From Bryobacteraceae bacterium (GTDB taxonomy: Bacteria; Acidobacteriota; Terriglobia; Bryobacterales; Bryobacteraceae), in NCBI GenBank assembly GCA_029975915.1, contig JARKOC010000466.1:62001-126000 (forward strand): a stretch of 64,000 nucleotides of DNA, in the 5' to 3' direction. Each line of letters begins with the position of its first letter. The first letter of the stretch is position 1. The notes under the pieces are model-generated. The model was not told where the DNA came from, searched no databases, and worked only from the letters and a program-made list of their open reading frames with translations. Position numbers and translations under genes: made by a program. Shown here in pieces: positions 1 through 64,000 of the stretch.

Positions 1-182
1 GTCGCTGCGTCGAAGAGATTCTGGCCGTCCTGGAGGTAGAAGACCGGGTAGAGTTGGCGGGCGCTGGAGTAGCCGGGAGGGAGGTAGACGATGATGTCCC
101 GGGGTGTGGAAAGGTAACGGGATGGAAAGCGGCGGTGGAGGCGGAGCCGGCCTTCGGTCCTGGCGGTGCGCGGGGAATTCAT
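1..182 (-). CDS. Esterase of the PF00756 alpha/beta-hydrolase family, partial (C-terminus beyond the left edge)
   Basis: Only the first 60 or so codons are inside the window. Starting from an ATG at 182 the frame reads MNSPRTARTEGRL and then reaches a conserved block, DIIVYLPPGYSS, followed by YPVFYLQDGQNLFD. That DGQNLFD segment is typical of the first strand and loop of enterochelin-esterase-like (Fes/esterase D) proteins. The nucleophile Ser and the His would lie outside the window. No good Shine-Dalgarno sequence precedes the ATG, so the start could differ. It is divergent from the next gene, another PF00756-type esterase, with about 120 bp between them. Confidence 0.7.
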   Translation of the reverse strand, partial: MNSPRTARTEGRLRLHRRFPSRYLSTPRDIIVYLPPGYSSARQLYPVFYLQDGQNLFDAA

Positions 183-304
183 CGAGGGTGTGAGGCGGCG
201 GGAACCAAGCCGCCAACGTGCCAGTTTAGCAGCAGAACCCGGCCCCGCGGATCGTGAACATGGGTTAGCATAAAGTATTCCCCCTCTGACAGTTCTGGGT
301 ACTC

Positions 305-1018
305 ATGCGACGAGACTATGTGAAGTGGTATAGCCCGTCTCTGCACCGCGAGATGGAGTTGCTTGCGTTTGGCGACCGCGGATTCCCCGTGGTCGTGTTT
401 CCCACCTCTGGCGGGCGATTCCACGAATATGAGGACAGGCGGATGGTGGAGACACTGCGCCCTAAGATCGAGCGCGGCGAGCTACAGGTGATTTGCCTGG
501 ACTCGGTGGACCAGGAATCCTGGTACAACCGCACGGCGGGCGCGCAGGATCGGCTGAACCGTCAAAACGCCTTCGACGCCTACCTGGCTATCGAAGTGGC
601 GCCATTTGTCCGGAACCGGACCAGTTGGCCGCAGATGGGCGCGACGGGTTGCAGCTTTGGCGGCTACCATGCCATGAACTTTGGCCTGCGCCATCCGGAC
701 ATCGTGACCTATGTGGTCAGCATGTCCGGCGCCTTTGATATCCCGCAGCGGTTTCTGGGCGATATCGACAACACGGACGCCTATCTCAATTCACCGCTGG
801 CGTACCTGCCCGGGCTCGACAGCGGATGGTATCTGGACCAGATGCGGCGGAATTACTACGCGCTGGTGGTCGGCAACCAAGATCCGCTGTTCGACCAGAA
901 CGTGAAACTGGCGCACGAGTTGGGAACCAAGCAGATCCCGCACGTGCTTGACGTTTGGGATGGGTTCGGCCACGATTGGCCGTGGTGGCAGCGGATGGCG
1001 GAAAAGTACTTCCTTTAA
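305..1018 (+). CDS. Esterase-like alpha/beta hydrolase (COG4947 type), first gene of the amidoligase operon
   Basis: A 237-residue cytoplasmic protein without a signal peptide. It carries the nucleophile elbow GCSFGG with Ser117, an Asp in GNQDPLFDQN and a His in GFGHDWPWW, which gives a plausible Ser-Asp-His triad. The HDWPWWQRM ending is characteristic of small esterases of this group. It lies 21 bp upstream of an ATP-grasp gene and reads into five further genes without a visible terminator, so it probably releases, transfers or proofreads the product of the ligases encoded downstream. The substrate is unknown. No clear Shine-Dalgarno sequence precedes the ATG, although this is the first methionine in frame with the conserved N-terminus. 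Confidence 0.85.
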   Translation: MRRDYVKWYSPSLHREMELLAFGDRGFPVVVFPTSGGRFHEYEDRRMVETLRPKIERGELQVICLDSVDQESWYNRTAGAQDRLNRQNAFDAYLAIEVAPFVRNRTSWPQMGATGCSFGGYHAMNFGLRHPDIVTYVVSMSGAFDIPQRFLGDIDNTDAYLNSPLAYLPGLDSGWYLDQMRRNYYALVVGNQDPLFDQNVKLAHELGTKQIPHVLDVWDGFGHDWPWWQRMAEKYFL

Positions 1019-1042
1019 GGGTGCCGGGAGGAAATCAAGGTG

Positions 1043-1981
1043 ATGAAACGGGTCGCAGTTTTGTATGGCATGGAGGAGTCTTTCCCTCCTGCGCTTGTGG
1101 ACCGGATCAACGAACTGGGCGGGGGTGAAGTCTCGGGCGAGCATCTCAAGACCGGCGGCGTCCGCATGGACCTGCCAAGCGGCTACGACGTGATTGTCGA
1201 CCGCATCTCGCACGACATCCCGTTTTACCGGTCCTACCTGAAGCAGGCGGTTCTGACCGGGACGCAGGTGATCAACAATCCGTTCTGGTGGAGCGCGGAC
1301 GACAAGTTCTTCAACTACGCTCTGGCGGCAAAGCTCGGCGTCGCCGTGCCGCCGACTGTGCTGCTACCGCATAAGACGCATCCGCCGGGCACCACGGATC
1401 GTTCGATGCGGAATCTTGAGTATCCGCTCAACTGGGAAGCGATCTTTGAATACGTCGGGTTCCCGGCGTTTCTCAAGCCGCACGACGGCGGCGGCTGGCG
1501 CGATGTCTACAAGGTGAACAGCCCTCAGGAAGTGTTTGACGCCTACGACCAGACGGGGACGCTGTGCATGACGCTCCAGCGTGGCGTGAACTTCGACGAT
1601 TACTACCGCTGCTATGTGGTGAACCAGGAGAAGGTCCACATCATGCGCTACGACCCGAAGCAGCCGCACCATTTGCGTTATGTGCCGGGCAATCCGCCGC
1701 CCGAGCCGGCGATGGCGGACCGGATCACGAAAGACGCTTTGCTGCTTTGCCGGGCGTTGGGCTACGACCTCAATACGGTCGAGTTCGCCGTCGAGGACGG
1801 CGTGCCCTATGCGATCGACTTCATGAATCCGGCGCCGGACGCGGGCCTGGAGTCGGTGGGCGAGGACAATTTCCGTTGGATCGTGGACGCAGTGGCGCAG
1901 ATGGCGATCGCCAGGGCGAAGTCGCCAGCTCAGGCGCAACCCTACGAATGGGCGAAGCTGCTGGCGCCTCCGCAAGGCTGA
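1043..1981 (+). CDS. ATP-grasp ligase, RimK/glutathione-synthetase-like
   Basis: About 312 residues. The ATP-grasp fold is supported by a lysine in the phosphate-loop-like segment FPAFLKPHDGGGW, a second ATP-binding stretch CMTLQRGVNF, and the metal-binding acidic pair in NTVEFAVEDG and AIDFMNPAPD. Such enzymes join a carboxylate to an amine through an acylphosphate. An alternative GTG start lies one codon upstream at 1040; the GGGAGG at 1026-1031 suits either. The gene follows the esterase by about 24 bp and precedes the GCS2-type ligase by 24 bp. The substrates cannot be read from the sequence. Confidence 0.82.
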   Translation: MKRVAVLYGMEESFPPALVDRINELGGGEVSGEHLKTGGVRMDLPSGYDVIVDRISHDIPFYRSYLKQAVLTGTQVINNPFWWSADDKFFNYALAAKLGVAVPPTVLLPHKTHPPGTTDRSMRNLEYPLNWEAIFEYVGFPAFLKPHDGGGWRDVYKVNSPQEVFDAYDQTGTLCMTLQRGVNFDDYYRCYVVNQEKVHIMRYDPKQPHHLRYVPGNPPPEPAMADRITKDALLLCRALGYDLNTVEFAVEDGVPYAIDFMNPAPDAGLESVGEDNFRWIVDAVAQMAIARAKSPAQAQPYEWAKLLAPPQG

Positions 1982-2005
1982 GGCAGGGACCGGAGGGGGA
2001 GACCG

Positions 2006-3163
2006 ATGCCGCAACAGGGCGCACAATCGAAACGGCCAAGCCTGAGTTTGGGGATCGAGGAGGAGTTCCAGACCATCGACCCGGTGACGCGCGACCTGAA
2101 GTCGCACATTCAGGCCGAAATCGTCCAGAAGGGCAAGATGCTGCTGGCCGAGAGGGTGAAGCCGGAGATGCACCAGTCGGTGGTGGAGATCGGTACGGGT
2201 GTCTGCCAGCACATCCAACAGGCCCGGGAAGAGATCAAGGAGATCCGGCAGCACATCATCAAACTGGCGAGGGCGCACGACCTTCGAATCGCGGCGGCGG
2301 GAACCCATCCGTTTGCGCAGTGGCGCGAACAGGAGATCTACCCGGACGACCGCTACCGGATGATCGTCGAGGACATGAAGATGGTGGCGCGGGCAAACCT
2401 GATCTTCGGGCTGCACGTGCATGTGGGTGTGGAGGACCGCGAGACGGCGATCCAACTGATGAACGGGGCGCGGTACTTCCTGCCGCACCTGCTGGCGATA
2501 TCGGCGAATTCGCCGTTCTGGCAGGGCATGGAGACGGGGCTGAAAAGCTACCGCTGCAAGGTCTTCGACAAGTTTCCGAGAACCAATATCCCGGACGTGT
2601 TCCAGAGCTGGTCCGAGTTTGAAGACTTTGTCGATCTGCTGATCCGGACCAATTGCATCGACAACGCCAAGAAGATTTGGTGGGACATCCGCCCGCACCC
2701 GCACTTTCCGACGCTCGAATTCCGCATTTGCGATATGCCGATGCGGCTGGACGAGACCATCGCCATCGCCGCTCTCTGCCAGGCGATCATCGCCAAGTTG
2801 TACAAATTGCACGAGCAGAATCTGACATTCCGCCACTACGGCCGGGCTCTGATCATGGAGAACAAGTGGCGGGCGGCCCGATACGGGCTGGACGGCAAGC
2901 TGATCGATTTCGGCAAGCAGCAGGAGGTGGCCGAGAGGGACCTGGTTCAGGAGATACTTGAGTTCGTTTCCGATGTCGCAGCGGAATTGGGAAGCGAGCG
3001 CGAGATCGCATACATCGAAAAGATACTGGAGCGCGGTACGGGCGCCGACCGCCAGTTGAAAGTGTTCGCGGAGACCAAAGACTTGAAACAGGTTGTGGAC
3101 TACACGATTTCGGAAACCGAGGCGGGCTTGTTCGACGGCGCCGGGGAGGTTGCGAGCCAGTGA
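2006..3163 (+). CDS. Carboxylate-amine ligase of the YbdK/glutamate-cysteine ligase 2 (GCS2) family
   Basis: A 385-residue protein with the family hallmarks GIEEEFQ near residue 16, GTHPF, GLHVHVG and DIRPHPHFPTLEFRI. These belong to the glutamine-synthetase-like fold of GCS2 enzymes (COG2170). E. coli YbdK has only weak glutamate-cysteine ligase activity, and the true substrate of most members is unknown. A GGGAG sequence sits just upstream of the ATG. Its stop overlaps the GTG of the next gene by four bases, which suggests translational coupling. With neighbouring ATP-grasp ligases it probably forms one amide bond of a multi-step product. Confidence 0.9.
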   Translation: MPQQGAQSKRPSLSLGIEEEFQTIDPVTRDLKSHIQAEIVQKGKMLLAERVKPEMHQSVVEIGTGVCQHIQQAREEIKEIRQHIIKLARAHDLRIAAAGTHPFAQWREQEIYPDDRYRMIVEDMKMVARANLIFGLHVHVGVEDRETAIQLMNGARYFLPHLLAISANSPFWQGMETGLKSYRCKVFDKFPRTNIPDVFQSWSEFEDFVDLLIRTNCIDNAKKIWWDIRPHPHFPTLEFRICDMPMRLDETIAIAALCQAIIAKLYKLHEQNLTFRHYGRALIMENKWRAARYGLDGKLIDFGKQQEVAERDLVQEILEFVSDVAAELGSEREIAYIEKILERGTGADRQLKVFAETKDLKQVVDYTISETEAGLFDGAGEVASQ

Positions 3164-4212
3164 CGGGTCATGCGGAGATGCTCACCGGGACCCGATTCAA
3201 CCCGGAGTTCGCCGACGGAGCCAGGAACGCTGTGAACAACTGCCTTCGCGTCGCACGCGGTGAAAAGGTGACGCTCATCACCGATGAAGCGTGTCTGGAA
3301 ATCGGCGCCTCGCTGGCGGCCGAGCTGGCGCGCCTGGAGGTCGCTTACAACGCCTGGATTCTGGAACGGCTATCAGACAGGCCGCTTTCCTCCATGCCGG
3401 GCGAAGTGCTCGACGACATGGAGTCGAGCCAAGTGAGTATCTTCGCCGTCAAAGCGCAGAGGAACGAACTCGGTTCGCGGATGCAGATGACCGACGTGGT
3501 GAACCGGCGGCGCATGAGGCATGCTCACATGGTGAACATCGAGCCGCGGATCATGCTGGAAGGCATGCGGGCGGACTTCGAGGCCGTGGACCGCATCAGC
3601 ACGGCGGTGTGGCAGATGGCGAGCCAGGCGCGCGAGATCCGGGCAACCAACCCCGCCGGCACCGACATTCTGGCGCGGTTTTCGCCGGATTTGAAGTGGC
3701 TGAAAACCAGCGGCATCATCAGCCCGCACAAGTGGGGCAATCTGCCCGGCGGGGAGACTTTCACGACGCCGGAAAGCGTGGATGGCGTCTTCGTTGTCGA
3801 CGGCGTGGTGGGTGATTACCTGTGCGAGAAGTACGGGGATTTGAAAGCGGCTCCTCTCACGCTGGTGATCCGCGACAGCCGCCTGGTTAGCGCGGAGAGC
3901 GAGAACAAGGAGCTTGAACGGGAGTTCTGGCAATACTGCCACACGGACTCGAACAGCGACCGCGCCGGCGAGTTCGCCATCGGCACCAACATCGGCGTGC
4001 GGGATGTGATTGGAAATATCCTCCAGGACGAGAAGATCCCCGGCATTCACGTGGCCTTCGGGAATCCCTATGGCGCGCACACCGGGGCCGATTGGTATTC
4101 GTCGACGCACATTGACGTTGTTGGACGGCGGTTCGACATCTGGATCGACGGGCTGAAGATCATGCAAGACGGAGTATTCCTGCTTGATAACCTCGCGCCG
4201 GCAGGCCTTTAA
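3160..4212 (+). CDS. M29-family (aminopeptidase T/AmpS-like) metallopeptidase
   Basis: A 350-residue protein of the leucyl aminopeptidase/thermophilic aminopeptidase group (COG2309). The metal ligands and active-site residues known for M29 all seem present: Glu199 in NLPGGETF, Glu271 in GEFAIGTN, His297 in GIHVAFG, Tyr304 nearby, and His317/Asp319 in THIDVV. The GTG start overlaps the preceding TGA. In this operon the enzyme may trim or recycle an amide-linked product, or may have been recruited as an amidohydrolase; the first is simpler. It also encodes the Shine-Dalgarno sequence and TTG start of the next gene in its last codons. Confidence 0.87.
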   Translation: MTGHAEMLTGTRFNPEFADGARNAVNNCLRVARGEKVTLITDEACLEIGASLAAELARLEVAYNAWILERLSDRPLSSMPGEVLDDMESSQVSIFAVKAQRNELGSRMQMTDVVNRRRMRHAHMVNIEPRIMLEGMRADFEAVDRISTAVWQMASQAREIRATNPAGTDILARFSPDLKWLKTSGIISPHKWGNLPGGETFTTPESVDGVFVVDGVVGDYLCEKYGDLKAAPLTLVIRDSRLVSAESENKELEREFWQYCHTDSNSDRAGEFAIGTNIGVRDVIGNILQDEKIPGIHVAFGNPYGAHTGADWYSSTHIDVVGRRFDIWIDGLKIMQDGVFLLDNLAPAGL

Positions 4213-5365
4213 CAACAGCTATTCGAGCGGCCGGTACCAGCGGTTTCTATCGATCCTGGAGCGCCGGTTCGGCGAAGCGGCGCAGTTCCGGCACAGCGAA
4301 ACGCCGTGCTTCTTCGCAGCATCTCTGATTGACAAGATAGCGCGCGCAGGCAGCGAGATGACCCGGCAAATCGTCGCCGACCGGGCGTATCAAGAGCTGG
4401 CTTTTCAAGCCATTCCCGAACGATACCGCACGCCGGATCAGGACCCTGTGCCGCTGTTCGTGCAAGCCGATTTCGGACTGGACGCGAAGCTCGAACCGAA
4501 GCTCGTCGAGATCCAGGGTTTCCCGTCGCTCTACGCCTACCAGCCTGTGATGGCGGCGGCATACCGGGAGGCATACGGGCTGGATGAGTCGCTCAACTCG
4601 CTCCCGTTTGGCTTGGGGTTGGATGAATACAAGCGTCTGCTGGGCGAAGCCATTCTCGGCGGTGAGGACCCGGTGCAGGTGGTCCTGACAGAGATCGACC
4701 CGGACCGGCAGAAGACGCGGCACGACTTCAGGGTGACCGAAGAGTGGTTCGGCATCCGGACCGTGGATATCCGGGCGCTCAAAAGAGACGGGCGGCGCCT
4801 GGTGTATGAAAGGGACGGCAGGCTTGTTCCGGTGCGGCGCATTTACAACCGGGCAATCGTGGACGAACTCGAACGCAAGGGCGCCCAGCTTCAGTTCGAC
4901 TGGCGGGACGACCTGGATCTGAAATGGGCCGGCCACCCGAACTGGTTTTTCCGGCTCAGCAAGTTTTCGCTGCCGTATTTGAAGCATGAGAGCGTGCCCC
5001 GGACACTGTTCCTGGACCAGGCCGGGACGATCGAGCGGCCGGAGGATTGGGTACTGAAACCTCTTTGGTCCTTTGCCGGGCTGGGCGTCATGGTCGGTCC
5101 AAACGCGGAACAACTTGCGGCCGTGCCGGACAACCGCCGCGCGGACTACATCCTCCAGGAACGCGTCGATTTCCGGCCCGTGATTGAAACGCCGGAGGGG
5201 ATGGCGAAGGTGGAGATCCGGATCATGTACCTGTGGCTCGGCGAATTGCGGCCGGTAAACGTGATCGTGCGCATGGGGCGCGGCACGCAGATGGGTGTGG
5301 ATCACAACAAGGGTTTCGAGTGGGTGGGGGCGTCGGCGGCGATGATCGGCACAACGCAAGAATAG
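4184..5365 (+). CDS. ATP-grasp-like ligase, TTG start inside the preceding gene
   Basis: About 393 residues. Features consistent with an ATP-grasp core are WVLKPLWSFAGLGV (nucleotide-binding lysine and Gly-rich loop), YILQERVDF (adenine-contact Glu) and a C-terminal stretch with EIRIMYLW and RMGRGTQMG. The N-terminal half has EPKLVEIQGFPSLY, which I do not recognise beyond this family. The start is unusual: a TTG at 4184 lies 29 bp inside the preceding gene but has GGAG at 4171-4174 at good spacing, and no later ATG leaves the conserved N-terminus intact. This arrangement suggests coupled translation. Function within the operon is inferred to be another amide- or ester-forming step. Confidence 0.75.
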   Translation: MITSRRQAFNNSYSSGRYQRFLSILERRFGEAAQFRHSETPCFFAASLIDKIARAGSEMTRQIVADRAYQELAFQAIPERYRTPDQDPVPLFVQADFGLDAKLEPKLVEIQGFPSLYAYQPVMAAAYREAYGLDESLNSLPFGLGLDEYKRLLGEAILGGEDPVQVVLTEIDPDRQKTRHDFRVTEEWFGIRTVDIRALKRDGRRLVYERDGRLVPVRRIYNRAIVDELERKGAQLQFDWRDDLDLKWAGHPNWFFRLSKFSLPYLKHESVPRTLFLDQAGTIERPEDWVLKPLWSFAGLGVMVGPNAEQLAAVPDNRRADYILQERVDFRPVIETPEGMAKVEIRIMYLWLGELRPVNVIVRMGRGTQMGVDHNKGFEWVGASAAMIGTTQE

Positions 5366-5374
5366 GGAGCCAAT

Positions 5375-6592
5375 ATGAACGACGGCAAGCAACTTACCAT
5401 CCTCTGCCTGGCCAGCTACGAGAAAGGGCACGAATTCTTGCGCCAATGCCGGAGGCAAGGGGCGCGGGTTCTCCTGCTCACTTCGCAGAGCCTGCAAGAC
5501 AAGGCCCATTGGCCCATGGAGAGCATCGACGAGATCTTCTACATGGCCGACGTGGAAGGCAAATGGGACCGCGAGCAGTTGACCAACGCCGTCAGTTACC
5601 TTGCCCGGACGAGGGAGATCGACCGCATCGTGCCTTTGGACGACTTCGATGTCGAGGTCGCCGCCTATCTCCGCGAGCACTTGCGTGTGCCCGGCATGGG
5701 CGAGACCACGGCTCACTACTTCCGCGACAAGCTGGCGATGCGGATGAAGGCGAAAGAAGCCGGGCTGGCGGTGCCCGACTTCGTCCACGTTCTCAATCAC
5801 GGACATGTGAACGAATTCATGGACCGGGTGCCTGCGCCATGGGTGCTGAAACCCAGGTCGATGGCCGGCGCGATCGGCATCAGGAAGATCCACTCCAGGG
5901 AGGAACTCTGGCGAATCGTTGACGAGCTGGGCGACATGCAGTCGCACTACTTGCTGGAACGCTTCGTTGAAGGCGGCATCTTCCACGTCGATTGCATTGT
6001 CTACGAACGCCAGGTGCTGTTTGCCATCGCCAGCGGCTACGGGCGCCCGCCGATGGAAGTGTCGCACGAGGGAGGGATCTTCACCACGCGGATCCTCGAC
6101 CGCTCCTCGGAGCTGGCGCGCCAGTTGCTGCTGGCCAACGCTGACGTCATGCGAGCCCTGGGCATGTTGCGCGGTGTCTCGCATACCGAGTTCATCGTTT
6201 CCCATCCCGGCGGCACTGTTTACTTTCTCGAAACATCGGCCCGTGTGGGTGGGGCGCACATCGCCGACCTCGTTGAAGCAGCCTCCGGGCTAAACATGTG
6301 GGCGGAGTGGGCAAAGGTGGAACTCGCCGGGGGCAAAGCGCCCTATAAGGTGCAGCCACTACGCGAGGAGTACGCCGGGCTGCTCGTCTCGCTGGCGAGG
6401 CAGGAACATCCGGACCTGTCCGCCTACAATGATCCCGAGGTGGTCTGGCGGATGCACAAAAGCCACCATGCCGGCCTCATCGTGAGCAGCCCGAGCCCCT
6501 CGCGCATAGAAGAATTGATCTCCAGCTACGCTGGCCGGTTCGCTGAGGATTTCATGGCGTACGTTCCGCCGCGGAGTTCGCCCACGGAGTAA
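5375..6592 (+). CDS. ATP-grasp ligase, carbamoyl-phosphate-synthase/biotin-carboxylase-like
   Basis: A 405-residue protein. The first 110 residues look like a pre-ATP-grasp domain (ILCLASYEKGHEFL, then DRIVPLDDFD). The core follows with WVLKPRSMAGAIGI, YLLERFVEGG and the metal/phosphate site HTEFIVS with FLETSARVGG. A GGGAG sits five bases before the ATG and the gap to the preceding gene is only nine bases, so it is the last gene of the operon. Members of this group (COG0439-like) ligate amino acids or activate carboxylates. The C-terminal 80 residues are not recognisable. The product remains unknown. Confidence 0.8.
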   Translation: MNDGKQLTILCLASYEKGHEFLRQCRRQGARVLLLTSQSLQDKAHWPMESIDEIFYMADVEGKWDREQLTNAVSYLARTREIDRIVPLDDFDVEVAAYLREHLRVPGMGETTAHYFRDKLAMRMKAKEAGLAVPDFVHVLNHGHVNEFMDRVPAPWVLKPRSMAGAIGIRKIHSREELWRIVDELGDMQSHYLLERFVEGGIFHVDCIVYERQVLFAIASGYGRPPMEVSHEGGIFTTRILDRSSELARQLLLANADVMRALGMLRGVSHTEFIVSHPGGTVYFLETSARVGGAHIADLVEAASGLNMWAEWAKVELAGGKAPYKVQPLREEYAGLLVSLARQEHPDLSAYNDPEVVWRMHKSHHAGLIVSSPSPSRIEELISSYAGRFAEDFMAYVPPRSSPTE

Positions 6593-6615
6593 GAAGCCCT
6601 GTGGGATCGTCCCCG

Positions 6616-6648
6616 CAGGCGCCGCCCTTGCGCCTGGGATGAATCCCA
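6616..6648. terminator. Tandem hairpins between convergent genes (possible bidirectional terminator)
   Basis: CAGGCGC (6616-6622) pairs with GCGCCTG (6630-6636), and TGGGAT (6635-6640) pairs with ATCCCA (6643-6648), so the two hairpins are mutually exclusive or stacked. They sit between the end of the amidoligase operon and the stop of the convergent esterase. No T-run follows on either strand, so intrinsic termination is only a possibility. Confidence 0.35.
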
Positions 6649-6718
6649 TGCGCCGCTGTCCAGGCAGACCGCAAGGACCGCAGAAAAGTAGGACTGTGAG
6701 GCCGGCAGCGTGGCCCGC

Positions 6719-7984
6719 TCAACGTTTCAAATGTGTGTCGGCGAAGTCGAGGAAGTAGCCCCAATCACGATCTTCTAGTCCGTGGCCCCCGGTCCTGATG
6801 TGATAGCCGGTACTGCCCACGTGCCGCGGTTGTCCCAGCGCGGGCATTACTGGATCAGTCATTGACTGTTTTCCGAGGAGGCTGAACACCGGCCGGGCCG
6901 CCAGCAGGGACGCATATTCACCCTTGGGATCGGCCCAAAGGTCCTCGTCCGCGCTGGCGACATAAACCGCGCGCGGAGCGACAAGCGCGATCAGTTCGTG
7001 CTGGTCCACCGGAAGCTCATTCTCCCTGCCTGCGTATTTCTGGAAGTTTCCGCAGAACCAGTGCGGGAACGAAGCGCCGATGACGGCGACGGTCTCGCCA
7101 TATTTGCGCCGGGACAAGGCCGCGCCCATGCAGCCCGAATCGTTGCTATACGCCACGGCGAATCGAGTATCCTCGCTCGCCGCCCACAGCGAAGCCTTGC
7201 CTCCGCGCGAATGCCCGCTGACGGCCACACGCTGCGTGTCGATCGCCTTGATCGTCGCCAGGTAATCGAGCACCCGGCTCGCGGCCCACCCCCAGGACGA
7301 AAGAGCGCCCCAGGCATCGGCGGAGGGCGGGGTTCCGTCCGCGAAGAATGAACGGATTCCCGCGGCGTACCCGTCTTTTCTGTCCGGATCCACGTGCGAC
7401 GTATGAAACGAAGCCGTGGCGTATCCGCGTTGGATCAGCGTTCTCACAGGCCAGAATGGATCATGTTTGTCCAGCACGGCCTTCACAGGCAGGGCATAGC
7501 GGTTGTTGATATGAACAACGGCCGGAACCCTGCCCTGGGGCTTGCTCGGCACGAATACGACGAATGGAAACTCGAAGCTGCGCTGCCCGATTGTGATTTT
7601 GGCGACCATGTCCCGTCCTGTCGCGGCGCCGTCGAACGCGCTGATCACTTCCGATTCCTGCCGGAACGACACCAAATACTTCACTCCGGGCCGCCGCCCG
7701 TAGATTTGATCCCGGAATAATTCCAGCAGCTCGCCGCGCCGCTCCGCGTTCCACATTGCAGGCGATGTGACAACGGTCCCTCGTCGCGTCTTCAGGGCAT
7801 CGGGCAACTCGTAGGCTGGCACTTTGGCCTCGTCGTAATTAATGCCGGGCCTGCGACGGCTGAGATCCTCGGCCAGTTTAGGGTTGGCCGACCAGGGCGG
7901 CGAGCTCTGGGCGAGTACGGCTACGCTCAAGCCAATGACAATCAGCCCGCAAAGCAGCTTCATATTTTTCTTGTGCATCTTCAT
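6719..7984 (-). CDS. CE15-type glucuronoyl (4-O-methyl-glucuronate) esterase, secreted
   Basis: A 421-residue protein with an N-terminal signal peptide (MKMHKKNMKLL and then a hydrophobic run ending near AQS). CE15 hallmarks are present: the Ser nucleophile in GHSRGGKASLW, NDSGCMGAALSRR, SFPHWFCGNF, and DQHELIALVAPRAVY, with a candidate catalytic His in RTGGHGLED. These enzymes cleave the ester between lignin alcohols and glucuronic acid on xylan. The ATG at 7984 was chosen over upstream codons because it begins the signal peptide and has GGAG at good spacing. It is a single gene, downstream of a terminator of the preceding minus-strand operon. Confidence 0.85.
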   Translation of the reverse strand: MKMHKKNMKLLCGLIVIGLSVAVLAQSSPPWSANPKLAEDLSRRRPGINYDEAKVPAYELPDALKTRRGTVVTSPAMWNAERRGELLELFRDQIYGRRPGVKYLVSFRQESEVISAFDGAATGRDMVAKITIGQRSFEFPFVVFVPSKPQGRVPAVVHINNRYALPVKAVLDKHDPFWPVRTLIQRGYATASFHTSHVDPDRKDGYAAGIRSFFADGTPPSADAWGALSSWGWAASRVLDYLATIKAIDTQRVAVSGHSRGGKASLWAASEDTRFAVAYSNDSGCMGAALSRRKYGETVAVIGASFPHWFCGNFQKYAGRENELPVDQHELIALVAPRAVYVASADEDLWADPKGEYASLLAARPVFSLLGKQSMTDPVMPALGQPRHVGSTGYHIRTGGHGLEDRDWGYFLDFADTHLKR

Positions 7985-8291
7985 CGTGTTGACTCCACAG
8001 TCCTGACCCGGCTTCGGGCCGCACCGCCATCCTACTCCTCCCAAGTTAAGCTCTGGAAATGGGTTTTGCGGCCCGCATCGTCCGATGGCTCTTCCGCCGA
8101 TTCGTCGGGACTCGTCCAGCCGAGCGCATCCCGCAACGCTGGGAATGCGGCAGGAGCCCGGCGGATTTACCGCAGCAGGCAAGCGAGCATCGTTTAACCT
8201 GACCGGCCCGGATCAAGCTGCCGATCGAAACGAGAAAGACCCGGGGCGGAAGGCCTCCGCGCCGGGTCTCAGACTGGCGATAGTCCTTCTC
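7985..8291. other. Intergenic stretch, 307 bp
   Basis: No gene is supported here. The left part must carry the promoter and leader of the minus-strand glucuronoyl esterase, although I see no clear -35/-10 pair. The right part holds the terminator of the HEAT-protein operon at 8237-8269. Confidence 0.5.
8229..8269 (-). terminator. Rho-independent terminator of the minus-strand sugar operon
   Basis: AGACCCGG at 8237-8244 pairs with CCGGGTCT at 8262-8269, with further pairing of the inner GGAAGG/CCTCC. Read on the minus strand the stem is followed by TTTCTCGTTTCG. It lies 22 bp downstream of the HEAT-protein stop codon. Confidence 0.75.
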
Positions 8292-9113
8292 CTACTGTTG
8301 GCGGCGTCCGAGGAAGCCGCTGCGATCGTTCTCAGCCGCCTCGCCAGTCGGTGGCGGATACTCCTTTGCGCCTGCCGGTGCGGGGCCCGCCTCATTGAGC
8401 ACGCGCAACGCCGCGAGCCGGACGGGCGCGGGCATCGTGGTGGCGCTCAATTGTGTGTACAGTTCCAGCGAGCGGGCGCGATTGGTTGCCATCAGCCCTT
8501 CCGCGCATAGCAGACAGGCCCGGGCGACCACGGGAAACACCGGCGGCTTGGTGGTCCCAAGCGCCGCCTGCAACACTTTGGCTGCCTGCAATCCGCCGAT
8601 CATTCCCACCGAAGCGGCCGCGGCTCCGGCCACTTCTGCGTCAGGATTGTCGATCAACTTGGCAACGGCGTCAAGAGCACGGGCGTCCTTGCGGACTCCA
8701 ATGGTCGTGATCAATCCCACCAGCAGCCGGCCCTTCAGTTTCGGCAGAGCGGCTCGCAAGGCGATGTCCACGGACGGATCGGGATTCGGTTCCAAGCCGA
8801 AACGGGCGTAGCAGGACAATTGCGGGTGGTCGAGCAGCGCCGCCATCGGCGCTACTGCTTCCTTGCCGCCGACGAAGGCCAGTTTCTTGCAGGCGATGGC
8901 CTTCTGAAACACGGTCGACTTCGGGTCCTTGACCATGGCGACTAATTTGGCCGGCGGTAGAGTCCAGATGGGCAGCCCATCGAACTCGGGGGGAACCTTT
9001 GGCGGAGGTACGCGAGCCGGCTTGGCGGCTGCGGGAGCTTGGCCCTGCGCGCCTGCTGGGGCTGCCTGTGGCGCCGCCTGAGGCGGTTGTTGCTGTCCAG
9101 GTGCTTGCGGCAT
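8292..9113 (-). CDS. HEAT-repeat protein with a Pro/Gln/Ala-rich N-terminus
   Basis: A 273-residue protein. Residues 1-45 are low complexity (PQAPGQQQPPQAAPQ and similar). The remainder is made of Ala/Leu-rich helical pairs, for example KEAVAPMAALLDHP, DARALDAVAKLIDNP and AEVAGAAAASVGMIGG, which fit HEAT/armadillo-type repeats. There is no signal peptide or membrane segment. An AGGAGAA precedes the ATG at good distance, and the gene starts 32 bp after the oxidoreductase gene, so the two are probably co-transcribed and end at the terminator at 8237-8269. HEAT proteins usually act as binding scaffolds; the partner is unknown. Confidence 0.7.
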   Translation of the reverse strand: MPQAPGQQQPPQAAPQAAPAGAQGQAPAAAKPARVPPPKVPPEFDGLPIWTLPPAKLVAMVKDPKSTVFQKAIACKKLAFVGGKEAVAPMAALLDHPQLSCYARFGLEPNPDPSVDIALRAALPKLKGRLLVGLITTIGVRKDARALDAVAKLIDNPDAEVAGAAAASVGMIGGLQAAKVLQAALGTTKPPVFPVVARACLLCAEGLMATNRARSLELYTQLSATTMPAPVRLAALRVLNEAGPAPAGAKEYPPPTGEAAENDRSGFLGRRQQ

Positions 9114-9145
9114 ATCGATATTCTCCTCTTCCTGTCCTGTGTCCC

Positions 9146-10531
9146 CTACATGCTGGTGGCCAGCGCTTCCATGCGCCAGGGCTCGCGGTAAGCGCGGCTG
9201 CGCATGCGGTTGGCCTCCTCGTCGTTAATGAACATTCGCTTGGCCGGATCCCAAGTCAGCTTGCGGTTCAGTTGCGCGCAGATCCAGGCCGCGTGTGAAG
9301 CGACATGGGTGTGGCAAGTGACCTCGGCGTTGGCGCGGGGCTGCGAACGCGAACGGACGCAGTTCAGGAAGTCCTGAATGTGCGCGTATGTCGGATCGTA
9401 GCGCTTGCCTTGCCGTTTGGGCACGAGTGATTTCAGGTTGTCGGAAACTTCGATTCGGCCGCTGTCGCCTGTCTCAACCCAGCCTTCGGTGCCCTCGAAG
9501 CGGTTGCTGCAAGAGCCGAGCAGACTCCAACTATGATTGCGCAAGACCAATTTCACGCCGTTAGCGTACCGGCAATTGATATTGTAGCGGCTGATGAGGC
9601 CGTCACCGCGGAAGATGCCGCCCTCGGGCTCGTATTCCACCGGCTCGGTATGTTCCATGTCGGCGGCCCACTGCGCCATCGCGACGGTGTGCGAGGCCCA
9701 TTCGAGCAGGCCGGCGTGGAAGTCCCAGAACTGGCCGCGGCCGCGGTCGGCATAGTTCGAATTGTAGGGCCTCCACAAGCAGGGCCCAAGCCATTTGTCC
9801 CAATCGAAGACCAGCGGGTCAGGTTCTGGAGCGTCGGCCGCCCACCAGCCGTGGCCGCCTTCGTCCACGCTGCCCAGGCCGATGGCTGTGTCCGCGTGCA
9901 CGGCCAGCAAACGGCCCAGTTTGCCGCTGCGCGCCAGACCCACGGCGAACTCGAAGGCAAATTGATTCCGGCGCTGGGCTCCCGATTGGTACACCACGCC
10001 GTAGCGGCGGACATTGTCGGCCATGGCATAGCTCTCCATGATCGACATCGCGCCGGGTTTCTCGATGTACATGTCCTTGCCCGACTGGGCCGCCCACATG
10101 GCCATCGGCCCGTGCCAGCGGTCGCTGGTGGCGATGAGCAGCGCGTCGATATCTTTGCGGGCGAGGATCTCGGCCGGATCCTTGTGCATCACGCACTCGT
10201 TGTTGCCATAGTGCTTGTCTACAGCGCTCTTTACCATCTCCCGCGCGCTGTCCCTGACGTCGGCGATGGCGACGAACTTGACGCGGTCGTCTCCCAGCAT
10301 CATGCGAAGGTCCGCCATGCCGCGGCCCCGGATGCCGATACCGCCGACCCGGATCTGATCGACCATCGCGTAGTTGCCCACCAGGACGGGTCCTGATTGG
10401 CCGGCGGCCGGGCTAGCGATTTGACCCGCCGCGTTGTTGGCAAGCACAGTGGGTACGGCCGCCGCGGCGCCGGCCTGGGCCACGGCCTTTCCAAACCCTC
10501 TGCGTGTTACAGGCTGTTTTATATCCGCCAT
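9146..10531 (-). CDS. Gfo/Idh/MocA-family oxidoreductase, Tat-exported
   Basis: A 461-residue protein. The Tat signal TRRGFGKAVAQAG is followed by an Ala-rich hydrophobic stretch. The nucleotide-binding part has VGGIGIRGRGMAD and VAIADVRDS, and the family signature EKPGAM with its conserved Lys follows at about residue 165. The C-terminal domain has GGHGWWAADAPEPDP and WDFHAGLLEWASH. Exported members of this family have been linked to sugar oxidation using tightly bound NAD(P). GGAGAG lies close to the ATG at 10531. A 12-bp perfect inverted repeat directly upstream is a likely operator. The DUF1080 gene further upstream is a typical partner. Confidence 0.87.
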   Translation of the reverse strand: MADIKQPVTRRGFGKAVAQAGAAAAVPTVLANNAAGQIASPAAGQSGPVLVGNYAMVDQIRVGGIGIRGRGMADLRMMLGDDRVKFVAIADVRDSAREMVKSAVDKHYGNNECVMHKDPAEILARKDIDALLIATSDRWHGPMAMWAAQSGKDMYIEKPGAMSIMESYAMADNVRRYGVVYQSGAQRRNQFAFEFAVGLARSGKLGRLLAVHADTAIGLGSVDEGGHGWWAADAPEPDPLVFDWDKWLGPCLWRPYNSNYADRGRGQFWDFHAGLLEWASHTVAMAQWAADMEHTEPVEYEPEGGIFRGDGLISRYNINCRYANGVKLVLRNHSWSLLGSCSNRFEGTEGWVETGDSGRIEVSDNLKSLVPKRQGKRYDPTYAHIQDFLNCVRSRSQPRANAEVTCHTHVASHAAWICAQLNRKLTWDPAKRMFINDEEANRMRSRAYREPWRMEALATSM

Positions 10532-10540
10532 GATTCTCTC

Positions 10541-10579
10541 CGTATCAGACAATGTGTCTCCTGACTCTTGTCTGATACG
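10541..10579 (-). promoter_or_regulatory. Perfect 12-bp inverted repeat, candidate operator or leader hairpin
   Basis: CGTATCAGACAA at 10541-10552 and TTGTCTGATACG at 10568-10579 are exact inverted copies separated by 15 bp. The repeat ends 10 bp before the oxidoreductase ATG, next to its ribosome-binding site. The symmetry and 27-bp centre spacing fit a dimeric repressor site or a hairpin that could mask the ribosome-binding site. No regulator gene lies adjacent. Confidence 0.6.
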
Positions 10580-10729
10580 GAACTCTATCATCTCGGCGGG
10601 TAGCACTCAAGTGCATTGTGTCCGCCGCCGTGGACGCAATGGCCGCCGGGCGATGCCGGAATGGGGGTTCGCGGCCCGCTTCCCGCGAACACGGGTACCG
10701 TTCCCGAAGCCAAACTACAGCGGGATGGC

Positions 10730-11398
10730 CTATTTCGGGGCGGGCGTCAATGGACGCCACTCGATCTTCCGTATGGCTCCAACTGTGGCGTAGGTGGCAA
10801 TCCCAAATGGAACCGACCGGTCGATGTCGCCCTCGCGCAGGGCGATCCACTTGCCTTCAATATTCACATCAATCACTTTGTCTTCGTCGATCCAGGCCGC
10901 TATCGCCACGGGCGTGACTCGCAGGCGCAACTTGTACCAGCGGCCGAGTTCAAACTTCATGCCGAGCGTGGTCTCGTTCCTTGCGGCGTCCGCGCCGCTG
11001 ATATTAGACAACCCCACCACCTCGCCGCCCCAGCCGCCATTGATCCACGTGCAATAAGAGTCTCGAACCGGGAAGGTGATGCCGGCGAAGAAATCGCTCC
11101 CCTTGATGCGTGCCGCCTCAATGCGGACCTCGTAACCTGAAGCAGGAAACGGCGCCGAAGCCCCCGCCCACGTGATGCCAGTCAGCACCCCGGCGCCAAT
11201 GGTGATGACCCCATGGTCGACGGTGACCTTGCCGGCCCCAAGGAAGTCGGACTCCTTCCAACCCGCCAGCGACTTGCCGTCGAACAGCGGGCGCCATTCG
11301 CCCTCAGCAGGCGCGGGACCCGCCTCTTGCCCCCGCACCGATACCGGAAAAAACATAGCTGCTCCGATGGCGGCGGACAGAATTAGCGTTTTTCGCAT
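10730..11398 (-). CDS. Secreted DUF1080 (3-keto-disaccharide hydrolase/LamG-like) protein
   Basis: A 222-residue protein with a signal peptide (MRKTLILSAAIGAAMFF, cleavage near VRGQ). The start of the mature domain has the DUF1080 motif WRPLFDGKSLAGWK, followed by a jelly-roll-like pattern with DFFAGITFPV, WINGGWGGEV, and FGIATYATVGAIRKIEWRPL at the end. Characterised relatives in Bacteroides hydrolyse 3-keto-glycosides made by Gfo/Idh/MocA-type dehydrogenases, and one such dehydrogenase is encoded just downstream on the same strand. The gene lies 40 bp after the KDPG aldolase gene. Confidence 0.82.
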   Translation of the reverse strand: MRKTLILSAAIGAAMFFPVSVRGQEAGPAPAEGEWRPLFDGKSLAGWKESDFLGAGKVTVDHGVITIGAGVLTGITWAGASAPFPASGYEVRIEAARIKGSDFFAGITFPVRDSYCTWINGGWGGEVVGLSNISGADAARNETTLGMKFELGRWYKLRLRVTPVAIAAWIDEDKVIDVNIEGKWIALREGDIDRSVPFGIATYATVGAIRKIEWRPLTPAPK

Positions 11399-11438
11399 GG
11401 ATTGGCGGCTCTCCGGAAGCGGCTTCTGCTGGATTGGG

Positions 11439-12098
11439 CTATTTCATCTCCTCGCGCGCTTTTTGAACGACCTCAAGGAATTGCCTGGCGCGCTCGGTGA
11501 AGACTTCATACGTTCCCGCCTTGATTGTTTTGGCATCGACCAGTTCGCCGCCGACGGCCACGGCGCAGGCGCCGGCCTTGAGGAAGTCACCCGCCGTGGT
11601 CAGGGACACGCCTCCGGTGGGGATCATCTCGATCTGCGGGAAAGGTCCTTTGAGGGCCTTGATGTACTTGGCGCCGCCGACGTTGTCGCAAGGGAAAACC
11701 TTGACGATATCGGCGCCGGCCTGCCAGGCGGTGAGCACTTCCGTGGGGGTGAGCGCGCCGGGACAGATCGGTTTCGAGTAGCGCTGGGCCATTTCGATGG
11801 TCTTGAGGTTGAGAGCCGGGGTGACGAAGAACTCCGCGCCGGCGAGCATGCAGATGCGGCAGGTTTCAGGATCGAGCACAGTGCCCGCGCCGAGCACCAT
11901 CTTGTCGCCGAACTTGTTGGCAAGCTGTTCGAGGACCTTCACCGCGCCAGGCACCGTCATGGTGACCTCGGCCGCGCGGATGCCCCCTTCATAGATGGCT
12001 TCGATGGCCTTGAATGCGGATTCGGCCGAGGGCGTGCGCACCACGGGCACGATACCGATTTCCTTCATTGCGGAGAGGATGCTCTGTTTTGATGCCAT
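11439..12098 (-). CDS. eda: 2-dehydro-3-deoxy-6-phosphogluconate (KDPG)/4-hydroxy-2-oxoglutarate aldolase
   Basis: A 219-residue class I aldolase, of normal length. Glu44 in AAEVTMTVPG and the Schiff-base Lys133 in GADIVKVFPCD match the family, as does LGAGTVLDPE and IPTGGVSL. It splits KDPG into pyruvate and glyceraldehyde 3-phosphate at the end of the Entner-Doudoroff and uronate pathways. It is the first gene of the minus-strand sugar cluster. Together with the glucuronoyl esterase and a distant hexuronate-type transporter it supports uronate catabolism. Confidence 0.92.
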   Translation of the reverse strand: MASKQSILSAMKEIGIVPVVRTPSAESAFKAIEAIYEGGIRAAEVTMTVPGAVKVLEQLANKFGDKMVLGAGTVLDPETCRICMLAGAEFFVTPALNLKTIEMAQRYSKPICPGALTPTEVLTAWQAGADIVKVFPCDNVGGAKYIKALKGPFPQIEMIPTGGVSLTTAGDFLKAGACAVAVGGELVDAKTIKAGTYEVFTERARQFLEVVQKAREEMK

Positions 12099-12264
12099 GC
12101 GGGCATCATATCAGGAAGCGGCGGGAGCAAAGTCAATGGCGTGGAGGTAATGCGCAAGGCAATCTAGGTTCAACGTTTGGATGCATGCACCGAGCAGGCC
12201 CACGGCCTGGATTGCGGCGAGATCCGATCCGGGTCATACTAACGGGAACAGAGGAGGAGGCCCA

Positions 12265-13164
12265 GTGTCACTGGAATCGTTAAGGCAAGGCGTGTTTGTT
12301 GGATTGATCACATTGGCCGCGACCGGCGCATGTGCATTTGCGCAGGAGGGCAAGGTGAGCGGCTGGATCGAGGTCAAGGGGGCCAAGACCGCGCTGACTC
12401 ACATCTGCGCGGTTTCCGAGACCGACCGCCTCGAAAAAGGCGACAAAGAAATCCTTGCAGTGCTGCTATCCACGCAACCTGTCCCCCCCGGGATGCGAAA
12501 ACCCGGCATGGACATCGCCATGTGGGCGGGCGAGGAGGCGCGCGCCGGGCGGATCGACGGCATTATCCTCATGATTGACCCGCAGACGAAGGTCTGGAGC
12601 CGCGGACAGCGCTTGTCCAAGGAGCACGGCCTGACGTTCTACTCGCACACTTCGACCTCCGCGGAAGGCCGGGTCTTGAGGTTTGAACCGGCGCCATCTG
12701 GCCCAGCTGAACTCGCCGGAAAAGTTTCGATGAGCGAAACGATGCGGGGCATTGATGAAAACGACGGGCCTTGGCGCATCGAGGCCGAATTCCGGACTCC
12801 AGTGATCCAGCAGGAGCCAGTCACGGCCAAACTCACCGGCGCTGCGGCGCTGAACAGCCCGCAATACAAAGCGGCCCTGGCGTTTAACCAGGCCTGCCAG
12901 CGAAAAGACCTGGAGGCGGTTAAACGTTCCATGGATGCCAATTCGCAGGCCATGCTGGCGAAGATGATCGAGCAGATGGGCCGCGACCAAACCGTGACCA
13001 TGCTGGCCGCCATGGGCGAGGACACGCTCAAGCTGAAGACGGTCGAGGTGACCGTCCGCGGCTCGAAGGCCGAGGTCAAGCTCATGAACAACACCGGCGC
13101 CGAGCGGAATGAAACCACGATGACGGTGGCGCTCGAAAATGGCGTCTGGAAGATGTCGCGGTAG
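12265..13164 (+). CDS. Secreted protein of unknown function with NTF2-like C-terminal region
   Basis: About 299 residues from a GTG at 12265, preceded by GAGGAGG at good spacing; an upstream ATG at 12181 would place a non-signal-like leader in front and was not used. The N-terminus VSLESLRQGVF and a hydrophobic segment ending ACAFAQ form a signal peptide. Residues after about 205 (ALAFNQACQRKDLEAVKRSM and on to LENGVWKM) resemble DUF4878/NTF2-like folds with a two-helix start and C-terminal strands. The middle domain is not recognised. It is divergent from eda. Confidence 0.6.
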   Translation: MSLESLRQGVFVGLITLAATGACAFAQEGKVSGWIEVKGAKTALTHICAVSETDRLEKGDKEILAVLLSTQPVPPGMRKPGMDIAMWAGEEARAGRIDGIILMIDPQTKVWSRGQRLSKEHGLTFYSHTSTSAEGRVLRFEPAPSGPAELAGKVSMSETMRGIDENDGPWRIEAEFRTPVIQQEPVTAKLTGAAALNSPQYKAALAFNQACQRKDLEAVKRSMDANSQAMLAKMIEQMGRDQTVTMLAAMGEDTLKLKTVEVTVRGSKAEVKLMNNTGAERNETTMTVALENGVWKMSR

Positions 13165-13227
13165 AAGCGCGATCAAGTCACGAGGCGGCAGGGGCACTCT
13201 GCCCTGTTACTTTTCTTGACAAAACGC

Positions 13228-13256
13228 TTTACTCCGATTCCTGGCAGGTCCATAAT
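13228..13256 (+). promoter_or_regulatory. Sigma-70-like promoter upstream of a secreted unknown
   Basis: TTTACT (13228-13233) and CATAAT (13251-13256) are separated by 17 bp, 60 bp before the next start codon. A perfect TTGACA at 13216 has no matching -10 at normal spacing. A short hairpin GCCCGC/GCGGGC (13264-13278) lies in the leader. Confidence 0.4.
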
Positions 13257-13315
13257 TTTGCCGGCCCGCGCTGCGGGCTTCACCACCCGGTTGGCGCGGT
13301 TCAGGAAGGAGATCC

Positions 13316-14149
13316 ATGTCCATGTTGAAACAAACACTCGGTCTCGTGGCAGTGCTCCTGTGCCTGTTCACAATGTCCGTGGCCGATGGCCAAACCGCGC
13401 CTGCGGCTGGCCAGGATATCTATGCGGTCATCAATTACCTGAAGATCGCCCCGCAGAACACCGCGGCTTACGAGGAGATGGTCGACAAGACCATCCGCCA
13501 GTTCTACATCGAGGCGATGAAGCAACCCGGCACGAATCTGATGGGTTGGAGCATGTCGCGGGTCGTCTATCGCGGCGTCGATGACGATGCGCCCACCCAC
13601 ATCGGTGTGGCCTACTACCTGGGCCCACCGCCTGGAGGCCCGGAAGGCCAGGCTCAGGCCATCATCAAGAAGGTGACCGGCGCGGGTTATGACGAATATC
13701 AAAAGAAGATCTACGCTATTCGAGAGGTCCTTGGCAATGAACTGGTCCGCGGGTCGATGTGGGGCGGAGCCACGCCGGAGGGCTCCTACCGCGTCACCAC
13801 CTATGCAAAAGCCGCGCCGTCGATGCTTCGAGAGGTCCGGGACGAAGCGGCCCGGATCTGGAAGCCGGTCTATGATGAGGCAATCAAGGACGGTTCCATC
13901 CTCAGCTACGCCTCGGGGACGCACGTCTTTCCACGTGGTGAGGGGATGGCCTACGACATAGTGACGTCAGTCGGTTTCAAGGATCTGCCGTCGGCCGTCA
14001 GGGGCTTCGCGGTTACGCCGGAGCGGCTGGCCAAGGTCCACAAAGACATGAGCTACCTCAGTACCATCGACGGGTGGCGGGATAAGGTGACTGTCAAGAG
14101 AGTGATCGTCGCCCGCGTGCTGGCCGTGGTCAACGCCCCAGCCAAATAG
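13316..14149 (+). CDS. Secreted protein of unknown function
   Basis: A 277-residue protein with a clear signal peptide (MSMLKQTLGLVAVLLCLF, cleavage near ADGQ). GGAAGGAG precedes the ATG. The mature part begins DIYAVINYLKIAPQN and repeats related segments (EEMVDKTIRQFY, then a second half with EVRDEAARIWKPVYDEAIKDG), which suggests two ferredoxin-like alpha/beta modules such as are seen in dimeric alpha-beta barrel proteins. That assignment is tentative. It stands alone between unrelated genes and I do not recognise a function. Confidence 0.6.
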   Translation: MSMLKQTLGLVAVLLCLFTMSVADGQTAPAAGQDIYAVINYLKIAPQNTAAYEEMVDKTIRQFYIEAMKQPGTNLMGWSMSRVVYRGVDDDAPTHIGVAYYLGPPPGGPEGQAQAIIKKVTGAGYDEYQKKIYAIREVLGNELVRGSMWGGATPEGSYRVTTYAKAAPSMLREVRDEAARIWKPVYDEAIKDGSILSYASGTHVFPRGEGMAYDIVTSVGFKDLPSAVRGFAVTPERLAKVHKDMSYLSTIDGWRDKVTVKRVIVARVLAVVNAPAK

Positions 14150-14169
14150 CGTCCGCGATAGCACAAGCC

Positions 14170-14424
14170 TCAGGAGATCATGGCCTCCCAGATGAAGCCG
14201 TCCGGAGCATAGGTGGAGTCCTGCTCTGCGGCAACCTCACCCAGCCGCGACGGAACGGGGGGCGGGGAATTGAACGGAGTCACGACGGTCACCCCGCCGG
14301 AACTCCGTCCTTCATCGAAATTTTCGCTGAGCAGGAACCTGCACCCGCAGCGCTCGTCCGCAGCCACGATCAGCGTGTCCCGGTATGTGATCTCAGGCAG
14401 AGTTCGTTTGGTCGAATCCTTCAA
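14170..14424 (-). pseudogene. C-terminal remnant of a PIN-domain (VapC-like) toxin
   Basis: The translated segment TYRDTLIVAADERCGCRFLL and the following SENFDEGRSSGGVTVVTPF matches the last third of VapC-type PIN ribonucleases (usually YWDALIVAAA, then LLSEDL and GVxVVNPF). The N-terminal two thirds, including the first catalytic acids, is missing, and one expected acid is Asn (SEN). The frame is open back to the hemL stop codon only 27 bp upstream, with only a TTG as possible start. No VapB antitoxin is present, so this is a decayed fragment. Confidence 0.65.
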
Positions 14425-14451
14425 GCCGATTATCGCGTTTGTTTTGTTTGA

Positions 14452-15708
14452 TTAAGAGAACGCCGCGATGGCGCTGACTGTCGCCTGAATCGCTACTTCA
14501 TCGTGCGCCGCGCCCACGAACGCCGCCTCGAACTGCGACGGCGGCAGGTAGACGCCCGCCTCCAGCATGTGGCGGTGGAAGGCTTTGAATCGTTCGGTAT
14601 TGGCAGACTTAGCAGTCTCCCAGGAGCTTACAAGTCCATCCTTAAAGAAAAAGGTGAACATCGAACCCACCCGGTTCACGGTGGCTCCGGCGGGTGCGGC
14701 GGCGCAGATGCGGGCGGCGGCAGCATCGATCTGCTTGTACACTTCGGGGTGAGCCTTCAGATATCTCAGCATGGCCAGACCGGAAGCGACGGCTAGCGGA
14801 TTCCCGGACAGCGTCCCCGCCTGATAGACATTGCCCACGGGCGCGACGCGCTGCATGATTTCGGCGCGCCCGCCATACGCGGCAATCGGCAACCCGCCGC
14901 CGATCACTTTTCCGAACGTGGACAGGTCGGGCTTGATTCCGAACAACTCCTGGGCGCCGCCGTAGCTGACGCGGAACCCGGTCATCACTTCGTCGAAAAT
15001 TAGCAGCGCGCCGTGGTATCGCGTGAGACGGACCATCGCGTCCAGAAACTCCCGCGTAGGCGGGATGCAGCCCATGTTGCCAACGACAGGCTCGACGATG
15101 ATGGCGGCGATCTCCCCGCCATACCAGCGGAACGCCTCCTCCAATGCCTCCACTGAGTTGTAGGGCAAGGCAAGCGTAGTAGCGGCAAAAGCCTCCGGGA
15201 CGCCGGCCGTGTCGGCGATGCCAAGCGTGGCCATGCCGGATCCCGCCTTCACCAGCAGTGAATCGACGTGGCCGTGGTAACAGCCTTCGAACTTGATGGT
15301 GCGGTCACGGCCGGTGAATCCGCGGGCGACGCGCAGAGCGCTCATGGTCGCTTCGGTCCCGGAATTGACCAAGCGAACCATCTCGCACGACGGCACGGCG
15401 TCGCGGATCATCTCGGCGAGTTCAACTTCGCGCTCAGTGGGCGCGCCGAAGCTGGTGCCGACATCCAGAATCTCGCGGATGGCGTCAAGGACGGGCAGGA
15501 AACGGTGGCCGAGGATCAGCGGACCCCAACTGCCGACGTAGTCGATGAATTCGTTGCCGTCCGCGTCCCAGATGCGGCAGCCGTCGCCGCGGACGATGAA
15601 CGGCGGCGTCCCGCCAACGCTTTTGAAGGCCCGGACCGGCGAATTGACCCCGCCCGGAATGATCTGGCGCGCCCGTTCCAGAAGCGTGGCGCTTTTGTCG
15701 AACTTCAA
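14452..15708 (-). CDS. hemL: Glutamate-1-semialdehyde 2,1-aminomutase
   Basis: A 418-residue PLP enzyme close to the usual length of about 425. The PLP lysine is Lys267 in [36 protein letters not shown] and [11 protein letters not shown] are also typical. It forms 5-aminolevulinate from glutamate 1-semialdehyde in the C5 route to haem. It starts with TTG inside the stop codon of the upstream reductase gene (TTGA overlap), supported by AAGGAGG seven bases earlier, so it is translationally coupled to it. Confidence 0.95.
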
Positions 15709-16886
15709 AGTTCGCCCTCCTTGACGACCCGGTTGCCAAGCATGAAGCCCATGAAGATCTCGAGCATGGTCCCGTTGAGGCTGCCCATCAGCCGCTTCTT
15801 CAGTTCCAGGTAGTTCTGGGTGCCGGCGAAAAGGTCCTGGACGATCAGCGTCATCGATGGGCTGCGGCGCATGAACTGAATCATGCGGTCTGGCACCGTG
15901 GTCCTCATGAATCGCTGCAGGAAGAAGCGTTTGGCCAGACCGGAAGCAAACGTGAGGTCGTCCAGGAACTCTCTCTGAAGCAGCGTCGAATAGTGCCGGT
16001 GACGGTCCGGGGGGGCCAGCGTATCGTTCAGGATGCTCTGGGCGGCGAGGTCGCCTGAACGGATCGCGTAATAGATGCCTTCACCCGTGACCGGATCCAC
16101 CAGTCCCGCGGCATCCCCGGCTGCCATCCACCCTTCGCCCGAGAGTCTGTTGCGGAGGAAGCTGGGCCGCTCCAAGGCAGGAATCATATGGCCATAGAAA
16201 ACAGCGTCCTTGAGCGGAATCTGCTGCTCCTGCATCCACTTTTCGAGCGTCTGGCGGAGCTTGCCGGCCGGCTCGCCCTTGCCGCAAATACCCACCGAGA
16301 GGTGGTCCGGGCGGGGAAAGACCCAGATGTAGCCTTCGAAATTAGGAAAGAACTGGATATCGATATGGCGCCTTGTTGCGGGGACGTAATAGCCGAGCGC
16401 ATACATGGTGTCCGCGGCCGAATACTCCGTGCCGACGTTGCGGAGCGAATTTCGCGCTCCCGTGGCCACAACGCAATAATCGGCATGCATCGACCCGATG
16501 CGCGTCCGGATGCGCCAGCCGTTTGAAACGCGATCGAGGCCGGTGACCCTCTCTTTTTCAACTTGCGCTCCGGCACGCGCGGCCCGGTCAAGAAGCATTC
16601 CATTGAGGCTCAGCCGCGGGTAGATCAGCAGCGGCCGGGTCAGATCCATCTGAAATGTCCCGGCGTTTGGTGATCGCAGGATAGTGGTCGTGATCTGCGT
16701 CTTCTCCGCAAGGTTGTCGAACAGGAATGGGTACTGATGATAAGCCTTGTAAGTGACACCGCCGCCGCAGGGTTTTTCCCAAGCCAGCTTCTCATCCAGC
16801 AGGATGGTCTTCAATCCAGCCGAGGCCAGGCGCGCGGCAGCAACCGAGCCGGCTGGACCCGCCCCGAGTACGGCGACCGTATTCAC
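15705..16886 (-). CDS. Geranylgeranyl-reductase-like FAD oxidoreductase
   Basis: A 393-residue flavoprotein. The N-terminal Rossmann motif [16 protein letters not shown] binds the FAD ADP part, and [20 protein letters not shown] is the conserved C-terminal FAD motif of the geranylgeranyl reductase/phenol hydroxylase group. [11 protein letters not shown] matches the conserved Cys-Gly segment near the flavin in prenyl reductases. It probably reduces isoprenoid double bonds, but the substrate (quinone tail, lipid or pigment) is unknown. The GTG start overlaps the upstream lipoprotein stop by four bases, and its end overlaps hemL. Confidence 0.82.
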
Positions 16887-17299
16887 TTCTTGGCGTCCGG
16901 GATCGCGCCCGTGGGCGGATGGTTCGGCGGCATCTGCATGCCCGAGCCGGAGCCCATGCCGGAACCCATGCCGCCGGGCATCGTCATGCCATGGCCAGCG
17001 GCGGAAGGGCTCTTTTTCACAACCCAGTCGTTGCCCTTGCGTTCGAGCGTGTATTTCATCGCCATGCCGGCAGCGGCGTCGCCGCCCTTGGGCTTGAACG
17101 AAACAGTGGCGTCGGCCTCGGTGTCGCGGAAGGTGACCTGGGTGATTTCAATGTCCATCGATTCGACATTGAGGCCCTTATTCTTGCTCAGGTGCTCGAT
17201 GACGCCCTTGCGGACTGCGTCGTTCGTGGCGATGTTCTTCTTGCAGCCCACGCCAGCGAACAGGACGAGGACGGGAATCAGGATGCGGAGGAATTTCAC
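16883..17299 (-). CDS. Small lipoprotein-like protein with a Met/Gly-rich tail
   Basis: About 138 residues from a GTG at 17299 (VKFLRILIPVLVLFAG then VGCKK). The Cys after a hydrophobic segment suggests a lipoprotein, though the lipobox GVGC is imperfect. The central part has a short alpha/beta pattern (EHLSKNKGLNVESMDIEITQ). The C-terminus contains MTMPGGMGSGMGSGSGMQM, which resembles methionine-rich copper-binding tails. The ribosome-binding site is only about one base from the GTG, so an ATG at 17335 is a possible alternative start. It is the first gene of the operon with the flavoprotein and hemL. Confidence 0.6.
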   Translation of the reverse strand: MKFLRILIPVLVLFAGVGCKKNIATNDAVRKGVIEHLSKNKGLNVESMDIEITQVTFRDTEADATVSFKPKGGDAAAGMAMKYTLERKGNDWVVKKSPSAAGHGMTMPGGMGSGMGSGSGMQMPPNHPPTGAIPDAKK

Positions 17300-17315
17300 C
17301 CCTCCAGTATAGGAG

Positions 17316-18308
17316 GTGACAGAGCGGGTTTTCATCCACGGAGGGTTCACACGGCATTCGATCGGACTTATCCTGGTGTCGATGTTAGCTGTCCTTCTAA
17401 TGGCGGCCGGGTTTGCCGAGACGTTCACGCTGGAAGGCAAGGTCGAGGTACGGCACCTGTCGGAGGTGACGCTGCACGGGGCCACGAGTTCGTTTCAATC
17501 CACTAAACAGGTGCTGCCCAACGGGCGGTTCAAGTTCGACAAATTAACGCCCGGCAGCTACACGTTGTCGGTGGCTGTGGCCGGATTGGGGGAGTGGCGG
17601 CGGACGGTGGTGGTCGGAGCGGAGATGGCCGACGCCAGGCGTCGCGTTCGCGTGACCGTCGATGCCGAGGGCTTCAACCGCGATCCCAGCGCTGGACAAA
17701 CGGTTTCCATGCGCGTGCTTCAACTACCAAAAGAGGCTAAAGAACTGTACGCCAAGGGTTTAAGGTGCCTGGAAACACGCGACACAGCCTGCGCCGAGGA
17801 TCGGATGCTGGCGGCTGTGAAAGCCGCTCCTCAGTTTGCCGAGGTTTGGAACCAGCTCGGCACGATGGCTTACCACCGCAAAGAGTATCCGTTGGCCGCC
17901 GAACGCTTTCGTAAATCGCTGGAAGCCGACCCGAAGCTCTACGCCCCGCTGGTCAATCTTGGAGGCGTAGCGATCAATCTGGGCGACCTCGATACGGCTT
18001 GGCAGGCGAACGTGCAGGCCGTCTTGCGCGAGCCGAATGATGCGCTGGCCAATTCACAGTTGGGCATGACCTATCTCGCCCTGAACCGGTTGGAACTGGC
18101 CGAGAAGTATCTTGCCGAGGCCTGCCGGCTCGATCCTTCGCATTTTTCGCTGCCCCAGCTTCATCTGGCAGAGGTTCATTTCCGCCGCCAAAAGTGGGCG
18201 CAGGCGGCCGGAGAACTCGAAAAACTGCTGCGTTTGCACCCCGGAATGGAGGGTGCGGACAAGATCAGGGCCGAGATCGACAAACTGCGAAAGATGGCGC
18301 CACACTAG
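17316..18308 (+). CDS. Exported carboxypeptidase-regulatory-like plus TPR protein
   Basis: About 330 residues. A hydrophobic N-terminal segment (IGLILVSMLAVLLMAAGFA) is a signal peptide or anchor. Residues 38-120 look like a carboxypeptidase-regulatory (CnaB-like) beta sandwich, with FKFDKLTPGSYTLSVAVAG. From about residue 145 there are four or five TPR units (KELYAKGLRCLETRD, AEVWNQLGTMAYHRKEYPLA, YAPLVNLGGVAINLGDLDTA, ALANSQLGMTYLALNRLELA). It is probably a periplasmic or outer-membrane-facing scaffold. The start is uncertain because AGGAGG runs directly into the GTG; it is divergent from the lipoprotein with 16 bp between starts. Confidence 0.7.
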   Translation: MTERVFIHGGFTRHSIGLILVSMLAVLLMAAGFAETFTLEGKVEVRHLSEVTLHGATSSFQSTKQVLPNGRFKFDKLTPGSYTLSVAVAGLGEWRRTVVVGAEMADARRRVRVTVDAEGFNRDPSAGQTVSMRVLQLPKEAKELYAKGLRCLETRDTACAEDRMLAAVKAAPQFAEVWNQLGTMAYHRKEYPLAAERFRKSLEADPKLYAPLVNLGGVAINLGDLDTAWQANVQAVLREPNDALANSQLGMTYLALNRLELAEKYLAEACRLDPSHFSLPQLHLAEVHFRRQKWAQAAGELEKLLRLHPGMEGADKIRAEIDKLRKMAPH

Positions 18309-18366
18309 ATTAGTTTCGCCCGGTCACGGCGTTGTTGCGAAGATAGACAGGTGCGGAAGGCGAGTT

Positions 18367-19968
18367 ATGAACCAGAAGCTCTACGACCAGATCATCAACA
18401 ACTTTTTCACCTGCGATGCGGAGGCGATCACTCAGATCTTTCGCGAGTTCATGCTGGCGGTGGAAGCTGAAAGCCCGCTCCCTCCTTCGCCGCACATGGC
18501 CCAAAACTACGAAACGGCTCAGGCGAACCCCGAAATCCACAATCTGCCCGGAAATCTGAAGGACGCGCGCGATGCCGTGTTTCCGTTCTTTTGGGGGACC
18601 GACAGTTGGTCCTCGCCCCTGCATCTGGAAAACGTCAAGGGCCCGGCGAACTACGCCTCGCTGGTGGGCGGGCTGGCCTGTCTTCTGAAGAACCCGAACC
18701 TCTGCACAGACACCTATAGCCACCGGTCAAATGAACTGGAAGTGAAGTCGGTCACGGCCTTGGCGAACCTGCTCTTCTACCACACCGACGATCCCTGGGG
18801 CGTCTTCACCATGGGTGGGACGATCTCCAATCTCTATGGCGCCAAGATCGGTATCGAAAAAGTGCTCCCTGGGGCGATGCACAACGGATTGGCCGGGGCG
18901 CGCGTGGCGGGCATCGTCAGTGAGGCGGCGCATTACTCGAACCGTAGCATCGCCGGATGGATCGGCGTCGGGACCTCGCAGCTTCACGCCATCCCGACCG
19001 ATGAATCGCTGGCCATGCGCCTGGACCTGCTCGGCGAAAAGCTTGAACAGTTGCACAAGGAAGGCGTTCGAGTGGCCTTCGTCACCGCCACTTACGGCAC
19101 AACCGACGGTTCAGGCATCGACGACGTGGCCGGCATCCGGAAGATCATCGACGATTTCGCCTCGCGCCATGGCGTGCCCGCGCCTCAGCTTCATGTGGAC
19201 GCCGCGGTCGGCTGGGTACAGTGTTTCCTGACTGAGTACGATCTGGATCGCAATCCGCTCGATTTCTCGCCGCGCGTGGTCGAACTGGTGGGCCAGGCCA
19301 AGCAACAGGCCAAGGGCCTTCAGGTGGCGGATTCGATTACCATCGATTTCCACAAGATGGGTTGGGGGCACTATCCGGGCAGTGCCTTCCTGGTGAACCG
19401 GCGCAGCGATTTGCGCTACCTGTCGCGCAGCGTCGAGGAGATGCCCTACTTCTCGGAAGCCGACGGGCGGCGCGATCCGGCGCTGTTCACTCTTGAATGT
19501 TCGCGCCCGGCGCTGGGCCCCTACACCGTCATGGCGTCGTTGAACGGAATTGGACTGACCGGCTGGCAGCTACTGGTTGCCCATGCTCTGGAACTGGCCG
19601 ACGTCCTCAAACAGCGCCTGGAGGAGATCGAGTACTGCAAGGTTTTGAACATGGCCACCACCGGGCCAAGCGTGCTCTGGTGGGTGCTGCCGCGCGGCCG
19701 GGACGCTAAGCGGATTCACCGGCAGGTGATGGACGGCGAGATCGCGCAGGATCGATTCGCGCGCTATGCCGACGAAGTCAAGCGGATGTATGAGCTGCGC
19801 CAAAAGTCGATGGACCCGGCGCTGGACGCGCGTCTGAGTTTCACCACCAGCATCGGCCATGCGCCGAACGGAATCGCACTGCCGGCATGGAAAGCGGTCT
19901 TCTTCAACCCGAAGACGGACCTTGCCGTAATCGGCAGGCTGATCCAGGGTATTGAAGCGATGCTCTAG
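18367..19968 (+). CDS. PLP-dependent group II amino acid decarboxylase
   Basis: A 533-residue protein. The PLP lysine is Lys330 in TIDFHKMGWGHYPG; His189 in SEAAHYSNRS and Asp278 in LHVDAAVGW complete the cofactor site. FTMGGTISNLYGAK is the phosphate-binding region. Relatives decarboxylate glutamate, aspartate, tyrosine or other aromatic amino acids; the substrate cannot be fixed from the sequence. An upstream open stretch in the same frame belongs to the previous gene's region and was excluded because the family N-terminus begins at this ATG. The TAG overlaps the stop of the convergent glycosyltransferase (CTAG). Confidence 0.88.
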   Translation: MNQKLYDQIINNFFTCDAEAITQIFREFMLAVEAESPLPPSPHMAQNYETAQANPEIHNLPGNLKDARDAVFPFFWGTDSWSSPLHLENVKGPANYASLVGGLACLLKNPNLCTDTYSHRSNELEVKSVTALANLLFYHTDDPWGVFTMGGTISNLYGAKIGIEKVLPGAMHNGLAGARVAGIVSEAAHYSNRSIAGWIGVGTSQLHAIPTDESLAMRLDLLGEKLEQLHKEGVRVAFVTATYGTTDGSGIDDVAGIRKIIDDFASRHGVPAPQLHVDAAVGWVQCFLTEYDLDRNPLDFSPRVVELVGQAKQQAKGLQVADSITIDFHKMGWGHYPGSAFLVNRRSDLRYLSRSVEEMPYFSEADGRRDPALFTLECSRPALGPYTVMASLNGIGLTGWQLLVAHALELADVLKQRLEEIEYCKVLNMATTGPSVLWWVLPRGRDAKRIHRQVMDGEIAQDRFARYADEVKRMYELRQKSMDPALDARLSFTTSIGHAPNGIALPAWKAVFFNPKTDLAVIGRLIQGIEAML

Positions 19969-21575
19969 CTGACCGCTTCCAGTTCCACCTTCCGCGCGGC
20001 TCGTTCGAACCTGCGCTTGGCCTGGAATTCCTGCCACAGCGTGCTGCAGCCGGCCCACAGATACCCGCAAACGAAGATGCAAAGGAACGGTAACGCGAAG
20101 AAGTTCATCACGTCGATGCAATAAGCGACGATGAACAGAAAGATGATCCCCATGGCGATCTCGGCAAACGGCAGCCACCCGCTCTTGCGGCGGTAGCCTA
20201 CCGACAACGCCGCGCCACCGGCCTTGGGTGCGTACTTCGGCGTGCGGACGAAAGAAGACTGCTTCTTCATCAACGCTTCCAGGACGGCCTTCGTGTTAGA
20301 GATCGTCAGCGCTACGCCCATCGCCATCAGAAACGGCAGAATGAAAATCGCCCGCTTCCAGTTGTTCGGGTACAGCTCCTTCTCGGCCAGCAGATAGAAC
20401 GCGACGATCGACCAGAACGAGCAGATGATGAGCGGCAAATCGACGAAGACCAGTTGTTGCCAGCCTATATAGAACCGCACCATCATCACCGGCAGCATCA
20501 GCGCCGACACGATCACCATCATCGGGTAACTGATATTCGGCGTCAGGTGGAACCAGGCTTCGGCCTTCTCCCGCCAGCCCGTATCGGACCGCCAGATCGT
20601 TCCCCAGAGCTTCATCGAAACCTGCGTCAGTCCCTTGGCCCAGCGTTGCTGCTGGACCTGGAAGCCATAGGTGTCGGTGGGCAACTCCGACGGGCACTCG
20701 ACCCAGGGCAGGTACATGAACTTCCAGCCCTTAAGCTGCGCCCGGTAGCTCAAGTCCGAGTCCTCGGTCAGCGTGTCGTGCTGCCAGCCGCCTGCGTCCT
20801 CGATCATCTCACGCCGCAGGATGCCCGCCGTGCCGTTGAAGTTGAAAAACAGCCCGGCGCCGTATCGGGCTGTGTGTTCCAGGGCGAAGTGGCCGTCGAG
20901 CATCAAGGCCTGAACCTCGGTCAACAGGCTGTGATTGCGGTTCAAATACGTCCAGCGGGTCTGCACGACGCCCACTTTCGGGTCGGCGAAGAAATGGATC
21001 GTGTTTTCGAGAAAATCCTCTGGCGGAATGAAGTCGGCGTCGAAGATGGCCATGAACTCGCCCTTGGTCTGGGCCATGCCGTTCTGCAGCGCGCCCGCCT
21101 TGTAGCCTTGCCGGTTGGTGCGGTGGATGTAGGTGATCGGGTGGCCCTCGGCTTTCAGCCTCGCGGCCAACGCCTCCGTGTAGGGGTGGGTGTCGTCGGT
21201 CGAATCGTCGAGGATTTGGATTTCGAGCAGTTCACGCGGGTAGCGGACCTTCAGGACCGCTTCGAGCAACTGATCCACCACGTTGCGCTCATTGAACAGC
21301 GGCAACTGGATGGTCACCGGCGGAAGCTGCTCAAACCGTTTTTCAGGAACGCGCGGGATCAAGTGCCGCGACTGGAGATATCGCTTAATGATGATGTAGC
21401 GATGAGCGCCGTAGATGCCCAGGATGCCGAGTAGGACGAAGTAGGGAATCAGCAGCGCGTAATCGAACCAGACGAGTTCGTGGATACCGGCGAAGGTGCG
21501 GTCCGAGAGCGTCCTGGATAGCTTTTCCATCGCCGATGGAGGGGCGAAAAGGACCGCTGGATGAAAGAGATTCAT
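19965..21575 (-). CDS. Processive family-2 glycosyltransferase with multiple membrane segments
   Basis: About 536 residues. After one N-terminal transmembrane segment (ALLIPYFVLLGILGIYG) the cytosolic GT-A domain has the D,D,D,QxxRW signature: ILDDSTDDT, FDADFIPPE, LTEDSDLSYRAQ and QQQRWAKG. At least four more hydrophobic segments follow. This matches cellulose-synthase-like/glucomannan-synthase-like (CslA) enzymes that polymerise and export beta-glycans. An ATG at 21605 extends the frame by ten residues, and no ribosome-binding site distinguishes the two starts. It has no cyclic-di-GMP PilZ domain or BcsB partner here. Confidence 0.85.
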   Translation of the reverse strand: MNLFHPAVLFAPPSAMEKLSRTLSDRTFAGIHELVWFDYALLIPYFVLLGILGIYGAHRYIIIKRYLQSRHLIPRVPEKRFEQLPPVTIQLPLFNERNVVDQLLEAVLKVRYPRELLEIQILDDSTDDTHPYTEALAARLKAEGHPITYIHRTNRQGYKAGALQNGMAQTKGEFMAIFDADFIPPEDFLENTIHFFADPKVGVVQTRWTYLNRNHSLLTEVQALMLDGHFALEHTARYGAGLFFNFNGTAGILRREMIEDAGGWQHDTLTEDSDLSYRAQLKGWKFMYLPWVECPSELPTDTYGFQVQQQRWAKGLTQVSMKLWGTIWRSDTGWREKAEAWFHLTPNISYPMMVIVSALMLPVMMVRFYIGWQQLVFVDLPLIICSFWSIVAFYLLAEKELYPNNWKRAIFILPFLMAMGVALTISNTKAVLEALMKKQSSFVRTPKYAPKAGGAALSVGYRRKSGWLPFAEIAMGIIFLFIVAYCIDVMNFFALPFLCIFVCGYLWAGCSTLWQEFQAKRRFERAARKVELEAVS

Positions 21576-21779
21576 AATGATGGACAGCGCAATGCCCGGA
21601 GCCACGCTGCCGGCCCGGGCATTCCCTCCGGCTTCACTTCCCTATTGTAATCAGGATTCCGCGATCATAGCCGCGAATCGGAACGGTGGCGGTTCGTCTT
21701 TTCTTGAATCACAAACCCCTGGACCGCGCCTGCGGGCATACAATGTCAATGTCCGGCAACAAGGAGCGGACCTTCACCC

Positions 21780-22178
21780 ATGGAGACTCACGTTAAGATC
21801 CTTGCCTGGTTCAACGCCATTCTCGGGGCTCTCGGTCTGCTGGCCGGTTTTGTCCTGTTCAGCGGCGCAATGGCTGTGACTGAGGTGTTCCGGTTTGGCG
21901 TGGAAGAGGCAGGGATTCCGGCGGAAGTCCTGCAACTGCTGGCGATCGTCGTGACGGGCGTGGTGCTGGCGATGTCGTTGCCCTGTCTGATTCTAGGCTA
22001 CGGGCTGATGAACCTGCGCCCTTGGGCCCGCATCATGGGCCTGATCCTGGCGGGCCTGAACCTATTGCACGTTCCCATCGGGACCGCCATCTCTCTTTAT
22101 GCCTTCTGGGTGCTGCTGAAACCCGAGACCGAGGCCCTCTTTAAGCCCGTCGCGGCGCCGCCCGCGCAGGCTGTTTAG
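21780..22178 (+). CDS. Small membrane protein of unknown function
   Basis: A 132-residue protein with four hydrophobic segments (AWFNAILGALGLLAGFVLF, LLAIVVTGVVLAMSLPCLIL, IMGLILAGLNLLHVPIGT and a shorter one). AAGGAG lies about 13 bases upstream of the ATG, a rather long spacing. The stretch YGLMNLRPWAR between segments recurs in small acidobacterial membrane proteins. Its end overlaps the stop of the convergent sulfatase by four bases. Function is unknown. Confidence 0.65.
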   Translation: METHVKILAWFNAILGALGLLAGFVLFSGAMAVTEVFRFGVEEAGIPAEVLQLLAIVVTGVVLAMSLPCLILGYGLMNLRPWARIMGLILAGLNLLHVPIGTAISLYAFWVLLKPETEALFKPVAAPPAQAV

Positions 22179-23695
22179 CGGGCGGGTTCGGCCGGCGGGG
22201 CGTTGTCTCTCGGCCTGACAAAGAAATCGAGCGAATCCGTGGTGTCGCGGCCGCGAGGCTCTGAGGCGGCGTCAGGGTGGGTTTCTCGGAAGCGCCGCAG
22301 GGCCAGTTCCCGCATCCGGCGGACCTCGCTTGGGTGTTTCGGCGCCACGTCGGTGAATTCGCCGGGATCCGACTTCAAATCAAACAGCCTTTCGTACCGC
22401 CCCGGCGTGGGCTCGGCGGTCAGATAGCCGTCCTCGCGCTTCCGCTTCCCTGAACAGTAGATGTATTTCCAGCGGCCGTCACGGACGAAGACTTCCTCGT
22501 TTTCCAGGTATTCGCTGACAATGTGGTTGCGGACGGCTCTGGGCTTCCGGCCTTCGGCGTAAGCAAGCAAGGATTGCCCGTGCTCCACCGGCAGGCGCGC
22601 CAGGCCGAGCAGTTCAATGATCGCCGGGGCCAGATCGAGATGTTCTGTGAAATCGCGCACCACGCGCGGCCGGATCCTTCCTGGCAGGCGTATGATGAGC
22701 GGGACGCGCAACGCCGGATCGTAGCCGCAATGCTTCTCGAAACGGCCGTGCTGGCCAAGCATGTAGCCGTGATCGGCGGTGTAGACGACCAAAGTGTCGC
22801 GGTCCAGATCGAGGCGCCTCAATTGGTTCAGGACGCGCCCGATGTTGCGGTCCAGAAAATGGACCGACGTGTAGTAGGCGGCGGCGATGCCACGTTTTTC
22901 CGCGGGCGACAAATCCTTGAAGATGAGCGGAATCTGCCAGGCATCCTCGCCGCCGGGCGTGTAGTTGTCGAATCCGGCCGGGTCGTACGCTGAGCGGTCG
23001 TCAATGGGGAAGTCAAACGGCGAATGAGGCTCGTGGAAACTGACCCAGAGGGCGAAAGGCTTGTCGCGCTGAGCTTCGAGATATCCGATGGCCTGGTTGG
23101 CGATGAACGTGCCCTTCATCTGGGCGTCGGAGCGGGGGAAGGGAAGGCAGGCGGCATTGAGCCACTGAGCGGCGGGGGTCTGGAACGGACGCCAGGGTAA
23201 CTGTTTTGTCGCGATGCCCGGTGGCAGTGGATCCGGCTTGACTTCGGCGCTCCAGCGTTTTTGCATGATGTCCTCGGTTTGACAGAGATCGAAACCGTGA
23301 AGACCCGGCTCACCCGGCCGGTTGAAGTGCATTTTGCCGAAGGTGGCAGTGGCGTAACCGGCCTGCTTCAGCTGGCGCGCCAAGGTGGGCTTGAACGCGG
23401 ACAGGGCGGTGCGAAGCTGCGTGACGCCGGCCATGTGCGGCATCTGCCCCGTGAGCAGGCTCTGGCGCGACGGCGTGCAGACGGGCGAATTGCAGTAGTG
23501 GGCGGCGAAGCGCGCGCCTTCAGAAGCCAGGCGGTCCATGTTGGGCGTCCGTGCGCGGCGGTTGCCATCCGCGCCGAGGACATAGCCCGCATGGTCGTCG
23601 GCCATGAGGAACAACAGGTTGGGCGGTTTCGTTCCAAGCCCGTGGCGAAGCAGCGCAGGGGCCGTGGAGGCGTTGAAGGCTCTTCGAGTGATCAC
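22175..23695 (-). CDS. Sulfatase (formylglycine type)
   Basis: A 506-residue protein with the sulfatase signature CTPSR (Cys73, the residue converted to formylglycine) after MADDHAGYVLGADGNRR, and metal-site residues in VVYTADHGYMLGQHGRFEK. The N-terminus ITRRAFNAS is a weak Tat-like motif. It starts with GTG at 23695, back to back with hrcA. No sulfatase-modifying enzyme is encoded in the window. Relatives act on sulfated glycans; the substrate is unknown. Confidence 0.88.
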   Translation of the reverse strand: MITRRAFNASTAPALLRHGLGTKPPNLLFLMADDHAGYVLGADGNRRARTPNMDRLASEGARFAAHYCNSPVCTPSRQSLLTGQMPHMAGVTQLRTALSAFKPTLARQLKQAGYATATFGKMHFNRPGEPGLHGFDLCQTEDIMQKRWSAEVKPDPLPPGIATKQLPWRPFQTPAAQWLNAACLPFPRSDAQMKGTFIANQAIGYLEAQRDKPFALWVSFHEPHSPFDFPIDDRSAYDPAGFDNYTPGGEDAWQIPLIFKDLSPAEKRGIAAAYYTSVHFLDRNIGRVLNQLRRLDLDRDTLVVYTADHGYMLGQHGRFEKHCGYDPALRVPLIIRLPGRIRPRVVRDFTEHLDLAPAIIELLGLARLPVEHGQSLLAYAEGRKPRAVRNHIVSEYLENEEVFVRDGRWKYIYCSGKRKREDGYLTAEPTPGRYERLFDLKSDPGEFTDVAPKHPSEVRRMRELALRRFRETHPDAASEPRGRDTTDSLDFFVRPRDNAPPAEPAR

Positions 23696-23705
23696 TGATG
23701 GGCAT

Positions 23706-23711
23706 TATAAT
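23706..23711 (+). promoter_or_regulatory. -10 element of hrcA
   Basis: A perfect TATAAT lies 40 bp before the hrcA start codon used here. The -35 at 17 bp (TTCGAG, 23683-23688) is weak. Its position rules out the more upstream ATG at 23698 as the start. No CIRCE-type repeat (TTAGCACTC) is visible nearby. Confidence 0.5.
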
Positions 23712-23745
23712 CGGAGATGGGGAGGTGTCCCCGCAGGTTCCCGTG

Positions 23746-24777
23746 ATGGAAATGACGCTGAACACCCGCATGGCTGAAGTTCTGAATGCGGTCGTGCGGA
23801 TATACATCGAGACCGGCGAACCCGTGGCTTCACGGACCATCGCCCACGCCCGGCGGGATAATTTGAGCCCGGCGACGATCCGGAACATCATGGCCGACCT
23901 GGCCGACCTGGGGTTCTTGAGCCAGCCGCACACCTCGGCAGGCCGCATCCCGACCGCGAAGGCATTCAAACACTTTGCCAAAACCGTGGCCGCCAGCCGG
24001 TCTCTGGCCAACGAGTTGTCACGTCTCCGGGACGAACTCTACCAGCTCAAAACGGCCGAAGACCGCGCCGAGTACTCCTCGCATCTGTTGACGGAGATGA
24101 CCAACAATATGGGCATCGTCGCGGCGGTTGCCACGTCAGGGCTGGAACTGGACCAGGTGGAGTTGGTTCTGCTGCCCGACATGCGGGTGCTGATGATCGT
24201 AGTGACGCGAGACGGCAGCATCCGGAACCAGGTGGCGTTGCTGGACGAGCCGGTCACGCAGGACGAGCTGCATTCGATCCGCAACTACGTCAACCGCAAT
24301 TTCTCGGGGTGGAGCCTGCCGTCGGCCAGGGCTGAACTGCGCCGCCGCTTCGAGTTCGAAAGCGCCGCCTACGACCGCGTCTTGCGCCAATTGACCCGGC
24401 TCTATCAGAAGGGCCTGCTGGATATCGACTTCTCGCCGGCGGTATTTGTCGAAGGCGCGGCAAACCTGGTCGGGCTTGATCTGCATCTGACCAAGGAGAA
24501 GCTGCGCGGCCTGTTCCGCGCCCTGGAAGAGAAGAAGCGCCTGATGGAACTGCTGGACCAGTTCATCGACGCCGGCTCCGAGGAACTTCAGGTCCAGGTG
24601 GGACTCGAAAAAGCGCACCCTTCGATGAAGGATCTGACGCTGATAGGCGTCACCGTCCATCTGCAAGGTGGCATCGAAACCAAGATGGCCGTGCTCGGGC
24701 CGATGCGGATGAATTACCCAAAGGTGGTCTCGGCGGTGGCTCACGTGGGTGAGGCGATCCGGAGCCTGCCGCGATAA
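23746..24777 (+). CDS. hrcA: Heat-inducible transcription repressor HrcA
   Basis: About 343 residues. The N-terminal winged helix has VVRIYIETGEPVASRTIA, LSPATIRNIMADLADLGFL and PHTSAGRIPTAKAF, all diagnostic of HrcA. It represses heat-shock operons at CIRCE sites in many bacteria, but no CIRCE is visible in front of it or grpE. The ATG at 23746 was chosen because family proteins begin close to the ETGEPV segment and a -10 box lies just upstream. It is the first gene of a run that continues with grpE, dnaJ and nadD. Confidence 0.93.
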   Translation: MEMTLNTRMAEVLNAVVRIYIETGEPVASRTIAHARRDNLSPATIRNIMADLADLGFLSQPHTSAGRIPTAKAFKHFAKTVAASRSLANELSRLRDELYQLKTAEDRAEYSSHLLTEMTNNMGIVAAVATSGLELDQVELVLLPDMRVLMIVVTRDGSIRNQVALLDEPVTQDELHSIRNYVNRNFSGWSLPSARAELRRRFEFESAAYDRVLRQLTRLYQKGLLDIDFSPAVFVEGAANLVGLDLHLTKEKLRGLFRALEEKKRLMELLDQFIDAGSEELQVQVGLEKAHPSMKDLTLIGVTVHLQGGIETKMAVLGPMRMNYPKVVSAVAHVGEAIRSLPR

Positions 24778-24785
24778 GAGCCACG

Positions 24786-25361
24786 ATGCCGCAGATTCGC
24801 GTGAAAGAGAATATGCCAGAAGAAAACGACATGAACACCGGCGCTGCGCCTGAAGCGGCGCCGGAGACCGATTCGGTCGAGACGATCGACCTCGCCGCAG
24901 CGCTGGAACAACTGGCCAGCGAACGTGATCGCCTTGAGGCTGAAAAGACGAGCCTGAACGATATCCTGATGCGGCGCACGGCGGAGTTCGACAACTACCG
25001 CAAGCGCACTGAACGGGAACGCGCTGATTTGATCGAATACGCTTCCTCGGACGCCGTGAAGGCCATGCTGCCGGTGATCGACGACCTGGAGCGGGCGCTG
25101 GCTCACGCGCCCGCCGGCGAGGAGTTCACACGCGGCGTGGAGTTGATCTACCAGAGGATGATGGATGTCCTGGGAAAGCTGGGACTGGAACCGATCGAGG
25201 CTGAAGGCCAGCCGTTTGATCCGAATCTCCATCACGCCATTGAGATGGTTCCTTGCGAGGAAGGCGAAGACCACACAGTGATCGGCGACGCGCTCCGCGG
25301 CTACAAGTTTAAGGGACGGTTGCTGCGGCCGAGCATGGTAAGGGTGGCGGTGAGGCAGTAA
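24786..25361 (+). CDS. grpE: Nucleotide exchange factor GrpE
   Basis: A 191-residue protein with an acidic N-terminus, a long coiled-coil segment (LEQLASERDRLEAEKTSLND) and the conserved DNYRKRTERER and HHAIEMVPCEEGED, ending in GYKFKGRLLRPSMVRVA. It releases ADP from DnaK. It follows hrcA by eight bases and precedes dnaJ by nine, so the three are co-transcribed. No dnaK is present in the window. Confidence 0.95.
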   Translation: MPQIRVKENMPEENDMNTGAAPEAAPETDSVETIDLAAALEQLASERDRLEAEKTSLNDILMRRTAEFDNYRKRTERERADLIEYASSDAVKAMLPVIDDLERALAHAPAGEEFTRGVELIYQRMMDVLGKLGLEPIEAEGQPFDPNLHHAIEMVPCEEGEDHTVIGDALRGYKFKGRLLRPSMVRVAVRQ

Positions 25362-25370
25362 GGATTCAAG

Positions 25371-26486
25371 GTGGCCAAACGCGACTACTACGAGGTGCTT
25401 GGCGTTCAGCGCAATGCCGGCGAGCAGGATCTGAAAAGCGCATACCGCAAACTGGCTTTGAAGTATCATCCCGACCGCAATCCGAACAATAAGGATGCCG
25501 AGGAACACTTCAAGGAGGCGTCGGAGGCGTTCAGCGTCCTGAGCGATCCTGAAAAGCGGCGAGTCTACGACGCCTACGGCCACGCCGGGCTCGGCGGCGC
25601 CGCCCAGCAGGGATTCAACCCGGACGCTTTCGCCGATTTCTCCGACATCTTCGGCGACTTCTTTGGCTTCGGCGATTTGTTCGGCGGCGGCGGGCGCAGG
25701 CGGACGCGCGCCCAGCGCGGCGACGACGTGCGCTACGACCTCGAGATCTCGTTCGAGGATTCCATTCGCGGACTGGATGCCGAAATTCAATTGCCGAAGC
25801 TGGAAAACTGCGCTTCCTGCCGCGGCACGGGTGCCGAGTCCGAGGATGGCTGGACCACTTGCTCAACCTGTCACGGCCGCGGCGAAGTCTTCTATCAGCA
25901 GGGCTTCCTTTCGATCCGCAAGAGCTGCGGCACCTGCGGCGGACGCGGCAAGCTCCTGCGGCGGCCCTGCAAGGCCTGCAAGGGTGAGGGCGTCACGCAG
26001 GTGACCAAGAAGCTCAAGGTGAAAATCCCGCCAGGCGTGGATACAGGAATGAAGATGAGGCTTCAGGGTGAGGGACAACCCGGAGCCAACGGAGGGCCGC
26101 CCGGAGACCTATACGTTTTCATTGCCGTAAAGCCCCACCCGATCTTCGAGCGCAAGGAGTACGATCTGCACTGCGTCGTGCCTCTGAACGTCGCTCAGGC
26201 GGCGCTCGGAACGACGATCGACGTGCTCACCTTCGACGGTCTGGAGACTATCAAGGTTCCCGAAGGCATTCAGCCGGGCGAAACGATGCGGCTGCGAGGC
26301 AAGGGCGTGCCTTATGTGAACGGCGGCGGACACGGAGACTTGATTGTGCATGTCGAGGTGCGGACGCCGACCAAGCTCACGCGCGAACAGAAGCGCCTTT
26401 TCGAACAACTGCGCGAAACTTTGCCCGCGGAGAACGAACCCGAGGAGAAGAGCCTGCTCGATAAACTGAAGGACTACCTGGCCTGA
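25371..26486 (+). CDS. dnaJ: Chaperone protein DnaJ
   Basis: A 371-residue full-length DnaJ starting with GTG. The J domain has YHPDRNPNN (HPD motif), followed by a G/F region ([15 protein letters not shown]) and four zinc-finger repeats, [24 protein letters not shown] and CKACKGEG. The C-terminal substrate domain follows ([14 protein letters not shown]). It stimulates DnaK ATPase. The next gene, nadD, starts 29 bp downstream. Confidence 0.96.
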
Positions 26487-26515
26487 GCGGCCAGCCAGTC
26501 CAGCGGCGGCATCGG

Positions 26516-27139
26516 ATGGAGTTACCCGACACAGAACGCGGCCAGCGCATCGCCATCTTCGGCGGAACCTTCGATCCCATCCACAACGCTCACGTGAGCA
26601 TCGCCAGAGAGGCGGCTGACAAGTTCGCGCTAGACCGTGTATTGTTTGTCACCGCGGGCAACCCGCCTCACAAAACAGAGGTAGAGACAGCCGCTTACCA
26701 TCACCGCCACAGGATGGTTGAACTGGCCTGCGAGACCGACGCGCGATTTGTCGCCTCCAGGCTCGAGGAGGGACTCGGCAAGAGTTATTCCATCCGGACG
26801 ATCAGGAAAGTGCGGGCCGGCTTGCGGCGCTCCGACCGGCTCTTCTTTCTGATCGGAGCTGACGCGTTCGCCGAGATCGGGACGTGGTACAAGGCGGGCG
26901 AAGTCATCACCGCTGTCGAATTTATCGTCGTCTCCAGGCCGGGTTATCAATACCCGGTTCCTGAGGCGGCAGTGGTCCACAGGTTGGAGACTCTGGCATT
27001 GCCGGTGTCCTCGTCGCAGATACGGTACCGCCTCCAGCACGGCCTGGGGGCAGGCGACCTGCCGGAGAATGTCGCCCGCTACGCCGAGGAGCATCACCTG
27101 TACAAGACGCCTATTGAGCGGAGTGAAACGCTGCCATGA
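26516..27139 (+). CDS. nadD: Nicotinate-nucleotide adenylyltransferase
   Basis: A 207-residue protein with the nucleotidyltransferase motif GGTFDPIHNAH, the substrate loop NPPHKTE, and the second motif VSSSQIRYRL near the C-terminus (normally ISSTxIR). It makes nicotinic acid adenine dinucleotide in NAD synthesis. Its ATGA end overlaps the start of the histidine kinase gene, so the two are coupled. Confidence 0.94.
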   Translation: MELPDTERGQRIAIFGGTFDPIHNAHVSIAREAADKFALDRVLFVTAGNPPHKTEVETAAYHHRHRMVELACETDARFVASRLEEGLGKSYSIRTIRKVRAGLRRSDRLFFLIGADAFAEIGTWYKAGEVITAVEFIVVSRPGYQYPVPEAAVVHRLETLALPVSSSQIRYRLQHGLGAGDLPENVARYAEEHHLYKTPIERSETLP

Positions 27140-28608
27140 CCGGCCGGATTTTCGCGAAACTGATCGGCGCCATGGTTCTGATCATGTTGGTTGCGTTGGG
27201 TGCGATCGACTTCTTGGCGTCGCGGATGACCGAGAGGGCCTACATCGATACCCTGACCAGCGAATTGACGGGCAAGGCCAGGATGCTCGTGGTCATGAAC
27301 AACCGGACGCTGGCGGGCGCCGGCGGGCAGGATCTCAAGGCGCTTGCCGCCGCAGCGGGGGGACGCATTACAGTCGTCCAGAGCAACGGTCTGGTGGTTC
27401 AAGATTCCGAAGCCAATGCGTCTACGATGGAGAACCACGGCCACCGGGCGGAAATCATTGAGGCACTTCAAGGCCGGACCGGGGTCAGCATTCGCCGCAG
27501 TCCGACCCTGGGCGCCGATTTTCTGTACGTGGCCGTGCCGCTCCAGGACGGCGCCCTGCGGCTGGCCCGGCCGCTGGATCAGGTCCAGAAGCAAATCCGC
27601 CAGATCCGCGTCAAACTTGCCGTCTATACCGGCATCGCATTCCTGCCGGCAATCCTGCTGGCGGCCTTGTTTGCGCGTTCGGTTTCAGCGAAGATGGGGG
27701 CCATTATCGACTATGCTTCGACGCTCGCCACTGGGGATTTCAAGCCCCGGCTCCCGGTTCGCGGCCATGACGAATTGGGCATCCTGGGCCGCCAGTTGAA
27801 CGAAACAGGACAGAAGCTCCAGACGATGTTCGAGGCTCTCGAACGCGAGCACGCCGAAATGGAGAAGGTCGAGCGTGTTCGCAAGGATTTCGTCATCAAC
27901 GTTTCGCACGAGTTGCGGACGCCGCTGGCCTCCATTCAGGGTTACACGGAGACGCTGCTCGACGGCGCCATAAACGATCAGGACAACAACGTTCGCTTCC
28001 TCCAGATCATCCAGCAGAACGCCGAGCGTCTGGGCCGGCTGACCGCCGATCTGTTGACCATTTCACGGGTCGAGTTGAAGACGCAGCGCTTCCAGTTCGC
28101 CTTGTATCCGGTGAAAGAGTTGCTGCGCGATTGTGTGGAGTCGATGCGTCCGATCGCGATGAAGAAGGAGATCGGATTGTCACTGGAGGTCGAGGGCGGC
28201 GAGCCGGTCGCGTATTGTGACTCCGAAGCGGTCCACCAGATCATGAGCAACTTGATCGACAATGCAATCAAATACACGCCGGAAAGCGGCTTGGTTAAGG
28301 TCGCGGCGAGGAGCGTGGATGGATGCGTCGAGATCAAGGTCTGCGACACCGGAATGGGCATCCCAGCGGAGGATCTGCCGAGGCTCTTCGAGCGGTTCTA
28401 TCGCGTCGACAAGGCGCGCTCACGCGAGCTTGGGGGAACTGGTTTGGGGCTGGCCATCGTCAAGCACCTGGTCAAAGCGCAGTCGGGCGAAGTCTGGGTC
28501 GAGAGCAGTTTGGGGAGTGGATCGACGTTCACCTTCACCCTTCCGTCGCAGGCTCCCCTCAAAGACCGCGCGAAGGATGCGATTCAGGCAGAGTTCATCG
28601 AATCGTAA
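27136..28608 (+). CDS. Membrane sensor histidine kinase, PhoR-like
   Basis: A 490-residue protein. Transmembrane segments lie at about 8-28 and 162-181, enclosing a 130-residue sensor region. A HAMP domain follows (about 182-235), then the dimerisation domain with His258 in NVSHELRTPLAS, and the ATPase domain with the N box NLIDNAIKY, G1 DTGMGIP and G2 GGTGLGLAI. The lack of a PAS domain distinguishes it from some PhoR proteins. It overlaps nadD by four bases and is followed after 49 bp by its regulator. The signal sensed is unknown; a phosphate role is only inferred from kinship. Confidence 0.9.
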   Translation: MTGRIFAKLIGAMVLIMLVALGAIDFLASRMTERAYIDTLTSELTGKARMLVVMNNRTLAGAGGQDLKALAAAAGGRITVVQSNGLVVQDSEANASTMENHGHRAEIIEALQGRTGVSIRRSPTLGADFLYVAVPLQDGALRLARPLDQVQKQIRQIRVKLAVYTGIAFLPAILLAALFARSVSAKMGAIIDYASTLATGDFKPRLPVRGHDELGILGRQLNETGQKLQTMFEALEREHAEMEKVERVRKDFVINVSHELRTPLASIQGYTETLLDGAINDQDNNVRFLQIIQQNAERLGRLTADLLTISRVELKTQRFQFALYPVKELLRDCVESMRPIAMKKEIGLSLEVEGGEPVAYCDSEAVHQIMSNLIDNAIKYTPESGLVKVAARSVDGCVEIKVCDTGMGIPAEDLPRLFERFYRVDKARSRELGGTGLGLAIVKHLVKAQSGEVWVESSLGSGSTFTFTLPSQAPLKDRAKDAIQAEFIES

Positions 28609-28657
28609 CGCAGTTGTAACCGTTCATGACTGATCTTGGAAGAGTAACGGAAAGCTC

Positions 28658-29365
28658 ATGAAGAAGATTCTGCTCATTGAAGATGACACCGACCTCTACG
28701 CGTTGTTGAAGTACAACCTTGAGAAAGAAGGTTTCCAAATGGTTGGCGCCCAGACCGGCAAGGGCGCGGTGGAGCTATGCCGCCGGGAACGGCCGGACCT
28801 GGCAATCCTCGACATCATGCTGCCCGACTCGGACGGGCTGGATATCTGCAAGGGCATCCGGTCTCACCCCGAGCTTGCACATATCCCGATCATCTTCCTG
28901 ACGGCCCGGGCGTCGGAGACCGACCGCATTGTCGGCCTCGAACTGGGTGCGAACGACTACATCGTCAAACCGTTCTTCGTGCGGGAGTTGATTGCCCGGA
29001 TCAAGATTCAGTTCCGGGTGCAAGCCAAGCCGGCACGCACTCTCAAATCCGGAGGTCTCGAACTCGACCGGACATCGTGCCGGGTGTCTCTCAACGGGAC
29101 TCCGCTTTCGCTCACTGCCACTGAGTTCAGGCTGCTCGAATTCCTGATGAGCCGGCCCGGCGTGGTTTTTTCCCGGGAGCAACTGCTCGATTCGGTCTGG
29201 GGACAGGACCGCGCCGTGACCGACCGCACAGTGGATGTCTACATCCTCCGGCTGCGGCAGAAGATCGAACTCGATCCATCCGGTCCGCAGCAGATCCGTT
29301 CGGTGCGCGGCTTCGGTTACAGCTTCAATGAGGCGCCTGCGGAAGCAGGTCACGCTACGGTGTGA
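28658..29365 (+). CDS. PhoB/OmpR-type response regulator
   Basis: A 235-residue protein with a receiver domain (acidic pocket IEDDTD, phospho-acceptor Asp52 in LAILDIMLP, switch Thr in FLTARA, and Lys in YIVKPFFVRE) and a C-terminal winged helix (LTATEFRLLEFLM, RTVDVYILRLRQKIE, RSVRGFGYSF). It is the partner of the upstream kinase. A PhoB identity is likely by sequence but the regulon is not visible. Confidence 0.92.
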   Translation: MKKILLIEDDTDLYALLKYNLEKEGFQMVGAQTGKGAVELCRRERPDLAILDIMLPDSDGLDICKGIRSHPELAHIPIIFLTARASETDRIVGLELGANDYIVKPFFVRELIARIKIQFRVQAKPARTLKSGGLELDRTSCRVSLNGTPLSLTATEFRLLEFLMSRPGVVFSREQLLDSVWGQDRAVTDRTVDVYILRLRQKIELDPSGPQQIRSVRGFGYSFNEAPAEAGHATV

Positions 29366-29377
29366 AGCCACTGCGAA

Positions 29378-29442
29378 TTGACATGCCAGTTTCCTTTGGT
29401 TGAGATGAGCTTTCTGGTGTAGAGTGAGATACACCAAGGAGG
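29378..29442 (+). promoter_or_regulatory. Promoter and leader hairpin of the aldo/keto reductase gene
   Basis: TTGACA (29378-29383), a 17-bp spacer and TGAGAT (29401-29406) form a sigma-70-like promoter; the -10 is weak. GGTGTA (29416-29421) and TACACC (29430-29435) can form a small hairpin directly before the Shine-Dalgarno AAGGAGG (29436-29442). Confidence 0.5.
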
Positions 29443-29450
29443 TTCAACTC

Positions 29451-30467
29451 ATGAACAGACGCGGATTCCTGGGAGCAGGACTGGCGGGAGCAACGGTTGC
29501 AGCCGTTCCGGCCGTTTCCGGCGCTGCCAAGCATGCAATGCCTTACAACCCGAGGACCGAGAAGGCAATGCCGATGCACAATCTCGGGCGCACCGGCTAC
29601 AGGGTGGGCATCCTGAGCCTTGGCGGACAGGCGACGCTGGAGGTCGCCGGGCGCGAGGCTGAAGCCGAGCAGATCATCAACCGGGCGATCGACCTCGGGA
29701 TCAACTACATCGACTCAGCGGCAGGCTACGGCAAGGGAGTCAGCGAGAAGAACATTGGCCGGGTGATCGAATCGCGGCGCAAGGAGGTCTGGGTTACCAG
29801 CAAAACCGCCGACCGGACCTACGACGGGTCGATGAAGATTCTCGAACAGACGCTGAAGAACATGCAGACAGATCACCTGGACTTGTGGCAGATCCATAAT
29901 CTCCAGACTCAAGCGCAACTCGATCAGATCTTCGCACCGGATGGGGCCATGAAGGCGCTAGAGCAGGCGCGGTCGCAGGGCATGACAAACTTTCTTGGCG
30001 TCACGGGCCACTTCGAACCAAATGTGCTGGCCGATGCCATCAAGCGATTCCCATTCGACACTTTGCTGCTCGCCATCAATGCCGCGGACCGCCACTATCT
30101 GAGCTTCCTTGAACACCTCCTACCGCTGGCGCAGGAACTGAAAATGGGTACGATTTCGATGAAGGTCGCCACGCGGGGAAGGGTCCTGTCGACGTGGACG
30201 CCGCCACCCGCCGACCAGCAACCCGCTTCAGCGAGGACATCCAAGCCGGGCACGCTGACCATCGAAGAGGCCTTGTCCTATAACCTGTCGCTGCCGGTGA
30301 GCACGACCATCATTGGCGTCGATTCGATCGCACAGCTTGAGCAAAATGTGAAGCTGGCCTCGACGTTCACGCCACTGAGCGAGGCCCAGATGCGGGCGCT
30401 CGAAAAAAGGACACTGCCGATTGTCCGTCAGGCTCTTTACTTCCGGCGTTGGGAGCTTGGGGCGTAG
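29451..30467 (+). CDS. Aldo/keto reductase, Tat-exported
   Basis: A 338-residue protein. The N-terminus MNRRGFLGAGLAGA is a Tat signal. The catalytic tetrad is complete: Asp in NYIDSAAGYG, Tyr in the same segment, Lys in VTSKTADR and His in WQIHN. AAGGAGG lies at good spacing before the ATG. Export through Tat implies folding with the nicotinamide cofactor in the cytoplasm. It has its own promoter and precedes the VOC gene. The substrate is unknown. Confidence 0.87.
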   Translation: MNRRGFLGAGLAGATVAAVPAVSGAAKHAMPYNPRTEKAMPMHNLGRTGYRVGILSLGGQATLEVAGREAEAEQIINRAIDLGINYIDSAAGYGKGVSEKNIGRVIESRRKEVWVTSKTADRTYDGSMKILEQTLKNMQTDHLDLWQIHNLQTQAQLDQIFAPDGAMKALEQARSQGMTNFLGVTGHFEPNVLADAIKRFPFDTLLLAINAADRHYLSFLEHLLPLAQELKMGTISMKVATRGRVLSTWTPPPADQQPASARTSKPGTLTIEEALSYNLSLPVSTTIIGVDSIAQLEQNVKLASTFTPLSEAQMRALEKRTLPIVRQALYFRRWELGA

Positions 30468-30511
30468 GACGGGCCGGCGGTGATATGGTGGAGTCCGGAA
30501 GGACTTCATCC

Positions 30512-30886
30512 ATGATCAAAGGCATCGAACATACGGCCATCGCCGCAAAAGATCCGGCGGCCCTCGCGCAGTGGTACGAGGAGACGCTGGGTTTTGTCAT
30601 CAACTACCGCGGCAAGACCGCATTTTTCGTGAAAGCGCCCGACGGGACGATGCTCGAAATCATCACCGCCGAGGCCGAGGGCGGGCCGAACGAAATGAAA
30701 TCGGCCGGATTGCGGCATCTGGCGCTGACAACCGAGGGCTTCGAGGCCGAATACGAGCGGCTGAAATCGCTCAACGTCAAATTTCTTACTGAGCCGGAAA
30801 TCCGAAGCGGGAACAAGGTGATCTTCTTTGCCGATCCGGAGGGGACGATCCTGCACTTGATCGAGCGCGGTGCGCCGATGGCGTGA
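30512..30886 (+). CDS. VOC-family (glyoxalase/dioxygenase-like) protein
   Basis: A 124-residue protein of one VOC domain pair. It has IEHTAIAAKDPAALAQWY at the start (metal-ligand His), LRHLALTT in the middle and FFADPEGTILHLIE at the end, giving possible metal ligands His, His and Glu. GGAAGGA precedes the ATG. Such proteins include glyoxalase I, dioxygenases and fosfomycin-resistance enzymes, and no finer assignment is possible. It converges on the next gene. Confidence 0.82.
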   Translation: MIKGIEHTAIAAKDPAALAQWYEETLGFVINYRGKTAFFVKAPDGTMLEIITAEAEGGPNEMKSAGLRHLALTTEGFEAEYERLKSLNVKFLTEPEIRSGNKVIFFADPEGTILHLIERGAPMA

Positions 30887-30933
30887 CCGGCGCCGGACGG
30901 CGCTGAATAGAAGGGCTGACGGAAGGCGTCCCA

Positions 30934-31545
30934 TCATGAGTGCCCGCGTTTTCGCGGGTATACGAGTTGCACTTTGCATTCACAGCCAGTGGGATTCTGC
31001 GATGCCGCGCTGGCGGCGTGGGTTTTGGGGTGCTTCGAGAGGAATTTCAGGTGGGCGAAGAGGGGTTTTAACCTGACGGCGGGCGGGATGTGGGCGGGGA
31101 GGGCGGCTGTTTTGTTCGTGGCGAGAAGGGCGCGTTCCTGCTGTATCTGCTTGAGTTGATTGAGGCTGCGGAATAGGAGCCGCTCGTGGGAGCCGCGGTA
31201 GCGGGCCAGTTTTTCGCTGCGACCAAACGAACCGGGCGCGCCGAGGTCGATTTCGGCGAAGAGCTCCATTTCGCGGATTTTGTAAAGCTGCCAGGCGGCG
31301 AAGATGACCATGTCGAGCAGGGTCGATTCGATGGCGCCGGAGGGGCGGTATTCGTCGAGGTATTGTTTGCGGAGGGCATCGTAGGCGGCGCGGAGTTCGG
31401 GGGCGACGGCGTTGTCGAGCTTCTTTGCCCGGAGGCCGTGTTTGAGGGCGTTGCGGGAAGAGCGGGCTTTGCCGGTGGGGGTGCGGGGGCCGGGGGAGAG
31501 CTGAGCGTTGGTGCGGTTGGCGGTGGTCTGCGCTGCGGTTGCCAT
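30934..31545 (-). CDS. Conserved acidobacterial protein with the GPRTPTGKARSSRNALKHGL motif, function unknown
   Basis: A 203-residue basic, helical protein. The N-terminal motif (NRTNAQLSPGPRTPTGKAR then NALKHGLRAK) recurs in proteins that I recall as multi-copy in Acidobacteria and some Planctomycetes; this is from memory. It has no signal peptide or membrane segment. AAAGGAAAC precedes the ATG. It sits at the edge of a mobile island (IS256 relic and RAYT), and a phage- or transposon-related role is possible but not shown. The 3' end contains a strong hairpin CCCGCG-TTTT-CGCGGG (30943-30958) within the last codons. Confidence 0.6.
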   Translation of the reverse strand: MATAAQTTANRTNAQLSPGPRTPTGKARSSRNALKHGLRAKKLDNAVAPELRAAYDALRKQYLDEYRPSGAIESTLLDMVIFAAWQLYKIREMELFAEIDLGAPGSFGRSEKLARYRGSHERLLFRSLNQLKQIQQERALLATNKTAALPAHIPPAVRLKPLFAHLKFLSKHPKTHAASAASQNPTGCECKVQLVYPRKRGHS

Positions 31546-31951
31546 GAATCGGTTTCCTTTCCGAAAAGAAAAAGCCCCGCCGCGGAAGGCGCGGAAGGGC
31601 GTGAGGGCGGGCTGAGCCGTCCATGGGCAGAATAGCAGGCGGGGGCAAGGGGGCAGGGTGATGTGGAGGGCTAAGATCGGGGATTGATTGGGATTTCTGA
31701 GAGGAAAAGAAATCGATTAGCGGTGTGAACGCAGACGGCTGGGATTGCGGTTTCGGGGACGCTGGCACCCGTCCCAGATGGAAAAGTTGCAGAGAATTCG
31801 GGTGCTGGAAGGATGGCCCGGGCGACGGTCGCGGTGGAGAGAATGTGGAGTGGCGGTGGCGGTTACGCTTCAGAAGTTCAGCAAAAACAGGAGATGGGTC
31901 ATGCTAGACCTTTCACATATCCGTTAGTGGCGGAAAGAAAGGAAAGGACAG
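31546..31951. other. Intergenic stretch, 406 bp
   Basis: No gene is supported. Near the left end a 5-bp stem (CCGCG/CGCGG, 31580-31594) precedes a minus-strand T-rich run ending close to the KHGL-protein start and might act as a terminator or attenuator. The right part leads into the IS256 relic and may contain the old element's left end; I cannot define its inverted repeat. Confidence 0.4.
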
Positions 31952-32134
31952 ATGACCCGAAAGAAGGATAGCGCGAAGAAGGTGGATTGGAAAGCTGTGA
32001 TGGGCGGCCAGGAGGATTTCCTGCGGCCGCTGGTCGAGGAGATCGTTCAGCAGGTGCTTGAAGCTGAGATGGACGAGGCGCTATGCGCCAGCAAGAGCGA
32101 GCGCACCTCGGGCCGGCTCGGTAAACCGGGATAA
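31952..32134 (+). pseudogene. IS256-family (mutator-type) transposase remnant, N-terminus only
   Basis: The 60-codon frame contains DFLRPLVEEIVQQVLEAEMD, then EALCASKSERTSGRLG, which is the start of IS256-family transposases. The frame then runs into AAACCGGGATAA, the first bases of a REP-like repeat, and stops. The DDE catalytic domain is absent. The remnant was apparently cut by arrival of the RAYT/REP unit or by recombination at its edge. Confidence 0.75.
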
Positions 32135-32165
32135 ACCGGGACAGGGACACAATACCCCTTTTCTA
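32121..32165 (-). repeat. Left REP-like repeat flanking the RAYT gene
   Basis: AAACCGGGACAGGGACACAA and on to CCCCTTTTCT is an inverted, slightly diverged copy of the 36-bp repeat right of the RAYT gene. A short partial unit GTAAACCGGGA precedes it. Confidence 0.75.
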
Positions 32166-32191
32166 ATCGCGTAGGAACCACAATTTCCTTC

Positions 32192-32884
32192 CTATCCAAC
32201 GGCCTGATTGGTGTTGGCCCTTGGGGGCCGGCCTGGCGGCCGGAAGTCCAGGCCGCGCCCGCAAGCTTTCTCCAACTCCCCGACCCAGGCACGTTCGCCT
32301 ATCGGCAGTCCCCGCCGCGAAGCTTCCCGGAAACGGTCGCGCCATCCTTCCTCTTCCAATCCAACCGCTAGAACCTCTTCCCAACGCTCTGGACTATACC
32401 ACCTTCTCCACGGATCGAACTCGACTCGGAGCATCTCATCATAGCCCCGCAGGTGAGCCGCCGCACTCGACCAAACGAACTCACCGGCGCGCTCAACGAG
32501 ATTTGCCCTCAACGGGTTACGCTCCACATATGCGATCGCGCGAACCGCGTGGCTATCGTCCATCGGGCATGAGTAGTATCTCTCCTGCCAGAGATGGCCT
32601 ATGGCCCTCAACTTCAGGTTGACATACCTGGCATAGTCCGCCTGCAACCGGCCGAATACCCTCGCCAGACTCTGTGTCCTGGAGGGCACCACTACGACGT
32701 GAACGTGGTTCGGCATCAGGCAGTAGGCCAGCACGCGAGTGCCATATTCGGCGCAGTAGGCAAACATCCGGTCCAGGTAGGCCAACCGGTCCTCGTCAGA
32801 GAAGAATACTTGTTGGCGGTTGTTGCCCCGCTGTGTGACATGGTGCGCCACACCCGGCAACACCAGCCTCGCTCTCCTCGGCAT
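32192..32884 (-). CDS. REP-associated tyrosine transposase (RAYT, Y1/IS200-like)
   Basis: A 230-residue single-domain HUH nuclease (Transposase_17 type). The start MPRRARLVLPGVAHHVTQRG is typical, the metal-binding HUH motif is in CLMPNHVHVVVV, and the candidate catalytic Tyr is in DYARYVNLK. HLWQERYYSCPMDD and AYVERNPLRANLV are also family hallmarks. It is flanked by inverted copies of a 36-bp repeat, as is usual for RAYTs that mobilise REP sequences. The gene appears intact. Confidence 0.9.
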   Translation of the reverse strand: MPRRARLVLPGVAHHVTQRGNNRQQVFFSDEDRLAYLDRMFAYCAEYGTRVLAYCLMPNHVHVVVVPSRTQSLARVFGRLQADYARYVNLKLRAIGHLWQERYYSCPMDDSHAVRAIAYVERNPLRANLVERAGEFVWSSAAAHLRGYDEMLRVEFDPWRRWYSPERWEEVLAVGLEEEGWRDRFREASRRGLPIGERAWVGELEKACGRGLDFRPPGRPPRANTNQAVG

Positions 32885-32922
32885 CTCCTACATCTTGTGG
32901 TTGCGCGCCCTGATTTCTCTCC

Positions 32923-33018
32923 CAGAAAAAGGTACATTGTGTTCCTGTCCCGGTTTGGCAGAAAAAGGTACATTGTGTTCCTGTCCCGGTTTGGTCTTGT
33001 GTTCCTGTCCCGGTTTGG
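32923..33018 (+). repeat. Right REP-like array: two perfect 36-bp tandem copies plus a partial copy
   Basis: Copies lie at 32923-32958 and 32959-32994, with a 22-bp partial copy at 32997-33018 and a trailing fragment TCCCGGTTCGG. Each starts CAGAAAAAGGTACATTGTG and ends CCTGTCCCGGTTTGG. The left flank of the RAYT gene carries the inverted version. Direct abutment without spacers argues against CRISPR. Confidence 0.85.
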
Positions 33019-33034
33019 TCCCGGTTCGGAAGTG

Positions 33035-33072
33035 GCGGAGTCAAGGGACTCCGCGCGGACCTGGGGGTCCGC
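33035..33072. repeat. Two adjacent perfect hairpins
   Basis: GCGGAGTC-AAGG-GACTCCGC (33035-33054) is followed directly by GCGGACC-TGGG-GGTCCGC (33055-33072). Both stems are perfect (8 and 7 bp). They follow the REP array and may be another palindromic repeat family or the end of the mobile unit. Confidence 0.6.
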
Positions 33073-33092
33073 CTTCCGGACCTCGACAGGAG

Positions 33093-33110
33093 TGCCTGCG
33101 CTACGAGTGG
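33093..33110 (+). repeat. Dispersed 18-bp repeat, copy 1
   Basis: TGCCTGCGCTACGAGTGG matches 16 of 18 positions of the sequence at 41108-41125. In both places it follows a CAGG/CCTG or GCAGGCA/TGCCTGC hairpin, which suggests a common short interspersed element. Confidence 0.45.
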
Positions 33111-33211
33111 CTGGGGCGGGACGAGTTGGGGAGGCTTTGGCAGGCCCCGAATTCGGGTGACAGTGGCCGGGGCCTACGCGTAAGATCAATGGAGCCCGCA
33201 CCGGAGTAGAC

Positions 33212-34450
33212 GTGGGAGCCGATCCGCTACGAGACAACCGCACGACAGCCGCCGCGCCAAGTTATCGCTGGACGGTGGTGGCTCTGCTGTTTGCCGCCAC
33301 GACGATCAACTACATCGACCGGCAGGTGCTGGGGCTGCTGGCGCCGGTGCTGGAGACCGAGATCGGGTGGTCGGAGGCCGAATACGGGCTGGTGGTGAGT
33401 TCGTTCAGCGCAGCGTATGCGCTGGGGTTGCTGATCTTTGGTCGATTCATCGACCGGATTGGCACACGCGCCGGGTATGCGGCGGCGATCGCTGTGTGGA
33501 GCATCGCCGCGATGGCGCACGCAGGGGCGAGGTCGGCGGCGGGGTTCGCCGCGGCGCGGTTTGGATTGGGATTGGGCGAGGCGGGCAACTTTCCTGCGGC
33601 AAACAAAGCGGTGGCCGAATGGTTTGAGGGCAAAGACCGGGCCTTCGCCGTGGGGTTGTTCAACTGCGGGTCGAACGTGGGCGCGATCCTGACACCGCTG
33701 GCCGTGCCGTGGATCACGTTGAATTATGGGTGGCAGGCGGCATTCCTTATCACGGGCGCGCTGGGGATCGTCTGGCTCGCCGGTTGGCTGGTGCTGTACC
33801 GGGAGAGGCCGCAGGCGCAGCAAGCGGGCGTGTCGTGGCGAGCTCTACTAAAACACCGTGCGGTGTGGGCGCTGGTAATCTGCCGATTCCTGACTGATCC
33901 AGTGTGGTGGTTCTACCTCTATTGGGCGCCGAAGTTCCTGCACTCGAAGCATGGACTCGACCTAATGCAACTCGGGCCGCCGTTGATCGTGATTTACCTG
34001 GCTGCGGACGGAGGCAGCTTGTTCGGCGGGTGGCTCTCGTCACACTGGATCCGGTGCGGGTGGACACCGAACAAGGCGCGGAAGCTGGCGATCCTTGTGT
34101 GCGCGCTGATGGTGGTCCCGACGATTTTCGCACCGCGGGCGGCGGAGTTGTGGCAGGCGGTCCTGTTGATCAGCATGGCGGCGGCAGGACATCAAGGTTG
34201 GGCGGCGAATATGTTCGCGCTCATTTCTGATATCTTCCCGGCGCGGGCGGTGAGTTCGGTGACTGGTATCAGCGGATTCGGCGGGGCATTGGGCGGGATC
34301 TTCGCGGCGGGCGCGACCGGATTCCTGCTGGAGGCGACCGGCAGCTACCAGATCATGTTTCTGTTCGCGGGGTCGTCGTATCTTGTCATTCTCGGCATCC
34401 TGCACGCGCTGGTCCCGCGTGTGGAAACTCTCAAGGAGCTTTCGTCATGA
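33212..34450 (+). CDS. MFS transporter of the anion:cation symporter (hexuronate, ExuT-like) family
   Basis: A 412-residue protein with about 12 hydrophobic segments. It has the ACS-family N-terminus TTINYIDRQVLGLLAP, the loop-2 motif GRFIDRIGTRAGY, and RFGLGLGEAGNFPAANKAVAEW in helix 4. ExuT-like members import glucuronate and galacturonate with protons. Its end overlaps the next gene by four bases. It lies far from the KDPG aldolase cluster, but the two could serve the same pathway. Confidence 0.85.
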   Translation: MGADPLRDNRTTAAAPSYRWTVVALLFAATTINYIDRQVLGLLAPVLETEIGWSEAEYGLVVSSFSAAYALGLLIFGRFIDRIGTRAGYAAAIAVWSIAAMAHAGARSAAGFAAARFGLGLGEAGNFPAANKAVAEWFEGKDRAFAVGLFNCGSNVGAILTPLAVPWITLNYGWQAAFLITGALGIVWLAGWLVLYRERPQAQQAGVSWRALLKHRAVWALVICRFLTDPVWWFYLYWAPKFLHSKHGLDLMQLGPPLIVIYLAADGGSLFGGWLSSHWIRCGWTPNKARKLAILVCALMVVPTIFAPRAAELWQAVLLISMAAAGHQGWAANMFALISDIFPARAVSSVTGISGFGGALGGIFAAGATGFLLEATGSYQIMFLFAGSSYLVILGILHALVPRVETLKELSS

Positions 34451-35691
34451 CCTCTCAACAGCGAGTTTTAGCCGCCCTCAAGCACCGCGAGCCGGACCGG
34501 GTTCCGCTCGATCTCGGGTCGACGAACGTGACGGGTGTGCACGTCAGCGTGGTAGCGGCGCTGCGGGCTTATTACGGGCTGGAAGACAGGCCGGTGAAGG
34601 TGATCGAACCGGGGCAGATGCTGGGCGAAATCGACGATGAGTTGAAGGCGGTTCTGGGCGTCGATACGGTGCACGTGGCGCGACGGATGACGCGATTCGG
34701 GTTTCCGCTGGAGGGATGGAAGCCGTTCCGCATGGACGACGGGCTGGAGGTGCTGGTGCCCGGCGGGTTCGATTATACAAAGAATTGTGAGGGCGACACT
34801 CTGCTGTATCCACAGGGCGACATCGCCGCGCCGCCGAGCGCCATCATGCCGCATGGGGGCTACTTTTTCGATTCGATCATCCGGCAGGAGCCGATCAATG
34901 AAGACAATCTGAACCCGGCGGACAATCTGGAGGAGTTCACGCCAATCTCAGATGCCGAACTGGATCATTTGGAGGGGATGGCCAAGGCGGCAAGGGTGAC
35001 GGGCCGCGCGGTGGTCGGGAGCTTCGGCGGGACTTCGTTTGGCGATATCGCGCTGGTGCCGGGCGCTGGATTGAAGCATCCGAAGGGCATCCGCGATGTG
35101 ACCGAGTGGTATGTGTCGACGCGGTCGCGGCGGGAGTACGTCCATGCGGTGTTTGCGGGGCAAACGGAGATTGCGTTGGAGAATCTGAAGCGGATTCACG
35201 AACGGGTGGGCGACCGAATCGACGTCATCAACATCTGCGGGACTGATTTCGGGACACAGTCGTCAACGTTTTGCTCCGTGGAGACGTTCAACGAACTCTG
35301 GGCGCCGTACTACAAGGCCGTGACGGGCTGGATTCATGCCAACACGCCTTGGAAGGTTTTCAAGCACTCCTGTGGGTCTGTGGCGAAGTTGATACCGGCG
35401 TTTCTCGATTGCGGATTCGACATCTTGAATCCAGTGCAGTGCTCGGCGGCGCGGATGGATCCTGTGGAATTGAAGCGGGAGTATGGCGATCGGATCGTGT
35501 TCTGGGGCGGGGGCGTGGATACACAGAAGACGCTGCCGTTCGGGACGCCGGATGAGGTGAGGGAAGAGGTACTACGGAGGCGAGAGGTGTTTGCACCGGG
35601 CGGCGGGTTCGTGTTCAACACGGTGCATAACATCCAGGCGCGAACGCCGGTAGAGAACGTGGTGGCGATGGTGGAGGCGCTGAGAGGGTAG
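34447..35691 (+). CDS. Uroporphyrinogen-decarboxylase (URO-D)-superfamily protein, likely not haem-related
   Basis: A 414-residue protein of the URO-D/MtaA superfamily. It starts QQRVLAALKHREPDRVPLDL and has FKHSCGSVAKLIPAFLDCG and DILNPVQCSAARMDPVELK near the C-terminus. The Cys/His in HSCG suggests a zinc-type methyltransferase site rather than porphyrin decarboxylation. The start overlaps the transporter stop by four bases, so the substrate may be what the transporter imports. Function is unknown. Confidence 0.82.
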   Translation: MTSQQRVLAALKHREPDRVPLDLGSTNVTGVHVSVVAALRAYYGLEDRPVKVIEPGQMLGEIDDELKAVLGVDTVHVARRMTRFGFPLEGWKPFRMDDGLEVLVPGGFDYTKNCEGDTLLYPQGDIAAPPSAIMPHGGYFFDSIIRQEPINEDNLNPADNLEEFTPISDAELDHLEGMAKAARVTGRAVVGSFGGTSFGDIALVPGAGLKHPKGIRDVTEWYVSTRSRREYVHAVFAGQTEIALENLKRIHERVGDRIDVINICGTDFGTQSSTFCSVETFNELWAPYYKAVTGWIHANTPWKVFKHSCGSVAKLIPAFLDCGFDILNPVQCSAARMDPVELKREYGDRIVFWGGGVDTQKTLPFGTPDEVREEVLRRREVFAPGGGFVFNTVHNIQARTPVENVVAMVEALRG

Positions 35692-35714
35692 AGCAGGCAG
35701 CAAGACGTGGCAAT

Positions 35715-37214
35715 TCAATGTATGCCAAGAATCTGAGCGCAGCTTCTCGGGCTGGCAGGTGGACGTGAGACGAAGAACTGGCTGGCCGGCGGGCGATCCG
35801 GGTCAGGAAAGTGAATGCTCTCCACCGAGGTCCCGGATAGAGCAAGGCAGAGGCGTATAGGATCGTGATTGCCGGTTTCGGCCGGGCGAATCAAGTCCTC
35901 GGGTCGGAACATGATCAGGTTCTTTGGGCCGCCATGGATCCTCAGGAGAAACGTAGTTGCCCAAGGGTAAGTGGCGCTGTAGTCATCCCTGACGATGGCA
36001 ACCAAGTCTCCATCCCTGAGTTTCCGAGCGACCGGCGCCAATTGGTTTGAAACGGCGAGGATACCTTTTGAGTCTTCGGCGTAGGCCGGCAAGGTCATGC
36101 GCGGAGTAAGAAGCTGAGCGGCGAGAACCACAACAACCAGCGGCACGGAGTACGCCAGGAATCCGAACCGCGGACAAACGAGGAGGTCGGCTGCAAGAGT
36201 CAGCGCGAGCGCCAGCCAGAAGGCCGAGAACAGCACTGCGGAGAGGCCACGAAAATCGATGAATGCGAGTGGGAGGAAACTGACGATGGACAACACGATC
36301 GCCGCTCCGCCCAACCTCGATCGCCTGGCCACGAATAGGGCGGAAAGGATGATCAAAGTGACTCCAATACCCCAGAGCGGCGGGTGGAACCGATCATAGA
36401 GGAATTCGGAGACATATCGAGCAGCATTACTGGCTGCAGTCGCGGCATCGAATTGGGGCCTGTAGGCTCCCACTGAACTGAGTCCGCTGGCGCCGAGTAC
36501 ACGAAAGTACAAGACCGACGCCGCGAGCATGCCAGAACCTGCGATGGCGGTGAGGGAGAGCCTCTGGGAAGCAACAGAGTGTTCGCGCCATTGGACCCAC
36601 AGCAGAGCCGCGGCCGCGGCGGGGAACGTGAGCCCGCATTCCTTCGAGGTCATCGAAAGCGCCGCGCAGACGAGGATGGCGATCAGGATGATAAGAGATC
36701 GACCACCGCTGCTGTCCGGACGCGGAAGCAGGAGGCAGAGGCCGGAGAAATAGAACACGGCCGACATGATGTCATAGATGTAGCCAAAACTGGCGTATAA
36801 CGCCCAGAAGTGTGTGTGAAACGATAAGAAGAGCGCAACCATGCCCGCCACAGCGGGATTGCCTGTCAGTCTCAAAGTGAATCGCCAGACCAGCGCAACG
36901 ACTGCCAGAAGAAGTGCGAGCCGGATGAGGTGGAAGGCGAGCGGCGAGAAGCCAGCCAAGTCGAATACGAGGCGGTAGAGCAGAGCCCCTGCTGGCCGGA
37001 AGACGGTTGATGCGCCAACAGGCACGACCGCTTCGAGCAAGTGCTGAGACTTGTCAGCCGAGAGGGCCTTGGCCAGGTTCATCAGATCGTCATGCGTGAA
37101 TCCTCCGCGAAGGCCGGCATGAACATTGATTACGGCCCAAAGCAGAATTGCGATTATTGCCACGGATGGCGGCGCCCGGCGCAGGGCGGAGACTGATCGA
37201 GCGATAAGCGTCAT
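35715..37214 (-). CDS. Polytopic membrane protein, GT39/GT83-like glycosyltransferase candidate
   Basis: About 499 residues with roughly ten hydrophobic segments (for example SVAIIAILLWAVINVHAG, LIRLALLLAVVALVWRF, SLIILIAILVCAALSM). An extracytoplasmic loop close to the N-terminus has FTHDDLMNLAK, which resembles the acidic DD site of dolichyl-phosphate-mannose-type transferases; the C-terminal 120 residues are soluble. A GTG at 37253 would extend it by 13 residues, and neither start has a ribosome-binding site. It is a lone gene and the assignment is tentative. Confidence 0.6.
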   Translation of the reverse strand: MTLIARSVSALRRAPPSVAIIAILLWAVINVHAGLRGGFTHDDLMNLAKALSADKSQHLLEAVVPVGASTVFRPAGALLYRLVFDLAGFSPLAFHLIRLALLLAVVALVWRFTLRLTGNPAVAGMVALFLSFHTHFWALYASFGYIYDIMSAVFYFSGLCLLLPRPDSSGGRSLIILIAILVCAALSMTSKECGLTFPAAAAALLWVQWREHSVASQRLSLTAIAGSGMLAASVLYFRVLGASGLSSVGAYRPQFDAATAASNAARYVSEFLYDRFHPPLWGIGVTLIILSALFVARRSRLGGAAIVLSIVSFLPLAFIDFRGLSAVLFSAFWLALALTLAADLLVCPRFGFLAYSVPLVVVVLAAQLLTPRMTLPAYAEDSKGILAVSNQLAPVARKLRDGDLVAIVRDDYSATYPWATTFLLRIHGGPKNLIMFRPEDLIRPAETGNHDPIRLCLALSGTSVESIHFPDPDRPPASQFFVSRPPASPRSCAQILGIH

Positions 37215-37338
37215 GCAGGCGGTGCCGTGATTCCGTATTATGACCTCGAACACGCGTTCATGTCAGCTGCGGTGTCATCCAGGGCAACGCCAGCATTCAG
37301 CCGCGGATGGATGAAGCGATTGTGACAGTGGACTTCCA

Positions 37339-38439
37339 TCAAGGCACGTAGTCGAATTCGACGGGCAGGACCAGCGGCGTATTGGGGCCGGCGAGAGTGT
37401 TCGTAAGCTCGACGCGGAGGGTGACGCGCTGGCGCGTAGTGGGCGCATCTTTCGCCAGGCGGACGGTGAGCAACGCTGTGGACTGGGGTGCGGCCTGGGC
37501 CGAGGTGACGGTCATCCACTTGGGAGTGTCGAGGATCTTGAGGTCAAAGTGAAGCGCCGAGATGTTGCGCAGCGTCAGGGCGGCGGTGCGGGTACCGGCG
37601 GGCGGATGGATTTCGGCCGGAACCTGGACGTAGGCGCGGAAGAGGCTTGTGAGCAGAGCTTCGCTGCCGATGAGGCGTTTCTGCTGCCAGGCGACGGTGC
37701 GGCCGGAGTCGAGCGCTTCGCGGACGCCGTCGAGCGATTTGTCGCGGACGAACAAGAGGGTGACCGAGCGCGCATCGGCGGAGAGCGAGGGCGCGTGGAT
37801 ATCGGAGTTCGACAGGATGGTGAGCTTGTGTTGGCCGACCCAGGGATGGGCCTCGGCGTAATAGGAGCCGCCGTTGACGATTTCGATGCCCTGGAACAGA
37901 TTGTCGGAGTAGGCGGTGGCGATGGGCGGCCACCACTCGGCCGTGCCTTTCCAGCCGGGGTGGTTCCAGAAGGAAAAGGCGCCCTGGCGCTTGGCTTCTG
38001 CCAGCGCGGCCTGGAGTTCCTTGCCGCGGAAGGCGTTGAACTCCTTGACGAACAGAGCGTTGAAATGGATGTTGCCCTTGGTGATCTCGACGCCCGGCAC
38101 CAGGAGTAGGCCGAGGCCTTGAGCCACGGGGCTGGCGATGGCGTAGGGGCGATTGAGGTCGGCGGTGACGTCTTTTTCGTGAGGGTGGTAGTCGTCGTGG
38201 TCGGAGATGGAGATGACGTCGAGATCCTCGCGCCAAGCCTCCATGACGCGAGTGGTGGGCCAGACTTCGCCGTCGGAGAAGACGGTGTGCATGTGGAGGT
38301 CGGCCTTGAGGACGTGGAAGCCGCCGGCTTGGGGAGTGGGGCGGGTCTGGCGGGCGTTTTGCGCCTGGACAAGGCAGAACGCAGTCAGGAGGAGAAGAAG
38401 AGCGAAGCGGATGGAGCGGTTAAAGGAGTGTACAGCCAT
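37339..38439 (-). CDS. Secreted PHP-domain metal-dependent phosphoesterase-like protein
   Basis: A 366-residue protein. The signal peptide is FALLLLLTAFCLVQAQ. The PHP motifs are intact: DLHMHTVFSDG, ISDHDDYH, VPGVEITKG, FWNHPGW and SNSDIHAPS supply His and Asp ligands for a metal cluster. The C-terminal 90 residues look like a beta sandwich. Exported PHP proteins of this type are common in Bacteroidota, Planctomycetota and Acidobacteriota, but the substrate is unknown. Confidence 0.85.
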   Translation of the reverse strand: MAVHSFNRSIRFALLLLLTAFCLVQAQNARQTRPTPQAGGFHVLKADLHMHTVFSDGEVWPTTRVMEAWREDLDVISISDHDDYHPHEKDVTADLNRPYAIASPVAQGLGLLLVPGVEITKGNIHFNALFVKEFNAFRGKELQAALAEAKRQGAFSFWNHPGWKGTAEWWPPIATAYSDNLFQGIEIVNGGSYYAEAHPWVGQHKLTILSNSDIHAPSLSADARSVTLLFVRDKSLDGVREALDSGRTVAWQQKRLIGSEALLTSLFRAYVQVPAEIHPPAGTRTAALTLRNISALHFDLKILDTPKWMTVTSAQAAPQSTALLTVRLAKDAPTTRQRVTLRVELTNTLAGPNTPLVLPVEFDYVP

Positions 38440-38526
38440 GTTGGGCAGCGTATCAGAGTTGGAGCAGGGGTTGGCGTTGTGGGGATGAGGGTAAAGCTCT
38501 GGCCAAAATGCCGATGGAGGCGCTGA

Positions 38527-38591
38527 GAGCGCGCTGCGCTCACAGACACCTCCACCAAACTGCTCAGCGCCTGCCGTTGCAGCGGGCAGGC
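38527..38591 (-). terminator. Hairpins downstream of the PEP-CTERM gene
   Basis: GCCTGCC (38569-38575) pairs with GGCAGGC (38585-38591), just after the stop of the minus-strand PEP-CTERM gene; a second hairpin GAGCGC-GCT-GCGCTC lies at 38527-38541. Only a weak T tail is present, so termination is tentative. Confidence 0.35.
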
Positions 38592-38601
38592 AGTTCTGTA
38601 T

Positions 38602-39183
38602 CTATCGTCGCGGCCGCCGGACGAATCGGGCAAGCACGATCAGGCCCGCGGCCAGTGGCAGCAGAGCGCCGGGTTCCGGAACGGGCGGCCCTTGCTGGAA
38701 GTTGCCAGTGCCGTCGTTTTGGTACCACCATGTCAGGTCTAGTAAATTGCCGTTTTCTCCGTGAATTGAGTCGACTCTGATCACGCCGTAGTGGCCGGTA
38801 GTGAGGGACTTATATACAACGAAGTCGCCTACGCCATCAACGGCGGCATCCTTGTCCCATATTGGGCCAACAAACAAGTTTGTGAACGTGTAGGCGGAAG
38901 CGTCAGTGATTTGGTTGATGTCGGTGACCCCAGGGGCGGAGGCGACATTCACATTGAGCATCTTGTAGACGCCTCCGTCGAGCGCGCTATAGAAGCTTCC
39001 GTAGAACCAGCCAGAGGAGCCGACGACGTTGTAGCTCCACCAGATCCTCATGCTAGTGGTCCCATCGCCAAATGACTGTGCAGGGCCGCTCTCCTGCCAG
39101 TTGGTGATTGTGCCTGTGAATACCCCAGCCGACACGACCGGCGGAATCATGAGCAGGACGAGCAAGAACAGGATACTTCGCAT
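38602..39183 (-). CDS. PEP-CTERM sorting-domain protein
   Basis: A 193-residue exported protein. A signal peptide (SILFLLVLLMIPPVVSA) starts it, and the C-terminus is a classical PEP-CTERM tail: VPEPGALLPLAAGLIVLAR followed by RPRR. The body is rich in Gly, Ser and aromatic residues with no known domain. Proteins with this tail are anchored and processed by exosortase, with a link to exopolysaccharide; no exosortase gene lies in the window. AAGGAAG precedes the ATG. Confidence 0.85.
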   Translation of the reverse strand: MRSILFLLVLLMIPPVVSAGVFTGTITNWQESGPAQSFGDGTTSMRIWWSYNVVGSSGWFYGSFYSALDGGVYKMLNVNVASAPGVTDINQITDASAYTFTNLFVGPIWDKDAAVDGVGDFVVYKSLTTGHYGVIRVDSIHGENGNLLDLTWWYQNDGTGNFQQGPPVPEPGALLPLAAGLIVLARFVRRPRR

Positions 39184-39465
39184 GGACTTCCTTTCAACAA
39201 CTCATCAAGATACACCCAAATTAGTGAATCAGAATGGTTTGACGCTGCCGCCAATACCTGGGTTCTCCACAGCCTAACGGGAGGGCAGGAGGATGTCAAC
39301 AACTATATGGAACGACTTAGTACTACCTACGACGAACCATGGGAGTGAGAGGCACAGCCGGCAGAGAAGCGGTCTTGCCGCCCTGGTCTACGTCCGGTTG
39401 TTTGTCTTTCTGGGTCGATTGAGACTGGGGCCTGGACGATAATGGTCCGGAGAGAGGTGCCAAGC

Positions 39466-40992
39466 ATGATCAGCAGGCGAGGGTTCATTGGAAGTGCGGC
39501 GGGCGCGGGTTTGATGCGCGGGGCGTTGCAAGGCGGCAAGCGGCCGAATATCGTTTTCATCTTCTCCGACGATCACGCCTATCAGGCGATCTCGTGCTAC
39601 GACGGGCGGCTGAACCGGACGCCGAACATTGACCGGATCGCACACGAGGGGGTGCGGTTCGACAACGCGCTGGTGACCAATTCGATCTGCGCGCCGTCGC
39701 GGGCGGTGGTGCTGACGGGCAAGTACAGCCACCTGAACGGAGTGATCGACAACCGGCAGAAGTTTGACGGGTCTCAGCAGACGATGCCGAAGTTGTTGCG
39801 GCAAGCCGGCTACCAGACTGCGCTGTTCGGCAAGTGGCACCTGCAAAGCGAGCCGACAGGGTTCGACGCCTGGGAGGTGTTGCCGGGGCAGGGCAGTTAC
39901 TACAATCCGGATTTCATCACGCCAACAGGTCAGAAGCGGCGCGAGGGCTACGTCACTGACATTACGACGGATCTGTCGCTTGACTGGCTGAACAGTCGCG
40001 ATAAAGGGCGCCCGTTTCTGCTGATGTGCCAGCACAAGGCGCCGCACCGGAACTGGTGTCCGGCGCCGGAGAAACTGCATTTGTACGACGGGGTGACGTT
40101 CCCGGAGCCGGACAACCTGTTTGACAACTACGAGCACCGCGCAACGCCGGCGCGGAAGCAGCAGATGGAGATCGACCGGCACATGAGGCTGGGGATGGAT
40201 TTGAAGGTGGTGGGCGAGGGGCCGGATCTGCAGGGACCGGTGAACGAACTGAAGCGGATGAACGAAGCGCAGCGGCGGATCTGGGAGTCGGCCTACCGGC
40301 GTAAGAACGAAGAGTTTCATGCCAAAAAGTTGCAGGGCAAGGAACTGGTGCGATGGAAGTATCAGAGGTATTTGCAGGATTACCTGGGCTGCATCGCGTC
40401 GGTGGATGACAGCGTGGGACGGATTCTGAACTGGCTGGATGCGGCGGGCGAGGCGGAGAACACGATCGTGGTCTACAACTCAGACCAGGGCTTCTATCTC
40501 GGCGAGCATGGTTGGTACGACAAGCGGTGGATATACGAGGAATCTTTAAGGTCGCCGATGGTGGCAAGGTGGCCGGGGGTGATCAAGCCGGGCCGGGTGG
40601 CTAAAGAGATGGTGGCGAATCTGGATCTCGCGGAGACGTTCCTGGATGCGGCGGGCGTGGCAGTGCCGGCGGATATGCAGGGGCGGAGCATGACGCCGAT
40701 ACTGAGGGGCGAGTCGCCAGCGGATTGGCGGAAGAGTTTTTATTACCACTATTACGAGGGCGGAGAGCACAATGTGGCGAGGCATTGCGGGGTGAGGACG
40801 CCGAGATACACGCTGGCGCATTACTACGAGACAGATGAATGGGAGTTGTTCGACAGGGAGAAGGACCCGCGGCAGATGAGGAGTGTGTATGGGGACGAGG
40901 GCTATGCGGGCGTGGTGAAAGAGTTGAAGGAGGAGATGGCGCGGCTGAGGAGGGAGTTGAAGGTGCCGGAGAAGGATCCGGACTTGCAATAG
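39466..40992 (+). CDS. Sulfatase (formylglycine type), Tat-exported
   Basis: A 508-residue protein starting [15 protein letters not shown], a Tat signal. The signature [11 protein letters not shown] places the formylglycine precursor at Cys75, with [11 protein letters not shown] for the metal site before it and [19 protein letters not shown] after. GAGAGG lies before this ATG, which was preferred to an upstream ATG at 39442 because the Tat motif should be near the N-terminus. It may act on sulfated polysaccharides. The C-terminal [14 protein letters not shown] segment is family typical. Confidence 0.9.
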
Positions 40993-41096
40993 GGCGGGGA
41001 ACAGGGTCAGGGAAGAGGTTTCGACAAAAGGGTCGAGACGGCATGATTCGCGGGCACGCGAGCGGCTCGCCAAGCGCCGATACGAGTCCCGGCGCG

Positions 41097-41125
41097 GCAG
41101 GCAGCATTGCCTGCGCTGCGAGTGC
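41097..41125 (+). repeat. Dispersed 18-bp repeat, copy 2, with a hairpin
   Basis: GCAGGCA (41097-41103) pairs with TGCCTGC (41108-41114). The 18 bases from 41108 match copy 1 near 33093 at 16 positions. It lies in the gap before the M28 peptidase gene. Confidence 0.45.
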
Positions 41126-41148
41126 GGCATGACGTATGCTTTCACCAT

Positions 41149-42708
41149 ATGCGTTGTCTCGCTCTTTTTCTGATTGCGGCGCTCGTTGCGCCGGGCGCTG
41201 AGAACATTGATGCTGCCGCGAATGCGAAGATCCGGCAGGAGGCGATGGAGAAGTCGCAAGTGATGCGGCATGTGTCAGTGCTTGCGGATAAGTATGGACC
41301 AAGGCTGACTGGGTCTCCGAACTATGAGGCGGCGGCGAGGTGGGCGGCGGCTCAGTTGACGTCGTGGGGGTTGAAGAACGCGGCGCTGGAGCCGTGGGAC
41401 TTCGGGCATCCGGGTTGGGTGAACGAGCGGGCGGCGGGCCATCTGACCGCGCCGGTGCGGGACAGCCTCGTCTTTGAGGTACTCGGATGGACGCCATCGA
41501 CGAAGGGCAAAGCAAAAGGCGCTGTGGTGCAAATCGAGCCGCCGTCGCCGGCGACAAAAGAGGAACTGACCAAATTCCTCGATGCCAACGCGGCCAAGGT
41601 GAAGGGGCGGATCGTGATGGTGGGTAAGGCGGCAGTGGTGACGGTGAGTTTCGCGCCAGTGAGCAAGCGCCAGACCGACGAGGCGGCCAAGGCGCGATAC
41701 AGCGGACAGGGACCGCAGCGGCCGTTCCCCGACAGACCAAAGCCGGACCCGAACAGGCTGACTCCGGCGCAGGCGGCGGGCATGATCGATGAGTGGCTGG
41801 TGAAGAACAAGGCGCTTGTCCGGGTGAATGACGCGGGGATGGCGCACGGGATGGTGCGGGCGTTTCAAAACCGGACCTATGACGTGAAGAAAGCCGTTCC
41901 AACGGTAATCCTGCGCAACGAGGACTTTGGGCGGGCGGCGCGCTTGCTGGCAATGGGTGAGCGCGTGGAGATGGAGTTTGAGATCGTCAACAAGGTGTTG
42001 CCCGCGGGCAAGACGACGTTCAATGTGGTGGCGGAAATTCCGGGCACGGACAAGGCGGGCGAGGTGGTGATGCTCGGCGGGCACCTGGACAGCTGGCATG
42101 CGGCGACGGGCGCGACCGATAACGGGACTGGCGTCGCGATGATGATGGAGGCCGTGCGAATTCTCCAGGCATGTGGGTTGAGGCCGCGGCGGACGATTCG
42201 CATCGGGCTGTGGAGCGCGGAGGAACAGGGCCTGCTGGGATCGAAGGCGTATGTGAAGCAGCACTTCGGAACCTATGAGAGCAAGAAGCCGGAGTTCGAC
42301 AGCCTGGTAGCGTACTTCAACATTGACAGCGGGACGGGCCGGGTCCGCGGGGCATCGGTATTCGGGCCGCAGGAGGCAGGAACGGTGATGCGGGAGATCC
42401 TGGCGCCGTTTGCCGATTGGGGCGTGGTTGGAGCGATGGCCAACAACAGCCGGCGGGAAGGCGGAACGGATTCAACCTCGTTTAGCGCGGCCGGCCTGAC
42501 GGCGGTCGGCTTGGGCCAGGATCCAATCGAGTATTTCACGCACACCTGGCACACGAATCTCGACACCTACGAGCGTGTGGTGCCGGACGATGTGATGAAG
42601 GCGTCGGCGGTGATCGCCTCGGCGGTTTTGCACGTGGCCAACAGGGAAGAGGTGTTGCCGCGGTTCAAGGCGGATGCGATGCCGAGGCCTGTCGCGGCCA
42701 CGGAATAG
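41149..42708 (+). CDS. Secreted M28-family metallopeptidase
   Basis: A 519-residue protein with a short signal peptide (RCLALFLIAALVAPGA). The two-zinc site is visible: GGHLDSWHAATGATDNGTG supplies His and Asp, SAEEQGLLGS the catalytic and ligand Glu, FNIDSGTG the Asp, and HTWHTNLDTYE the last His. A protease-associated insert lies around residues 110-250. It is probably a carboxypeptidase or aminopeptidase acting outside the inner membrane. The start at 41149 was chosen because it begins the signal peptide. Confidence 0.88.
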   Translation: MRCLALFLIAALVAPGAENIDAAANAKIRQEAMEKSQVMRHVSVLADKYGPRLTGSPNYEAAARWAAAQLTSWGLKNAALEPWDFGHPGWVNERAAGHLTAPVRDSLVFEVLGWTPSTKGKAKGAVVQIEPPSPATKEELTKFLDANAAKVKGRIVMVGKAAVVTVSFAPVSKRQTDEAAKARYSGQGPQRPFPDRPKPDPNRLTPAQAAGMIDEWLVKNKALVRVNDAGMAHGMVRAFQNRTYDVKKAVPTVILRNEDFGRAARLLAMGERVEMEFEIVNKVLPAGKTTFNVVAEIPGTDKAGEVVMLGGHLDSWHAATGATDNGTGVAMMMEAVRILQACGLRPRRTIRIGLWSAEEQGLLGSKAYVKQHFGTYESKKPEFDSLVAYFNIDSGTGRVRGASVFGPQEAGTVMREILAPFADWGVVGAMANNSRREGGTDSTSFSAAGLTAVGLGQDPIEYFTHTWHTNLDTYERVVPDDVMKASAVIASAVLHVANREEVLPRFKADAMPRPVAATE

Positions 42709-42728
42709 GATGTGCTGAGGGGGTTGTC

Positions 42729-44534
42729 ATGCGGCTTCTCTTGCTCGCGTGTTTGGGGGGAGCGGCGCTCTTTTGGGCGCCGCTCAGCGCACAGCAGCGT
42801 GAGGAGATCGTCACGTCGCCGGATGAACTCGTTCAGGTCAAGGTCGTGATCGGCGACGAGCGCATCACCTACTCGGCGATGTTAGGCGGCAAGCCGGCGG
42901 TTCTTGAATCGCGCCTGGGTATGGCGGGCTGGCCGTCGGGGAAGCTGAAATCGGCCACGCAGCGGACTGGGCTTGGGACATGGAAGCCGGTGTATGGCGA
43001 GCGGGCGGTGGTCCCGGACAACTTCAAGGAGTTGACGCTGTCGTTTGAGCGGTTGACGATCTACCTGCGGGTGTACGAAGAGGGGTTTGCCTTCAGATAC
43101 AGGCTGGAAGGGCGAGGCTCGTTCGAGGTGTCGGGCGAGGAAACAACTTTCCGGTTCCCGGCAGGTTCACATGCCTGGGAGGAGTACGGAACCGAAGGCG
43201 AGTACAAGCGCGTGCCGGTGGGCGAGATCCAGGAGAAGTGCGAGAGGCCCCTCACGGTGGAGATCGGCGGCGGCAACTGGACGGCGCTGGCCGAGGCGGC
43301 TCAGGTGAATTATCCAAGGATGCTGCTGGCGCCGGACGGGGGTGGCGGATTAAAGCCGTGGCTTGATTCAGCGGTGAAGGGGACGTTGCCGTTTGAAACG
43401 CCGTGGCGAGTTTTTGTTTTAGGGCGCGCGCCAGGCGATTTGATGGAGCGGAATTACCTGCTGCTGAATTTGAACCCGCCGCACGCGCGCGACTACTCGT
43501 GGGTGAAGCCCGGCAAGGTGATCCGCGAGGTGACGCTTTCGACCAAGGGCGGCAAATCGGCGGTGGATTTCGCGGTGGAGCGAGGGATTGACTACATCGA
43601 GTACGACGCCGGATGGTACGGGCATGAATACGACGATGCCTCGGATGCGACAAAGGTGGCTCCGGATCCGAAGCGAATCGCCAGCATCCCGGAACACGGG
43701 GGTCTTGATCTCGAGGAGGTTATCCGGTACGCGAGGTCGAAAGACGTCGGTGTAATCCTGTATGTGAACCGGCGCGCGCTGGAGCGGCAGCGGGACGTCA
43801 TTTTTCCGCTCTACCGGAAATGGGGCGTGGCGGGCGTGAAGTTTGGATTCGTGCAGGTGGCCGGGCAGGAGTGGGCGAACTGGCTGGTCGAGTCCGTCCG
43901 AAAGGCGGCGGATCACAAATTGCTGGTGGATGTTCACGATAGTTTCCGGCCAAGCGGATGGCAGCGGACACATCCGAATCTGCTCACGGTGGAGGGCGTG
44001 CGCGGCAACGAGCATATGCCCACGGCGACGCACAATACCACGCTGCCCTTCACGCGCGCCGTGGCCGGACCGTACGACTACACGATCTGCTGGACGACGC
44101 CGCGGTTGAAGACGACACACGCGCACCAGATGGCGATGAGCGTGGTGGTGTACAGCCCGCTCCAGTTTCTGTTCTGGTATGACAGGCCGGACCAGGTGGA
44201 GGATGGGCCGGAACTGGCGTTTTTCAACGATCTTCCGGTGACGTGGGACGAAACGCGTGTTCTTGCCGGAGCAATCGGCGAGTATGCCGTGGTGGCGAGG
44301 AGGAAGGGGACAAGATGGTATCTCGGGGCGATCACGAATGAACGGCCGCGCACGGTCGAATTGCGGTTGGGGATGCTCGCTGCCGGGGCACCCCATACGA
44401 TGACCAGATATTGCGACGGGCGGACCTCCAGGGAGGTTGCGATCGCGGAGACCCGAGTGCTGGGAGGGGAACCGTTGACGTTGCGCATGGGACCTTCCGG
44501 CGGCTGCGCCGTGACGATCCAGCCTGCGAATTGA
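42729..44534 (+). CDS. Glycoside hydrolase family 97 (inverting-type, alpha-glucosidase-like)
   Basis: A 601-residue protein with a signal peptide (LLLLACLGGAALFWAPLSA). The N-terminal beta-super-sandwich is followed by a (beta/alpha)8 barrel with YIEYDAGWYG, VLYVNRR, GVAGVKFGFVQ and TVEGVRGNEHMPTATHN. In retaining GH97 alpha-galactosidases an Asp nucleophile occupies the VKxDF position; here it is Gly (VKFGF), and the EGVRGNE glutamate is kept, so an inverting SusB-like alpha-glucosidase mechanism is expected. It follows the M28 peptidase by 20 bp. Confidence 0.87.
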   Translation: MRLLLLACLGGAALFWAPLSAQQREEIVTSPDELVQVKVVIGDERITYSAMLGGKPAVLESRLGMAGWPSGKLKSATQRTGLGTWKPVYGERAVVPDNFKELTLSFERLTIYLRVYEEGFAFRYRLEGRGSFEVSGEETTFRFPAGSHAWEEYGTEGEYKRVPVGEIQEKCERPLTVEIGGGNWTALAEAAQVNYPRMLLAPDGGGGLKPWLDSAVKGTLPFETPWRVFVLGRAPGDLMERNYLLLNLNPPHARDYSWVKPGKVIREVTLSTKGGKSAVDFAVERGIDYIEYDAGWYGHEYDDASDATKVAPDPKRIASIPEHGGLDLEEVIRYARSKDVGVILYVNRRALERQRDVIFPLYRKWGVAGVKFGFVQVAGQEWANWLVESVRKAADHKLLVDVHDSFRPSGWQRTHPNLLTVEGVRGNEHMPTATHNTTLPFTRAVAGPYDYTICWTTPRLKTTHAHQMAMSVVVYSPLQFLFWYDRPDQVEDGPELAFFNDLPVTWDETRVLAGAIGEYAVVARRKGTRWYLGAITNERPRTVELRLGMLAAGAPHTMTRYCDGRTSREVAIAETRVLGGEPLTLRMGPSGGCAVTIQPAN

Positions 44535-44542
44535 AGGGGCGT

Positions 44543-45529
44543 TTAACTCGCAGCCCGGACGCGCTCGAGCAACGTGTCTTCGAAACTATAGTCAGCTTCG
44601 GCCCGGCGGTGGTTCCGGGTGTACCAGCGATAGGTTTCCTTTAACCCATCGGCGAAAGGAGTCGGCTTAAAGCCAAGCACCCGTTGGGCCTTGGCGATAA
44701 TCATCGTGATCGGCGGAATATCGAAATAGGCGCCGAAGTACAGTTTGGGGCCAATAGGGTGCCCACCCATGCGCATGATCTTCTCTCGCGGCATCCGGAC
44801 GGTTTCAATGGTCTTGCCGGCCGCTGCGGCTATGGCCTCGACAACTTCGGCCTGGGTGAAAGGCCTCGGACATGCAATGTTGAAGGCGTGGCCGGCAACG
44901 CCGGGCGCTTCCATCACTTTGACGCAAGCCTGAGCCAAGTCTTTCACATAGACAAACTGCATCAGCCGCCGGCCGTCGCCTGGCAGGATTACTGGGCGCT
45001 TGTCACGAATCCGGTCCCAGAAGAACTGTTCCCGATAAAAGGGGTTGCCAGGGCCGTACACGAATGGTGGACGGATTGTAACCACGGGCGTCCCGTGGCG
45101 CTGGTGCAGGCGGAACAGGGCGCGTTCGCTCTGCGCCTTTTGGCGGACGTAGCGGTCGGGATGGTCGTCGAAGGCGAGGGCGTCGCCCTCATGGTGGTTG
45201 AGACCTTCAGCGTAGGCGGCGACGCTCGACATGAAGACGTAGCGCGAGATCTGCCCATTGAACATCTTCGCCGTCTCTTCCACCACACTGGCCGGCGTGC
45301 CGCGCTCCCAATCGTAGGCATTGTCAAAGACGACATCGAATGACTTGCCGGCGACTGCCTGCTTGACTGCGGCAACATCGTTCCTGTCGGCCTGGAGATT
45401 GGCCACCTTCTTGCCGAGATCATGATCAGGCCGGCGGTGAAGGACCGTGACGTCGTGTCCAGCTTTCAGCAGATTGGCGACGGTCTGCTTTCCAATAAAC
45501 AGGGTTCCCCCGATGACAAGAACCTTCAT
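44543..45529 (-). CDS. NAD-dependent epimerase/dehydratase (extended/atypical SDR)
   Basis: A 328-residue protein with the N-terminal motif VIGGTLFIGKQTV, a Rossmann NAD(P)-binding fold, an active-site YxxxK in RYVRQKAQ, RPPFVYGPGNPF and FVYVKDLAQACVK. The GGTxFIG form is typical of atypical SDRs that act on sugar nucleotides or related compounds. It is downstream of the inositol-phosphate synthase on the same strand, with a hairpin between them. The substrate is unknown. Confidence 0.82.
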   Translation of the reverse strand: MKVLVIGGTLFIGKQTVANLLKAGHDVTVLHRRPDHDLGKKVANLQADRNDVAAVKQAVAGKSFDVVFDNAYDWERGTPASVVEETAKMFNGQISRYVFMSSVAAYAEGLNHHEGDALAFDDHPDRYVRQKAQSERALFRLHQRHGTPVVTIRPPFVYGPGNPFYREQFFWDRIRDKRPVILPGDGRRLMQFVYVKDLAQACVKVMEAPGVAGHAFNIACPRPFTQAEVVEAIAAAAGKTIETVRMPREKIMRMGGHPIGPKLYFGAYFDIPPITMIIAKAQRVLGFKPTPFADGLKETYRWYTRNHRRAEADYSFEDTLLERVRAAS

Positions 45530-45569
45530 TCTGATTTCTACACGCCTCCCGTTGCGATCGACTCTGTCT

Positions 45570-45595
45570 CGGCGGTAGCCGTTCTGCTACCGCCG
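45570..45595 (-). terminator. Hairpin between the inositol-phosphate synthase and epimerase genes
   Basis: CGGCGGTAG (45570-45578) and CTACCGCCG (45587-45595) form a perfect 9-bp stem with an 8-base loop. There is no T tail on the minus strand, so it may be an mRNA-processing or stability element instead. Confidence 0.45.
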
Positions 45596-45607
45596 CCGTT
45601 GAACCGT

Positions 45608-46927
<1,320 letters not shown>

Positions 46928-47010
46928 AGCAGAAACTCCTTTGGGGGACAGCGAAATGGTTGTTCGAGATAACCAATTGTTATACTAACAGGCGCATCAG
47001 TAACCGTGCG

Positions 47011-47763
47011 ATGCCGACCATCTCTACAATTCTTGCCGACGACGAACCATTGGCCCTCGACGAGCTCTTATATCTGCTGAAGGAGTACCCGGAGATCGAC
47101 ATCACGGCCACCGCGTCGAATGGTCTGGAGGCGGTCGAGAAGATACAAAAATTCGAGCCGGACGTGGTCTTCCTTGATGTTCAAATGCCCGGGCTCGACG
47201 GGCTGGGGGTAATCAACCGGTTGCGCGAAGCGCCGATGCCGCTTCCCGCATTCGTACTCTGCACGGCCTACGAACAGTACGCCCTGGAAGCGTTTAAAGT
47301 GGAGGTGCTCGACTATCTTCTCAAGCCGGTGGATCGTGAGCGGCTGTCGCTGACCATCGCACGTTTGCGCAAGACGTTCCTCGAACCGGAGCCCCAGCCG
47401 GAACTGGCAGCCACATCCGCGGCGATGCCCTCGAAGCTGATTGTCCGCAGCGGCGGGCGAAATTGGATTGTCGATGCCTCCGAAATCGTCTATGCGACCA
47501 TCGAGGACGGGCTGATCACCATCACCGCCAGCACCGTTGAGGGGCAGTCTAATTACAAGACGATCGAGGAACTGCAATCGGCGCTGGACCCGGCGCTGTT
47601 CTGGCGCGTCCACCGCAGCTACCTTGTCAACGTCAACCGGATCAAGGAAGTTGTGCCGTGGTTCAAGTCGAGCTACCAGCTCAGGATGGACGACAAGCGC
47701 GGCAGCGAAATCCCCGTGAGCCGGGTGCAGACCAAACGGCTGCGGGCCATGTTCAAGCTGTAG
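47011..47763 (+). CDS. LytTR-family response regulator
   Basis: A 250-residue protein. The receiver domain has ILADDEPLALDEL and phospho-acceptor Asp56 in VVFLDVQMPGLDG, and the C-terminal LytTR DNA-binding domain has FWRVHRSYLVNVNRI and GSEIPVSRVQTKRL. A TATACT (-10-like) lies at 46981-46986. No sensor kinase is adjacent, so its partner is elsewhere. The ATG at 47011 was chosen over an upstream in-frame codon because the receiver domain begins right after it. Confidence 0.88.
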   Translation: MPTISTILADDEPLALDELLYLLKEYPEIDITATASNGLEAVEKIQKFEPDVVFLDVQMPGLDGLGVINRLREAPMPLPAFVLCTAYEQYALEAFKVEVLDYLLKPVDRERLSLTIARLRKTFLEPEPQPELAATSAAMPSKLIVRSGGRNWIVDASEIVYATIEDGLITITASTVEGQSNYKTIEELQSALDPALFWRVHRSYLVNVNRIKEVVPWFKSSYQLRMDDKRGSEIPVSRVQTKRLRAMFKL

Positions 47764-47778
47764 CGTTGGGCGGGCAGC

Positions 47779-48498
47779 TTACGGCCCTACCTTATACGGC
47801 AAGGATGCGCTTGGAGTGACAGTGAACTGATCGACCTTCCGGTACCGGTTTTGCTTCTCTGACTCGAAGACGGCATCCGGCACCGGCCCCGACGAGGCCC
47901 GCCATTCATAGTCCACTTGCCTGACAGTGGACATCGCCCCTCCCGCGCCCACTCTCGTCGCCTCCCACAGGCTCCGCCAGACGAGCGCCTCTTCAGGTTC
48001 GATCCACAGGGTTTCCTTCCAGATCCCTTGGGAGGCATCCTTGGGCTTCATTCGCACCACGGCGCACTTAACAAGCTTTCCGTCGCGTTTCAACTCTTCC
48101 CATTTCACGAACTCAGCTTCGAAATTTACCGCCACCAGTTTCTCGAACTTCGTTATGTATGGCTCGATCTGACCCTTTAGCGACCGCATCGCCGGCCCTT
48201 CGGCCGCAACCTCTGTCCATTCTCTTGAGGCGTCACGAATCCGGACCAGCCGCCCGTCGCGAACCAGGGTCACATAGCCCGTCTTCGGGTCAAACAGGAT
48301 CGAATCATCGTCTCGCATGGCGATGTGCAAACGCCTTTCGCTTGGCCGGTCGCCATAATGGCCGATCTTCAATTCGACATCGAAGTTCTCCAGCGCGAAG
48401 AACCTCTCGCCTGTTCGTTTGATCAATTCGCTCACGTCCGGCCGAGGTTGCGCCGATGCCGCGAGACACACAAGGATGAAGCAAAGAACTGCCCGCAT
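47779..48498 (-). CDS. Secreted LolA-like/outer-membrane lipoprotein-sorting-like protein
   Basis: A 239-residue protein with a signal peptide (RAVLCFILVCLAASA). The mature part has an unclosed beta-barrel-type pattern (FDVELKIGHYG, RRLHIAMRDDDSILF, LVRIRDASREW, ETLWIEPEEALVWRSLW) like LolA or LppX folds. It is a plausible carrier of hydrophobic ligands, though not assigned further. The ATG at 48498 was selected because it begins the signal peptide; it is divergent from coaX. Confidence 0.6.
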   Translation of the reverse strand: MRAVLCFILVCLAASAQPRPDVSELIKRTGERFFALENFDVELKIGHYGDRPSERRLHIAMRDDDSILFDPKTGYVTLVRDGRLVRIRDASREWTEVAAEGPAMRSLKGQIEPYITKFEKLVAVNFEAEFVKWEELKRDGKLVKCAVVRMKPKDASQGIWKETLWIEPEEALVWRSLWEATRVGAGGAMSTVRQVDYEWRASSGPVPDAVFESEKQNRYRKVDQFTVTPSASLPYKVGP

Positions 48499-48543
48499 CA
48501 ACCCGAGCCTAACACCACCGGTTTCGGCTAGTCTGATAGGTGC

Positions 48544-49311
48544 ATGCTCCTCGCCATCGACGCCGGTAACACGAACCTGACCATCGGGGTCTTCGACGGC
48601 CCGCAAATCATCAGCCGCTGGCGTCTCCGGACAGTTCACGAAAAGACCGCCGACGAGTGGGGCATCGCCTTTCGTGATCTCTTTGCCCTGACGTCGATGG
48701 ACCCGGCCGCTATCTCAGGCGTTATCGTTGCCAGCGTTGTCCCGCCGCTCGAGACCAGCCTCACGGCGATGGCGCAGCGCTACTTCAACGCCACACCCTT
48801 CTTCGTCACCGGTCGCACCGAGACGGGCCTGTCGATTCTCTATGACAATCCGCGCGATGTTGGCGCCGACCGCATTGTGAACGCAGTCGCCGCTCTGGCC
48901 AAGTACGGTGGTCCCTGCATCGTTGTCGACCTGGGCACCGCCATCACTTTTGATGCTGTCTCGGCTAAGGCGGAATACCTGGGCGGCATCATCTGCCCCG
49001 GCATCGGCATTTCCATATCGGGCCTGTTCACGAAAACCGCGCGCCTGCCCATGGTTGACTTCCGGGAGCCCGAGAAGCTGATCGGCACCAACACCGTGGG
49101 CAGCATCCAGTCGGGCATTTACTACGGCGCCATTGCGATGATCGACGGGATCCTCGAACGGATGATCACGGAAATGGGTCCTGCGACCAAAACCGTGGCC
49201 ACCGGCGGACAGGCGCCGCTGATCGTCAACGGATCGCGTTTCGTCAAGACGGCCGACGAGGACCTCACCCTGGAAGGTCTCCGCCTTATCTGGGAGCGCA
49301 ATCGAAAATGA
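48544..49311 (+). CDS. coaX: Type III pantothenate kinase
   Basis: A 255-residue protein with the ASKHA-fold start LLAIDAGNTNLTIGVFDG, the family motifs DVGADRIVNAVAAL and DLGTAITFDAV, and a C-terminal GGQAPLI. It phosphorylates pantothenate in coenzyme A synthesis. Its last codons overlap the next gene (ATGA), which couples the two. Confidence 0.95.
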   Translation: MLLAIDAGNTNLTIGVFDGPQIISRWRLRTVHEKTADEWGIAFRDLFALTSMDPAAISGVIVASVVPPLETSLTAMAQRYFNATPFFVTGRTETGLSILYDNPRDVGADRIVNAVAALAKYGGPCIVVDLGTAITFDAVSAKAEYLGGIICPGIGISISGLFTKTARLPMVDFREPEKLIGTNTVGSIQSGIYYGAIAMIDGILERMITEMGPATKTVATGGQAPLIVNGSRFVKTADEDLTLEGLRLIWERNRK

Positions 49312-50024
49312 GCGGTCCCGCCCAGCCGCCTGACGATGAATCCTCGGATTGGAGAGGGAATTATTTCAATTACTTCACAGAAGTCGAGGAGCATTTCCAG
49401 CGCGCCCGTGGCACCGCTCTGTTCCTCATGTCGCCGCTCGATTGGGCGCTGCTTGAATCCTGGAAAAACGCCGGCGTCCCTCTTGAAGCCGTCCTCCGTG
49501 GCATCGACGCCGCCTTCGACAAATGGCGCGCCCGCAAGAACAAGTCCCAGATGGTCAACTCCATCGCGTATTGCACGCAAGCCGTAATGAAAGAAGCCCA
49601 GGCCATGGCTGACAGCGCCGCCGGCCTCGTCTCGCAGGGCAGGGGGGATGAGCCGCCATTTCCCATCGAGCAGGTTCGCAAGCATCTCGAAGCGGCCATA
49701 GCGGCATTGTCCGGGCTCGAAGGCTACGGCGAAATCGCCGCGGCCGTCCAGGCGATCCTCAATTCAATCGCTGAGCACTTCGCAGACCCCGAACAACTCG
49801 ATCAGCGTCTTACCGCCCTTGAAGACAAGATGGCCGCCATCGCGCGAACCCAACTGTCAGATGAGGACCTTTTCCAGATGCGCCGCGAACTCGACTTCCA
49901 GCTCCGTCCCTACCGCTCCAAGATGACCGCCGATCAGATCTCACGCCTCGAAAAATCCTTCCTCGACCGCAAGGTCTATGAGCACTGTTCGCTGCCACGA
50001 TTGAGCCTGTTTTACCTTGCTTAG
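49308..50024 (+). CDS. Conserved unknown protein coupled to coaX
   Basis: A 238-residue soluble protein, mostly helical and with a charged C-terminal half. The N-terminus has NYFNYFTEVEEHFQRARGTA and LFLMSPLDWALLESWK. The helix-rich segments EEHFQRARG, LTALEDKMAAIARTQL and LRPYRSKMTADQISRLEKS suggest a coiled or helical scaffold. The four-base overlap with coaX implies co-expression and perhaps a shared role. No motif points to an activity. Confidence 0.65.
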   Translation: MSGPAQPPDDESSDWRGNYFNYFTEVEEHFQRARGTALFLMSPLDWALLESWKNAGVPLEAVLRGIDAAFDKWRARKNKSQMVNSIAYCTQAVMKEAQAMADSAAGLVSQGRGDEPPFPIEQVRKHLEAAIAALSGLEGYGEIAAAVQAILNSIAEHFADPEQLDQRLTALEDKMAAIARTQLSDEDLFQMRRELDFQLRPYRSKMTADQISRLEKSFLDRKVYEHCSLPRLSLFYLA

Positions 50025-50057
50025 ATCGGCTTTGTTTGGGAATTGGCCCGAAAAGGC

Positions 50058-51020
50058 CTATCTTCGGCTGCGCGGCTCAAAGGGAGGAGCGTCAGGCGAG
50101 CGCAGAGTCCGAACATCCCGCATCGGCGTTTGGCCGAATAATCGCTTGTACTCCCGCGTGAACTGGCTGGCGCTTTCGTAGCCGACTTCCAAGGCGGCGC
50201 TGCCTGCATCCAGACCATGGATTGACATACGAGTTCGCGCTTCCTGGAGCCGGATCTGCTTCTGATACTGAAGTGGGCTCATCGCCGTGAGAGCCCGGAA
50301 GTGATGGTGCAGCGTGGAGACACCCATGCCGGCGATTTCCGCGAGATCCTCGACACGAAGCGGTTTTGCATAATTGTCTTTGATCCAGGCAATTGCTTTC
50401 GCCGTCCGCTGACTCTGGTCACCCAGAGTTGCAATGGCGCGAAGGCGCGCACCCTCCGGCCCTTTCAGGACCCGGAAGATAATCTCACGTTCAATCAAGC
50501 CGTGGAGGAAATCAGTGTCCTGCGGCTGCTCCAAGAGACGCATCAGCCGGCAGAAGGCGTCTAGCAATTCCACTGTGACCTCGCCGATGGCGATGCCGGG
50601 GCCCCTTTCCACCTGCGGCACAATTGCAGTCTCCTCCCGGCTGAGAAGTTCTCTGACCACGGGCATTTGCAGTTTGAAAGACAGGGCAAGACAGGGCGTC
50701 TGCTCGCTCGCTTCCACGACCCTTGCCACGACCGGGAGGGCGACAGACGCCAGCAGGTAGTGGGATGAACCATAGGTGAAGATCTTGTCGCCAAGTTCAA
50801 CCCGCTTGCGCCCCTGCACTGTCAAGATCAAGCTTGGCTCGTAGGTCATCGAGCAGGGTGGCGTGGGAGCCGTTCGCCGGTGCAATGTAAGGCCCGGTAC
50901 GTCGGTAACCCGTTTCTGTTGCGAGCCCACGTATGCCGCTATCCTGTGAGTCAGCTCTTCCTTTAGTTCTCGCAGCCGGTCTGGAAATGGGCTGAAGTCT
51001 CGATCTGAAACGGAGATCAT
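50058..51020 (-). CDS. AraC-family transcriptional regulator with cupin-like N-terminal domain
   Basis: About 320 residues. The N-terminal 150 residues form an AraC_N (Cupin_6-type) ligand domain (SLILTVQGRKRVELG, YLLASVALPVVARV). Two helix-turn-helix motifs follow: LRVEDLAEIAGMGVSTLHHH and AALEVGYESASQFTREYKR. It is divergent from an aldo/keto reductase gene, and two 15-bp direct repeats 21 bp apart lie between them. E. coli YqhC, in the same group, activates an aldehyde reductase and an AKR, so an aldehyde-responsive role is inferred. An in-frame GTG one codon upstream is equally possible. Confidence 0.87.
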   Translation of the reverse strand: MISVSDRDFSPFPDRLRELKEELTHRIAAYVGSQQKRVTDVPGLTLHRRTAPTPPCSMTYEPSLILTVQGRKRVELGDKIFTYGSSHYLLASVALPVVARVVEASEQTPCLALSFKLQMPVVRELLSREETAIVPQVERGPGIAIGEVTVELLDAFCRLMRLLEQPQDTDFLHGLIEREIIFRVLKGPEGARLRAIATLGDQSQRTAKAIAWIKDNYAKPLRVEDLAEIAGMGVSTLHHHFRALTAMSPLQYQKQIRLQEARTRMSIHGLDAGSAALEVGYESASQFTREYKRLFGQTPMRDVRTLRSPDAPPFEPRSRR

Positions 51021-51077
51021 CACGTGGGCTCCTTCAAGCCCAGAGTACTTGCCAGGCAGGCGGTTTCGCTAGCCCTC

Positions 51078-51113
51078 GACAGGAATAGGCTAAAAGTCGG
51101 CAGATTCAGGCTA
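51078..51113 (+). promoter_or_regulatory. Two direct repeats, candidate AraC-regulator binding site
   Basis: GACAGGAATAGGCTA (51078-51092) and GGCAGATTCAGGCTA (51099-51113) share 10 of 15 bases, with an identical AGGCTA end, and are 21 bp apart, two helical turns. They lie in the 220-bp gap between the divergent AraC gene and the aldo/keto reductase gene. Confidence 0.55.
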
Positions 51114-51243
51114 TCGCCGGCAGACCGTGTGGCCCTACTCTTGAATCAGAGGCGAAGCCGACAAGGCCAGGACAGCAGGCGCGGACACAGTGCAAGCGCA
51201 TGGCCATGAGGCAGCTGAGATTGCCCAAATAGGAGTGCTCAGT

Positions 51244-52395
51244 ATGAATTCTAACGATTCCCGACGGAGATTCCTCGCGACCGGTCTGACACTGCCGGCC
51301 GCAGCGCTCGCCACGCCTCAGACGAAGAAGGCGTCGACGTCTACAGCGCCGGCATCCGGAGGACTTGCGTTCCGGACGCTCGGCAAGACCGGGCTGAAGG
51401 TGACGTCGGTCGGCTTCGGCTGCATGGTCACCTCCGATGAGAGCGTGGTCGCGAGGGCGGTCGACATGGGCATCACCTATTTCGACACGGCGCGCGTCTA
51501 TGGGCGGGGCAACAACGAGCGCATGGTCGGCAGCGCCCTAAAGGGCAGACGCGACAAGGTGGTTCTGTCCAGCAAGTCGACAGCCCGGACGGCCGCCGAG
51601 GCGAGGGCGCACCTCGACACCAGCCTAAAGGAACTCGGCACGGATCATCTCGACATCTGGTACATGCACTTTCGTGACGACCCGGCCGCCATCTCCGACG
51701 AGATCATTCCGGTATGGGAGGACGCCAAGAAAGAGGGCAAGATCCGGCATATCGGGGTAAGCACCCACAACCCGAACGCCATTGTCGACCGAGTGCTGCA
51801 GGTCGGCAAGATCGAAGTCGTGCTCAGCACATACAACTTCGCGATTGGCGCCGCGAACGACTCCGCCTACCAGCATTTCGACGAGGCGGGCATAGGGCTT
51901 GTGGCGATGAAGGTGATGGCGCCGGCCAGCCGCGCTTTCGGATTCAAGACCAGCGGTGAGCACTCCAATCGTCCAGGCGGTCCGTTGGCCGCGCTGAAGT
52001 GGGTGTTGCGGAACAAGCGGTTCGGCACCACCGTTCCAAGCATGACCGACGCCGAACAGTTGCAGGAGAACTTCCGGGCGATGTCTGAGCCATACGGCGC
52101 GCAGGATGAGAAGTTGCTCGCGCGCATCAATGAGAGCATTCGTCCGATGTATTGCCGTATGTGTTACAAGTGCACCGGGCAGTGTCCGCAGGGCGCGGCC
52201 ATCCCCGATACGATCCGCTTCCTCTCCTACGCCGACTTCTATGGCCAGTTCACGCTGGGCCGGGAACATTTCGCGGCTTTGCCGGACGAGAAGCGTGCAA
52301 TCCGATGTGCGGAATGCGAATCCTGCTCCGTTCATTGCCCGAACGGCGTGAACATCCTCGATCGAATGACTCGCGCACAGGAATTGTTCGCCTGA
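51244..52395 (+). CDS. Tat-exported aldo/keto reductase with a two-cluster ferredoxin-like C-terminus
   Basis: A 383-residue protein. The Tat signal is SRRRFLATGLTLPAAALA. The AKR barrel has the tetrad Asp/Tyr in TYFDTARVYG, Lys in VLSSKSTA and His in WYMHFRD. The C-terminal extension carries CRMCYKCTGQCPQG and CAECESCSVHCPNG, two CxxCxxCxxxCP clusters for two [4Fe-4S] centres. It may pass electrons to or from another partner. AGGAG lies eight bases before the ATG. It heads a run of plus-strand redox genes. Confidence 0.85.
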   Translation: MNSNDSRRRFLATGLTLPAAALATPQTKKASTSTAPASGGLAFRTLGKTGLKVTSVGFGCMVTSDESVVARAVDMGITYFDTARVYGRGNNERMVGSALKGRRDKVVLSSKSTARTAAEARAHLDTSLKELGTDHLDIWYMHFRDDPAAISDEIIPVWEDAKKEGKIRHIGVSTHNPNAIVDRVLQVGKIEVVLSTYNFAIGAANDSAYQHFDEAGIGLVAMKVMAPASRAFGFKTSGEHSNRPGGPLAALKWVLRNKRFGTTVPSMTDAEQLQENFRAMSEPYGAQDEKLLARINESIRPMYCRMCYKCTGQCPQGAAIPDTIRFLSYADFYGQFTLGREHFAALPDEKRAIRCAECESCSVHCPNGVNILDRMTRAQELFA

Positions 52396-52488
52396 CGTTC
52401 ATCGACGTGCCTGCAGGCGCCGGCACGACGGTGTAGGCGCCTCCCGCAAGCTACAGACTTCGAACCGAAAACAACAGGAGCAAACTGC

Positions 52489-53998
<1,510 letters not shown>

Positions 53999-54018
53999 AC
54001 AAGGGTGAGAGGACCAAT

Positions 54019-54846
54019 ATGAGACTCATTACCGCTGCCGCTATCGCTTCCTGCATGCTCGCGTCGCTTGCGCAAGGCCAGATGGCCGGATCTTCGCAAG
54101 AGTTGAGAATCACGCGAAGCGGCGCACAACCCGCCCGGCCCGCGCCAGCCGATCACTTCACCGGCTCAGCGCGGGTGGATTCGCCCTTTCAGGCGACCGC
54201 GCCGGCGCGAATCTCCGGCGCCCGGGTGGTGTTTGACCCCGGCGCCAGAACGGCCTGGCACACCCACCCCTTAGGGCAGACCCTGATCGTCACAGCCGGC
54301 ACGGGCCGCGTGCAGCGCTGGGGCGAACCTGTGGAGGAAATCCGCCAGGGTGACGTCGTCTGGATTCCGCCAGGCCAGAAACACTGGCACGGGGCAGCGC
54401 CGAACAGCTCGATGACGCACATCGCCATCACCGAGCAACTCGACGGCAAAACCGTCGACTGGATGGAACAGGTCAGCGACGCTCAGTATGGAGCGCCGCG
54501 CCGCGGTCAGGCAGCAACCGCCGCCTCTGGCCCGCGGCCCCGTCCGTCTCAAGCGGCGATGGGCAACTTCGCACCGAAGCTGGCCCAGATCACCGACGAC
54601 GTTCTCTATGGCGACATCTGGGAACGTCCGGAGCTGTCAAAGCGTGACCGTAGCCTTGCCACCGTGGCAGCGCTGATCGCGATGAACCGCCCCGACCAGC
54701 TCCGGTCTCACCTTCGCATCGCGCGTCAGAACGGCGTCACCCAGGAGGAGTTGATTGAAACCATCACTCACCTGGCGTTCTACGCCGGCTGGCCCAATGC
54801 GGTCACGGCTGTCGGTGTGGCCCGTGAAGTCTTTCAAGGGAAGTAG
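54019..54846 (+). CDS. Exported cupin fused to a carboxymuconolactone-decarboxylase (CMD)-like domain
   Basis: A 275-residue protein with a signal peptide ([18 protein letters not shown]). Residues 50-155 are a cupin with metal-site His residues in [10 protein letters not shown] and [10 protein letters not shown]. Residues 185-275 are a CMD domain ([40 protein letters not shown]). The CMD part lacks the redox Cys pair of AhpD. Cupin-CMD fusions are known, but the reaction is not established. It is within the redox cluster. Confidence 0.83.
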
Positions 54847-54928
54847 GCGCCACGGGCGACGGTCACGCCGGATAGCCGCTTCGGCGGCCCGAACAATGGA
54901 GAGATGAGCGCATCATGAAAGGTCTTGT

Positions 54929-55867
54929 ATGAACAGGCGATCATTCGTATGTGGCGCATTTGCCGCGACCTCCGTGACGGGCGCGGTCGCGTCGACTCAG
55001 GGAGTGAAAGCGGGCGGCATTCCCACTACGCTATTCGGCAAGACCGGTGTGAAGGTGAGCGTCATCGCTCAGGGCGGCGCGCGGATGGATCTTCACCCCG
55101 ACATTCCGGCCGCGGCGGCTCACGTCCGCAAGATGTATGACATTGGCATCACCTACTTCGACTGCGCGCGCGCCTACTGGAACGGACGCTCGGAAGAGGC
55201 CTATGGTATCGGCCTGGAGGGTGTGAGGAAGAATGTCTTTTTGACGACTAAGTCCATGAGACGCTCGGCCAGGGAAGCGCAGCTGGATCTGGAAACTTCG
55301 CTCCGCCTTCTCAAGACCGATCACGTCGATCTCTGGCAGTTGCACTCCATCGAAAACCAGGCCGACGTCGACAAGATCCTCGCGCCAGGCGGGGCGATGG
55401 AGGCGTTCGAGGCAGCGAAAAAGGCCGGCAAATGCCGATTCATCGGTTTTACCGGGCACTTTGATCCATCCGCGCACGAGGCGATGCTGAAGGCCTATGG
55501 CGGTTGGGACACGGTGATGATGCCGCTCCACGCGGCCGACCACGCCTACTTAAGCTTCGAAAAGACGACACTTCCGGCCGCCGTCGAACACGGCGCCGGA
55601 GTTCAGGCGATCAAGGTCTTCGGCAAGGCGTTCCTGCTGAGATCGCTCAGCCCCGCCGAATGCCTCCGCTACGTGTTGAGCCTGCCGGGCGTCCACGTGG
55701 CTATCTGCGGCGCCGGCACGCAAGGCCAGATGGAGGACAACATCCGGACCGTTCAGAACTTCCGGAGGATGACGCCCGAGGAGATGGCGGATGTCCGCAA
55801 GAGAGCCATCGCGGGTGCGGGCGTCTATACCGGCACCACTCTCGAATATTGGAAAAAGAAGGCGTGA
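54929..55867 (+). CDS. Tat-exported aldo/keto reductase
   Basis: A 312-residue protein starting MNRRSFVCGAFAATSVTGAV, a Tat-type signal. The tetrad is Asp/Tyr in TYFDCARAYW, Lys in FLTTKSMR and His in WQLHSIE, and the C-terminal region with HVAICGAGTQGQMEDNIRTV is like the family's cofactor loop. It is close in style to the AKR encoded near 29451. A short AAAGG lies upstream. It is followed by the zinc alcohol dehydrogenase. Confidence 0.86.
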   Translation: MNRRSFVCGAFAATSVTGAVASTQGVKAGGIPTTLFGKTGVKVSVIAQGGARMDLHPDIPAAAAHVRKMYDIGITYFDCARAYWNGRSEEAYGIGLEGVRKNVFLTTKSMRRSAREAQLDLETSLRLLKTDHVDLWQLHSIENQADVDKILAPGGAMEAFEAAKKAGKCRFIGFTGHFDPSAHEAMLKAYGGWDTVMMPLHAADHAYLSFEKTTLPAAVEHGAGVQAIKVFGKAFLLRSLSPAECLRYVLSLPGVHVAICGAGTQGQMEDNIRTVQNFRRMTPEEMADVRKRAIAGAGVYTGTTLEYWKKKA

Positions 55868-55995
55868 CCGCGCTCGCCAGGAGTTCCATCGATGAGCGAC
55901 TGGAGTGCAAGGCGGTAAACTGAATGGAACGCATCAGCGGCTCGCAACACGGCCGCTAATTCTGGGAAGCAACCAATCGACAGGAAGATCAATCC

Positions 55996-57054
55996 ATGTA
56001 CAAGTCCAAAGCATATGCTGCGCCGAGCGCCACATCGCCGCTATCCGGGATGACCATCACCCGCCGCGAGCCAACACCGCACGATGTTCAGATCGAGATT
56101 CTCTTTTGTGGCATCTGCCACTCGGACCTGCACACGGTGCGCGACGAATGGCACAGCCTCATGCCGACGGTCTACCCCTGCGTGCCTGGCCACGAAATCG
56201 TTGGACGCGTCACGCGGGTCGGTTCCGCCGTCACGAAGTTCAAGCCCGGCGACCTGGCTGGCGTCGGCTGCCTGGTCGATTCCGACCGCACCTGCCCGAA
56301 CTGCAAGGAAGGGCTCGAACAGTTCTGCCCCGGCATGGTCCTGACTTACAACTTCCCCGACAAGCACCTCGGCGGCATGACCTATGGCGGCTACTCCGAC
56401 AGCATCGTGGTCGACGAAAACTTCGTCCTCAGCGTCCCACCCAATCTGAATCTTGCCGCCGCCGCGCCGCTGCTCTGCGCCGGCATCACCACCTATTCGC
56501 CGATGCGCCACTGGGGCGTCACGAAGGGCAAGAAGGTCGGGGTCGTCGGACTCGGCGGCCTGGGCCACATGGGCGTGAAGTTCGCTCATGCGCTCGGCGC
56601 ACATACCGTCGTCTTCACAACTTCGCCCAGCAAGAAAGACGACGCGCTTCGCCTCGGCGCGGACGAGGTCGTCATCTCCCGCAATGCGGACGAGATGCAG
56701 AAGCACGCCGGCAGCTTCGACTTCATCCTCGATGCCGTCTCCGCCGACCACGACATCAACGCCTACATCCAACTCCTCCGCCGCGACGGCAACATCACCC
56801 TTGTTGGTGCGCCCGAAAAGCCATTCCCGGTATCGGCGTTCGGCCTTCTTTTTGCGCGGCGCAGCCTCTCCGGTTCGCTCATTGGCGGCATCGCCGAAAC
56901 CCAGGAGATGCTCGACTTCTGCGGCGCACACAATATCACCGCCGACGTCGAAATCATCCCTATCCAGAAGGTGAACGAAGCTTATGAGAGGATGCTGAAG
57001 TCCGACGTGAAGTACCGCTTCTCCATCGACATGGCCTCGCTGAAGGCCGAGTGA
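55996..57054 (+). CDS. Zinc-dependent alcohol dehydrogenase (YahK/cinnamyl-alcohol-dehydrogenase type)
   Basis: A 352-residue MDR protein. The catalytic zinc site is intact (Cys and His in GICHSDLHT and PGHEIVG), and the NADP-binding loop is VGLGGLGHMG. The structural-zinc loop reads CLVDSDRTCPNCKEGLEQFC; relatives have Cys where this has Asp (VDSCRTC), so only three loop Cys remain. It probably reduces aldehydes with NADPH. It follows the last AKR by 128 bp and ends the redox cluster. Confidence 0.88.
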   Translation: MYKSKAYAAPSATSPLSGMTITRREPTPHDVQIEILFCGICHSDLHTVRDEWHSLMPTVYPCVPGHEIVGRVTRVGSAVTKFKPGDLAGVGCLVDSDRTCPNCKEGLEQFCPGMVLTYNFPDKHLGGMTYGGYSDSIVVDENFVLSVPPNLNLAAAAPLLCAGITTYSPMRHWGVTKGKKVGVVGLGGLGHMGVKFAHALGAHTVVFTTSPSKKDDALRLGADEVVISRNADEMQKHAGSFDFILDAVSADHDINAYIQLLRRDGNITLVGAPEKPFPVSAFGLLFARRSLSGSLIGGIAETQEMLDFCGAHNITADVEIIPIQKVNEAYERMLKSDVKYRFSIDMASLKAE

Positions 57055-57136
57055 ACGGCTATCGAATTCTCCATTGAGTCCAGTCCGCTGAAGTCGAATC
57101 CCAGTGACGGGCGCCATCCGACGCGATGCGCCCTGA

Positions 57137-57176
57137 GTCACCCTACATCCCGCAAGGAGCGCACCATCAGGGTGAC
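57137..57176. repeat. 8-bp inverted repeat downstream of the alcohol dehydrogenase
   Basis: GTCACCCT (57137-57144) and AGGGTGAC (57169-57176) are inverted, 24 bp apart, in the gap after the dehydrogenase gene. No T-run follows, and its role is unclear. Confidence 0.3.
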
Positions 57177-57204
57177 ACGAGGAGCATGCAGCAGTACGCG
57201 GGAC

Positions 57205-57468
57205 TTACTGTTTTGCACCTCCTCCATCAGGCTGCTTGACGTTCCCGATCGACTTGATCGTGGCTTTGGCGCCCTGCCGGAGTTCTTGCGGAGTTGAGGG
57301 ATCGAGCGCGATCTCGTACAGCTTTGGCAGCGCCTTGGCGGCAGGCGGACCGATCTCTCCTAGCACGCGAACCGTAGTCTGTCGAAGCAGCGTGCTATCG
57401 TGGTCCAGTTGTTCGATCAGCTTTCTGATGATCGCCGGATGCCGGGGCTTTGCGTGCGCAAGAAACAC
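57205..57468 (-). pseudogene. HEAT-repeat fragment
   Basis: An 87-codon frame with helical pairs (IIRKLIEQLDHDSTLLRQTT, VRVLGEIGPPAAKALPKLYE, then QELRQGAKATIKSIG) matching one and a half to two HEAT units. It starts at a GTG only seven bases from the inverted repeat at 57476-57490. The 5' part of the original gene appears missing, perhaps displaced by that element. It could also be a short intact gene. Confidence 0.45.
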
Positions 57469-57881
57469 GGGACGGCCTGACCCGTCCCACCTGCGATTTC
57501 ACTGCATTCTCCCGCTGAGGTCTCCAACACACCCCAGCATACAGCGGATTTCCCGTCCTCGACCCCACCATATGGCCTGCTGGGGTGGCCATTCCCCCTC
57601 CTCCACACCGGGCCGCACTCTCGTCCGCACCTCTCCGCCGCTGTGGGACCCAAACCCGAAGTCCTTTGCAAGCCATCAGTTGTAAGGATCTTTGCCTGCA
57701 ATAACGTTGAACTTCCTCGCCGAAATATCCACAAAATTCCAAGTGGGACGGGTCAGGCTGACCCGGATTCTCAGCGGAGCGAGAAAGGAGAAGGCAATAG
57801 CCGGTCATGTCTGTGGAAGTGATCGAATCCTGGGACGAACTCGGCTAGAATCACTGAAGCAACGATTACGAGGTTCGATTC
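57469..57881. other. Non-coding stretch, 413 bp, mostly a repeat element
   Basis: No gene is supported. The left three-quarters is the inverted-repeat-flanked element at 57476-57764. Open frames across it have no recognisable motif. The end of the stretch is the leader of the MBL-fold gene. Confidence 0.5.
57476..57764. repeat. Palindromic element with perfect 15-bp inverted ends
   Basis: CCTGACCCGTCCCAC (57476-57490) and GTGGGACGGGTCAGG (57743-57757) are exact inverted copies about 250 bp apart. The right end continues as the palindrome GGGTCAGGCTGACCC (57750-57764), and related TTCTCxCxGCTGAG segments lie just inside the left end and outside the right end. Size and structure fit a MITE-like element or paired REP unit. 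Confidence 0.55.
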
Positions 57882-58706
57882 ATGAGACAACTACTGGCAC
57901 TGATTCCGATAGTCACCCTTCTCCCGGCTGCGGCCAACGCGCAGATGCGACCCGTGCAGATCGAAGGGAAAGAAGTTGCCCGCACTGATGACGTCGTCTT
58001 CCGTCAACTCGACGAACACACGTGGATCGGCACGGGGAACAGGATGGCCAACGAGAGCCTATATCTTGTGGAAGGAACGAAGAAGGCAGTCCTGATTGAC
58101 GCCGGTACCCAGATTGCCGATCTGGACAAGATTGTCGCTTCGATCACAAAAAAGCCAGTGATGCTCGTGGCCACGCACGCGCATCCGGATCACACAGGAT
58201 CAGCCACGAATTACTTCCCCGAACTCTACATCAATCCAGGTGACAGGGCATCACAATTTGTGGCCAACTACAAGGGCACCCTCAAGGACCTGAAAGACGG
58301 CGAGATCATCGACTTGGGCGGGCGGGAACTGTTGGTGGTCTTCACGCCGGCTCACACGCCCGGCTCGACCACCTTCATCGACCCCGCCGCCGGGTACGGA
58401 TTCAGCGGCGATTCGTTCGGCTCCGGCAACCTGCTGCTGTTCGGCAAGTTCTCCACGCTGATCGAGACCTGCCGGAAGATGAGCGCGATCATGGAAAAGC
58501 ACGGCATCAAGTTCCTGTATCCGGGGCACTTCATGGGCAAGAACGTCGAGACGATGCAGCGGGTGATCGATGAACTGACTCTCAGCAAGGACATCCTGTC
58601 GGGTAAAGTCAAAGGCGAGGTGAACCCGAACGGCAGGATGGGCATGAATCTCATCGTCAACGCCTACGGCGTGCGCATCAATTACAGCGAGCAGGCGCTT
58701 CAGTAA
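57882..58706 (+). CDS. Secreted metallo-beta-lactamase-fold hydrolase
   Basis: A 274-residue protein with a signal peptide (LLALIPIVTLLPAAANA). The zinc motif THAHPDHTGS is present, followed by FTPAHTPGSTTF, GFSGDSFGSG and LYPGHFMGKN, giving the expected His, Asp and His ligands. Members of this group include glyoxalase II-like, quorum-quenching and beta-lactamase enzymes; no substrate is evident. Confidence 0.85.
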   Translation: MRQLLALIPIVTLLPAAANAQMRPVQIEGKEVARTDDVVFRQLDEHTWIGTGNRMANESLYLVEGTKKAVLIDAGTQIADLDKIVASITKKPVMLVATHAHPDHTGSATNYFPELYINPGDRASQFVANYKGTLKDLKDGEIIDLGGRELLVVFTPAHTPGSTTFIDPAAGYGFSGDSFGSGNLLLFGKFSTLIETCRKMSAIMEKHGIKFLYPGHFMGKNVETMQRVIDELTLSKDILSGKVKGEVNPNGRMGMNLIVNAYGVRINYSEQALQ

Positions 58707-58812
58707 TTAGGACGCCCAGGAGCCCCGCCGCCCGGTCTCCCGGTGCTTTTCGCGGCCGTGTTGAAGGTGCCGTCCGCGAATGCCCCCGGCCAATGCAGTA
58801 CACTCGTCTGCA

Positions 58813-60171
58813 ATGCCTTTTGATCCGTACAGCCTCGACCGGGCGAGCATCGAGGCCCCGCCGCAGTCGTTCTGGGCCGCGCTGCGCCGCATCGGTCCGG
58901 GGATGATCCTGGCCGCGTCGATCGTTGGCAGCGGCGAGTTGATCGCTACCACCACGCTTGGCGCCGAGGCCGGCTATCTAGCCCTGTGGATCGTTGTGTT
59001 CTCCTGTTTCATCAAGCCCGCCATGCAGGCCGAGATAGGGCGCTACTCGATTGTCACAGGCGAAACCGGGCTGGCCGGATTCAACCGCCTGCCGGGACCG
59101 CGCTTCAAGGTGAGTTGGTCGGTTTGGGCCTGGGCGGCGATGGTGATCATGAGCCTGTTCCAGGTCGGCGCGATGTTCGGCGGGGTCTCGCAGGTGCTGA
59201 ATACCCTGATGCCGGCGGTTCCAGTCAACACCTGGGTTTTGATCCTGATGGCTTTGACTCTCTGGATCCTTCTTGGCGGGGGCTATGAGCGAATCGAACG
59301 TATCGCTACCATCAAGGTGGCCCTGTTCACTTTGATTACCTTCCTTGCCGCCGTTCTGCTGATGCGCCGCGCCGATCTGTTCAATCCGGCTGAGGTTCTG
59401 CGCGAAGGTTTCGCCTTCCATTTGCCTCCAGGCTCGGGCATCATCACCGCCATCGCGGTCTTCGGCATCACTGGCGTCGGCGCGTCCGAGATCTTCATGT
59501 ACCCGTATTGGTGTGTGGAGAAAGGCTACGCCCGCTTCACGGGCGCCCGCGACTCCTCACCCGAATGGGCCGCCCGCGCCCGTGGCTGGATCCGCGTCAT
59601 GCACACCGACATCGTGGCGTCGATGATCATTTACACGATCGCCACCGTTGCCTTCTATCTCCTTGGCGCAGGCATCCTCCATCCGCAGGGGATGGTCCCG
59701 TCGGCAAAGGACATGATCCCGGTTCTATCGAAACTCTATACTGAGACCCTCGGGTCCTGGGCGTTGCCGGTTTTCTATGCCGGAGCAATCTTCACCCTTT
59801 ACGGAACGATCTTCGCCGCCACCGCCGCCCACTCCCGCGTCTTCGCCGACATGGTCCGGCTCTCGGGTGGCTTCCGTCACGACGACTATGCGTCGCGCGT
59901 CCGCTGGCGCAACCGGTTCGTTTGGATGCTCACGCTCGTCCCGGTTGGCTTCTTCCTGACTTTTCAATCGCCCGTGAACATGGTCAAGGCGGGCGGGTAC
60001 GCCCAGGCTCTTATGCTGCCGGTCATTGCCGCGGGTTCGCTTTTCTTACGCCACCGGGCCTCGCCGGAGGAAGCCAAGCCGGGCGCGGCGATGACCGCCG
60101 GGCTCTGGATAGCGGCCATTTCTACAATACTTTTAATGGTCGCGTCGGTTGCTCTCTCTTTACAAGAATAA
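58813..60171 (+). CDS. Nramp-superfamily transporter lacking the canonical metal-site motifs
   Basis: A 452-residue protein with about 11 membrane segments. TM1 reads GPGMILAASIVGSGELIA, where canonical Nramp has DPGN (here GSGE), and TM6 has ASEIFMYPYWCV, where canonical members have MPH. The metal-binding Asp, Asn and Met/His are therefore not conserved, so transport of Mn/Fe is doubtful; Mg-type or another substrate is possible. No good ribosome-binding site supports the ATG chosen. The gene ends just before the small-RNA candidate. Confidence 0.8.
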   Translation: MPFDPYSLDRASIEAPPQSFWAALRRIGPGMILAASIVGSGELIATTTLGAEAGYLALWIVVFSCFIKPAMQAEIGRYSIVTGETGLAGFNRLPGPRFKVSWSVWAWAAMVIMSLFQVGAMFGGVSQVLNTLMPAVPVNTWVLILMALTLWILLGGGYERIERIATIKVALFTLITFLAAVLLMRRADLFNPAEVLREGFAFHLPPGSGIITAIAVFGITGVGASEIFMYPYWCVEKGYARFTGARDSSPEWAARARGWIRVMHTDIVASMIIYTIATVAFYLLGAGILHPQGMVPSAKDMIPVLSKLYTETLGSWALPVFYAGAIFTLYGTIFAATAAHSRVFADMVRLSGGFRHDDYASRVRWRNRFVWMLTLVPVGFFLTFQSPVNMVKAGGYAQALMLPVIAAGSLFLRHRASPEEAKPGAAMTAGLWIAAISTILLMVASVALSLQE

Positions 60172-60189
60172 GAGACCTTGTGGTATAGT
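60159..60189 (+). promoter_or_regulatory. Promoter-like sequence overlapping the Nramp 3' end
   Basis: TTTACA (60159-60164) and TATAGT (60184-60189) are separated by 19 bp, one or two longer than ideal. Transcription would begin near 60195, directly in front of the small-RNA candidate. Confidence 0.45.
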
Positions 60190-60194
60190 ACTGT

Positions 60195-60291
60195 CAGAGC
60201 GTACAAGAAGTACGAGCCAGCACTCCTCCGATATAAGCTGGCAATTATGCCGGTGAAGGTAATCCTCCGAATCTTCACCGGCCTTTTCTTT
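60195..60291 (+). ncRNA. Candidate small RNA with two anti-Shine-Dalgarno loops
   Basis: About 97 nt with three stem-loops. SL1: CGTAC/GTACG (60200-60214). SL2: GCCAGC/GCTGGC (60216-60242) with a 15-base loop containing CTCCTCCGAT. SL3: a perfect 10-bp stem GCCGGTGAAG/CTTCACCGGC (60249-60282) with a loop containing ATCCTCCGAAT, followed by CTTTTCTTT, an intrinsic terminator. Both large loops expose TCCTCCGA, complementary to a Shine-Dalgarno sequence. It could be an independent sRNA or be processed from the Nramp mRNA. No homology to a named family is claimed. Confidence 0.55.
60249..60291 (+). terminator. Rho-independent terminator
   Basis: A perfect 10-bp stem (60249-60258 with 60273-60282) with a 14-base loop and a T-rich tail CTTTTCTTT. 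It ends the Nramp transcript and the small-RNA candidate. Confidence 0.85.
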
Positions 60292-60352
60292 GTACGGAAT
60301 CCTTTTTGAGTATGGGTGGGGAGTTCGTTTGGTCACGCGGCGCAAGAGGGGG

Positions 60353-61270
60353 TTAGCGATGAAAATAAAGGACTTCTGCCCGAATCCGACCATTGGACTG
60401 AGCACAGTGACCGCAATCGATCTTCACCTCGGGCCAGGCCGCCCTAACCGCCTTGGGCACCTCCACGGGGTGGTCGGGCTGGTGGTACACAGACAATGAC
60501 AACCTGGGGTGGTATCGGGCGATAGTGCCCTTTGCGCCCCGGATTGCCCTCACTTCGGCCCCTTCTATATCCATTTTAATGTAGTCCACCTTGGGCAGCC
60601 CTAACTCAGCCACGATCTTGTCAATGGTTGTTAGAGGCAGTTTCACGGTCGCCTGGGCGCCCTCGCGGTGAATGACGAAGCTGTCGGCTGCCTGGTTCTC
60701 AGGATCGACCAGAAACTCCAGCATGTCGTCCTTGTCCCAGACACCCTTCGGATAGATTACCAAGCGGCCTCCGGCGATCTCTTTGGCGAAGTTGCGCCGG
60801 AGACATTCAATATTGTCTGGTGCGGGTTCGATGGCGACGACCTTTGCGGCCCCGGCATCGAGGGCGAAACGGGCGAATGTGCCGACGTTGGCACCGCAAT
60901 CCAGCACCACGTCGCCTTTCTGGACCGCTTGCGCCCCCGTCCCATAGATGGCAATGTCCTGCTCGGCAAAGTTGAAGGGGAGTATCCACTTGCTGCCTTT
61001 GGGCGCCCAGAACGGGCCATAGGGCGTTTCATAGAGTTCCAGGCCGGCTTCGTCCGTCCGTATGAACTTCGTAGCACGCAAGATTCGGTCCTTGGCTGCC
61101 GTCAGCGCCCGCTGGTGGTCGTCGACTTCGATGGCGCGGGCCAATGTGCACGCTCCTCCAGGGGTTGTCAGTGCCATATAGGCGTATTTGACCGGTACAA
61201 AGCCAGCCGCCAGGACGATAGCGAATGCCACGGCAGAGCCTGCGCCCAGCCAAATCCATTTAGGGTTCAC
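60353..61270 (-). CDS. FkbM-family methyltransferase with N-terminal membrane anchor
   Basis: A 305-residue protein. Residues 5-25 are a hydrophobic anchor ([20 protein letters not shown]). The SAM-binding Rossmann core has [21 protein letters not shown] and [18 protein letters not shown], and the FkbM signature [20 protein letters not shown] lies near residue 230. FkbM enzymes O-methylate sugars and other hydroxyls. It is a lone gene; substrate unknown. Confidence 0.85.
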
Positions 61271-61327
61271 AGGCTTCAGGTTAGCAGTTTTGACCCACTG
61301 TTTCGGTCACGCGATATCCTATCTTTC

Positions 61328-61933
61328 ATGGACTTCGTCAGTGGATCGATCGGATGGATCGAGGTGGTCTGCGGGCCGATGTTTTCTGGCAAGAGCGAGG
61401 AACTGATCCGCCGGCTGCGGCGGGCGATGATCGCACGCAAGCGGGTCCAGGTCTTCAAGCCTGTTATCGACACCAGGTATAGCGACAACGAGATTGTCAG
61501 CCACGGCGATTCGAGGATGCTGTCCGAGAGCGTCGCCACCGCGGCCGACATCATGCTGAATCTGGACTGGCGGACCCAGGTTGTGGGCATCGACGAGGCC
61601 AATTTCTTCGGATCGGGCCTTGTCGAGGTCGCTCAACAACTTGCCGATAGCGGCAAGCAGGTGATCATTGCCGGCCTGGACACCGATTACATGGGCCGGC
61701 CATTCGCTCCGATTCCCGATCTGCTTTGCCACGCCGAATCCATCACCAAGACTCTGGCCATCTGTTTGCGCTGCGGCAACCCGGCCAAGCACACCCAACG
61801 ACTGGTGGAATCCGATGATTTAATTGTCGTGGGAGCATCTGGAATGTACGAAGCGCGCTGCCGGCGTTGTTTTGAACCAGGCGTCCCAAAGCAGGAGAGC
61901 TTTGATTTTGTAAGAGCCAGACGTCAAGATTGA
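61328..61933 (+). CDS. tdk: Thymidine kinase
   Basis: A 201-residue type II thymidine kinase. Walker A is [11 protein letters not shown], the DxE-type motif is in VGIDEANFF, and the lasso-loop zinc site uses [13 protein letters not shown] and CRRC. It phosphorylates thymidine in salvage. The frame is open further upstream, but the ATG at 61328 matches the family N-terminus ([10 protein letters not shown]). Confidence 0.94.
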
Positions 61934-62001
61934 AACGCGGTGCCACTCAGATCCATCTTGTACAGTGCTAGACTGTCAAATTGCCAGGAGGCAATTACCG
62001 A

Positions 62002-62892
62002 GTGAGCGACTACCAACAACCCCAACCCCAACAGCCCGTCTACCAGGTGCCGGCGCCCGATTCCGGCTCGCACGGGCTGAAGTTCGCGATATTGTTCGGC
62101 GCAGTGATCGCCCTGATCGCGGCAAACGTTTACCTGTTCCTCCAAATCGACACCTTGAAGCAAGATATCGCCAAGGGCAACACTGCGATTCTTGATGAAG
62201 TCGGCCGGGTGCGCGAAAGCCACTCCGTCAGTACCGCCGCAGCCCGGCAGAATGTGGAGAGCTTGAAAGACGAACTTGAAGCGGCGCGCCGCCAGGCGCA
62301 AATGGCCGTTGGCCAAGCGAAAGTGGATGCGGAGAAGAACGCAGCCGCCATCGCCCGCCGGCTCGAGCAGCAGCAGAAGGCAGTGGAAGAAAGCCTGCGG
62401 ACGGAAGTGGCGAAAGTCGAACAGACGGCGTCCACCAAGATTGGCGAAGTCTCCACTGAGGTGTCGAACGTAAAGACCGATGTGTCGGCTACCAAGTCGG
62501 AGCTCGAGAAGACCATCGCTGAGTTGAAGACAACGCGCGGCGACCTGGGCGTGCAGAGCGGCTTGATCGCCACAAATGCAAGTGAGCTTGCGGCGTTGAA
62601 GAGACTGGGCGAACGGAACTACTTCGACATCAACCTTGGCAAGACCAAGGCCCCGGTGCGGATAGGCGATGTCCTTCTTCAACTGAAGAAAGCTGATGTC
62701 AAGAAGAACAGGTACACGGTGGACGTGGTTGCCGATGACAAGAAGGTGGAGAAAAAGGACAAAGGCGTGAACGAGCCGGTCCAGTTCTACACATCGAAAG
62801 CGCGGCAGCCGTATGAGATCGTCATCAACGAAGTGAAAAAGGACCAGATTGTGGGCTATCTGTCCACGCCGAAGGTCCAGGTCGCGCGATAG
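62002..62892 (+). CDS. Membrane-anchored coiled-coil protein of unknown function
   Basis: A 296-residue protein from a GTG at 62002, with AGGAGG about ten bases upstream. A Gln/Pro-rich cytoplasmic N-terminus (YQQPQPQQPVYQVPAP) precedes one transmembrane helix (FAILFGAVIALIAANVYLFL), then a long coiled coil of about 150 residues (KDELEAARRQAQMAVGQAK, RLEQQQKAVEESLRTEVAKV) and a beta-rich C-terminal domain (YFDINLGKTKAPVRIGDVLL). The gene probably ends at the terminator at 62919-62956. I do not recognise the C-terminal domain. Confidence 0.7.
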   Translation: MSDYQQPQPQQPVYQVPAPDSGSHGLKFAILFGAVIALIAANVYLFLQIDTLKQDIAKGNTAILDEVGRVRESHSVSTAAARQNVESLKDELEAARRQAQMAVGQAKVDAEKNAAAIARRLEQQQKAVEESLRTEVAKVEQTASTKIGEVSTEVSNVKTDVSATKSELEKTIAELKTTRGDLGVQSGLIATNASELAALKRLGERNYFDINLGKTKAPVRIGDVLLQLKKADVKKNRYTVDVVADDKKVEKKDKGVNEPVQFYTSKARQPYEIVINEVKKDQIVGYLSTPKVQVAR

Positions 62893-62918
62893 CGGCCGGA
62901 AACATTCGTGTCCACTCG

Positions 62919-62956
62919 CCGCCGCCTGTCCCGGTGATAGGTGGCGGTTTCGTTTG
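62919..62956 (+). terminator. Rho-independent terminator after the coiled-coil gene
   Basis: CCGCCGCCT (62919-62927) pairs with AGGTGGCGG (62939-62947), a 9-bp stem with one G-U pair, followed by TTTCGTTTG. It is 26 bp after the stop codon. Confidence 0.65.
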
Positions 62957-62964
62957 TCCGCGGC

Positions 62965-64000
62965 CTACGGGGCTTGCCAGACCAGTTCAAGCCCCGCGAC
63001 AAAGCTGCGTCCGGGCATAGGAACGCCCGCAATCTCCTCGTAGCGCGTGGATGTGATGTTGCCGAACTGTACGAATGGCCGGACGCGCCCCATGGTCTTG
63101 GTTGCCGCCAGATCCCATACGCCGTATTCGTCCTGGTTGAACCTTTGGACGGCGCCGGCGCGGCTGCGCAGCGCGATGCGTCCGGGCAGGGAGGCGGTCC
63201 AGCCGAAGACTCCGCTGTGGGCGGCGTAGTTGAAGGCGTACTTCGATTGAAGTCCGGGTAATGGCGCGGAACTCCCTTTCAAGGCCGTATAAGACCAGGC
63301 GGCCGTCTGTCCGTGGCCACGCCAAGCGGCCGAGGATTCCAGCCCAGTGAAGTTCAGGCGCTGGACGTTCATCGCCTGCCAGTAGGAATCGGGCGAAGAT
63401 CGGACATAGTCGATGATGTTCGAATCAAGGCGGCGGAAGATGGTGGATTGCAGGCGCCAGTTCGAGTCAGGACGGTACTCCGCGCCTGCTTCGTAACTCC
63501 AGGCGCGTTCCGGCTTCAGCCCAGCATCGCCGCGGTTGGCCGGATCACGATAGTACAGATCGGTGAACGTCGGCAGCCGGAAGGCTCTGGTCACACTGGC
63601 GCGCAGTTTCAGCCGGGATCCTGCCCAGTAGCCGAGTGCCAGAGATGGGTTCCATTCCGACAATCCCCGGTGGCTTTCAGCGCGGGCGCCGGCTGAGAGG
63701 CTGAAACTCCCGAGCATGCGCACATCGAGCAGGGCGTAGGCTGCTCCGCGGCGGCGGCCGTGGCGGCCCAGATTGGTCGAGTCGATGGAATCGCCGAATC
63801 CCTCGCCTCCATAGAACAAAGAGACGCCCTCGGCCAGATTCTGCTTGCGGCGCAAGCTGGCGTGCCAGGACTCGGCGACGTGGTGGTTGGTATAAACCCA
63901 CGGCCGTGCACGATACAACACAAACAGGTCGGTGTGACGCCGGTAACCAAACGAAGCCTCGGTCCCTTCGCCCAGGTTCTGGCGAATCGAGCCCATCCAG
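62965..64000 (-). CDS. TonB-dependent outer-membrane receptor, partial (N-terminus beyond the right edge)
   Basis: The last 345 or so codons of a beta-barrel receptor. Alternating strands and the periplasmic turns are clear: RLKLRASVTRAFRLPTFTDL then YYRDPANRG, GLKPERAWSYEAGAEYR and the C-terminal RSFVAGLELVWQAP. The FRLPTFTDLYY-GDAGLKPE pattern is like BtuB (cobalamin) receptors, though ferric siderophore or sugar receptors look similar. The plug and TonB box lie outside the window. The frame is open to the edge, so its start is not in view. Confidence 0.85.
   Translation of the reverse strand, partial: WMGSIRQNLGEGTEASFGYRRHTDLFVLYRARPWVYTNHHVAESWHASLRRKQNLAEGVSLFYGGEGFGDSIDSTNLGRHGRRRGAAYALLDVRMLGSFSLSAGARAESHRGLSEWNPSLALGYWAGSRLKLRASVTRAFRLPTFTDLYYRDPANRGDAGLKPERAWSYEAGAEYRPDSNWRLQSTIFRRLDSNIIDYVRSSPDSYWQAMNVQRLNFTGLESSAAWRGHGQTAAWSYTALKGSSAPLPGLQSKYAFNYAAHSGVFGWTASLPGRIALRSRAGAVQRFNQDEYGVWDLAATKTMGRVRPFVQFGNITSTRYEEIAGVPMPGRSFVAGLELVWQAP

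What the first reader, a model, noticed from the sequence alone, without database searches (positions are those of the whole stretch)
305..6592. Six-gene amidoligase operon with an unknown product
Seen: esterase, ATP-grasp, YbdK/GCS2 ligase, M29 peptidase and two further ATP-grasp proteins, all plus-strand, with gaps of 24 bp or less and two overlaps (4 and 29 bp). Known: ATP-grasp and GCS2 enzymes form amide bonds; such neighbourhoods have been surveyed by comparative genomics as likely makers of novel peptide-like metabolites, but to my knowledge this exact set has no assigned product. Inference: up to four ligation steps, with hydrolases for maturation or recycling. No cysteine-rich substrate peptide, transporter or regulator is visible next to it.
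Basis: partly seen in the sequence, partly recalled or inferred. Interest (0 to 1): 0.78.

Follow-up and report, generated by a model that had tools for sequence, protein, structure and literature searches.

The report
Acidobacterial amidoligase cluster, product unknown
Six adjacent genes in a soil-type acidobacterium, five of them kept in the same order in many relatives, look like an assembly line that joins amino acids or similar building blocks into a small molecule nobody has yet identified, with enzymes that may cut it again.

Summary
In detail: six intact plus-strand genes with the stated gaps and overlaps. The conserved unit is five genes (esterase, RimK/LysX-type ATP-grasp, YbdK-type GCS2, M29, permuted ATP-grasp): in 48 of the 80 best-matching loci all five stand in this order on one strand, and none of the 80 shows another order. 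Gene 6, L-amino-acid-ligase-like, is near the cluster in 7 of 80. Gene 5 has no Pfam family; its model matches YgiC/YjfC, glutathionylspermidine synthetase and eukaryotic glutathione synthetase. Across 297 genomes of the phylum the genes co-occur even when unlinked. M29 and an unrelated, GATase-like protein X exclude each other (21 and 12 of 37 genomes, never both), with at least five switches on the gene-5 tree. Best reading: a small gamma-glutamyl-type amide or peptide made by three or four ATP-dependent ligations and cut by dedicated hydrolases. No substrate or product is known. Thiol replacement is unlikely (bshC in 36 of 37), and so is spermidine as general partner (AdoMet decarboxylase in 7 of 37). 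No description found in the papers searched; one recalled survey was not readable.

The parts
1..182 (-). 5' part of a second alpha/beta hydrolase (esterase-like), divergent from gene 1, cut by the window edge; optional companion
   Evidence: tblastn with the L001 neighbour: 74% identity at 3-185 minus; divergent and with its match within 200 bp of gene 1 in 8 of 53 other loci where gene 1 was placed
305..1018 (+). gene 1: esterase / alpha-beta hydrolase with Ser117, Asp193, His223 as presumed catalytic triad
   Evidence: Pfam PF00756 40 bits against cut-off 22; the three residues invariant in 17 sequences (that they form the triad is inferred); PDB esterases E 7e-14
1040..1981 (+). gene 2: ATP-grasp ligase, RimK/LysX/ArgX/Ddl-like (start GTG 1040 or ATG 1043)
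2006..3163 (+). gene 3: YbdK-type carboxylate-amine ligase (GCS2)
   Evidence: PF04107 238.5 bits; NF010039 568 bits against cut-off 371; PDB YbdK E 1e-63
3160..4212 (+). gene 4: M29-family metalloprotein (aminopeptidase-like)
   Evidence: PF02073 37.8 bits against cut-off 27; AmpS E 5e-5; E271, H297, H317, D319 invariant in 16 sequences
4184..5365 (+). gene 5: circularly permuted ATP-grasp ligase of the glutathione synthetase / glutathionylspermidine synthetase / YgiC superfamily; no Pfam family; TTG start
5375..6592 (+). gene 6: ATP-grasp, L-amino-acid-ligase-like; accessory, near relatives only
   Evidence: PF13535 29.7 bits against cut-off 27; PDB L-amino acid ligase 4wd3 E 1.2e-18; near the cluster in 7 of 80 loci, 5 downstream on the same strand, 2 upstream on the other

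Best explanation
The cluster makes and turns over a small amide- or peptide-type metabolite without a ribosomal template. Proposed order (inferred): the GCS2 enzyme activates the gamma-carboxylate of glutamate (or a like acid) with ATP and joins it to an amine or amino acid; the RimK/LysX-like ATP-grasp adds a further amino acid; the permuted ATP-grasp caps the carboxylate with an amine or amino acid, as glutathione synthetase, YgiC or glutathionylspermidine synthetase do. In the window's lineage gene 6 adds one more residue. The M29 protein, replaced in other lineages by a class-I-GATase-like protein, cuts one of these amide bonds for recycling or proofreading; the esterase acts on an ester or thioester form. 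Shown here: gene content, folds, conserved candidate catalytic positions, conserved order, co-occurrence, and the mutual exclusion of M29 and the GATase-like protein. Inferred: reaction order, glutamate as a building block, every substrate, the hydrolytic roles, and a free metabolite as product.
For: Folds. Conserved positions. Order in the best 80 loci: genes 1-5 in order on one strand in 48, right-hand part with the contig ending in 21, right-hand part on a longer contig in 7, gene 5 alone in 4, another order in 0. Co-occurrence in 297 genomes: gene 2 in 36 of 37 gene-5 genomes against 42 of 260 others, gene 3 in 34 against 56, M29 in 21 against 2. Linkage is not needed: G098 has gene 5 at 4.82 Mb and genes 1-4 at 3.90 Mb. 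A second permuted-ATP-grasp-like family (CP_ATPgrasp_2-like) is found elsewhere: 72 of 78 gene-2 genomes have gene 5 or this family, against 11 of 219 without gene 2. M29 and the GATase-like protein: 21 and 12 of 37, both 0, neither 4; fewest switches on the gene-5 tree 5, of which 3 are forced by well-supported branches.
Against: No activity, substrate or metabolite was tested. Fold does not tell the nucleophile. M29-like folds include a non-peptidase (2,5-dihydroxypyridine dioxygenase; weak match). In 17 of 37 gene-5 genomes gene 5 is over 8 kb from the other core genes or on another contig. Protein X lies between genes 3 and 5 in only 4 of its 12 genomes, near the cluster in 2 and elsewhere in 6, and its GATase assignment is weak. 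The M29/X labels cluster by ancestry (1 of 500 shuffles as low), so the exclusion is a handful of events, not 33. Six genomes have both gene 5 and the CP_ATPgrasp_2-like family, and 6 gene-2 genomes have neither. Many gaps are from about 100 to over 1000 bp in more distant loci, and gene 1 is on the other strand in L128, L132, L137 and L138, so a single operon is not general. Co-occurrence p-values ignore shared ancestry.
Confidence: 0.6

Rival explanations
1. Polyamine conjugate: the pathway makes a gamma-glutamyl-peptide-polyamine like glutathionylspermidine or trypanothione; gene 5 is the polyamine ligase and the hydrolases are the amidase half.
For: Best model matches of gene 5 include the peptide-spermidine ligases YgiC/YjfC, glutathionylspermidine synthetase and trypanothione synthetase.
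Against: The same list holds glutathione and homoglutathione synthetases and Cp1B, which use amino acids. AdoMet decarboxylase (PF02675) was found in only 7 of 37 gene-5 genomes, against 6 of 20 genomes without genes 2 and 5, so own spermidine synthesis by that route is rare. Other polyamine routes, uptake and putrescine were not tested.
Confidence: 0.12
2. Low-molecular-weight thiol: a glutathione-like redox buffer that stands in for glutathione.
For: GCS2 plus a glutathione-synthetase-fold enzyme.
Against: bshC (PF10079, bacillithiol synthesis) is in 36 of 37 gene-5 genomes and in 9 of 20 comparison genomes, so these cells very likely have bacillithiol already. An additional thiol is not excluded.
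Confidence: 0.07
3. Compatible solute or storage compound: a capped dipeptide osmolyte with its own catabolic peptidase, like N-acetylglutaminylglutamine amide (that operon is recalled; the one search for it, showed nothing on it in the ten papers listed).
For: Ligases next to a metallopeptidase-like protein; no transporter next to the genes.
Against: No acetyltransferase or asparagine-synthetase-like amidotransferase among the six proteins; no osmotic link tested.
Confidence: 0.15
4. Protein or peptide modification: the ligases add residues to a protein side chain or tail (RimK-type polyglutamylation, LysW-type carrier) and the hydrolases remove them.
For: Gene 2 model scores highest with RimK, LysX and ArgX.
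Confidence: 0.15
5. Chance or housekeeping neighbourhood: unrelated enzymes that happen to be adjacent.
For: Gene 5 is unlinked in 17 of 37 genomes.
Against: Order conserved in 48 of 80 loci with no other order among the 80; co-occurrence persists when unlinked: gene 2 is present in all 17, gene 3 in 15. No random gene-pair control of the same size was run.
Confidence: 0.03

Closest known systems
E. coli YgiC/YjfC peptide-spermidine ligases and glutathionylspermidine synthetase (fold relatives of gene 5)
   Same: Same permuted ATP-grasp fold over nearly the full length. The pattern D96...E109-x-Q111 resembles D141...E163-x-N165 of Cp1B, compared by eye (PMC12568646, passages)
   Different: 10-15% identity; no Pfam GSP_synth hit; Q in place of N; direct profile comparison with YgiC weak (7.7% probability); nucleophile unknown. 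A table passage of PMC12506659 says YgiC itself lacks glutathionylspermidine synthase activity
Fungal E-64 pathway (Cp1B ATP-grasp)
   Same: Stand-alone ATP-grasp of the same fold used in a small-molecule pathway
   Different: Per the passages, E-64 uses an epoxysuccinate starter and an ANL-type second ligase; no GCS2 or M29 is mentioned in them
YbdK family (GCS2)
   Same: Gene 3 is a clear member
   Different: No such partner ligases next to E. coli ybdK as far as I recall; not checked
BesA / PGM1-type peptide ligases
   Same: One related acidobacterial locus (L152) has a BesA/PGM1-like ligase in a row with gene 2, a CP_ATPgrasp_2-like protein and the GATase-like protein
   Different: 159 bits against the BesA cut-off of 750, so a distant relative; not in the window cluster
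Amidoligase neighbourhoods surveyed by comparative genomics (Iyer and colleagues 2009, recalled)
   Same: Same logic as recalled: ATP-grasp and GCS2 ligases with peptidases
   Different: The paper is not held, so whether it lists this set could not be checked

Membership tests
GCS2 / YbdK carboxylate-amine ligase (gene 3) | Profile score over curated cut-off | tested here: met
   PF04107 238.5 against 21; NF010039 568.4 against 371
ATP-grasp, RimK/LysX/Ddl type (gene 2) | ATP-grasp fold | tested here: met
ATP-grasp, RimK/LysX/Ddl type (gene 2) | Pfam or NCBIfam score over cut-off | tested here: not met
   No Pfam hit; TIGR00768 23 bits against 143
Permuted ATP-grasp of the glutathione / glutathionylspermidine synthetase superfamily (gene 5) | Full-length permuted fold | tested here: met
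Permuted ATP-grasp of the glutathione / glutathionylspermidine synthetase superfamily (gene 5) | Acidic site D...E-x-N/Q | tested here: inconclusive
   D96, E109, Q111 invariant in 31 sequences; equivalence with Cp1B D141, E163, N165 judged by eye, not by superposition
Glutathionylspermidine synthetase (gene 5) | Pfam GSP_synth (PF03738) match | tested here: not met
   No Pfam family at E 0.001
Glutathionylspermidine synthetase (gene 5) | Ligation of a polyamine | not testable with these tools
   Needs enzyme assay
M29 metallopeptidase (gene 4) | Pfam M29 over cut-off | tested here: met
   37.8 against 27
M29 metallopeptidase (gene 4) | Metal-ligand positions kept | tested here: inconclusive
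   E271 and H297 align with E and H of AmpS (E 5e-5), H317-x-D319 with H-x-D of 7cn3 (E 0.05, weak); all four invariant in 16 sequences. Which residues bind metal is recalled
M29 metallopeptidase (gene 4) | Peptidase activity | not testable with these tools
   Needs enzyme assay
Class I glutamine amidotransferase (protein X, not in the window) | Pfam or NCBIfam match | tested here: not met
   No family at E up to 1 (Pfam; NCBIfam)
Class I glutamine amidotransferase (protein X, not in the window) | Cys-His-Glu triad in GATase register | tested here: inconclusive
   C155, H260, E262 identical in all 125 aligned sequences. Profile comparison: 21% probability, E 0.001 with C26; 5%, E 0.008 with GATase; 19% with both, the Cys stretch aligned; controls E 0.15-0.43, reversed X 0.83. 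PuuD aligns at H-P-E over 16 columns (12.7%, E 0.002; PuuA control 0.5%, E 0.12). 2 of 120 listed relatives are named 'anthranilate/para-aminobenzoate synthase component II'. The triad is recalled
Graspetide / other RiPP | Precursor peptide gene in the cluster | tested here: inconclusive
   No room between window genes; neighbour families were searched only from 80 aa up

The most novel reading that the evidence does not exclude
Acidobacteriota share an undescribed class of small gamma-glutamyl-type metabolite, a cofactor, buffer or solute, built by a trio of ligases (GCS2, RimK-like ATP-grasp, permuted ATP-grasp) whose amide bond is cut by either of two unrelated hydrolases that have replaced each other several times; lineages add their own extra ligase (gene 6 here, a BesA-like one in L152) to diversify it. 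(Lowered from 0.4 to 0.35 on re-check, because protein X lies inside the cluster in only 4 of its 12 genomes.)
Probability: 0.35. Interest if true: 0.8.

Novelty: new variant of a known kind. Interest (0 to 1): 0.6.

Why it matters
Acidobacteriota are among the commonest soil bacteria and their small-molecule chemistry is poorly known (general knowledge). A conserved set of five enzymes with no assigned product is a direct way into a possibly widespread metabolite of the phylum. The mutual exclusion of M29 and the GATase-like protein is a concrete, testable clue: if they share one role, both should act on the same substrate. Gene 5 and protein X also belong to large families without a name (7,978 homologues among 7,999 scored candidates, and 2,540 among 6,674; none of the 120 listed in either search carries a precomputed Pfam domain).

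Tried and rejected
Plasmid carriage: gene 5 has no match in 72,556 plasmid records; gene 4 matches 18 records, at 24-34% identity. Thiol replacement: argued against by bshC. Spermidine as the general nucleophile: argued against by AdoMet decarboxylase. The 20 comparison genomes were the first ones listed without genes 2 and 5, not a matched set. Sequence search of gene 5 against the PDB gave only chance hits, alone or as a profile; only the fold comparison placed it. Profile comparison of gene 5 with YgiC was weak (7.7% probability, E 0.0045, the stretch around VLKPL aligned) but above an unrelated control (0.2%, E 0.36); gene 5 against the CP_ATPgrasp_2-like family gave 65%, E 6e-5. Promoter scan found none and terminator hits were below the shuffle mean. 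Downstream neighbours frequent in Terriglobales-like loci (protein kinase with TPR in 38 loci, PIG-L-type in 33, amino-acid permease in 23) were taken as clade synteny, because they are not among the window's next genes; not tested further. Outside the phylum: a few names (120 listed) show relatives of gene 2 in Caldilineaceae, Armatimonadota and 'Candidatus Cybelea'; whether whole clusters exist there was not tested. X was sought in 49 genomes only, 13 with a hit, so its frequency in genomes without gene 5 is known for 12 (1 hit). Paper searches: listings only, no description of the cluster seen; passages were read in PMC12568646 and PMC12506659, no paper in full.
Full report
Observation. Six intact plus-strand ORFs lie at 305-6592 with gaps of 21, 24 and 9 bp and overlaps of 4 and 29 bp. 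The TTG start of gene 5 is supported: 30 of 31 aligned rows begin at that residue and the 29-bp overlap recurs in all 11 near relatives where genes 4 and 5 were both placed. Against the nearest relative L001, a Bryobacteraceae MAG, dN/dS is about 0.04 to 0.11 for all six. On the left, 1-182 minus is the start of a second alpha/beta hydrolase, divergent from gene 1; the same arrangement, with the match within 200 bp of gene 1, is seen in 8 of 53 other loci where gene 1 was placed. On the right the next genes run the other way: glucuronyl-esterase-like, HEAT, Gfo/Idh/MocA, 3-keto-disaccharide hydrolase and KDPG aldolase.

Conservation of order. In 48 of 80 loci genes 1-5 stand in this order on one strand. 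In 21 the right-hand part is seen where the contig ends within 1.2 kb; in 7 the right-hand part is seen on a longer contig; in 4 gene 5 is alone. No other order occurs among the 80. These are the best matches and so favour the cluster. Gene 6 is near the cluster in 7 of the 80: downstream on the same strand in 5, upstream on the other strand in 2. In a more distant clade gene 1 is on the other strand (L128, L132, L137, L138). Many gaps grow to hundreds of bases, so a single transcript is not general.

Co-occurrence in a less biased sample. In 297 genomes drawn evenly from the phylum, gene 5 is clear in 37; three weak or partial hits (G045, G136, G217) were dropped. Gene 2 is in 36 of these 37 and in 42 of the other 260; gene 3 in 34 and 56; M29 in 21 and 2. 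Ten weak gene-2 hits (E 1e-42 to 1e-51) and one M29 fragment (G138) were dropped before counting. Gene 1 is found in 35 of 37, of which 27 score above 325 bits and 8 score 210-282 bits and may be paralogues (40 of 42 genomes in that call). In 20 of 37 gene 5 lies within 8 kb of another core gene; in 17 it does not, yet gene 2 is present in all 17 and gene 3 in 15. Fisher p-values for gene 5 with genes 2, 3 and 4 are 1e-17 to 1e-23 but ignore shared ancestry. The genomes come without completeness figures.

Exchange of parts. In L131, L132, L133 and L135 a protein X with no Pfam or NCBIfam family sits between genes 3 and 5 in place of M29. Its Cys155, His260 and Glu262 are identical in all 125 aligned sequences. 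A profile comparison aligns the Cys stretch with class I glutamine amidotransferases and another aligns H-P-E with PuuD; the scores are modest (at best 21% probability, E 0.001; only 5% with the GATase set) but away from controls (E 0.12 to 0.83). The triad itself is recalled knowledge. Among the 37 gene-5 genomes, 21 have M29, 12 have X (one as a fragment), none has both and 4 have neither. X lies between genes 3 and 5 in 4 of these 12, near the cluster in 2 (G111, G290) and elsewhere in 6. On a tree of gene 5 the label changes at least 5 times, 3 of these forced by well-supported branches, though the labels also cluster by ancestry. A CP_ATPgrasp_2-like family, seen between genes 2 and 3 in other lineages, may fill the permuted-ligase slot there: of 78 gene-2 genomes, 72 have gene 5 or this family (6 have both, 6 neither), against 11 of 219 without gene 2. 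One locus (L152) adds a BesA/PGM1-like ligase.

How it probably works. Three ATP-dependent ligases of kinds that form amide bonds, plus either of two unrelated presumed hydrolases, point to a small amide or peptide metabolite that is made and cut in the cell. Glutamate as the starter is inferred from the GCS2 and glutathione-synthetase-like folds. Cutting of an amide by M29 or X is inferred from their families and their mutual exclusion. The reaction order is a guess.

Tests of rivals. Replacement of a thiol buffer is unlikely: bshC is in 36 of 37 gene-5 genomes and in 9 of 20 genomes lacking genes 2 and 5. Spermidine as the usual nucleophile is unlikely: AdoMet decarboxylase is in 7 of 37 and 6 of 20; other polyamines are open. 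A modified protein or carrier is not excluded, but no neighbour family of 80 aa or more stood out as one.

Novelty. The enzyme kinds and the idea of amidoligase clusters are known. This arrangement, with gene 5 and protein X outside Pfam and the repeated M29/X exchange, was not seen in the listings of the paper searches. A recalled 2009 survey of amidoligases is not held, so prior mention cannot be ruled out. I file it as a new variant of a known kind.

Noticed in passing
window 1-182 minus: Start of a second alpha/beta hydrolase, divergently transcribed from gene 1 and found so in 8 of 53 other loci with gene 1 placed; possibly a second esterase of the system.
   Followed up: partly
window 6719-12098 minus: A run of mostly sugar-related genes: glucuronyl-esterase-like, HEAT, Gfo/Idh/MocA oxidoreductase, 3-keto-disaccharide hydrolase, KDPG aldolase.
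   Followed up: no
L152 7977-13051: Related cluster with gene 2, a CP_ATPgrasp_2-like protein, GATase-like X and a BesA/PGM1-like ligase in a row.
   Followed up: partly
L017, L030, L035, L044, L053, L054, L066, upstream of gene 3: Small hydrophobic protein of about 115-145 aa, in 7 loci only; the one member scanned has no Pfam family.
   Followed up: no
L119, L120: Gene-6-like ATP-grasp (50-51% identity) 5-6 kb from a gene 5 without other core genes in reach.
   Followed up: no
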